Source of the DNA: Synergistes sp.
Lineage (GTDB): Bacteria; Synergistota; Synergistia; Synergistales; Synergistaceae
DNA length: 34,278 bases
Reading direction: 5' to 3'
Assembly (NCBI GenBank): GCA_030531745.1
Contig: JAUNMU010000007.1
Location: forward strand, 1-34,278
Part shown: piece after piece, positions 1 through 34,278 of the stretch
How positions within the stretch are numbered: the first letter of the stretch is position 1
Layout: the number at the start of each line of letters is the position of its first letter
The notes under the pieces: model-generated
The model's database searches: none
What the model was told of the DNA's origin: nothing
The model's input: only the letters and a program-made list of their open reading frames with translations
Position numbers and translations under genes: made by a program

Positions 1-10
1 TGTAAAAAAT

Positions 11-1744
11 CTACCGCGCCACGAACAATGGTTTTATACCGCCGTCCGATATATCAACATATCCCTTATCAGTAAGCTTCAGCTCCGGTATTACGGAAAG
101 AGACATAAAACTCAGCTGCATAAATGCAAAACCGTTTTCACAGCCGAGAGAGCCGTATGCGGCACGCAGTTCGCTGAATTTTTTGCAAAGTTCATCAATG
201 GGGAGCAGACTCATAAGCCCTCCCACGGGAAGTTCAAGTGATGCGAGAATTTTTTCGCCATCTGCAACAACTATGCCGCCGTGCATTCTTGCGAGTTCAG
301 CAAGCGCAGCTGCCATAGACTCATCATCAATCCCAACGCATGTAAAATTATGCGCGTCATGCGCAACCGAAAGTGCAAACGCGCCGCGTTTCAGACCAAA
401 ACCTTTTATAAAACCAACTGAAAATTTTCCTGTTCCTCTGTTTTTTTCAACAACAACCATCTTTGCTATGTCACGCCGAACATCTGCACAGACAAGACCT
501 TCCTTTATATTCGGCTCAACACAGAGAGTTTTTGTTATGATCTGACCGTTCGTCATACCGATCACGTTTATTTTTGCAGACTTATCCGGCGCCACAATGC
601 GAAGTTCTTCCGATGTAGGAGTTTTAACGTCTTTTCCCATGAATCCCGGTAGTTCTGAAAATATAGACCGCGTTATCTTTTCAACTGCCGCACCATTTTC
701 AGCGACAAGTTTTCCGCGTTTCCATACCTTAAGCACCTTGCAGTTTCTGAAATTATCAAGCATAACGATATCGGCTATTTTGCACGGAGCAATGATGCCT
801 CTGTCATAGAGGCGGAAATATTCGGCAGGTGATAAAGTTATCGTGCGCAGTGCAGTAAACGGAGACACTCCGACTTCTATAAGCTCACGCAGGCATCCGT
901 CAAGCTCGCCGCGTTCGCGCATAAACTCAGGGAAGAGATCGTCACTTACCGTTATACATCTTGCGGCAATCCACGGATGCTCTATAAGCAAAGGCGCAAG
1001 CGTTTTAAGATTGCGTCCCGTTGCACACTGACGAATCATTAAAAACATTCCGCGCCTTATAGCTTCAAATGCTTCTTCTTTCGTCTCACGTTCGTGATCC
1101 GATGTCACTCCGCCAAGCAGATAAGCACAAAGTTCCTTTCCTACAACACGCGGTGAATGGCCTGTAATAACTTTATCACGAGATACATTCAGTTTATCCC
1201 ATGTATCATCATCGCCAAAGCATACACCGGGGAAATTCATCATTTCGCCAAGGTGACTGCACGTTCCGTCCTCAAATAATTTTTTGATTTCATCTGCCCT
1301 AATTTCCTGAAATGGCGTTTCAAATGGCGATGCCGGTACACATGAAGGCGCACCGTAATAAAAATCTACGGGCAAATTTTCGCTTTCCCGTTTCATGAAG
1401 CGCACGCCTTCAACGCCGCATGTATTTGCTATTTCATGCGGGTCGGGCATAGCGGTCGTTGTCCCATACGCCACCATCGCCGCTGCGGCATTGCGCGGCG
1501 TCATATAGGTACTTTCTATGTGCGTATGCCCTTCAATAAATCCGGGAACAAGCAGCGTTCCCGTACAGTCTATAATTTCTCCAGCTTCGTAACCTTCTCC
1601 GATACCGATGATCACACCGTCTTTTACCGCTATATCCGCAGTTTCAAGTTCCATTGTGCAGAGATTTGCGAATGTTGCATTTGTAAACAGCGTATCGCAT
1701 TTCTCTCTTCCGAGCGCATATTTCAAGAGCGGTTTCAGATTCAT
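11..1744 (-). CDS. ade: Adenine deaminase
   Basis: This 577-residue protein matches the adenine deaminase branch of the amidohydrolase superfamily, which converts adenine to hypoxanthine and ammonia in purine salvage. An N-terminal composite-barrel segment leads to the metal-binding His-x-His in EGHTHIES (H73, H75), followed by the PDPHEIAN segment and a conserved C-terminal domain containing VAHDAHN. The length is normal for the family. The ATG at 1744 has a strong AGGAGG site 7 bases upstream. It lies 53 bases after the rluD-type gene on the same strand, so it may be the last gene of an ileS-led operon. The product is cytoplasmic and should need Mn or Fe in the binuclear centre. Family identity is secure; the operon membership is inferred from spacing only. 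Confidence 0.93.
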   Translation of the reverse strand: MNLKPLLKYALGREKCDTLFTNATFANLCTMELETADIAVKDGVIIGIGEGYEAGEIIDCTGTLLVPGFIEGHTHIESTYMTPRNAAAAMVAYGTTTAMPDPHEIANTCGVEGVRFMKRESENLPVDFYYGAPSCVPASPFETPFQEIRADEIKKLFEDGTCSHLGEMMNFPGVCFGDDDTWDKLNVSRDKVITGHSPRVVGKELCAYLLGGVTSDHERETKEEAFEAIRRGMFLMIRQCATGRNLKTLAPLLIEHPWIAARCITVSDDLFPEFMRERGELDGCLRELIEVGVSPFTALRTITLSPAEYFRLYDRGIIAPCKIADIVMLDNFRNCKVLKVWKRGKLVAENGAAVEKITRSIFSELPGFMGKDVKTPTSEELRIVAPDKSAKINVIGMTNGQIITKTLCVEPNIKEGLVCADVRRDIAKMVVVEKNRGTGKFSVGFIKGFGLKRGAFALSVAHDAHNFTCVGIDDESMAAALAELARMHGGIVVADGEKILASLELPVGGLMSLLPIDELCKKFSELRAAYGSLGCENGFAFMQLSFMSLSVIPELKLTDKGYVDISDGGIKPLFVAR

Positions 1745-1797
1745 ATAATTACCTCCTACTCGGTATTACACATATTTACAAGTTGCTCGTGACAGAT

Positions 1798-2799
1798 TCA
1801 TATTTTTCTTATTTCCGAAAGATATTCACTAAGTTCCTGTGGGAGAGGCTCCTTAAAATCCATATTCTCGCCTGTTCTCGGATGCTTAAAGCCCAAATGC
1901 CATGAATGAAGAAATACTCTTTCTTCGCCGAACGGTGAAATACGTGACGGAGCATATAATCTGTCTCCGACAAGCGGACAGCGGAGTGCCTGCATGTGTA
2001 CCCGTATCTGGTGTGTCCTGCCGGAGTGAAGCGTACATTTCATCAGTGAAAAGCCATCGCTGCTCCACAAAGTCTCATAATCGGTCCAAGCCTCACGTCC
2101 GCCTTCCACACATGCCATTTTGTGCCTGTTGTACGGATCACGGTCTATCGGATATTTAACACTGCCTTCTCTTTTGGGAGGTTTTCCGTAACAGAGCGCA
2201 ATGTATTCCTTTGTTATTCGTCTTGCTTTGAAGTCGCGGAATAGCCCCTCCTGTGCGAGACCGTTTCTTGCAACCACCATAAGACCGGACGTTGTAGCAT
2301 CAAGTCGGTGAACAATTCCGGGGCGGCGCACGCCGTTCAGTTCGCCTATGTCGGGGAATCTGTAGAGCAGACCATGCACAAGAGTTCCGTTCCAATGTCC
2401 GGGTGCAGGGTGAACGACAAGACCTGCCGGTTTGTTTACGATTATTATATCGCAGTCGGCATAGACCACTTCAAACGGTACATCTTCCGGCTCAAGCTCC
2501 AATGTCTCAGGAGGCGGCACAACTACAGAAAGACGATCTTCCGCACAGACTTTTATCGCGGGTTTTATTCTTCTCTGCGGTTCTATGGAAGTTCTGCCGT
2601 CCTTAATAATCTTCTGCGAAAAAGCTCTGCTCACCCCCAACAGACGCGAGAGTGCGTAATCAAGCCTGTGTCCGTCAAGTTCTTCACCTATGCGGAATAT
2701 CTGCGCATTTGCAGATAGAGACGAAGGAAGGGTATTCTTCCCTTCCTCCGTTATTTGTCCTGTACTGTTTTTTCCCTGTTCGCTACTTTCCAAGAACAT
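1798..2799 (-). CDS. rluD: RluA/RluD-family 23S rRNA pseudouridine synthase
   Basis: The product (333 residues from ATG 2799) isomerises specific uridines in large-subunit rRNA. It has an N-terminal S4-type RNA-binding segment (LDYALSRLLGVSRAF), then the catalytic domain with the signature HRLDATTSGLMV, whose Asp is the nucleophile, and the later GRTHQIRVHM motif. The frame stays open to 2997, but those codons lie inside ileS. The ATG at 2799 overlaps the ileS stop by 17 bases and is the most reasonable start. It has no strong Shine-Dalgarno site, and a 12-bp hairpin lies within its first 25 codons. This suggests translational coupling to ileS. RluD specificity, rather than RluA or RluC, is only a best guess. 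Confidence 0.85.
   Translation of the reverse strand: MFLESSEQGKNSTGQITEEGKNTLPSSLSANAQIFRIGEELDGHRLDYALSRLLGVSRAFSQKIIKDGRTSIEPQRRIKPAIKVCAEDRLSVVVPPPETLELEPEDVPFEVVYADCDIIIVNKPAGLVVHPAPGHWNGTLVHGLLYRFPDIGELNGVRRPGIVHRLDATTSGLMVVARNGLAQEGLFRDFKARRITKEYIALCYGKPPKREGSVKYPIDRDPYNRHKMACVEGGREAWTDYETLWSSDGFSLMKCTLHSGRTHQIRVHMQALRCPLVGDRLYAPSRISPFGEERVFLHSWHLGFKHPRTGENMDFKEPLPQELSEYLSEIRKI
2724..2754 (-). other. Strong hairpin inside the rluD start region
   Basis: In the minus-strand RNA, ACGGAGGAAGGG pairs with CCCTTCCTTCGT around a 7-base loop. This gives 12 bp with one G-U wobble. It begins 28 bases past the ileS stop and lies within codons 16-25 of the rluD frame. No clean U-tract follows, so it is not a standard terminator. 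It could be an attenuator, an mRNA-stability or processing site, or a marker that the true rluD start is elsewhere. Confidence 0.6.
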
Positions 2800-5563
2800 T
2801 TTTGCAGCGATCGCAAATCCCGTTTTCGGCAACTTCCGGCTGTCTCTTCCAGCAACGCGGGCATTTTTCGGATTTTGACTTTGAGACTGCAACCTTAAGT
2901 CCTGTGCTCTCATCGTCAAAGAGCGCGTCTGCCGCACCGAGGTCATCAACCACTCTGCATGAGGAAACGACAAGTATCTTCTGCCATGTTGCATCATCTA
3001 TTTTGGCGCGAAGCGGCTCGTAATGCTCGCTTAATTTTATCTGAACATCAGCGTCTAAGGCATGACCTATAAAGTTTTTGCCTCGTGCCGATTCAAGTGC
3101 GCGAAGAACTCCCTGACGCGCAAGCATTACCAGATCCCACTCATTTTCTATTTCGGGGTCAATACCCTCGGCAAGAGCCTCCGGCCAATCTCCGAGAAGC
3201 ACGCTCTGCGGCAAAGAGGGGCTCATCTTCCGCATTTCCTGCCATATTTCTTCTGCCGTGAACGAAAGGACGTTTGACATCATCTGCGTGATCGCTCTCA
3301 GCACATGCCACATTACAGTGCGTATTGATCTGCGGCTCTTTGCGTCACGCGCATCTGCATATAACTCGTCCTTGCTCACGTCAATGTAGAACGACGACAT
3401 TTCATTGTCGCAGAATTGATGAATGAGTGTCATAGGCTGATGGAATTCACATTCGTCAAATCCGGCTGTCACACGCTGACGCAGACGCTCAAGCTTAAGG
3501 AGAATATACTTGTCAATCGGCGCAAGCTCGCTGTTCGGCAATATATCCTTTGAGGGATCAAATCCGTCAAGGTTTGCAAGAAGGAATCTGGCGGTATTTC
3601 TGATACGTCTGTATGACTCAATCAGGTTACGGAAAATTTCTTCCGAGATACGCACATCTCCGCGGTAATCGGACGATGCGACCCACAGACGCAGGATATC
3701 GGCACCGTTTCTGTCTATGATATTTTCAGGCTTCATAGTGTTGCCCAATGACTTTGACATTTTCTGACCATCGGGTCCCATGATGAATCCATGTGTAAGA
3801 ACAGTTTTGTAAGGCGCGGTTCCGCGAGTTGCAACGCTGTTGAGCAGCGATGTCTGGAACCATCCGCGGTGCTGGTCACTGCCCTCAAGATACATATCAG
3901 CCGGCCAACTCAAATCCTCCCAGTTGTCAAGGACTGCGGAATGGCTTGTGCCGGAGTCAAACCAAACGTCCATTATATCGGCATCTTTCCTCAGATGTTT
4001 TCCGCCGCACTTCGGGCACACTGCCAAATCTCCGATAAGTTCTTCCGGAGTCAGCTTCCACCAGCATATACTGCCATCTTCGCGCACCTTTTGTGCCACA
4101 CGGCGCACTCTGTCACCTGTCAAGATAACTTCGCCGCACTCCTCACAATAAAACGCCGGGATAGGCACACCCCAAACGCGCTGACGGCTGATACACCAGT
4201 CAGAACGATCTTTTACCATATTTGTAATGCGATCTTTGCCCCAATCGGGAATCCATTTAACTTCATCTATACACTTCAAGGCTTTATCACGGAAGTCCGC
4301 CACGGAGACAAACCACTGGTCTGTAGCACGGAAGATGACCGGCTTTTTGCAGCGCCAGCAATGAGGATAGGAGTGCGTTATTTTGAGCTTGCCAAGAAGC
4401 CGTCCGGACTCACCAAGCAGTTCAAATACTTTCTTCTCACCTTCCGCAAGGCTCATACCACCGAATATCGGAGTATCCTTATAGTAGTGACCTGTCTCGT
4501 CAACAGGATTGTAAATATCTATGCCGTAGCGTACACCAGTCTCATAGTCTTCCGTACCGTGTCCGGGGGCAGTGTGAACACAGCCGGTGCCGGAATCAAG
4601 CGTGACATAATCGGCAAGCACAAAAGGCGTGACGCGATCGTAGAACGGGTGCAGTGCCTTCGTAAGTTCAAGCTTTTCGCCCTTGCAGGTGAACATCGGC
4701 TCTCCGAAGTCAAGCCCTGTTGCATGCTCAACCTCAGCCTTCAATCCGCACGCTATGAGGTAAATTTTTTCTCCCACCTGATAGAAGCCGTAATCATAAC
4801 GCGGATGAACAGCAACCGCCATTGATGCCGGCAGTGTCCAAGGCGTTGTCGTCCAGATTATCACATCAACATCTTTGCCTTCAAGTTCGGGGAATACCTT
4901 TGACGCATCGGCATATTTATAAGCTACAAATATTGACGGCGATGTCTCATCGCTGTATTCAATTTCTGCCGCAGCAAGCGCGGTCTGGCAATCGGTACAC
5001 CAGTAAATAGCTTTGCGTCCCTTATATACGAGCCCTTTGTCAACCATTTCGGCAAAGCCTTCAAGCTGCGTGGCCTCATAAGCTGGGACAAGCGTCATAT
5101 AGGGGTGTTCCCAGTCACCTATAACTCCAAGCCGCTTAAACTGCCCCGTCTGAACATCGGCAAATGAACGCGCGTAAGCAGTGCATTTTTCGCGAAGCTC
5201 TATGGGCGAGATCTCATCCTTGCCGATGTTCTGCTCTTTAAGAACTTTCAGCTCTATCGGAAGTCCGTGTGTGTCATATCCGGGAACATAAGGCGCAAAA
5301 AAACCTCTCTGCCATTTATATTTAACGATAAAATCTTTCAGGATCTTATTTGTGGCAGTGCCTATATGAATACTTGCGTTTGCGTACGGAGGACCGTCGT
5401 GAAGAATAAACGATGGCTTGCCCTTATTTTTTTTCTTAAGCTCACCATACACGTCCACATCATACCAAAACTTAAGGAAGCCCGGCTCTCTCTGCGAAAG
5501 ATTTGCACGCATAGGAAAATCGGTCTTCGGAAGAAAGAGTGTATCCTTATAATCGTTCGCCAT
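2783..5563 (-). CDS. ileS: Isoleucyl-tRNA synthetase
   Basis: A 926-residue class I aminoacyl-tRNA synthetase that charges tRNA-Ile. The HIGT signature is at residues 66-69 and KMSKS near residue 600. A CP1 editing domain lies between, including WTTTPWTLPAS. A C-terminal zinc finger (CPRCWKRQ ... CDRC) closes the protein, as in the bacterial mupirocin-sensitive type. The frame opens 12 codons earlier, but ATG 5563 has GGAGG 8 bases upstream and matches the usual MANDYKDTL-like N-terminus. A sigma70-type -10 (TATAAT) lies about 60 bases upstream. No T-box (AGGGTGGNACCGCG) is visible in the leader, unlike most Bacillota ileS genes. Confidence 0.96.
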   Translation of the reverse strand: MANDYKDTLFLPKTDFPMRANLSQREPGFLKFWYDVDVYGELKKKNKGKPSFILHDGPPYANASIHIGTATNKILKDFIVKYKWQRGFFAPYVPGYDTHGLPIELKVLKEQNIGKDEISPIELREKCTAYARSFADVQTGQFKRLGVIGDWEHPYMTLVPAYEATQLEGFAEMVDKGLVYKGRKAIYWCTDCQTALAAAEIEYSDETSPSIFVAYKYADASKVFPELEGKDVDVIIWTTTPWTLPASMAVAVHPRYDYGFYQVGEKIYLIACGLKAEVEHATGLDFGEPMFTCKGEKLELTKALHPFYDRVTPFVLADYVTLDSGTGCVHTAPGHGTEDYETGVRYGIDIYNPVDETGHYYKDTPIFGGMSLAEGEKKVFELLGESGRLLGKLKITHSYPHCWRCKKPVIFRATDQWFVSVADFRDKALKCIDEVKWIPDWGKDRITNMVKDRSDWCISRQRVWGVPIPAFYCEECGEVILTGDRVRRVAQKVREDGSICWWKLTPEELIGDLAVCPKCGGKHLRKDADIMDVWFDSGTSHSAVLDNWEDLSWPADMYLEGSDQHRGWFQTSLLNSVATRGTAPYKTVLTHGFIMGPDGQKMSKSLGNTMKPENIIDRNGADILRLWVASSDYRGDVRISEEIFRNLIESYRRIRNTARFLLANLDGFDPSKDILPNSELAPIDKYILLKLERLRQRVTAGFDECEFHQPMTLIHQFCDNEMSSFYIDVSKDELYADARDAKSRRSIRTVMWHVLRAITQMMSNVLSFTAEEIWQEMRKMSPSLPQSVLLGDWPEALAEGIDPEIENEWDLVMLARQGVLRALESARGKNFIGHALDADVQIKLSEHYEPLRAKIDDATWQKILVVSSCRVVDDLGAADALFDDESTGLKVAVSKSKSEKCPRCWKRQPEVAENGICDRCKNVLGK

Positions 5564-5625
5564 AAAAAAACCTCCATTTACAGGTAACAAAATCTGCACC
5601 GGATTTCGTAATATACAACTTGTGT

Positions 5626-5631
5626 ATTATA
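5626..5631 (-). promoter_or_regulatory. Probable ileS -10 box
   Basis: TATAAT on the minus strand, 63 bases before the ileS ATG. The -35 region is only a T-rich CTTTTT at 17-bp spacing, so strength is uncertain. The short leader leaves no room for a T-box. Confidence 0.5.
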
Positions 5632-5770
5632 ACAGATAATCATCGTTAAAAAAGCATTTTGTGTACTCGCTCGGGCGAAAAAGTTACATTACTCTTCTAT
5701 CTCTTCCAATCGCATACTGTTTTACGTAAAAATATATGAAAGTTGTCAATATTTTTTAGACACATAACAT

Positions 5771-5798
5771 CTAAGTTGTCGTACACATCTTGTATAAT
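5771..5798 (+). promoter_or_regulatory. Regulon promoter copy A (CTAAGTTGTCG element)
   Basis: CTAAGTTGTCGTAC is followed by TATAAT, with 22 bp from the first C to the -10. There is no TTGACA-like -35; the conserved element covers that position. A GC-rich ACGCG follows the -10. Three further copies with identical geometry occur in the window. It points toward the gene starting at 6086, about 280 bases downstream. Confidence 0.75.
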
Positions 5799-5804
5799 CA
5801 CGCG

Positions 5805-6085
5805 TTAGGACGAGAATATGGCACGCATTAAACAAAGAGAAGGGAGGATTTCGTCCAACATATTGGAATATTATCAAAATTAAAATGGGAGGAATGTACG
5901 AAAAAACAAATCATAACAGCGGAGCACATAGTAAAAACAAAATTTTTTGTAATCGTGTTGGCAATACTCATCAAATCGGAAAATATCTGATAAGCGGTTT
6001 CATAGAATAAATACACATAAGGAAACACCAATTAAGAAACCACTGCTTTGCAGATAACATTTACAAAAAAGAAGAGTGAAGAAAA
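5805..6085 (+). other. Long leader / non-coding stretch before the LprI-SH3 gene
   Basis: About 280 bases separate promoter copy A from ATG 6086. The stretch holds a 21-codon ORF at 5818-5883 (starts MARIKQREGR) with AGGA 7 bases upstream, and a further short ORF from 5886 with GGAGG too close to its internal ATG. None resembles a known protein. It may be a regulatory leader, contain a leader peptide or be gene debris. No riboswitch class is recognised. Confidence 0.4.
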
Positions 6086-7417
6086 ATGAAAAATAAAGAC
6101 TTACTTTTGGTATCATTTGTAATGGGCATTTTATATTTAGTGTTGTTAGTTTTGGCAGTCTCCGGAAGTATTGCCATGTTTGCGGTTTTGGCTGTTATAT
6201 TTGGCATTTTCCTTATACCTCATATATTCTTCACCGTCTTGGCTTTGATTTTCACTCTCGTCGGATGGGGAATGAAAGCAAGATGGGGAGCATTTACTGC
6301 CGGCGTACTGTACATATTTTCTATTGTTTGCGTGTCAATCACCTTTCAGTTTTGGGCAATTCCGTTTATGGCAGCTACGATGACACTGTGTTTTGCGGGT
6401 TACGCCTTAATGCCGAGAGACATTCAAGCACAGGCGTCATGCTATGTAACAGATAACAACGGAGTGCAAAAGATAAAATGCACAAAATGTGCCTCTCTCT
6501 GCGACACGAATATGACATTCTGCGCATCGTGCGGAAGTAAAATAGGTGTGTATGCGCAGCACTCATCAAATACAGCAATAATCGTAACGGTATGTGCCGT
6601 TCTCCTCTTTGTATTGGGGTGCGGATGCGTAGGCTATGAATTATATTCGGCAATGAGTAAGGCTGTCCCCGATTCGCAATCACAACAAGATGCACAATAT
6701 TATGAGTACGAAAAAAATAATTCATCGGGCAACAATACATCGGCACAAGATGACAATTCCGGCTATACGGAGGATAACAGCGGAGGTGACGATGGAATAA
6801 ATCCGGAAGAATTACTACATGGAACAACTTATCAGTATGAGTTAAGTTCTCGTATGGAAGAGGCGCTTGACCGGGAAGTTAAATTGGTAGATACAGCCAT
6901 GAATACTCTTGAATTGGTTGACGGATATAAGGAACTGTATGACGCATGGGATAGGGAGTTGAATATTGTTTACAAAAAGGTTATGGGTGTTCTTCCTGCC
7001 GACAGACAAAAACAGCTTAAGAAAGAAGAAGAGCAGTGGGTCAGCACCAAAAATAAAAATGCAAAAGCTGCCGCAAATGAATTTGAAGGCGGAAGTTACG
7101 CAGATGTAGCCTTTATCAAATCAAAACTTGAGAGTACAAAAGAACGTACATTTGAACTTGCAAGTATGTACGACAACTATACAGATCACTCCTCGCAGCC
7201 GCAAGTTGCAGAAAACGGTATAAAATGCATGATCAACGGTACAAATGTGAACATGAGAGAATATCCCGATACAAATGCAAATGTAGTGTATAAATTTAAG
7301 GGGTATGAAACTGTTTACGCAGATCAAAAAACAAATGCAGAACCGAATAAGTATCCTTGGTACAGAATAACTTACGGTAATTGTACAGGTTGGGTTTACG
7401 GCCAATTTATAAAATAG
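6086..7417 (+). CDS. Membrane protein with zinc ribbon, LprI-like domain and C-terminal SH3b domain
   Basis: This 443-residue multi-domain protein is of unknown exact role. Residues 5-108 form about four transmembrane segments. A zinc ribbon follows (C132, C135, C146, C149), then another transmembrane helix at 163-185. An acidic, Asn/Ser-rich linker (195-240) leads to a helical segment at about 255-365 that resembles the LprI/DUF1311 family (LDREVKLVDTAMNTL, YDAWDRELN, LKKEEEQWV). A bacterial SH3 domain (383-443: GTNVNMREYPDTNANVV ... WVYGQFIK) ends it. SH3b domains often bind peptidoglycan, and LprI proteins are linked to lysozyme inhibition, so an envelope role is likely. The ribbon should be cytoplasmic and the C-terminal half outside. 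It is preceded by regulon promoter copy A and followed 45 bases later by an L,D-transpeptidase, which suggests co-transcription. Confidence 0.8.
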   Translation: MKNKDLLLVSFVMGILYLVLLVLAVSGSIAMFAVLAVIFGIFLIPHIFFTVLALIFTLVGWGMKARWGAFTAGVLYIFSIVCVSITFQFWAIPFMAATMTLCFAGYALMPRDIQAQASCYVTDNNGVQKIKCTKCASLCDTNMTFCASCGSKIGVYAQHSSNTAIIVTVCAVLLFVLGCGCVGYELYSAMSKAVPDSQSQQDAQYYEYEKNNSSGNNTSAQDDNSGYTEDNSGGDDGINPEELLHGTTYQYELSSRMEEALDREVKLVDTAMNTLELVDGYKELYDAWDRELNIVYKKVMGVLPADRQKQLKKEEEQWVSTKNKNAKAAANEFEGGSYADVAFIKSKLESTKERTFELASMYDNYTDHSSQPQVAENGIKCMINGTNVNMREYPDTNANVVYKFKGYETVYADQKTNAEPNKYPWYRITYGNCTGWVYGQFIK

Positions 7418-7462
7418 AGGTGAACAACTTTATTGTAATGTGAAAGCTATGAGGGAATAAAG

Positions 7463-8176
7463 ATGTACGGAGACAGACATATTGATCGTAAAAAAAAGAG
7501 GAAGAGCGGATATATTTTACTGCTTCTCTGTTTTGCTGTCGTTGCGTTCGCGGCGGGAGTTTTTATAAAGCTGAACTCAACCGGAACACAAAACGCACAG
7601 GAGCATGAACAGGCAAGGAATACCGTATCCAATGGACAGAGTAATACCGATGCAGACGTTTCCGGTGATTTGTCGGAACTTGAAACTCTCACAGAAGGTG
7701 ATTCAAATGACACGGACACAGTAAAGTCTGTAAAAACAGAAGAAGTCCCTGCTGTTTCCGGTGAGGATAGTGGTACATGGATAAAGATCGTTAAAAAAGA
7801 ACACCGACTTTACGTTGTAGAAGGAAAAGATAAAATCATCACATCATACCCTGTCTCTGTCGGCAAAAATGTCGGTCAAAAACAGAAAAGCGGTGACTGT
7901 AGGACACCGGAAGGCAAATTTTCAGTGCAGGCAATACAATCGGCAAAAGGCTGGTCTCATGATTTCAGGGACGGGAAAGGCGTAATTCCCAATGCATACG
8001 GTCCATGGTTCATAAGGCTTAAAACGGGTTGGAGCGGTATAGGCATCCACGGCACACATGATCCGAAGTCAATAGGTAAAAATGTGACCGAAGGGTGTAT
8101 TCGTCTGCACAATGAAGATTTGCAGGAACTGAAAGAAAAATTCATAAAACGTGAGATGACGGTTATAATTCAGTGA
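7463..8176 (+). CDS. L,D-transpeptidase (YkuD domain)
   Basis: A 237-residue membrane-anchored YkuD-family enzyme. This family forms 3-3 cross-links in peptidoglycan or attaches proteins to it. A basic N-terminus (RKKKRKSG) precedes one transmembrane helix (about 17-35). A Ser/Thr/Glu-rich linker follows to about residue 105, then the catalytic domain with the hallmark GIHGTHDPKSIG (H196) and EGCIRLHNEDL (catalytic C212). The start has GAGGG 7 bases upstream. It directly follows the zinc-ribbon/LprI/SH3 gene and probably shares its transcript, linking the CTAAG promoter to cell-wall work. It ends before a perfect inverted repeat. The enzyme class is secure; the precise substrate is not. Confidence 0.92.
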   Translation: MYGDRHIDRKKKRKSGYILLLLCFAVVAFAAGVFIKLNSTGTQNAQEHEQARNTVSNGQSNTDADVSGDLSELETLTEGDSNDTDTVKSVKTEEVPAVSGEDSGTWIKIVKKEHRLYVVEGKDKIITSYPVSVGKNVGQKQKSGDCRTPEGKFSVQAIQSAKGWSHDFRDGKGVIPNAYGPWFIRLKTGWSGIGIHGTHDPKSIGKNVTEGCIRLHNEDLQELKEKFIKREMTVIIQ

Positions 8177-8218
8177 TTTCTTCAACACGATCTGCGTGGT
8201 GATAGCGAGTGACGAACA

Positions 8219-8263
8219 AACCAACGGTGCTGTGAACATACTCTGTTCACAGCACCGTTGGTT
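8219..8263 (+). terminator. Perfect 20-bp inverted repeat, probable terminator
   Basis: AACCAACGGTGCTGTGAACA and its exact complement flank the 5-base loop TACTC, 42 bases after the transpeptidase stop. The following bases (CTTTGCTGTTTATT) form only a weak U-tract. It probably ends the upstream transcript. The perfect pairing is longer than usual for an intrinsic terminator. Confidence 0.65.
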
Positions 8264-8282
8264 CTTTGCTGTTTATTATACA

Positions 8283-8311
8283 TTGCATATTTTCTGCGCT
8301 GAGATTACAAT
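8283..8311 (+). promoter_or_regulatory. Probable sigma70-type promoter for the AGCS transporter
   Basis: TTGCAT (8283-8288) and TACAAT (8306-8311) are separated by exactly 17 bp and sit about 100 bases before the transporter start. The leader shows no recognisable glycine riboswitch. Confidence 0.55.
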
Positions 8312-8412
8312 TGTCGCGTGCTGCACCATTCGTCCGGATATAAAATGGGTCATGGAATCACCGACGGCTGGTGTAAAATATATCGGCACATGGTAATGCC
8401 GTATGGAGAGCG

Positions 8413-9957
8413 ATGAACATGCAGACATTGTTTGACATTATAAATGCAGCGTGTGGAAAGATTCAGATTGTTTCCGATTTGTTTTGGGATTTTCCGACAA
8501 ATTTTGAGTGGTATCAAAAACTTCCGATACTTGGTAATTTCCCGCTTGCAATAATACTGCTGATAGGCTCCGGAATTTATTTCACATTCAGGCTTGATTT
8601 CGTTCAGGTGCGCAGATTCGGATATGCAATATGTGCGTTGAAGAAGAATAAATCATCCGATATGGGAATTTCTCCTGCTGCGGCATTTTTTCTTTCAACG
8701 GCAATGAGAGTGGGACCTGGAAATATTTTAGGTGTAACCGGCGCTATATCAACAGGCGGTCCGGGCGCACTCTTTTGGATGTGGGTATCGGCGTTTTTCG
8801 GAATGGCAACTGCATTTACGGAATCCACTCTTGCACAGATCTTCAAGGAAGAGAACGGAAACGAATATATGGGCGGCATGGCATTTTACGGCAGAAAACT
8901 GATGAAAAATTCTGCGTATGTCGGTGTCCTGTTTTCTCTGCTCTACATTATCTATGCTCTGCTCTGTCTTCCGGCGCAGGGTTTTAACACAGTCTCCGCA
9001 GTCGGTCAGATAGCAGAAACTATGACCGGTGCTTCAATTTCGCCAAATTCTTCCCTTTATCTGATTTCGTTCGCCCTACTGATGGCTGTTGCCGCGTTTG
9101 CATCTTTCGGCGGGATAAGAAAGGTCACGGCGATGACCGATGTGCTTGTGCCGATTATGGCGGTTGTCTATGTTCTTACTGTTATTGTCCTTGTAATGAC
9201 AAACATTTCGCGTATTCCGTGGTTTTTCTCCTCCGTATTTGCCGGAGCGTTCAGCCCGGAAGCTGTATTCGGCGGAGCGTTCGGCGTTGCTCTTATGCAG
9301 GGTATAAAACGTGGGCTTATGTCAAATGAAGCAGGACAGGGTACGATAACGATACCGGCTGCTACGGCCGACGCGCCTCACCCATGCGCACAGGGCTGCA
9401 TACAATCTGTGGGTGTATTTCTTGACACTATGGTTATATGCACACTCACAGGTTTCATCGTTGTAATGGGGCATGTGTGGACAACACCGGACGCCGCCGC
9501 GTGGTTTGAAATGGGAAAACTGCAGCGCTATGTAGCATCGGCAGCGGCGCTTACTCCGCAGGGAGCTCCATTCACGTTGGTATCGTTCATCGTTTCGCTA
9601 TGCTTCGGCCTCTTTGCTTTCACATGTCTGCTTGGATTTATCGCTTTCACGGAGATAAGCGCAAAGCGAATTTCCATAAACAAAAAGTTCATTGCCTCTA
9701 TCCGTTTTCTCTGTCTTTTCGTCATAGCTTTCGGCGTGCTGACGAACATTGCAGGAATGGATTTAGACGCACTTTGGAATCTATCCGATTTTGCAAACAT
9801 TATTATGGCTTACTGCAACATCCCGCTTCTTTATATGGGATTTACTCATGTCCTTACCGCGAAAAGACACTTTGATCTCAATGACGGCACAAAATACAAT
9901 TCAAAGACAGCCGGAATATTACTGCCTGTGTGGGACAAAAAAACCGACAAAGAATAA
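8413..9957 (+). CDS. AGCS-family sodium:amino-acid (alanine/glycine) symporter
   Basis: A 514-residue polytopic membrane protein of the alanine-or-glycine:cation symporter family, which imports Ala or Gly with Na+. Typical features are the N-terminal YFTFRLDFVQVRRF segment, AMRVGPGNILGVTGAI, the GGPGALFWMWVSAFFGMAT loop, the EENGNEYMGGMAFYG stretch and RGLMSNEAGQGTITIP. About ten hydrophobic segments are visible and the length is normal. The ATG at 8413 has GGAG close by; ATG 8419 is a possible alternative with better spacing. It stands alone between a terminator-like repeat and the convergent FHA locus. The exact amino acid transported cannot be told from sequence. Confidence 0.93.
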   Translation: MNMQTLFDIINAACGKIQIVSDLFWDFPTNFEWYQKLPILGNFPLAIILLIGSGIYFTFRLDFVQVRRFGYAICALKKNKSSDMGISPAAAFFLSTAMRVGPGNILGVTGAISTGGPGALFWMWVSAFFGMATAFTESTLAQIFKEENGNEYMGGMAFYGRKLMKNSAYVGVLFSLLYIIYALLCLPAQGFNTVSAVGQIAETMTGASISPNSSLYLISFALLMAVAAFASFGGIRKVTAMTDVLVPIMAVVYVLTVIVLVMTNISRIPWFFSSVFAGAFSPEAVFGGAFGVALMQGIKRGLMSNEAGQGTITIPAATADAPHPCAQGCIQSVGVFLDTMVICTLTGFIVVMGHVWTTPDAAAWFEMGKLQRYVASAAALTPQGAPFTLVSFIVSLCFGLFAFTCLLGFIAFTEISAKRISINKKFIASIRFLCLFVIAFGVLTNIAGMDLDALWNLSDFANIIMAYCNIPLLYMGFTHVLTAKRHFDLNDGTKYNSKTAGILLPVWDKKTDKE

Positions 9958-10095
9958 CAATAGACAGCCCTTACCGAGATTTCCTCACGGCATGATATAA
10001 CGCCTACAGTTGTCACAGTCGGCAGACGGTTTGACCTCGGAAGGTCATTTTATGGAGCTGCCGATTATATATACCAAGCAGCGGCATAATAACCG

Positions 10096-10755
10096 TCAGC
10101 AAGTGAAACGAAATACTTCCGCTCCGTTGGCAAGAGATATTTCACTGCCGTTTGCAAGCATTACAGACGCGCCTCTTGACATTTTCTGTCCATTGACCCA
10201 TGTACCGTTACTTGAGAGATCGCAAATCATATACCGATCGTTATTTGCGTCAATCACACAGTGGACTCTGCTGATCGCGCAAGAACTTTCCGGAAACATT
10301 ATCTGACACTTCAAACTGTCTCTGCCCAATGTAATCGGTGTTGACGACAATCGTATTTCCTGTCCGCTGTAGTAACCATACACACCGACAAGCGCAGCAC
10401 ACCTTGACGGCGCAGCGACAGGAAACTGCAAGCCCGCATTGCCGCGGACAGGGAGTGCTTTTTGTTGTTTTTTGCGGGCATGACTGACATATTCGTCATC
10501 ATTGTCGTCGTCATCATCATCATACTCGTCATCGTAATCTTCGTAATCATCATCTTCGTTATTTTTGTCTTTCCGTCTGCCCAATATGAACATAAACGGA
10601 AGCGGAATGATCAGTGCCGCTCCGAATATACACATAAATATCTCTTTGCTGCCGAAATCAGATGCCATTGCCGGAGTCTGAAGTCCCACCAAAAGCATGA
10701 ATGTGACCATAAATATCATCTTTACAATTCTTGCGGAATAAAAATACTTTTTCAT
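10096..10755 (-). CDS. Membrane-anchored FHA-domain protein with acidic linker
   Basis: A 219-residue protein starting at ATG 10755, with GGAG upstream. A signal-like hydrophobic N-terminus ends near PAMASD (about residue 32). A second hydrophobic segment (about 41-60) is followed by RRKDK, giving a cytoplasmic C-terminal side. Residues about 64-90 are almost entirely Asp, Glu and Tyr, encoded by GAT/GAC/GAA repeats. The FHA domain (about 125-219) carries the phosphothreonine-binding signature: LGRDS, ISRVHC and LSSNGTWVNG. FHA domains read phosphothreonine, so it is a likely partner of the kinase in the locus. It is the last gene of the locus and is separated from the phosphatase gene by 143 bases with no clear promoter. 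Confidence 0.88.
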   Translation of the reverse strand: MKKYFYSARIVKMIFMVTFMLLVGLQTPAMASDFGSKEIFMCIFGAALIIPLPFMFILGRRKDKNNEDDDYEDYDDEYDDDDDDNDDEYVSHARKKQQKALPVRGNAGLQFPVAAPSRCAALVGVYGYYSGQEIRLSSTPITLGRDSLKCQIMFPESSCAISRVHCVIDANNDRYMICDLSSNGTWVNGQKMSRGASVMLANGSEISLANGAEVFRFTC

Positions 10756-10898
10756 AGTAATGTAAACTCCTCTCAAGATAGATCAAGTTTAAGAAATATA
10801 CTTTTTAACATTCAACGACAAAGAATAACATAGCCGCCATATAACAAACAGCTGCACGAAAATTTACCGCTTGCCCGATAGATTTCCCGAAAAATTTA

Positions 10899-12098
10899 TC
10901 ACTTTTGTTTGCTGTGGTATTCTTCTATGAGTGTCTCTTCATCTTCACCGTCGCCGCTGATAATTTTAGTTTCATCTATACTTTGCATATCGCCGGATTT
11001 ATCGGAAGATCGTTCGTAAATATCATGAGAATACGGCACTGCGTTCACATCCTTATCTGCCGATGTCTCTTCTGTGTATGTGTTTTCTTTTTCGCTTTCT
11101 TGAACATTCCACGTCATACAGCAGGATATAACACCGCTAAGTACTGCAAATATACAAAGCATAACAATAATCATAGTCGGTATTTTGCGTTTTCGCACAA
11201 TTATCTTTGGACTCTTGCGCTCACTGTTTTTTAAGCTCTCTTCCGGCATTGGAGGTATTTCTTCGGTGCGCGGCTCATTCTGCCCGTTTATTTTCACTGT
11301 TATCGCAATGGCCGTCACATTATCCTGGTGAGAATTTTCCTTTGAAAGCGTTATGCTTATCAGTTTCTCCGTCCACTTTTGCGGATCTCCCTCGTAGCTT
11401 TCGGCAATCTCTTCCTCAGAAAGAGTCTTATATAAGCCATCTGAGCAAAGAAGTATCGTATCTTCGGAACGCAGCTGCAAATTCCCTTCGTCTATCTCAG
11501 TAAGATTTTCTATCCCGATAAAGCTTGTCAATGCCTCCCTTTGCGGGTGGTGCAGAGCATCTTCTTCCGTCAAAAATCCTTTTTCCACAGCTTTCTGCAA
11601 CTTGTTCGCGTATATATGTTCTTTGTTAAGCTGCTTCAAACGTCCGTTTCTGTAACGATATATATGACTGTCACCTACAGACACCCAGTAAAGCATATCG
11701 CATTTGACCGCAACTGCTACGAGCGTAGAACCGCAGTTCCCAGGTTCATTGATGCTCTCGGCTAAATGCCACACCGCATTATTTGCGATGTGCGTGCTTT
11801 TCAGAAGAATTTTGTCTGCCGTCTCTTCTTCTGCGGAAATAGTCTTTTGCGCTTCAAGAAAACTGCGGACAGCAGTACCGGAGGCTTCGCGTCCGCCGAC
11901 AAGTCCCCCCATTCCGTCACAGACTATTCCGGTGTAACCGACAATATCTATAAGTTCCTTATCGGCAAAATCCGAAAAACCGAACGAGTCCTGTTGTTCC
12001 GAACGTCTGCCGATATTCTGACAATTACCGACACTTACCGAAATCTTCATTTTTTCTTCGGCAGTTTCTCTCTGCTTCTTCAAGTTATTCTTTATCAT
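10899..12098 (-). CDS. PP2C-type Ser/Thr protein phosphatase with C-terminal membrane anchor
   Basis: A 399-residue metal-dependent phosphatase that should reverse the locus kinase. The PP2C metal ligands are visible: D37 in RRSEQQDSFG, D61 in CDGMGG, D220 in LLCSDGLY and D259/N260 in QDNVTAI, along with VGDSHIYRYRNG. The catalytic part covers about residues 18-270 and is cytoplasmic. A Pro/Glu/Lys-rich linker leads to a transmembrane helix (307-327). The acidic, Ser/Thr-rich tail is predicted outside the cytoplasm. Start ATG 12098 is chosen because AGGGG lies 6 bases upstream; the open frame reaches 12116. Kinase/PP2C pairs commonly occur together, and the membrane tether on both partners here fits a local signalling complex. 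Confidence 0.92.
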   Translation of the reverse strand: MIKNNLKKQRETAEEKMKISVSVGNCQNIGRRSEQQDSFGFSDFADKELIDIVGYTGIVCDGMGGLVGGREASGTAVRSFLEAQKTISAEEETADKILLKSTHIANNAVWHLAESINEPGNCGSTLVAVAVKCDMLYWVSVGDSHIYRYRNGRLKQLNKEHIYANKLQKAVEKGFLTEEDALHHPQREALTSFIGIENLTEIDEGNLQLRSEDTILLCSDGLYKTLSEEEIAESYEGDPQKWTEKLISITLSKENSHQDNVTAIAITVKINGQNEPRTEEIPPMPEESLKNSERKSPKIIVRKRKIPTMIIVMLCIFAVLSGVISCCMTWNVQESEKENTYTEETSADKDVNAVPYSHDIYERSSDKSGDMQSIDETKIISGDGEDEETLIEEYHSKQK

Positions 12099-12128
12099 GA
12101 AAGCCCCTTTTCTCAATGCGCTTCGCTT

Positions 12129-12743
12129 CTAATCCCCGCCAAAGCCAAAATCCATACTCAGCAATGTTTTGACAAATCTCTTGTACTGAAGGATAAGCGA
12201 CATGAACATCAATATAACGCCCGCTGCTCCGGACAATAACAAAGCGCTTTCGGCTGAAAATATATTTACCATACACAAACCGGCAAGCACCAAATAGGCA
12301 AGCGGAACATATTTCTTCATTCCCATTGTTGCAACGGCGTATGCTGCAACGGCGGCTGTCACGGTAGCTCCGCCGTCAAGCAGATGTTTCATATCTCCGA
12401 ATATGATATTGAATACCATTCCAAAACCCCAGATATTCACGAGCGTACACAGAATTGAGATGGGGTTGTCAATAAATTCAGCGTCAACAAATCCCCTTCT
12501 GCAAAGAAATATGAACATAAGTATCGCGAGAAACGCCCCCAGTATGCCTGGACTCTGAATTTCCAACTCCGTTCCGAAGAAGAAGTTCAAAACACCATAA
12601 CTCCACCGCGGCATCCACGCACCGTGTTTAGGTACTTTGTAGAGCATCAAACACACATTTGCAATAATTCCGGCGAATAGTCCGATTATCTGTTTTGTCC
12701 CCTGATCCAAACGACCAAAAAGAAAACTCTCTTTCCTTGACAT
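12129..12743 (-). CDS. Polytopic membrane protein of unknown function
   Basis: A 204-residue protein with five or six hydrophobic segments (around residues 18-40, 65-85, 97-118, 128-142, 148-163 and 170-190) and a short Gly/Asp-rich C-terminus (DFGFGGD). I do not recognise a family. ATG 12743 has AGGTG 6 bases upstream; an in-frame GTG at 12752 abuts the previous stop. It is packed between the DUF4230-like gene and the phosphatase, with very short gaps, so it is very likely co-transcribed and a membrane component of the FHA/kinase system. Confidence 0.8.
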   Translation of the reverse strand: MSRKESFLFGRLDQGTKQIIGLFAGIIANVCLMLYKVPKHGAWMPRWSYGVLNFFFGTELEIQSPGILGAFLAILMFIFLCRRGFVDAEFIDNPISILCTLVNIWGFGMVFNIIFGDMKHLLDGGATVTAAVAAYAVATMGMKKYVPLAYLVLAGLCMVNIFSAESALLLSGAAGVILMFMSLILQYKRFVKTLLSMDFGFGGD

Positions 12744-12752
12744 AGCAGACAC

Positions 12753-13445
12753 CTACCGCACCACGACGCTTACGTCAATATTACTTTTGCCCGCGGCGTT
12801 CAACAGACTTTCGGCAAGACCTTTAACTTTGTTTCTTGCTAATTCATTTGCTCTGTTTTGTTCACCGGACTGCCATTTTGTGAACAATTCGTTTTTGTAA
12901 TGTTCATCGCATCTTTTTTGAATCTGTTGGAACTCCTCCGCCGACAATACAGACCTAAGCCATCCCGTTTGTTCGCCGACTTTTTCAAGATTGGATTTCT
13001 GAATTGTCAGTTCGCAGTTGGGAATTGCTATCTGTATTCCCCTATCGCCTGTCTTCTGAACGCCGACATTCTCTAAATCCACTTCATATTCGTATGTCAT
13101 TGTATAATTCAAGATCAATTCCTTACCAAAAATTTTATTTCGGATTCCCTTAAACCATGAATTGGGATCTTCAACAACATCTTTATAATTCAAGACTTCA
13201 CTTAGCTGTTTGCCCTCTTCAATTTCCAAACGCATCTTTTCTTTCAGCGAATCTTCTATCATCTTTGCCGTTTTGAAATCAATTTCGGGTGCATTGCCAA
13301 CCTGAAAGACACTCTCTTCTTCATCGGCTCCGGATGCCTCGTCAACATTCAATCCGCCAAACATAGTTAAATAACCTACTCCGCCCACTAAAAGCACGAA
13401 TATGTAGTACATCATAAATATTTTTTTCAGTTTTCTGCGTGACAT
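12753..13445 (-). CDS. Membrane-anchored DUF4230-like protein
   Basis: A 230-residue protein with a basic N-terminus (MSRRKLKKIF), a single transmembrane helix (about 10-33) and an extracytoplasmic domain. The pattern of a beta-rich segment (YTMTYEYEVDLENVGV ... IQIAIPNCEL) followed by a long helix with Glu/Lys/Arg (CDEHYKNELFTKW ... RANELARNKVKGLAESLL) and a terminal strand (IDVSVVV) resembles DUF4230 proteins. That family assignment is tentative. Start ATG 13445 is preceded by GGGGG at about 8 bases; the frame opens at 13460. It lies 28 bases after the secreted Sel1 gene and directly abuts the next membrane gene. Confidence 0.7.
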   Translation of the reverse strand: MSRRKLKKIFMMYYIFVLLVGGVGYLTMFGGLNVDEASGADEEESVFQVGNAPEIDFKTAKMIEDSLKEKMRLEIEEGKQLSEVLNYKDVVEDPNSWFKGIRNKIFGKELILNYTMTYEYEVDLENVGVQKTGDRGIQIAIPNCELTIQKSNLEKVGEQTGWLRSVLSAEEFQQIQKRCDEHYKNELFTKWQSGEQNRANELARNKVKGLAESLLNAAGKSNIDVSVVVR

Positions 13446-13473
13446 TGTTCTTGCCCCCACACCTTCAAATAAT

Positions 13474-14454
13474 TTATCTGTTTTTCAGTATCGTGCCGAT
13501 CAATCCGATAAAAGCGGCTGCATTCTGCGCATCCTGCCGCTGCTTCTGCTGTTCATACTGCGCCACGTACTGCTGCGCCTCTTCATCTCCAAGTTGGGAG
13601 GCTTTCTTCATATATGCGTATGCTTTCTCATTGCTTTTACCGACGCCATAACCGTTTGAATAACAATAAGCCATATTTTTAACCGCTATTATGTCGTCTC
13701 TTTCTGCCGCCTCTTTAAGATACTTCACGGCAACATCATAGTTTTGACTTGTACCCGTTCCCCTCAGATACATTTCTCCCAACAGGGATGCCGCTCGTAT
13801 ATTTCCCATTTCGGCGGATTTTCTGAGCCATAACATAGCATTGTCGTAATCCACAGTCGTGCCTATTCCATTGTAATAACAGACCCCAAGCAGATATTGT
13901 GCATGGGCAAGTTTTGTCCCCCTTGTCCCGCGTTCGGCAACAACACGCAGATAGGGCAATGATTTATTGAGATTGCTCATTTGATCGTCAGCCAGATCCA
14001 TCGCGATTTCATAAGCGTCCTCAGCGGATAATCCTATATAGTCTTTCACGATCATATCGTAGCAGCTTTTTATCCTTTGACTTTTGCTGACAAGTTTTTT
14101 CCCCTGCGATGCCATACTTTCGTAGACAACATTTCCGGCATCATCGGTCAGCCAAGTTCTGCAAATTTCAAAGAAGTTGTCAACATCTCTGTGAATTGCC
14201 ACATCGTACAAAACTCTCTTTGCTCTGCCCACCTTATAATATTCACCGAATTGTTTTTCCTCTTCCGGTGTCTGTGCAATAGCCATATAGGTAAATGTTA
14301 TTTCACTTCCGTTTTCCTGCCACTTCACAGACGATTTGTCAAATTTGCATGAGGCATCAACTGTACACCAGTCATCTTCTCCCGCAAATGCGGGCACTGC
14401 AACCCAAAGACAAACAACAAATGCAAATACGACCTTTGATAACATTTTCTTCAT
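13474..14454 (-). CDS. Secreted Sel1-repeat protein
   Basis: A 326-residue protein with a clear signal peptide (MKKMLSKVVFAFVVCLWVAV, cleavage near AFAG). A unique N-terminal domain (about 25-180) contains paired Cys residues. Three Sel1/TPR-like repeats follow (about 190-300), recognisable from AxYLLGxCYYNGIGT, AASLLGEMYLRGTGTSQNY and AVKNMAYCYSNGYGV. A Gln-rich coiled C-terminus ends with a short hydrophobic stretch (AAAFIGLIGTIL). Sel1 repeats mediate protein-protein contacts. AGGAGG sits just before ATG 14454. It follows the kinase gene, which carries similar Sel1 repeats outside the membrane, so the two may form a shared scaffold. Confidence 0.87.
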   Translation of the reverse strand: MKKMLSKVVFAFVVCLWVAVPAFAGEDDWCTVDASCKFDKSSVKWQENGSEITFTYMAIAQTPEEEKQFGEYYKVGRAKRVLYDVAIHRDVDNFFEICRTWLTDDAGNVVYESMASQGKKLVSKSQRIKSCYDMIVKDYIGLSAEDAYEIAMDLADDQMSNLNKSLPYLRVVAERGTRGTKLAHAQYLLGVCYYNGIGTTVDYDNAMLWLRKSAEMGNIRAASLLGEMYLRGTGTSQNYDVAVKYLKEAAERDDIIAVKNMAYCYSNGYGVGKSNEKAYAYMKKASQLGDEEAQQYVAQYEQQKQRQDAQNAAAFIGLIGTILKNR

Positions 14455-14484
14455 GAAAATTCCTCCTGTATAGTATATTTATTT

Positions 14485-16536
14485 TTACAATCCCGGCGGC
14501 AGCAGATTTTGTTTCTTCGGCTGCGTCGGAACATTCGCAGGTTTTTTGGGCGGTGTCGTTTTTTTCACTGCCGGCTTTTTTACCTCAGGAACTTTGACCT
14601 TAGGAGCCTTGACTTTTGGCTTTGCCGCAGGTTTCGGAGGCTGTTTCACCGTCGGTATTGTGGGCTTTGTCTGCTGTGTAGCATTAGCATTTATACCATT
14701 CAAAGCATTTTGTGCATCTTCATACCCCTGTTCTGCCGCCATACGAAGCCATTTGACCGCTTCGTTTTTGTTATACGGCACACCTTTTCCCATAAGATAC
14801 GCATATCCAACACCGAATTGTGCTTCCGCAACACCTTGTTTGCCGGCTTTTTTCCAATATTCAACAGCTTTTGAAGGATCCGCTTTTACACCATGCCCCT
14901 GAACATACAAACTTCCCATTTTTGTCTGCGCCGATGCATTGCCTTTATCCGCAGCTTCTTTATAAAGCGATACCGCCTTATTCAAATCGTGAGCAACACC
15001 GTAACCGTTTTCATACATATAGGCAAGATTACTCATCGCTATCGGAATTTTTTGTTCTGCCGCCTTTTCAAGCCATTCCGCAGCCTTTTCATAATCCTGC
15101 GGTACTCCGTTTCCATGAAAATACAATGCGCCAAGGTCGCACTGCGCGGGGGCGAAGCCCTGTTCCGCAGACTTTCTGAACCATTCCGAGGCTGCGATCA
15201 TATCCAGAGGCACCCCCTTGCCCTGCTGAAATTTCTGCCCTATGTAATATTGAGCCTGTCTATCGCCCTCCTGTGCTTTTGCCATAAGATTATCAAATTC
15301 GGGGTTTGCTCCTCCGGTAGACGCTGTGTATGTACTATTGCTTCCCGATGATTTTGTAAAATAAAATATACCTCCACCGACACATGCGATAAAAAACACT
15401 GCCGCCGCTATAAGTGCGTATGGAGGCTGTTTGCTTTTTGCTCCATTTCCGTGATGTTCGGATTCTTTTACGCTTTTTTCGTTCCTATTTGTCTGATTTT
15501 TATTTACGGGCTTAGCGATTGGCGGCATCTCTGCCTTAAAGTCCGCTGACGACAGTGCATTCTTAAAATCGCCCATTGACTGAAAACGCTGTGATGCGGA
15601 GAGCGACAGCGCACGCATAATGGCTCTTTCCGCGTAATCGGGCAACACCGCACCTTTGGCTGAGGGTAACTCTATCGGGTCTTCATCGCCAAGCCTGTCA
15701 ACCGCGTCCGGCGGCAGTTCACCCGTAATGCTTCTGTATAATGTAGCCCCCATGCTGTAGACATCGCTCCACGGGCCGAGCTGACCTCTTGTCTGATACT
15801 GTTCGGCAGGGCTGTAGCCTTTTTTCAGCACTACGGAGTGACTTTTCTGATTTGCAAGAGCAAGAGCGTTCTTTGCCGCTCCAAAATCAAGCAAACGAAC
15901 CTGACCGTCATTGGTTATAAATACGTTATCCGGACTTATATCTCTGTGTATCAGATTGGCACCGTGAACGATGTCAAGCGCATCCATTATGGGGAAAAGA
16001 AGCCTTGTTGCCTCTTCAAATGATATTTTCCCATTGTGCGCTTTAAGATATTGCAGCATAGTACCGCCTTCAAGATAACTCATAACCATATAGGCAGTTC
16101 TGTTATATTCAAAGAAATCTTTTACGGAGACAATATTGGGATTCTGGTCAAAACGTCCGAGAATACGCGCCTCGTCAAGAAATTTTGTAAGCCCCTCCAT
16201 ATAGTCATGCTTACTGTCTTCGCTTGCGACCATAACTGTTTTGTCGCCCGTGTTTCTGACGGCAAGACCAGAAGGATAGTATTCTTTTATTGCGGTCTTT
16301 GTGCCAAGTTTCATATCAAGCGCAAGGTATGTTATTCCAAAACCACCCTGACCGAGAGTTCTGCCTATTAAATAACGCCCGTTAAGAATTGTGCCTATGC
16401 TTAATTTGTTAAAATCTTCTCCCTGCGGTTTTTCGGCATCATAACCGCACACCGGGCAAGGATTTCTGCCTGATATTTGCGCAAAACATGCATGGCAAAA
16501 ATCGTTTTGACTTACATTTCCGTTCTGTTCAGCCAT
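14485..16536 (-). CDS. Hanks-type Ser/Thr protein kinase with zinc ribbon and extracytoplasmic Sel1 repeats
   Basis: A 683-residue transmembrane kinase. An N-terminal zinc ribbon (C14, C17, C27, C30) precedes the kinase domain (about 52-330). That domain has the Gly-rich loop GQGGFG (62-67), catalytic Lys84, HRD (197-199) within HRDISPDN, and DFG (217-219). Ser replaces the usual Lys of HRDxKxxN, a variant I believe occurs in a group of bacterial kinases. A transmembrane helix (373-393) leads to six Sel1 repeats (about 424-628) outside the membrane. A Lys/Pro-rich tail (about 635-683) suggests cell-wall contact. Many bacterial Hanks kinases carry PASTA repeats in this position; Sel1 repeats point to a protein ligand instead. 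It is the probable writer for the locus FHA domains. Confidence 0.94.
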   Translation of the reverse strand: MAEQNGNVSQNDFCHACFAQISGRNPCPVCGYDAEKPQGEDFNKLSIGTILNGRYLIGRTLGQGGFGITYLALDMKLGTKTAIKEYYPSGLAVRNTGDKTVMVASEDSKHDYMEGLTKFLDEARILGRFDQNPNIVSVKDFFEYNRTAYMVMSYLEGGTMLQYLKAHNGKISFEEATRLLFPIMDALDIVHGANLIHRDISPDNVFITNDGQVRLLDFGAAKNALALANQKSHSVVLKKGYSPAEQYQTRGQLGPWSDVYSMGATLYRSITGELPPDAVDRLGDEDPIELPSAKGAVLPDYAERAIMRALSLSASQRFQSMGDFKNALSSADFKAEMPPIAKPVNKNQTNRNEKSVKESEHHGNGAKSKQPPYALIAAAVFFIACVGGGIFYFTKSSGSNSTYTASTGGANPEFDNLMAKAQEGDRQAQYYIGQKFQQGKGVPLDMIAASEWFRKSAEQGFAPAQCDLGALYFHGNGVPQDYEKAAEWLEKAAEQKIPIAMSNLAYMYENGYGVAHDLNKAVSLYKEAADKGNASAQTKMGSLYVQGHGVKADPSKAVEYWKKAGKQGVAEAQFGVGYAYLMGKGVPYNKNEAVKWLRMAAEQGYEDAQNALNGINANATQQTKPTIPTVKQPPKPAAKPKVKAPKVKVPEVKKPAVKKTTPPKKPANVPTQPKKQNLLPPGL

Positions 16537-16578
16537 TTTTTCCGTTTCGCTCCTTTACAGCGTTCGGCTCACCGCAAT

Positions 16579-17883
16579 TTACCTTGCGTGACCTCTGAAA
16601 ACATAAATTTCTCTATCGTGAGCAAAGCTTATATTATCTCCGACATTCAAAACGTATGGTGACATTTTGGGCAATGCTCTTCCGTTTACGGACGTTCCAA
16701 CGCTTGATGTGTCGGTAATCACATATTTTTTGATGTTCCTGTCATAATTGATCTGACAGTGGGCACGGCTTACAAGCGGATAATTATCCGGATATTTTAT
16801 TGAGCAGTTCGCAGCTCTTCCTATAGAAATATTGCCGCTGATTTTGAATCTGTGTCCCTGATATATTCCGCGCACACATTCCAAAGAACAATAATCCGTT
16901 CTGAGCCTCTTTTTCCTTTCGCCGCTAACGTAAAAATGACAGAACAACGCCGCAATACCGCCGATAAAACAGGCGCCGATCAATATTATCGGCAACATGG
17001 AGCCCGTATCTGATGAATCGGAATTATTATTTACGCCCTCTTGAGGTGTAACTTTTTGTTCGGGCATCTTCTGCGGAATCTCTTCCCTGCTTTCACTTTT
17101 GTCATCGTCTTTTTTCCCACGATCGTCATTTTCTTTCGGTGGGTATTTATCATCATCATCTTCTTCCGGAGCGGCGGAAGATATTATTCCTTGGCTTGAA
17201 AGTATATCAACGACATGGTCTATCCTGACGGCATATCCCACGCCCTGAACGGCTTCACCATTGCCATCGCTTACAATAGTGAGTGAATTAACCCCTATCA
17301 CCTTACCGCTGTCGTTATACAGAGGGCCGCCGGAATTTCCATGATTTATTGCTGCGTCTGTCTGAATATAATGCACGCCTCCGTTTGAAATTGTTTTGCT
17401 CACAACGCCCTTAGTTACCGTTATTGCGTCTGCACCGCTCATTGCATTATCGTCATTGTCGGCAGCCCCGGGGTAACCCATTGCATATACATCTTCCCCC
17501 TGTGATATTTCATTTATCTCCGCTATCCGGACAGGCGGCAGTCTGAAACCCGTTATAGGTTTCAAAACTGCAATGTCAAGTTCAAGGTCTGAGCAAATTA
17601 CTTCACACGGAATTTCATTTCTGCGTCCATCCAACAAATAGACATCCCAACCGAGATAAAAATCTTCCACCACATGCAGATTGGTCACAAAATAGCCACC
17701 GTCACCGACTGCAAAAGCCGTCCCCGAAGAGCCTCCCACTCCTCTTTGAGCGCATATCACACGAATAACGGATTTTTTCATTCTCTCTATGGGTGCGGCA
17801 AACGCAACGGTACATACATTAAATATACATACCACAGATAATATAAAAATATATATTTTTGTTCTCATTCCGACAGTGGACAT
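16579..17883 (-). CDS. Trypsin-like serine protease with transmembrane helix and cytoplasmic FHA domain
   Basis: A 434-residue fusion. A signal peptide (to about residue 29, AFAA) leads to a chymotrypsin-fold protease resembling the HtrA/Deg family without a PDZ domain. The triad is H70 (TNLHVVED), D103 (LELDIAVLK) and S184 (GNSGGP). A very acidic linker (240-295) precedes a transmembrane helix (297-318) and a basic stop-transfer. A C-terminal FHA domain (about 335-430) carries IGR (354-356), SRAH (372-375) and SSVGTSVNG. The protease should therefore act outside while phosphothreonine binding happens inside. ATG 17883 has GAGG 7 bases upstream; M6 is an alternative. It lies 42 bases before the kinase gene, on the same transcript. 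Confidence 0.93.
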   Translation of the reverse strand: MSTVGMRTKIYIFILSVVCIFNVCTVAFAAPIERMKKSVIRVICAQRGVGGSSGTAFAVGDGGYFVTNLHVVEDFYLGWDVYLLDGRRNEIPCEVICSDLELDIAVLKPITGFRLPPVRIAEINEISQGEDVYAMGYPGAADNDDNAMSGADAITVTKGVVSKTISNGGVHYIQTDAAINHGNSGGPLYNDSGKVIGVNSLTIVSDGNGEAVQGVGYAVRIDHVVDILSSQGIISSAAPEEDDDDKYPPKENDDRGKKDDDKSESREEIPQKMPEQKVTPQEGVNNNSDSSDTGSMLPIILIGACFIGGIAALFCHFYVSGERKKRLRTDYCSLECVRGIYQGHRFKISGNISIGRAANCSIKYPDNYPLVSRAHCQINYDRNIKKYVITDTSSVGTSVNGRALPKMSPYVLNVGDNISFAHDREIYVFRGHAR

Positions 17884-17962
17884 TTCAAAACCTCATAAAG
17901 ACGTATGACTTTTTAACGCAATTCGTTATATCGGACAACCTTATCGCGATGTCCGTGACACC

Positions 17963-18754
17963 TTATCGCACTTCAAATTCATTTTCGGATTCGCCCAAAC
18001 GGAAGTGCATAAATACAGTCATTCTTGTCGGAGAGGAAATCCGCGTCCATGCACCATTCATCTCAACAAATGTGCCGTTGGTTGAGCCGAGGTCTTCAAC
18101 GATCACACCGTCGTTGCCGTCTGCATAAACATGGGCATGTCTGCGTGAAATGCCGCTGTCCTGTATAACGATGCTGCAGCAGTTCGGATCGCGTCCGATG
18201 ACAACAGGTTCCGCCCCGACAGATATATTCTGCCCCGCATACGTTCCGCTCATGCCGCAGATCTGCATTTCACGCTGCGCAAAAGCTTGCGGTGCCGAAG
18301 TAAATGCTATTGTCTCCGATGCCGGAAGAGCAATGGGAGGTTCAGCAGCCGGAGTAACCGGTACCGCATTTTCCCGCGGCGTTACGCTGACACCTCCGCT
18401 TTTTGATGTATTTACCCTAAATGCGATCTCATTTGCAATTTTCATATTTGCCTGATTTGTAATAGTTCCGAATCTGAATAAATCTATAAGCGAACCTATT
18501 CCCAAAAAACCCAATGTGAATAAATACAGGACACCCAGACCTACCTGTCCGAGGTAAAATCTGTGTACCCCAAATCCACCGAGAAATAAGTCCAACAACA
18601 ATGTCACCATCGGCGTTTTTCTGTTTGCGTTATACGCTATTGAAAAATCGGCTATCTCTTCTTCACTAAAATCCTTAACAAGGTTGCCGATTAACACAAT
18701 TTCTTCTCCGCTGACATTCGGAAAATATCTCATGAGTTCAGTATTGCTTGCCAT
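17963..18754 (-). CDS. TM2-domain and FHA-domain protein
   Basis: A 263-residue protein. Residues 1-45 form a helical N-terminal segment. A TM2 domain (about 46-95) contains two hydrophobic helices around GGFGVHRFYLGQ, the diagnostic motif. A proline/alanine-rich linker leads to an FHA domain (about 165-263) with IGRDPNC, SRRHAHV and LGSTNGTFV. Both the N-terminal and FHA parts are predicted cytoplasmic. Start ATG 18754 has GGAG upstream. It is flanked by gaps of about 80-107 bases, the longest within the locus, the upstream one carrying a long inverted repeat. Confidence 0.9.
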   Translation of the reverse strand: MASNTELMRYFPNVSGEEIVLIGNLVKDFSEEEIADFSIAYNANRKTPMVTLLLDLFLGGFGVHRFYLGQVGLGVLYLFTLGFLGIGSLIDLFRFGTITNQANMKIANEIAFRVNTSKSGGVSVTPRENAVPVTPAAEPPIALPASETIAFTSAPQAFAQREMQICGMSGTYAGQNISVGAEPVVIGRDPNCCSIVIQDSGISRRHAHVYADGNDGVIVEDLGSTNGTFVEMNGAWTRISSPTRMTVFMHFRLGESENEFEVR

Positions 18755-18811
18755 AAATCATCTTCTCCAATCCAACTCAAATTCTGTATCATCGCAGTTT
18801 CACAATAATGA

Positions 18812-18854
18812 ATGCGTTGGCGCATTTTCACTTGAAGCGAATGCGCCAATGCAT
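18812..18854 (-). repeat. 15-bp inverted repeat between two FHA genes
   Basis: ATGCGTTGGCGCATT (18812-18826) and AATGCGCCAATGCAT (18840-18854) pair around a 13-base loop, with one mismatch in the minus-strand RNA. The repeat lies just after the VWA-FHA stop and 58 bases before the TM2-FHA start. With no U-tract, it looks more like an mRNA stabiliser, processing site or protein-binding site than a terminator. Confidence 0.6.
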
Positions 18855-18861
18855 CGCCAAA

Positions 18862-20511
18862 CTATCTCACACCGATAATCTTTATCTTGAACTCTGTCTT
18901 GCCCAACGTCAAACGATCACCGTCGTTGAGAGTATATACACCTCTTATAGGCACTCCGTTCACATAAGTTCCGTTCGTGGAGTTAAGATCCGAAACTGAC
19001 AGTTTGCCGTTTGCGAATATCAATTCGCAGTGTCTTGCAGAAATCGTTGCATCTCCGGGAATGCCAAAGTCAGCGCCCTTACCGCCCTTTCTGCCGAGGA
19101 CGAGACGATCGCAGACAGAGATGCGATAAGTATCCGCGGAGCCTCTGCTGCCTGTAACAGAAAGCTCAACGTCAATGGCGGGACCGGTTTTAACAGGCTC
19201 CGCAGCCATATTTCCGCGAATGTTTACGGTTGCCGGATCGTTATATATTTTCATTGTGGATCCGTGGTCTGCTGCGGCTGTGAAACTTTGCGTGACCGAA
19301 GCCTCATCATCACTCTGAGCTTCACGATCTTCGCCTTTCTTTGCTCTGTGTTTTTTGGCCTTACCGTTTTTGAAAATCAGCACCGCGGCTCCGGCTATGA
19401 TCACAGCTATAACGGCAATTATTCCGAACAGCACACGTTTATCCTTAACGATGCCGGAAACGCCGCCTTCTTCTGCGCCCTCTCCGTGACCTTTTTCGCT
19501 TTCTGCCTTATCGGACGAAGCACTGTCTTCGCTTACTGTATAGGTCTCTGTCTTTATCGGTTTCAACAAACGAACATCTATACCTTCCGAAAGGTCAACC
19601 GTCCCATCCGAATAGACAAGGCTTGCTCTTACTTTCCGACCATCGGCTACCGCATCCGACACATTAAATTCAGCGACCGATATTTTTTCCTCTTCACTGA
19701 ATATCCGCTTAAATACATCGGCAAAAGACGCTGCTTTCAAATCATAGAACGTACCGCCGGATCGTCTTGCGTACTCCCCTACCGAATGAGCTTCCTTGTC
19801 TCTCAGTGAAGATTTCTTCTTAGCATCATCGTAGAACAATGTGTAAATCGGAACGTGTGTTTCGTCAATCGCATCTCTGACCTCGGCTGCGGTCGCGCTT
19901 GACGCGGAATCATCCATTCCATCGCTTGCGAGTATTACCATGCGCCTCTTGGGAAGCGATGTGTTTTTAATTCCGGCAAGTTTAAGCGCAGATATAACTC
20001 CCGAATTCAAAGAGGTCTGAGAATCCCTTGCCTTTAACTGCTGCACGGTGTAAAGCAGTGTCTTTGTCTCGCTTGTGTAATCTTGACAAACATTGACCTG
20101 CTCTCCCACGGAGACCACGGCGACCTTATCTTTGGGTTTCAGCTGCTTAATGACCACACACATTGCATTTTTAAGCTCGGCAAAACGTCTTTGACTCACA
20201 GACGAAGAAACATCAACCAAGAATACGATCGCAATTCCCTCGTCTTTACGTGAAAACGGCCTTACATTCTCCGGCTGCATTGACTTGTCGGAAATATTCA
20301 GTACAACATTTCCGGATGGGGTCACAATATTTCCGTTTGCGTCCTTTACTTCAAAATACGCTGTCGCAGATGGGAAGTCTGCTAAAAACTGACGCAATTT
20401 CAAAGTATAAGAACCGGCCTCTGCAGTGTCTGTCGGAGAGAGCAAAAGAAAACAGCTGAGCATCACCGCAAAAAAGCTTACGGTTATCCTTCTTTTTTCT
20501 GCTTTTCCCAC
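18862..20511 (-). CDS. VWA-domain protein with transmembrane helix and cytoplasmic FHA domain
   Basis: A 549-residue fusion. Starting at GTG 20511 (GGAGG 7 bases upstream) it has a basic N-terminus and signal peptide ending near AEAG. A von Willebrand A domain (about 90-275) has the metal-ion-dependent adhesion site DVSSS (100-104) and ASDG (D197). A strand-rich segment and an acidic Ser/Glu linker follow, then a transmembrane helix (about 361-380) and a basic stretch. A C-terminal FHA domain (about 455-545) has LGRKGG, ISARHC and LNSTNGTYVNG. The VWA part should be outside the cytoplasm and the FHA part inside. The frame is open to 20529, but that start is TTG without spacing for a ribosome site. 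It overlaps the previous FHA gene by 28 bases, implying translational coupling. Confidence 0.92.
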   Translation of the reverse strand: MGKAEKRRITVSFFAVMLSCFLLLSPTDTAEAGSYTLKLRQFLADFPSATAYFEVKDANGNIVTPSGNVVLNISDKSMQPENVRPFSRKDEGIAIVFLVDVSSSVSQRRFAELKNAMCVVIKQLKPKDKVAVVSVGEQVNVCQDYTSETKTLLYTVQQLKARDSQTSLNSGVISALKLAGIKNTSLPKRRMVILASDGMDDSASSATAAEVRDAIDETHVPIYTLFYDDAKKKSSLRDKEAHSVGEYARRSGGTFYDLKAASFADVFKRIFSEEEKISVAEFNVSDAVADGRKVRASLVYSDGTVDLSEGIDVRLLKPIKTETYTVSEDSASSDKAESEKGHGEGAEEGGVSGIVKDKRVLFGIIAVIAVIIAGAAVLIFKNGKAKKHRAKKGEDREAQSDDEASVTQSFTAAADHGSTMKIYNDPATVNIRGNMAAEPVKTGPAIDVELSVTGSRGSADTYRISVCDRLVLGRKGGKGADFGIPGDATISARHCELIFANGKLSVSDLNSTNGTYVNGVPIRGVYTLNDGDRLTLGKTEFKIKIIGVR

Positions 20512-21077
20512 TGATATTCCTCCCCACAAAACGGAACGAACTTAAATTTACTCGCTCCAAGTTCAATAGTGTCATAAGGATTTAAATTCTCAGACGCTAT
20601 AACTTCTTCATCATTCAAATAGACAAGACCCCTGCTAAGCCCCGCTTGAATCCGGAATATGTTCCGTTTGGGATCGTAGACTATGAATGCATGGTCATTG
20701 CGCGAAATACTTTCGTCACCTGAAATGCTTATGTCCATTGCATCAGAACGTCCCACAGAATTTTTCTCCGAACGTATTCTGAAGTCGCGCCCCCTGTCCG
20801 GACCATCAACACAGACTAGCCAGCCAACCACAGGGTCTATGCCGGATTTTTTCTTGACAACGGCTATCGTGTGCCCCTCATCCACAGACTTTTCACTTGC
20901 CTTTTGAGATGGGGGCGATATTCTCATCGTAGCTCCGTCCGAAGACGCCATCTGCGTTGCGGCCGAATTAAAGCGTTGTGTGCTTTCGGATGCGTCAGAT
21001 GCGACCGAACACCATGGACACGTCTGATTTCTGCTCGGGTCGTAAAAATGTCCGTTAGGGCAACGTGTTATTGCCAT
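20484..21077 (-). CDS. Zinc-ribbon and FHA-domain protein
   Basis: A 197-residue soluble protein. An N-terminal zinc-ribbon-like motif (CPNGHFYDPSRNQTCPWC; Cys6, Cys20 and Cys23 with a likely fourth ligand His10) resembles ribbons often found at the start of bacterial FHA proteins. A Ser/Thr-rich linker (25-75) contains TQRF and TMRI, plausible phosphothreonine sites. The FHA domain covers about 82-190, with VGRSDAMD, ISRNDHAF and the strand VYLNDEEV. The histidine of the usual SxxH is in NDHAF, which is slightly diverged. It lies 13 bases after the first gene of the locus and has a GAGGTG site. No membrane segment is seen, so it is a cytoplasmic adaptor candidate. Confidence 0.9.
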   Translation of the reverse strand: MAITRCPNGHFYDPSRNQTCPWCSVASDASESTQRFNSAATQMASSDGATMRISPPSQKASEKSVDEGHTIAVVKKKSGIDPVVGWLVCVDGPDRGRDFRIRSEKNSVGRSDAMDISISGDESISRNDHAFIVYDPKRNIFRIQAGLSRGLVYLNDEEVIASENLNPYDTIELGASKFKFVPFCGEEYQWEKQKKEG

Positions 21078-21090
21078 AACCGCACACCTC

Positions 21091-22170
21091 TTAGAGATTT
21101 ACGTTGAATGTAGGCATTGTAAGCGCCGGTGCTTTTTCCACAGAGACTCCGGCAAGAGTTCCGGCTGACTGCATAAATCCGCCGAATGAATCGTTGAATG
21201 CCACCATCTGCTGTGCTATAAGATTAAAGAACGTCTGGAGAACATTGAGTACATTAGCGTCAAACGGCACCGAAGGCGCAGAGCCGCCGCCAAGTCCCAG
21301 CGCACCGCCCAAACCTCCGAGCGCGCCGCCGCTCTTGCCTGATGTAGCGGACTGTATGACTTTAATAATCTCATTAAAGACAGTCGCAAGTTCCTGCATA
21401 CCTGACTGCATATCGTTCTGAATACTGCCGCCGTCCGCAATAACTTCATCTTTCAGGATAGCTTTATCTTCGGCAGAGACATCGGCGGGAGAGACTGTTT
21501 TCATCTCTTCTTCGGCAGTTACAACGGCACTGTTTGCATTTTCGTGGACTTTTTTGTCAAGATCGCTGAGTTTTGAATCCTCAAGTGGCTTTACACTCAA
21601 AGCGGAAACTGCGCTCGCCCATGTGCTATATGTTGCTTCGGCTGTTTTAATGGCCTGAGCATCATTTGTGGTGGCCTTGTAGATCTTGATCTGTTCATCT
21701 GTCAAGCGTCTGAGTTCCTTAAGCGATGCTTTGGCATTTTCAATTGACTTGCCGAAATTTTGCTCTGCGGAAGCCGTGTCGTTTTTCTCTTTGGCCTGTG
21801 CCTCGTAAAGTGCCTTCTGTTCGCTGAGAACACCGTTAATGGTCTTGTAGTGATTCATCTTCTCCTTGTCAATATTCGCAAGAGATGCAAGCGCTTTCTG
21901 AGGATCCATGGTCTCCTTTGATGCTTTCTTTGCCGGCTGCTTTGCTGTCTGTTTTGCTTTGCTAAGTTTTGCTATCTTTGTCTTCTGAGCAACCAATGCT
22001 CCTCTGTCGGCATTGCCCGCGCCGCGCGACTGTGCGATCCATGTATTGATCACAACCGCGCTCTTTCTTCCGCCGCCCGTAATATCAATCATACCTATCG
22101 CTATCGTTGCAAAAACAAACACTGTCAATACTGCCGTAAGTAAAACTCCAAGATTTCTTCTTTTCATCAT
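21091..22170 (-). CDS. Single-pass membrane protein with Lys/Ala-rich coiled-coil region, function unknown
   Basis: The first gene of the FHA/kinase locus encodes 359 residues from ATG 22170 (ATG 22167 is equally possible). A short basic N-terminus precedes one transmembrane helix (about 6-26). The extracytoplasmic part is Lys/Ala-rich (about 55-90), then strongly helical with coiled-coil character (about 90-250). A Gly/Leu low-complexity stretch (GGALGGLGGALGLGGG) is followed by a hydrophobic helical end. I recognise no family. The open frame extends to 22320, but codons 1-50 lie across the promoter copy B region. The 5' leader is about 135 bases and has a hairpin between an AGGAGG and the start codon. 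As the promoter-proximal gene it may be the abundant structural part of the system. Confidence 0.78.
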   Translation of the reverse strand: MMKRRNLGVLLTAVLTVFVFATIAIGMIDITGGGRKSAVVINTWIAQSRGAGNADRGALVAQKTKIAKLSKAKQTAKQPAKKASKETMDPQKALASLANIDKEKMNHYKTINGVLSEQKALYEAQAKEKNDTASAEQNFGKSIENAKASLKELRRLTDEQIKIYKATTNDAQAIKTAEATYSTWASAVSALSVKPLEDSKLSDLDKKVHENANSAVVTAEEEMKTVSPADVSAEDKAILKDEVIADGGSIQNDMQSGMQELATVFNEIIKVIQSATSGKSGGALGGLGGALGLGGGSAPSVPFDANVLNVLQTFFNLIAQQMVAFNDSFGGFMQSAGTLAGVSVEKAPALTMPTFNVNL

Positions 22171-22179
22171 CTGCTCAGT

Positions 22180-22212
22180 TGCCCTGCCTTCTTTATCAGG
22201 GCACTCCCTCCT
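22180..22212 (-). promoter_or_regulatory. Shine-Dalgarno plus hairpin in the leader of the FHA/kinase locus
   Basis: On the minus strand AGGAGG (22212-22207) is followed by a hairpin TGCCCTG/CAGGGCA with a 10-base loop (22203-22180). The start ATG is 9 bases after the stem. Folding would bring a distant AGGAGG close to the start. Otherwise translation must rely on the weak GAGCAG just before the ATG. Confidence 0.45.
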
Positions 22213-22311
22213 CTTTTTAATATCTGCGAAATTTAGGATACGCCGAAAACACACAATTCTATTCCATCCCTCCCGCCACTTTTGCGTCCGACATATTCCA
22301 TTCACGCGCGA

Positions 22312-22339
22312 ATTATACAAAACAAGTGCGACAACTTAG
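22312..22339 (-). promoter_or_regulatory. Regulon promoter copy B (drives the FHA/kinase locus)
   Basis: On the minus strand CTAAGTTGTCGCAC is followed, 22 bp from its first base, by TATAAT and then TCGCGCG. It shares AACGTCTAAGTTG with copy D. A start site near 22305 gives a leader of about 135 bases for the first locus gene. No canonical -35 is present. It is back-to-back with copy C, 137 bp away. Confidence 0.78.
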
Positions 22340-22476
22340 ACGTTAGGGGTTAAAAATTATCGTAAATTTGTTAAAGAAAATTTGAGTGGATTTTGTGCAA
22401 GTGTAATTCAAAATTTATGACAAATAAAATTTATAAAAATCGGCAATAGATTTTTACATTTGCTTATACATTACCG

Positions 22477-22504
22477 CTAAGTTGTCGTGCATATAGTGTA
22501 AAAT
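22477..22504 (+). promoter_or_regulatory. Regulon promoter copy C (drives the regulator gene)
   Basis: CTAAGTTGTCGTGC precedes TAAAAT by the same 22-bp register and is followed by GCGCGG. The regulator ATG is 40 bases beyond the -10. Sharing the element with the divergent locus suggests common control, including autoregulation. Confidence 0.75.
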
Positions 22505-22544
22505 GCGCGGAAATAGTTTTTAATACGAAATAGGGGTGCTGTGT

Positions 22545-23018
22545 ATGTCAATGGATTTAGGGTCGGTAAGATTGGCACGACTTAATAAACTTATGACCGT
22601 GTTTCTCGCTTATCAATACATTCCGCGAAATGATCTTATGGATATGGTCAACATAGTTTCCGTAAGGATGCTTCAACGCGATATTTCGTACTTGAAAGAA
22701 GAATTCAATGTCAATATAGAATATGATTTCAAACACCGTGCATATAAATGCACTAATCCGGGACACTTTGTTTTAAATCTTAATTTTGACATATTTGAAA
22801 AAGCGGCGCTGCACATAGCCTTTGATCTTTACGAAAAGGTTATGTCGGATACGGCATGCAACATTCAGTCTGCCGCACTCAAGTTGAAAAGATTTATCGG
22901 AGAGCGCGAAGAAGTTATACCGGACGATTCAAATCCTCATTCGCCGGTATCAAACCACATCCAAAGCTATAAAAAAATCCTTAAGTTTTTGGATAAGATG
23001 GACAATAAAAGCAAGTAA
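22545..23018 (+). CDS. DeoR/WYL-type winged helix-turn-helix regulator lacking a WYL domain
   Basis: A 157-residue protein with an N-terminal winged helix (about residues 5-65). The recognition helix region is VSVRMLQRDISYLKEEFNV, the S-x-R-x-L-Q-R-D-x-x-x-L pattern of the HTH_11/WYL group. The remaining 90 residues are helical (FEKAALHIAFDLYEKV) with no WYL ligand-binding domain, so the protein is about half the length of a typical WYL regulator. ATG 22545 has AGGGG 8 bases upstream; GTG 22536 is a weaker option. It is transcribed divergently from the FHA/kinase locus and has the same promoter element. I infer that it controls that element; nothing in the sequence proves the direction (activator or repressor). 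Confidence 0.82.
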   Translation: MSMDLGSVRLARLNKLMTVFLAYQYIPRNDLMDMVNIVSVRMLQRDISYLKEEFNVNIEYDFKHRAYKCTNPGHFVLNLNFDIFEKAALHIAFDLYEKVMSDTACNIQSAALKLKRFIGEREEVIPDDSNPHSPVSNHIQSYKKILKFLDKMDNKSK

Positions 23019-23060
23019 CAGAGATCATTGCTTTCCATATCCAATCATATATCATCTCAC

Positions 23061-23096
23061 AAAAAATCCCCCGTCCTTTCCGACAGGGGATTTTTT
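23061..23096. terminator. Bidirectional intrinsic terminator
   Basis: AAAAAATCCCC pairs with GGGGATTTTTT, with an inner GTC/GAC pairing and a short loop. A-tract and T-tract flank the stem, so it can end transcription from both the regulator gene (plus) and the zinc-ribbon gene (minus). Confidence 0.9.
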
Positions 23097-23123
23097 GCTG
23101 AACTCATCATTGTTTGATTGAGG

Positions 23124-23327
23124 CTATTTTTCACCGAGCGAATCTTTTGTCTCTCCGAGTTCATCGTCGGTGAGGCCGAATTTTTTTCCAAATATACGTG
23201 TAACGAGTCCTTCGTCCAAGTTTTCCATCCCGTAGCAAAAAGGGCAGTTAAAATGTCCTACATCGGGGTTCCAACTATACCTTCTATGGCACTTTGGACA
23301 TCTTCTCCATATAGGTACTATTGTCAT
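23124..23327 (-). CDS. Small zinc-ribbon protein
   Basis: A 67-residue protein with two CxxC pairs (CPKCHRRYSWNPDVGHFNCPFC) forming a likely zinc ribbon, followed by a charged tail. ATG 23327 has GGAGG 7 bases upstream. It lies 25 bases after the small secreted protein gene and ends before the shared terminator. The ribbon style resembles those at the N-termini of the locus kinase and FHA protein. It could be a stand-alone adaptor for the same system, but function is unknown. Confidence 0.78.
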   Translation of the reverse strand: MTIVPIWRRCPKCHRRYSWNPDVGHFNCPFCYGMENLDEGLVTRIFGKKFGLTDDELGETKDSLGEK

Positions 23328-23352
23328 GTTTTTGCCTCCAATTCAACACACT

Positions 23353-23706
23353 CTATTTCACAGTTATCGTATCTTTCACGGCCCCCATTATGTTGCATGT
23401 AAGCAAAACCGTGATTTTGCTCCCCTGTTTGACTCCCGGGAGTTTTACGCTGTCTGTAAAGACTTCGTTTGACTTCTGCTCCGTATATTTTTTTGACAGG
23501 ATCTGATTTCCGCCTTCGCTCACAGCCATTGACATCACAAAATGTTTTTTGCCATCATTTACATTGTGAGACGCTGTTATCGTCACCATTCCGTTTGCGG
23601 AATCGTACGATGCCGCAACATTGCTTGGCGGCATTGCAAAAACGATCTCTGCCGATAAGAGGACAAGCGCTGCAAAGAGAGCCGTAAAAGTTTTAATGTA
23701 TTTCAT
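23353..23706 (-). CDS. Small secreted beta-rich protein
   Basis: A 117-residue protein starting at ATG 23706 (GAGGGG 8 bases upstream; the frame opens at 23715). A signal peptide (MKYIKTFTALFAALVLLSAEIVFA) is followed by a mature part of about 93 residues. Alternating patterns such as NGMVTITASHNV, KHFVMSMAVSE and KITVLLTCNI suggest an Ig-like or fibronectin-like sandwich. No family is recognised. A TATAAT lies 27 bases before the start. It forms a two-gene unit with the zinc-ribbon gene. Confidence 0.75.
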   Translation of the reverse strand: MKYIKTFTALFAALVLLSAEIVFAMPPSNVAASYDSANGMVTITASHNVNDGKKHFVMSMAVSEGGNQILSKKYTEQKSNEVFTDSVKLPGVKQGSKITVLLTCNIMGAVKDTITVK

Positions 23707-23903
23707 ACACATCACCCCTCAGAGAATATTATACAATACAAGTGTGTGAGAAATGTGTAAACGGCATATAATTTACCGATAAATTTCATACCTTGACCAT
23801 TTCTTTTAATGGATATATCCTCTTGTGCAGTGCGGTGCAATTATACGCCGTATGACTCAGCCGACAGATCGGTGCTGCCGACAAAATGAAAAGAGGCATA
23901 TCA

Positions 23904-24251
23904 ATGTACATAAAATATGCAATTCCCATAGCGATGCTTTTTATATCAAATATTTTTATGACGTATGCGTGGTACGGTCATCTGAAATTTGTAGCATCAA
24001 AACCTGTGATTATCGCAATACTCATAAGTTGGGGCGTTGCTTTCTTTGAATATTGTTTTCAGGTTCCGGCCAACAGAATCGGGCACACGATCTACACTCT
24101 GCCTCAACTGAAAATAATTCAAGAAGTTATAACAATGACCATTTTTGCAGGCTTCTCATACTTTGTAATGAAAGAAAAGCTTACAATGAATTATATGTGG
24201 GCTTCCCTCTGTATGGTCGGAGCCGTGTTTTTCATATTCAGAGGCAATTAA
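23904..24251 (+). CDS. DMT-family inner-membrane protein (DUF486)
   Basis: A 115-residue four-helix membrane protein matching the DUF486 family. Diagnostic stretches are SNIFMTYAWYGHLK, LISWGVAFFEYCFQVPANR, LPQLKIIQEVITM and the final FIFRGN. These are half-size relatives of drug/metabolite transporters; the substrate is unknown. ATG 23904 with AGAGG 7 bases upstream is preferred over ATG 23886. A TTGACC-17-TATCCT promoter candidate lies at 23793-23821. It is followed after 3 bases by an EamA transporter gene, so the two are co-transcribed. Confidence 0.88.
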   Translation: MYIKYAIPIAMLFISNIFMTYAWYGHLKFVASKPVIIAILISWGVAFFEYCFQVPANRIGHTIYTLPQLKIIQEVITMTIFAGFSYFVMKEKLTMNYMWASLCMVGAVFFIFRGN

Positions 24252-24254
24252 GCT

Positions 24255-25154
24255 ATGAACGATAGATTAAAACTTTACGCCGTGCCATTGATAACGGTTA
24301 TATTGTGGGGCATAACTTTTGCAGCTATAAAAATTGCCGTACGCGAAACGACACCGCTCATGGTAATGACGTTCAGATTTGTTTTGGGTGCTATCTTCAT
24401 CGGCATTTACGGCAAAATGCGCGGCGAGGTCCGGATGCCGACAAAAAAAGAGGCAATGGTGCTTGCTCTGATCGGGTTTATGGCCTTTTATTTTCACATG
24501 GGGATACAGACAATAGCACTCAAAACAGCCGGCAGTGCAACCTCAAATCTTCAGATAGCAGCATCTCCGGCGGCAGCAACGGTATTGGCCGTAATTTTTC
24601 TGAAAGAAAAGATTACCGCAAAATCAATTATAGGCATAGTAATTTCCTCCATTGGCCTTGTCGTAACTTTACTTTTCGGAACAAAAGGCGCACAGGGAAT
24701 ATCTTCCTATACCTTTGGCGATTTTCTTATGACAATATCAATATTTAATTGGGCGGCATATAATGTCATATCTCGTTATTTTCTGAAAGATAACAAATTC
24801 ACCCCCGTATTTTCCCTCTTTTGGGAACTGGTATTCGCCTCTTTCCTCTGTCTTCCGACAATGCTCGTCTTAAATCAAGACCTGACACATCTTGTGACCT
24901 TATCGGCTTCCGCGTGGCTTGCAATACTTTACCTTGCGTTTATTTCCACCTTTGTATGCTACGCACTATGGCTGATGACTATTCAAAAGCTGACTGTAGC
25001 GGAAATCATGGTATTTCAGTTTATTCAGCCACTCGTTGGAATATTCGCAGGATACTTTATGGTGGGAGAACGTTTTACAATATGGCTTGCCGTCGGAACG
25101 GTGCTTATTATCTCCGGCGTCTGCGCGGTGAATACGGGAAAGGGGAAAAAATAA
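24255..25154 (+). CDS. EamA/DMT-superfamily exporter
   Basis: A 299-residue ten-helix transporter with two EamA repeats. The first has TFAAIKIAVRETTPLMVMTFRF and PAAATVLAVIFLKEKI; the second has FNWAAYNVISRYFL and FQFIQPLVGIFAGYFMVGE. Such proteins export amino acids, nucleosides or other metabolites; the cargo cannot be read from sequence. The start follows the DUF486 stop by 3 bases and has no strong ribosome site, consistent with coupling. A T-rich run (25161-25168) follows the stop without a clear hairpin. Confidence 0.9.
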   Translation: MNDRLKLYAVPLITVILWGITFAAIKIAVRETTPLMVMTFRFVLGAIFIGIYGKMRGEVRMPTKKEAMVLALIGFMAFYFHMGIQTIALKTAGSATSNLQIAASPAAATVLAVIFLKEKITAKSIIGIVISSIGLVVTLLFGTKGAQGISSYTFGDFLMTISIFNWAAYNVISRYFLKDNKFTPVFSLFWELVFASFLCLPTMLVLNQDLTHLVTLSASAWLAILYLAFISTFVCYALWLMTIQKLTVAEIMVFQFIQPLVGIFAGYFMVGERFTIWLAVGTVLIISGVCAVNTGKGKK

Positions 25155-25175
25155 AACAAATTTTTTTTACAACGT

Positions 25176-25203
25176 CTAAGTTGACGCACCTCTGTTGTAA
25201 AAT
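25176..25203 (+). promoter_or_regulatory. Regulon promoter copy D (before the broken Cys-motif gene)
   Basis: CTAAGTTGACGCAC is followed by TAAAAT with the same 22-bp register, and then GTCGGC. The upstream flank AACGT matches copy B. It lies 57 bases before the small secreted gene start at 25260. Confidence 0.72.
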
Positions 25204-25259
25204 GTCGGCAAATGCAATGCTTGTGGCTTTGCATAAAAACGTTGACGGAGGTTACGATT

Positions 25260-25518
25260 ATGAGGAATTGGTTTAAGCTGTTTACAGCAATGTTGTGTAC
25301 GTTGAGTGTAGCGTTTATTTTTTGAGACAGCACAGGCGCTTGCAAAATGGGAGATGCATCTTCTGTGGGTCACAGGCATACGGAAAGGATTGCCCCCACA
25401 GTCCCTACGCAAATCATGCACATGAACATAATGACGATTACAGGCATTGTATTTATTGCAGCAGCACAAAAAAAACACACAATGCCCAAACTCAGCCAAC
25501 AAGCAACACTATTATTGA
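25260..25518 (+). pseudogene. Frameshifted small secreted protein with two CxxC...CPxS repeats
   Basis: ATG 25260 has GGAGG upstream and opens a signal-like sequence (MRNWFKLFTAMLCTLSVAF), then hits a stop after 21 codons. Three single-base shifts, each in a homopolymer (T6 at 25318-25323, A4 at 25344-25347, A8 at 25468-25475), restore a coherent protein of about 85 residues. It has a signal peptide ending TAQALA, a first motif GRCIFCGSQAYGKDCPHSPY with following His residues, a second motif HCIYCSST ... CPNSANKQH, and a stop at 25516-25518, just before the terminator. The frame with the first motif otherwise runs through the terminator to 25591, which is implausible. It is either a decaying gene or a set of homopolymer sequencing errors. 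The Cys/His spacing suggests metal binding. Confidence 0.65.
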
Positions 25519-25526
25519 TGCAATGA

Positions 25527-25558
25527 AAAAGCGCGGCACTTTTCGGTGCCGCGCTTTT
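25527..25558. terminator. Bidirectional intrinsic terminator
   Basis: AAAAGCGCGGCAC and GTGCCGCGCTTTT form a perfect 13-bp stem with loop TTTTCG. A- and T-rich arms allow it to serve both the plus-strand Cys-motif gene and the convergent hypD gene, whose stop is at 25588. Confidence 0.92.
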
Positions 25559-25587
25559 GTTACTCACGAACAGATCGTTACGATAAG

Positions 25588-27948
25588 TTAAAAACCTTCC
25601 TGTGCGTTTCTCTGTATGATCTCGTTCTGCTGATAGTTGTCAAGGTCAACGAAGTAGTCGCTGTAACCGGCAACGCGGACAAGCAGGCCGCGATAGTTGT
25701 CCGGATGCGCCTGTGCGTCGCGCAGTGTATCGTTGTCCACAACGTTGAACTGGATATGGTGTCCGCCGAGCTTGAAGTATGTACGGATAAGGTTTTTCAC
25801 AGCTTCAATGCCTTCTTCACCGGCAAGCACTGACGGGAGGAAGCGCTGGTTCAGCAGTGTACCGCCGCTCTTGACCTGATCCATCTTGGCAAGTGACTTA
25901 ACGACTGCCGTAGGTCCGTGTCTGTCAGCGCCGTGGCTCGGGCTCGTGCCGTCGCTCTCCGGTGTGCCGCTGAAACGTCCGTTCGGTGTGGCCGCAAGTT
26001 TCTGACCGAAGTAGTTGTGGCAGGTCGTTGAAAGCATATTGAGGTGATATGTCGGACCGAGTATGCTGTTTTTGCCGTCTATTGTCTTGAAGAGACTGTC
26101 GTAAACTCTCTTCATTATGTCATCGGCATAGTCATCATCGTTGCCGAAGAACGGTGTCTTGTTCCACAGCGTAAGACGCATATCTTCGTGACCTTCCCAG
26201 TTGCTCTTCATTGCTTCGTAGAGTTCGGCAAGGGTGTATTTCTTTTCGTCAAATACATGCTTTTTAATGGCCGATAAGCTGTCCGTTATTGTACCGATAC
26301 CGCAGCACTGAATATAGTCGCTGTTGTAGCGCGGGCCGCCGTTGTAGTAGTCTTTTCCGTTTTTAATGCAGTCCTGAATGACGCATGAAAGGAATGTCGC
26401 TGCCATATTTGTGGCGTACTGGTAACGGAGATAGTTGTCAACGCGAACCTTTGTCTCAACCGCATAAGCCATCTGTTTTTCAAATGCCGCATAGAGGTCA
26501 TCAAATGTTTTGAACTCAGAGAGTTCGCCTGTCTGAATACTGACCTGTTTGCCTGTGAGGAGGTCAACACCATTTGACAGTGCGTATTCAAGAAGCTTCG
26601 GGACATTGAGATAACCGTGGAGTAGATATGCTTCTTTGCCGCTGCAGCCTGTTTCAATGCATCCGCTGTTTCCGCCTTCGCGTGCGTCCTCAAGTGTCTT
26701 GCCTACGCGCATCTGTTCCTGAATTACCATATCGCAGTTAAATACCGACGGGTAGCCCATTCCGTTGCGGAATACACGCGCCGCCGCACGAATAACATTG
26801 TCCGGTGTGCGCTCGCTGACCTGAATATTGCCCTGCGGCTGGAGAAGGCGAAGCTCGTCATATATCTCAAGACATATATATGTAACTTCGCTTGAACCGT
26901 CAGAGCCATCGCGTTTCAGACCGGCGTAGTTGATGTTCGTAAAGTCGTTGTATGTTCCGCTCTCTTTAGCCGTTACTCCGACCTTCGGCGGTGCCGGCGT
27001 GTTGTTCACTTTAATGAAGAGGCAGGAGACAAGTTCTTTTGCTTTTTCGCGCGTCAGAGTGCCGTCAGCGATTCCTTTTTCGTAGAATGGTGCAAGGTGC
27101 TGATCAAGATGTCCGGGTGACATTGCATCCCAACCGTTAAGTTCCGTGATCGTTCCAAGGTGTACGAACCAGTACATTTGTACCGCTTCCCAGAAATCGC
27201 GCGGTGCGTGTGCCGGTACCCAATGGCAGACGTCGGCTATTTTAAGAAGTTCGGCTTTGCGCTGAGGATCGGTCTCTTTTGCCGCCATTTCCTCCGCAAG
27301 TTTTGCGTGACGTTCCGCAAATATGATGACTGCATCGCAGGAAATTGACATGCCCTGGAGCTGTTCATCTTTCGCCGTTGCTTCGTGGTCGTTGATGAAG
27401 TCAAGTTTAGCACGTGCTTCGGCTATCTCTTTCTTAAAGTCAAGAGCTCCTTTGCGATAAATGAGTCCGTCAAGTGACGTGTGACCGAGGGCGCGCTGTT
27501 CGCCAAATTCCGTAAATGTGCCCGCCTCATAGAGTTTTGTCCAATCTTCGGGCATACGCTCAAAGAGACGGTCTCTCATGCAGCGTCCGCGCCAGTACGG
27601 CTCAACCTCTTTTTCGTATACATCCATATCCTTGGGGTCAACCGTGTAGTTCTGCTGCGCACGTGTCGTAAGGATCTCAAAGTCCTGACGTGTGTGGCAT
27701 GTCAGTTCGGGGAATGTTGAAACGGCCTTCGGTTTAGGCCCGCGCTCGCCTACGATGAGTTCCTCGTCGCCAATGTAGAGCGTCTTATTTTCACAGATAT
27801 ACTTGAAGTTTGCCGCACGAAGAACCGGCATAGGCAATTTGCCTTCGTACTTCTTGTAGAACTCTGTCTCCAATATTGCGCGTTCAATGCTGATTGTCGG
27901 ATGCGCGTCAAAGCTTGCATCGCGAAGACGTTTGATTCTCTCGTTCAT
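25588..27948 (-). CDS. hypD: Trans-4-hydroxy-L-proline dehydratase (glycyl radical enzyme)
   Basis: A 786-residue glycyl radical enzyme that dehydrates trans-4-hydroxy-L-proline to 1-pyrroline-5-carboxylate, feeding proline metabolism. The active-site Cys430 and Glu432 lie in SGCIETGCSGKE; the glycyl radical residue is Gly761 in RVAGYSDYF. From memory of the Clostridioides difficile HypD structure, F152, H160, D278, S334, F340, C434, E436, Y450 and G765 correspond here to F148, H156, D274, S330, F336, C430, E432, Y446 and G761. All are conserved with one constant offset of 4. This argues strongly against choline lyase, glycerol dehydratase or pyruvate formate-lyase. TAGGAGG precedes ATG 27948. 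The activase follows upstream in the same direction. It is unrelated to the hydrogenase maturation protein also called HypD. Confidence 0.93.
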   Translation of the reverse strand: MNERIKRLRDASFDAHPTISIERAILETEFYKKYEGKLPMPVLRAANFKYICENKTLYIGDEELIVGERGPKPKAVSTFPELTCHTRQDFEILTTRAQQNYTVDPKDMDVYEKEVEPYWRGRCMRDRLFERMPEDWTKLYEAGTFTEFGEQRALGHTSLDGLIYRKGALDFKKEIAEARAKLDFINDHEATAKDEQLQGMSISCDAVIIFAERHAKLAEEMAAKETDPQRKAELLKIADVCHWVPAHAPRDFWEAVQMYWFVHLGTITELNGWDAMSPGHLDQHLAPFYEKGIADGTLTREKAKELVSCLFIKVNNTPAPPKVGVTAKESGTYNDFTNINYAGLKRDGSDGSSEVTYICLEIYDELRLLQPQGNIQVSERTPDNVIRAAARVFRNGMGYPSVFNCDMVIQEQMRVGKTLEDAREGGNSGCIETGCSGKEAYLLHGYLNVPKLLEYALSNGVDLLTGKQVSIQTGELSEFKTFDDLYAAFEKQMAYAVETKVRVDNYLRYQYATNMAATFLSCVIQDCIKNGKDYYNGGPRYNSDYIQCCGIGTITDSLSAIKKHVFDEKKYTLAELYEAMKSNWEGHEDMRLTLWNKTPFFGNDDDYADDIMKRVYDSLFKTIDGKNSILGPTYHLNMLSTTCHNYFGQKLAATPNGRFSGTPESDGTSPSHGADRHGPTAVVKSLAKMDQVKSGGTLLNQRFLPSVLAGEEGIEAVKNLIRTYFKLGGHHIQFNVVDNDTLRDAQAHPDNYRGLLVRVAGYSDYFVDLDNYQQNEIIQRNAQEGF

Positions 27949-27999
27949 GATATTACCTCCTACAGATATTTTTGTAACAATAACATAACGAATTCATAT

Positions 28000-28019
28000 A
28001 TTAAGCAATTACGCTTAAT
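28000..28019. promoter_or_regulatory. Inverted repeat, candidate operator before hypD
   Basis: ATTAAGC and GCTTAAT flank the 6-base centre AATTAC, 52 bases before the hypD start. On the minus strand it overlaps a possible -35 (TTGCTT) followed 17 bases later by TGTTAT. It may be the site for the adjacent GntR-type regulator. Confidence 0.4.
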
Positions 28020-28059
28020 TCACAATAAAAAGCACAATTCCACCGTGCCGCACAGTACC

Positions 28060-28965
28060 TTAACCGCCTATGTGCACTTTCAACCCATAGCTTTCAAGTA
28101 TTCCTGCGGCATGGTGCGTCTGATTGTCCGTCGGCGGAAGAAGATCGTTAAGTTTATATTCCATCTTCCATCTGTCGTGTTTACCCTTTGCGACTGTATG
28201 GTAAGGCAGTATGTTCACGCCGACTATCCCTTTCAATCTGCTGACAAATTTGCCGACTGCGTGCATATTATCGTCATCTGAGTTGATCTGCGGCATAAAT
28301 GGAAGCCTTACGTTTATATTTGCACCGGCCTCGGAGATCGCCGCAAGATTTTCAAGGATTACGGCATTGTCAACACCCATGTATTTTTTATGCTCTTCCG
28401 GATCCATGTGTTTTATATCATAAAGGTAAAGGTCGGTCAGTTTAACGGTGTCAAGAATGATACTCTTTGCCGCAAACCCGCTTGTGTCAAGTGCTCTGTG
28501 GTAACCTGCAGCACGGCACGCGGCAAGTGCTTCCATAAGAAAATCCGGCTGCATAAGCGGCTCGCCGCCCGAAAATGTAACGCCTCCCCCATCGCGGAAA
28601 AATGCTTCATCTTTTTCAATTTCCAGCATAAGTTCCGGTACGGTGTACGGCTTTCCGCAGAGTTCCCTTGCTTCGGGAGGACAAATGTCACAGCACTTGC
28701 CGCACCCATCGCAAAGTCCCAAATCTGTTACGAGAGCGCCGTCTTTCACCGAAACGGCATTGTTTGGACACACCTTAATACATGAACCGCACGCAATGCA
28801 CCTCTCCGAACGAAAGAGTACCGCAGGAATCCCCGACTGACTTTCCGGATTGTGGCACCACCAACAAGAAAGCGGACAACCCTTCAAATGCACCGTTGTG
28901 CGTATTCCGGGACCGTCATGGATTGAATATTTTTTAATGTCAAATATAATGCCTTTCTTATTCAA
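28060..28965 (-). CDS. hypE: Glycyl-radical enzyme activating protein (radical SAM), HypD activase
   Basis: A 301-residue radical SAM enzyme that installs the glycyl radical on HypD. The N-terminus has KYSIHDGPGIRTTVHLKGCP, with the SAM-cluster CxxxCxxC (C30, C34, C37 in CPLSCWWC). Two additional [4Fe-4S] motifs follow (CIACGSCIKVCP and CDGCGKCCDICP), typical of activases for the dehydratase-type enzymes. The SAM-binding TFSGGEP follows. TTG 28965 is chosen as start because AAGGAG lies 9 bases before it; ATG 28974 abuts that site and is less likely. It overlaps the regulator stop by 8 bases. It is 111 bases upstream of hypD, which may also have its own promoter. Confidence 0.9.
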   Translation of the reverse strand: MNKKGIIFDIKKYSIHDGPGIRTTVHLKGCPLSCWWCHNPESQSGIPAVLFRSERCIACGSCIKVCPNNAVSVKDGALVTDLGLCDGCGKCCDICPPEARELCGKPYTVPELMLEIEKDEAFFRDGGGVTFSGGEPLMQPDFLMEALAACRAAGYHRALDTSGFAAKSIILDTVKLTDLYLYDIKHMDPEEHKKYMGVDNAVILENLAAISEAGANINVRLPFMPQINSDDDNMHAVGKFVSRLKGIVGVNILPYHTVAKGKHDRWKMEYKLNDLLPPTDNQTHHAAGILESYGLKVHIGG

Positions 28966-29677
28966 CTGCTGCATCTCCTTCTTGTGATATATCAAGCTCT
29001 GTATAGTTTGCAAAATAATATTTTCTGATAAAGCGTTCCTGGACGGAAAAAGACCAATGCACGTCTCTGATATAATCAGCCATACCGTTGAAATCTTTCT
29101 TCCTCAGAAGAGAGATCATCTCTTCGTGTTCACTCAGAGAGTGTAACTCCCACTCTTTGACAAAAGCTTTATTCCTCGGAAAATCATAAAGACGCTCTTT
29201 ACGAATCTTTATCGCACGAGCCATCTCCGTGTTGTTTGAAAGATCAAGATAGACATTGTGAAAACGCAGATTTGCGTCATAGAAAAGGGAGAAATTATTC
29301 TGCTCCAATGCCTTTCTCATCTGTTCGTTATATCGTTCCATTGCATCGGCATCGCTGTCTCTCAAACGCACAGAAACCAAAACAAGCGTAGCAGCCTCAA
29401 GAGCACCGAGGATCTCATATATATTGCGAATCTTTTCAAGTGTCAACTCATTTACGATCACACCGCGGCGCGGAAAGATCGTCACAAACCCCTCTGCCTC
29501 AAGCTGAAAAAGCGCATCGCGCAGCGGCGTACGGCTTATACCAAGTTCACGGCTTATCTCATTAAGGTTCAAAAATACCCCCGGACGCAGCTTTCCGTCA
29601 TCCATCTGATCGCGCAGATAACTGTAGACCTGCTCCCTAAGTGACTTTAACGAAAAATCCTGCTCCAACAAAACCAT
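28958..29677 (-). CDS. GntR-family (FadR-type) transcriptional regulator
   Basis: A 239-residue regulator. The N-terminal winged helix (about 10-75) has LNEISRELGISRTPLRDALFQLEAEGFV followed by a wing (FPRRGVIV). The C-terminal all-helical FCD-type domain (about 85-220) contains D at NLRFHNVYLDLS and the H of SEHEEM, positions that typically bind a metal and an organic-acid ligand. ATG 29677 has GGGGAG 3 bases upstream. It is promoter-proximal in a regulator-activase-hypD unit, so hydroxyproline or a breakdown product is a plausible inducer. The ligand is an inference from context. Confidence 0.9.
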   Translation of the reverse strand: MVLLEQDFSLKSLREQVYSYLRDQMDDGKLRPGVFLNLNEISRELGISRTPLRDALFQLEAEGFVTIFPRRGVIVNELTLEKIRNIYEILGALEAATLVLVSVRLRDSDADAMERYNEQMRKALEQNNFSLFYDANLRFHNVYLDLSNNTEMARAIKIRKERLYDFPRNKAFVKEWELHSLSEHEEMISLLRKKDFNGMADYIRDVHWSFSVQERFIRKYYFANYTELDISQEGDAAVE

Positions 29678-29708
29678 CTGCTCCCCTTCGTTCTTTCTCA
29701 ACAGATAA

Positions 29709-29736
29709 ATTGTACCACAGATATATCAGTTTGCAA
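29709..29736 (-). promoter_or_regulatory. Promoter of the GntR-activase unit
   Basis: On the minus strand TTGCAA (29736-29731) and TACAAT (29714-29709) are separated by 16 bp. The start codon is about 32 bases beyond the -10, so the leader is short. Confidence 0.6.
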
Positions 29737-29812
29737 TATATATTTCGGCAATATTTTTACTTCAACAAAGGTTTGCAGCAGCGTTTTTTGTAGTGAGTTT
29801 GTAACGCTTGTA

Positions 29813-29840
29813 TTGAAATTTATTGGAGATATTGTACAAT
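29813..29840 (+). promoter_or_regulatory. Promoter of the secreted surface protein gene
   Basis: TTGAAA (29813-29818) and TACAAT (29835-29840) are separated by 16 bp. The leader to ATG 29972 is about 125 bases and contains complementary TTCTGCC, GCAGAA and GGCAGAA segments that allow two alternative hairpins. Confidence 0.5.
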
Positions 29841-29971
29841 GACGTATGTAGCGATTTGTCTGTTCTGCCAAGTGCAGAAAGGCATGAGATGATGTCGGCA
29901 GAAAAACAATGTTGCGTTTCCATATACGATTGGTCGCTGTGGACAAAAATTTGAAGGGAGAGACAGAAAAA

Positions 29972-31282
29972 ATGACAAAGAACGTAAAAATACTTCTATC
30001 ACTCTTTGTAATAGCAACAGCAGTAATGTTAGGCGTAATCTTTACAGCAGCAACTGAGCCGACAGTTATCGGTAACACCGGAGATCTCGTTGCAGGCAGT
30101 GCTAATCATACAATGTTCCGGCTGAGTGACGATATAAAAATTTCCGCAGACAGCACAGATTACTCCATACTTAACGCGGTGAAGGACAACTACACGAAGC
30201 CGGTATCGCTTGACCTTAACGGTACGGATATCGTAATTGATGACGGCATGTCATCGGACGTGCCTCTGCTTAAGCCCGTAAGCATGGCGGATATGACTGT
30301 CACGGATTGTTCAAGCGAAAACCTATCGGATCAGAACGGAGCTATTGTCATGGGCAAACCGCTCTATGGCGAAAACAGTTCCGATAAAGTGCTTAAGGCA
30401 AATATAACCCTTTCCAAAGTATTCTACGAGAACAAAGATGGCATCAAGCCGATGTTCATGGGCAACGCAAGCTACGATGTTAAAGTTAATTTCGTAACCG
30501 CAAAGGTCGCGGCACCACAGCTTGTTCAGGAAGGTGCCGGCCAAGGCTACACATTTTTCGTAAGCGGTGACGCTCTTGTGTATGCGAGCCTTGACAATGT
30601 TGAAATTAAAAATCTGAAAGCCAATAACGGCGCACAGTTCTCAGACCAACAGATCAATGCTTTCCTCGGCGATGATCAGATAGCAGTAAGAAGCAATGAT
30701 CTTTGGGTCGTAAAGAACGCTGTCGCTGCAGTTGAAAATGCAGAGCAGCTCAGAACGGCTCTTGCAAGGCACGATATTAAGACAGTTGTTATCAGCGGAG
30801 ATGAGATAGTTGTATCGGAGAATCTTATCGTAAGAGGATACAAGATCCTTAATCTTGGCGGCAAGACGAATTACCCGCTTGCACTTAACAATGCTGCTTT
30901 CGTGCTTAGCAACGATGCGATCTTTGAAGTTCAAAACGGTGAGATAGCGATAGCTTCCGGTAATGAACCAATGTTCGCCTTGAAAGATGATGCCATCCTT
31001 ACAGTCGCAGGCGATGTGAGGCTTAGAGCAACAGAAACGTTCAACTATATAGCACTTGCCGGCGATGATTATGATGCGGTAATGTTTGAGAACGGCGCAA
31101 AGCTGTGGTTTGACAACGATCGCAGTGCCGCACATGCATTTGAAGAGGACTTCCTTTGGGAGCATGAGAATGAGTCCGCCACAAGCAGCATCGGCGCTGT
31201 CAACAATGAAGCTCAAAGGCAATACATTGAGGGTCCAGACGCTGACGGATACCGAACAGTAACAAACAAGAAACCTAAGTAA
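29972..31282 (+). CDS. Secreted repetitive surface-like protein, function unknown
   Basis: A 436-residue protein starting at ATG 29972 (AAGGGAG about 11 bases upstream). A signal peptide or N-terminal anchor (MTKNVKILLSLFVIATAVML) leads to a long region of short beta-strand units such as VVISGDEIVVSENLIVRGYKI, NAAFVLSNDAIFEVQNGEI and MFALKDDAILTVAGDVRL. This spacing suggests a parallel beta-helix, as in adhesins or pectate-lyase-like proteins, but no catalytic motif is seen. The charged C-terminus shows no sorting signal. It is monocistronic, with its own promoter and a strong terminator. I do not recognise a family. Confidence 0.8.
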   Translation: MTKNVKILLSLFVIATAVMLGVIFTAATEPTVIGNTGDLVAGSANHTMFRLSDDIKISADSTDYSILNAVKDNYTKPVSLDLNGTDIVIDDGMSSDVPLLKPVSMADMTVTDCSSENLSDQNGAIVMGKPLYGENSSDKVLKANITLSKVFYENKDGIKPMFMGNASYDVKVNFVTAKVAAPQLVQEGAGQGYTFFVSGDALVYASLDNVEIKNLKANNGAQFSDQQINAFLGDDQIAVRSNDLWVVKNAVAAVENAEQLRTALARHDIKTVVISGDEIVVSENLIVRGYKILNLGGKTNYPLALNNAAFVLSNDAIFEVQNGEIAIASGNEPMFALKDDAILTVAGDVRLRATETFNYIALAGDDYDAVMFENGAKLWFDNDRSAAHAFEEDFLWEHENESATSSIGAVNNEAQRQYIEGPDADGYRTVTNKKPK

Positions 31283-31300
31283 CCACTGAACTGATTATAT

Positions 31301-31338
31301 GCACCGTCTGCGGCTCCGCCGCAGACGGTGCTGTTTTT
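31301..31338 (+). terminator. Intrinsic terminator after the surface protein gene
   Basis: GCACCGTCTGCGG and CCGCAGACGGTGC form a perfect 13-bp stem with loop CTCCG, followed by TGTTTTTT. Confidence 0.94.
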
Positions 31339-31586
31339 TAGCTTGCCTCATCCAAGTCTCCCTCATCGTCGTATTTTTGCATCAACGATGAAAAAGGAGA
31401 GATAAAAAACACTATCCCTCTAAAAGTGCAAATGACTGATGTTTAGCGATAACGCAGAACTTGTGATAGAATATGCGATGTACGCGAGTTGCCGTGTGAA
31501 AGCGGATTTTTATTTCCGTGAGGTTATACTAAACAAACACGAGAGCGCTTGTGTTGTTTTGCGTTACGACATCGGAGGAATTGATT
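31339..31586 (+). other. Intergenic stretch before the acyltransferase pair
   Basis: No convincing gene is present. Weak -10 candidates are TAGAAT near 31467 and TATACT near 31525, without good -35 partners. Transcription of the acyltransferases probably starts here. No structured RNA is recognised. Confidence 0.4.
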
Positions 31587-32747
31587 GTGGAACAGAAACG
31601 CTTTAATTTCATAGATTGCGGACGATTAGTATGCATATTGTGGGTCTGCATAGTCCACTCAGGCACAAGGCTGCCTGACGATTTAGGCATAGGCATTCTG
31701 TTGATGCCGTTTTTCTTTTTTATTTTCGGTTTTTTCTGCAAACCCGAAAAATACACTTTCGGCAAATTTGCGGCGGCACGTTTCAAACAGATTCTCATAC
31801 CTTTTTTTCTTGTTCAGCCTTTTTGTTTCGTGCTTGATCTGTTTCGCTCAAATATTTTTGCGCTCGGCGTATCGGCTGCCGATTTTGCCAAATCATATTT
31901 TCTTTTTTCTCTTTACGGAAGCGGCGTTTTTCCGCCGTTCAGCTTTTTCGGGGCGTTTTCTCTGCCGCAGTTCGGAGAAACTCAGTCAAGCATCTCATGT
32001 TCTCTTTTGAACACTCCAACGTGGTTTCTTCCGGTGATGTTTACGGCATCTCTGCTTTTTTACCCTCTTGCAAGGCTTCTTGAGAAAAAATGTTCTTTAT
32101 TGAATCTCTCAGCGGTGCTTTTTTGTCTGTTCTATCTTGCAGGCATTGAAACACAGTTCACATACACATTCCAGCTTCCGTGGGGATTGGGACGTGCTTT
32201 TCTTGCGGCCGGGATTATGCTGATCGGCTCTTTTGTCCGCAAAAAGGGCATATTTGAGAATACGAGCAAAAGAGATCAACTCTTGATCTATGCAGCATCC
32301 GTTGTCTCAATATCCGCGTCTATTCTTACCGGCACTACCGGAGATATGGTATGCACCAACTATATGTCTGAGGCCGGGTATTACAGCGTGCTTATCTTAG
32401 GTGTCGGCGGCACGGCTCTTTCATGTGCGCTGCTTATCATTTTGAAACGCTTAGAAGAAAAATACGGCAAGACAAAGCTCTTTCAGCTCATAGCATTATC
32501 GGGCAGAAAGACAATGTGGATCTATATTCTGCATGTACCGGTCTTTTTCTTCTTTGATATGCTCTTTTTTGCATGCGGCATTCAGCCCGAACCATTCAAC
32601 TATAACTGCAATCTTTATCCATACAATATGACTACATTTCTGCCGCACGCAGTGCAGGTGATCTGCACTGTTGTTTTCTGTATCTTTGTTGCCTGTGCAT
32701 GGGAGAAACATAAAAATAATTCAAAACACCTGCCGCAAAAATGCTGA
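31587..32747 (+). CDS. Membrane acyltransferase (acyltransferase 3 family), copy 1
   Basis: A 386-residue protein with about ten membrane segments, resembling the acyltransferase 3 family (OafA/NolL type), which adds acetyl or other acyl groups to sugars or cell-surface polymers. Visible features are the early VHSG histidine (CIVHSGTRL), the FAAARFKQILIPFF arginine segment, TWFLPVMF, QLPWGLGRAFLAAG and GRKTMWIYILH near the end. GTG 31587 is the chosen start because GGAGG lies 8 bases upstream; an ATG-like frame start is absent there. The next gene is a diverged paralogue 27 bases downstream. The acceptor is unknown. Confidence 0.86.
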   Translation: MEQKRFNFIDCGRLVCILWVCIVHSGTRLPDDLGIGILLMPFFFFIFGFFCKPEKYTFGKFAAARFKQILIPFFLVQPFCFVLDLFRSNIFALGVSAADFAKSYFLFSLYGSGVFPPFSFFGAFSLPQFGETQSSISCSLLNTPTWFLPVMFTASLLFYPLARLLEKKCSLLNLSAVLFCLFYLAGIETQFTYTFQLPWGLGRAFLAAGIMLIGSFVRKKGIFENTSKRDQLLIYAASVVSISASILTGTTGDMVCTNYMSEAGYYSVLILGVGGTALSCALLIILKRLEEKYGKTKLFQLIALSGRKTMWIYILHVPVFFFFDMLFFACGIQPEPFNYNCNLYPYNMTTFLPHAVQVICTVVFCIFVACAWEKHKNNSKHLPQKC

Positions 32748-32774
32748 TCAATAAAATTTACGGGAGTGAAACAA

Positions 32775-33917
32775 ATGGACGCTAACACACGATATTTGAA
32801 CTACATTGACTACGGAAAATGTTTCTGCCTCTTTTACGTTTTTATGGTACATACGGGGCATTCATCACTTAACAACTACGTTGCGTTCTGTATGCCGTTT
32901 TTCTTCTTTATAACCGGATGGAACTACGACCCTGACAAAAGGAGCTTCCGTGAATTTGCGGCAGTGCGCTTCAAGCTGCTGATAGTACCGTACTGGCTGC
33001 TTATGATTTTTTACAGGATACTTGACCGGATACGTTTCGGGATATTTGAGATAGGCTTTCCCCTTGACCTGAAAGGCACAATATCGGGCATGCTTTACGG
33101 CTCTTTTTCCCTGCCGCACATTCCGTTTATAACTGAGATCATGAAAAATGTGCCACACAACACTATTAACGATTCTACCACCTTTATATCGCCGTCTATC
33201 TGCCATCTTTGGTTTCTGCCGGCAATGTTCTCTGCAAGCATAGTTTTTGCTCTGCTTGCACCGAAATTCAAAAAAGAGTTTTCAGTGCCGAAATTTATCG
33301 TTACTGTTATTGCCCTGCTCTGCCTTTCGTCTGTTGAGATAAAGTTTGATGCTCTTCACCAGCTGCCATGGGGCTTGGGGCGCGGCTTTTACGGAGCGGC
33401 GGCGATGCTTTCCGGTTTCTGCTTCCGCCGTTTTGCAGGGCAGGAGGCTCTTGATATTAAAAAACATACGCTCTCTTTTATTCTGTTTACTGCGGCGTAT
33501 ATTTTAACCATAGTCACACATTCAAACGGAGCTTCTATTATCATCAGCAATTACGGTGATCACGGAGCTGCGAGCCTCTTTATCAGTAATATCGGAGGAA
33601 TCTGCGGAGCAATAGTTCTGCTTATGCTGATGAAGCTGATTGATGATATGCGCGGCGGCAGAGCAATAAAGCTTCTGTGTATTTTCGGCAGAAAAACACT
33701 GTGGATATACGGACTGCATTTTTTCTTTTTCTTCCTTATTGAGCTTGTCTATTTCAAATTTGGAGGAAAATTTCAGCCCGACATATTTTACATGGACATA
33801 ATTCAAAACGACGGTGCATACGTCATCATCAATTTGTTGCAGACAGCGGCAGCATTTCTCGGCGGTCTGTGTGCGACAAATCTGTTGAAACGGATAAGGA
33901 GTGCACGGCTTTGGTGA
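32775..33917 (+). CDS. Membrane acyltransferase (acyltransferase 3 family), copy 2
   Basis: A 380-residue paralogue of the preceding gene. The same landmarks appear in the same order: FMVHTGHSS, FAAVRFKLLIVPYW, HLWFLPAMF, QLPWGLGRGFYGAA and GRKTLWIYGLH, among about ten hydrophobic segments. ATG 32775 has GGGAG 7 bases upstream; GTG 32766 is an in-frame alternative. The two genes are 27 bases apart and surely co-transcribed. Divergence between the copies is considerable, so the duplication is old or the two have different acceptors. Its last 89 bases overlap the convergent methyltransferase gene. Confidence 0.86.
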   Translation: MDANTRYLNYIDYGKCFCLFYVFMVHTGHSSLNNYVAFCMPFFFFITGWNYDPDKRSFREFAAVRFKLLIVPYWLLMIFYRILDRIRFGIFEIGFPLDLKGTISGMLYGSFSLPHIPFITEIMKNVPHNTINDSTTFISPSICHLWFLPAMFSASIVFALLAPKFKKEFSVPKFIVTVIALLCLSSVEIKFDALHQLPWGLGRGFYGAAAMLSGFCFRRFAGQEALDIKKHTLSFILFTAAYILTIVTHSNGASIIISNYGDHGAASLFISNIGGICGAIVLLMLMKLIDDMRGGRAIKLLCIFGRKTLWIYGLHFFFFFLIELVYFKFGGKFQPDIFYMDIIQNDGAYVIINLLQTAAAFLGGLCATNLLKRIRSARLW

Positions 33918-34278
33918 ATCTGCTAAGCCTTTTTTGTGTGGCGCGGTAATACTCAGGCTCTATTTCAACGCCTATATACTTTCTTCCAAGCGACAGTGCG
34001 GCTTCGCCGGTGCTGCCTACTCCGTTGAAACAGTCAAGCACTATATCGTTTGGATTGGAGGCAATACTGATTATCTTTTTCAGTACTGAAAGCGGCTTTT
34101 GCGTAGGGTGCAGATTTTTGCCTTGTTCGTCTCTGATTCTTTCTTTCCCCATACATATAGGGCTTTCTATGAAATTGTGCATATCTCCCTGCGTTGTAAA
34201 GTTCCATGTGTGTCCCCTGTTCCAACAGGCAACAATAAGCTCACAGCTGTTAAGGAACGAGCTTTTTCTGAAATTAGG
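33829..34278 (-). CDS. DNA methyltransferase, C-terminal part (cut by window edge)
   Basis: At least 149 residues are visible; the start lies beyond the window. The sequence has the HPTQKP motif followed by IVLDCFNGVGSTGEAALSLGRKYIGVEIEPEYY. This is the SAM-binding FxGxG-like motif I placed after the catalytic region, as in beta-class N6-adenine or N4-cytosine methyltransferases. The Asn in FNGVG is slightly unusual compared with the common DPFAGSG/DPFLGSG. The upstream visible part (ELIVACWNRGHTWNF) fits the segment between motif IV and HPTQKP. Its 3' end overlaps the acyltransferase gene tail-to-tail by 89 bases. It could belong to a restriction-modification system or be an orphan. Confidence 0.87.
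   Translation of the reverse strand, partial: PNFRKSSFLNSCELIVACWNRGHTWNFTTQGDMHNFIESPICMGKERIRDEQGKNLHPTQKPLSVLKKIISIASNPNDIVLDCFNGVGSTGEAALSLGRKYIGVEIEPEYYRATQKRLSRFTKAVHSLSVSTDLSHTDRREMLPLSATN

Follow-up and report, generated by a model that had tools for sequence, protein, structure and literature searches.

A short WYL-less protein of Synergistes as candidate regulator of neighbouring promoters with a PafBC-like element

The window analyzed here, a stretch of 34,278 nt of Synergistes sp. DNA (contig JAUNMU010000007.1), carries at 22545-23018 (+) an intact open reading frame for a protein of 157 aa, hereafter the regulator. The gene is closed by an intrinsic terminator-like hairpin with a T-run at 23061-23097 (+), identified from sequence and folding (-17.9 kcal/mol). 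In Pfam searches the protein had a single match, to HTH_11, and this was below threshold (E=0.005); neither the WYL domain (PF13280) nor the sugar-phosphate-binding C-terminal domain of DeoR proteins was found in it. There was no match in NCBIfam, and a phmmer search of the PDB with the single sequence gave nothing useful. Among 151 related genomes the regulator aligned with the N-terminal 80-125 residues of proteins of ~330-380 aa (E-values from 1e-19 to 1e-9 against the N-termini of full-length WYL proteins); those of them that were tested carry WYL domains. These full-length regulators of Synergistota are ~20-43% identical to it over the helix-turn-helix (HTH) and helical linker, and some are preceded by the promoter element described below, but they differ in having retained WYL. 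Since the homology ends in the linker leading into WYL, at the point where that domain would begin, the term 'WYL-less short regulator' is appropriate.

An AlphaFold2 model (mean pLDDT 84) places a winged HTH at residues 7-71, linker helices at residues 83-99 and 104-118 and a C-terminal helix at residues 134-156. In a fold search with this model the WYL proteins BrxR and CapW were among the best bacterial regulator matches (probability 0.99-1.00), with generic winged-helix proteins ranking above them. The preliminary description of this DNA, made from sequence, had seen a DeoR/WYL winged helix with no ligand domain. Pfam and the homolog alignments bear out the lack of WYL, and the HTH does belong to the WYL family; the attribution to DeoR is imprecise, as the winged helix appears to be of the PafC-like/HTH_11 kind seen in WYL regulators and not that of DeoR proper.

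The gene is preceded by a promoter of the form CTAAGTTGTCG-N11-TAAAAT at 22477-22504 (+), with the start codon ~40 nt downstream. The same short form, CTAAGTTGTCG-N11-TAwAAT, occurs with a TATAAT hexamer at 22312-22339 (-), reading into an operon of FHA and kinase genes, and at 5771-5798 (+), upstream of genes for an LprI/SH3 protein and a YkuD protein; a variant, CTAAGTTGACG-N11-TAAAAT, lies at 25176-25203 (+) before a short transcription unit. All four were located by site alignment and genome scan. Thus the regulator does carry the same element in its own promoter and does share a divergent intergenic region with the FHA/kinase locus, as the preliminary description had it. Alignment of the sites gave an extended promoter of 28 bp, CTAAGTTGWCGYRC-N3-T-N2-TGTAWAAT. 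In the 1.61-Mb genome, the one genome by which the genus is represented, this extended element has exactly four copies, all in the window's contig, and no further match was found even when three mismatches were allowed; the reversed control had no match in the genome, and 150 relatives yielded isolated matches with three mismatches only. The exact CTAAGTTGTCG occurs three times in the window and three times in the whole genome. With two mismatches the short 11-mer is as frequent in the window as expected by chance; therefore the signal lies in the extended element and its position.

We considered whether TTGTCG within the element could be a -35 box and rejected this reading, because 11 nt instead of 17 separate the hexamer from the -10. 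The -35 position itself is occupied by TCTAAG or GCTAAG at the four promoters, where for spacings of 15-19 TTGACA is matched at 2/6 positions at best; at all sites examined, relatives included, a -35 box was absent (best match ≤3/6). The -10, on the other hand, is of ordinary sigma-70 type.

The units behind the four elements are the regulator gene, the FHA/kinase/phosphatase operon, the LprI/SH3 and YkuD gene pair and a unit of ~350 nt. By its Pfam domains the putative target operon at 10096-22173 (-) comprises 11 genes, encoding a coiled membrane protein (21094-22173), FHA, VWA-FHA, TM2-FHA and trypsin-FHA proteins, a Ser/Thr kinase with Sel1 repeats (14485-16536), a Sel1 protein, a DUF4230 protein, a membrane protein, a PP2C phosphatase and a further FHA protein. 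The putative targets at 6086-8176 (+) encode a zinc-ribbon/LprI/SH3_3 membrane protein (443 aa) and a protein with a YkuD L,D-transpeptidase domain (237 aa). The fourth putative target, at 25204-25561 (+), has a Shine-Dalgarno sequence and, from 25260, a signal-peptide-like ORF that continues into a frame-shifted Cys/His-rich repeat; the unit ends in a strong hairpin with a T-run at 25526-25561. At 25260-25550 (+) the signal-peptide-like ORF MRNWFKLFTAMLCTLSVAFIF reaches the Cys/His-rich repeat (CIFCGSQAYGKDCPHSP...) only via frame shifts; two other genomes (G168 and G142) have intact relatives with three repeats, the one in G168 adjoining ileS, as does the copy in the window. Given the association of its family with the element in related genomes, described below, the regulator may activate a local group of genes for the cell surface and for signalling by phosphorylation.

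The nearest homolog of the regulator is found in a Synergistes MAG (G034); it has 162 aa and likewise no WYL domain. Both proteins have the recognition helix RMLQRDISYL, and the homolog has TTAAGTTGTCG-N11-TAAGAT 59 bp before its start codon. A scan of the named genomes with a two-sequence alignment returned this MAG only. To look at the family at large we used the upstream regions of 67 non-redundant family genes from Synergistota. The pattern TTGTC-N12-TANNNT, i.e. with 11 nt after the hexamer, occurred on the coding strand of 8 of the 67 regions; for 20 other spacings the count was 0-2 each, and for the opposite strand it was 1. When the upstream half-site YTAWSN was included (YTAWSNTGTC-N12-TANNNT) the count was again 8/67, against a mean of 0.003 in dinucleotide shuffles (maximum 1 in 300); this shuffle figure is optimistic because the half-site was refined on the data in which it was counted, and the spacing test is the cleaner one. 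With the window and the MAG left out, 6 of 65 regions retained the half-site motif. Over ~370 kb of family loci, spacing 11 accounted for 16 distinct sites, and no site had spacing 10 or 12. The remaining 59 of the 67 family members have no clear site within 300 bp.

A degenerate pattern searched in 188 genomes gave ~80 matches, near chance overall; ~9 of them, some from one genus and so not independent, lay within ~450 bp upstream of family genes and on the same strand. Genome-wide, the degenerate pattern is meaningful only beside family genes. The genes behind the sites encode three types of protein: full-length WYL proteins, proteins of HTH and linker (in the window, in the MAG and, with 176 aa, in genome G057) and HTH-only proteins of ~80 aa. 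The targets differ among relatives.

Several loci of these relatives deserve mention in their own right. In genus g24 (L146, L147, L148, L152) HTH-only relatives of ~80 aa head operons for DUF1232-like, two radical SAM, PqqD-like and LRAT/NlpC-like proteins; a second site, CTAAGGTGTCG-N11-TA, lies after the HTH-only gene and points towards an operon, a small ORF rich in Gly/Ala is a possible RiPP precursor, and a full-length WYL relative lies 4-5 kb further on. Another locus (L204 4751-11001, genome G013) combines the element, an HTH-only protein of 81 aa, a full WYL protein and two long ORFs, the first of which looks like a dynamin-like GTPase; this locus is possibly one for defence. Tandem HTH-only relatives of 81 and 102-103 aa in genus g44 (L157, L158) are reminiscent of a PafB/PafC-like pair cut down to its HTHs. 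A perfect site in genome G007 (L195 2745-2772), ~290 bp 5' of a Sel1-repeat gene, is on a contig other than that of the family regulator and is not significant alone.

Taken from the sequence comparisons, the regulator is the best candidate for the protein acting at the CTAAG promoters. This agrees with the proposal of the preliminary description that it is their master regulator: an element of the same spacing precedes homologs from several Synergistota families, the one close homolog among them, and genomes with close matches to the motif were not found to lack the regulator. It is very unlikely, in our estimate, that the element is read by some other factor, an alternative sigma or a second WYL protein, with the regulator gene merely one of the targets. 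That gene is itself preceded by the element, and elsewhere in the window's genome there is one other WYL protein (C35), unrelated and of a different subfamily. Yet the -10 is ordinary, an alternative sigma should have sites beyond the window's contig, and the element tracks the HTH family of the regulator across genera, including the two genomes (G034 and G057) in which no WYL protein was detected. Still less credible, indeed highly improbable, is that the regulator is what remains of a decaying full-length WYL regulator and no longer has a function. It is known from a single genome and is shorter than most of its relatives; against this, its ORF is intact and has its own promoter and terminator, and other genera have WYL-less members of HTH and linker with the element.

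The geometry of the element invites comparison with PafBC, the mycobacterial activator of the DNA-damage response, which acts at RecA-NDp promoters. The mycobacterial consensus is tTGTCRgtg-8nt-TannnT (PMC5656591). PafBC slots in between DNA and sigma domain 4, with the PafB HTH reading the -26 motif and the PafC HTH binding sigma domain 4 (PMC11804915). In both systems the promoter core is a non-palindromic TTGTCR with 11 nt to TAnnnT and no -35 box, and the regulator probably has a PafC-like HTH with linker. The protein evidence for this likeness comes from the family: HTH_PafC (PF19187) was matched in Pfam by 4 of 53 members (best E-value 3.1e-6), though not by the regulator itself, and the family profile gave a weak match to PafBC (6sj9) over the HTH and linker (E=0.016). 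The differences are also clear. PafBC is a heterodimer with WYL domains that bind ssDNA, whereas the regulator has neither WYL nor WCX domain, and no second subunit, nor any second gene of its family, was found in its genome. It comes from another phylum, its putative targets are few and local and are not DNA repair genes, and its element has a CTAAG half-site upstream while the GTG of tTGTCRgtg is not conserved. Because defining features are lacking, the regulator is neither strictly a WYL-domain protein nor a PafBC; by analogy it is most likely a minimal member of the WYL family functioning like PafBC.

Other WYL systems offer partial parallels. SiwR, a WYL activator, requires the -26 region of its target promoter (PMC10693628); this local regulator of M. 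smegmatis differs in having WYL, in binding ssDNA and in its site, a palindrome with a GGA triplet at -26. The Caulobacter activator DriD, of the same family, sits at a fixed distance from the -10 where promoters have a poor -35 box (PMC12340889), but as a homodimer on a 20-bp pseudo-palindrome around -35 and with an ssDNA-gated WYL. BrxR and CapW have the fold of winged HTH and linker in common with the regulator; they differ in that WYL is present and in being repressors of defence operons. Their operators are palindromic. A search of a limited body of literature found no paper on WYL-less members of the family.

The kinship with BrxR and CapW, which rank among the closest solved folds, and the frequency of negative autoregulation would fit a regulator that is itself a repressor, covering -35 to -24 and so blocking polymerase at its own promoter and the other three. 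A repressor site, however, needs neither a fixed distance to the -10 nor the loss of the -35 box, whereas here the spacing does not vary at all between genera and no -35 box is present; this combination favours an activator, and we consider repression unlikely. More generally, a -35/-26 element fixed relative to the -10 points to an activator. Points against activation include the gating of PafBC and SiwR by ssDNA at a domain, WYL, that the regulator lacks; activation by a protein of HTH and linker would also be without a precedent known to us.

On balance we regard it as fairly probable that the regulator is an autoregulated activator of the PafBC-like 'sigma adaptation' type without the WYL sensor, binding its own promoter and three neighbouring ones. 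For this protein we infer DNA binding, activation, contact with sigma, the sign of autoregulation and the input as follows. It would have kept the part facing DNA and polymerase (the PafC-like winged HTH and the helical linker) and lost the ligand-binding WYL/WCX part. It would bind the -35/-26 element YTAWSTTGTC at its own and the three neighbouring promoters, where the housekeeping RNA polymerase could then start despite the absent -35 box, as with PafBC. Lacking a sensor, the regulator is probably controlled through its own level, via positive autoregulation, and possibly also through a partner protein at the C-terminal helix (residues 134-156).

As to the input, the preliminary description had suggested phosphorylation by the kinase of the locus or a protein partner. 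A feedback loop in which the Ser/Thr kinase (14485-16536) phosphorylates the regulator, or an FHA protein binds it, would suit the common divergent promoter region and the presence of kinase, PP2C phosphatase and FHA proteins together in the presumed target operon. The comparative data speak against it. In the G034 genome (89% complete), which encodes the WYL-less homolog and carries the element, the kinase found no match. Conversely, in genus g44, of another family, the operon FHA - VWA-FHA - TM2/FHA - PP2C - Ser/Thr kinase is conserved (L089, L090, L091), and neither regulator nor element was found with these orthologous operons. Switching by the locus therefore seems quite unlikely to us, and control of the regulator by its own level or by a partner at the C-terminal helix is more likely than kinase input. 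An obligate WYL partner for the family was also considered and rejected: no WYL protein was found in G034 (89% complete) or in G057, so that such a partner is not required in general, and the one in the window's genome is unrelated.

With more reserve, as a tentative proposal, the WYL-less series of Synergistota, of HTH and linker or of HTH only (~80 aa), may act, in minimal form and without a ligand, as sigma adaptors at -26 promoters of the PafBC type.

Sigma adaptation has its model in PafBC, which is regarded as an actinobacterial device gated by ssDNA. If this proposal for the WYL-less series is true, the mechanism extends outside Actinobacteria and activation can do without the WYL sensor. 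Naturally WYL-less proteins of another phylum that use this promoter geometry would reveal which part of the protein does the work, and would offer a minimal activator for structural study. The promoter code is easily searched and could be used for finding WYL regulons, and the FHA/kinase envelope-signalling operon gains a testable candidate regulator.
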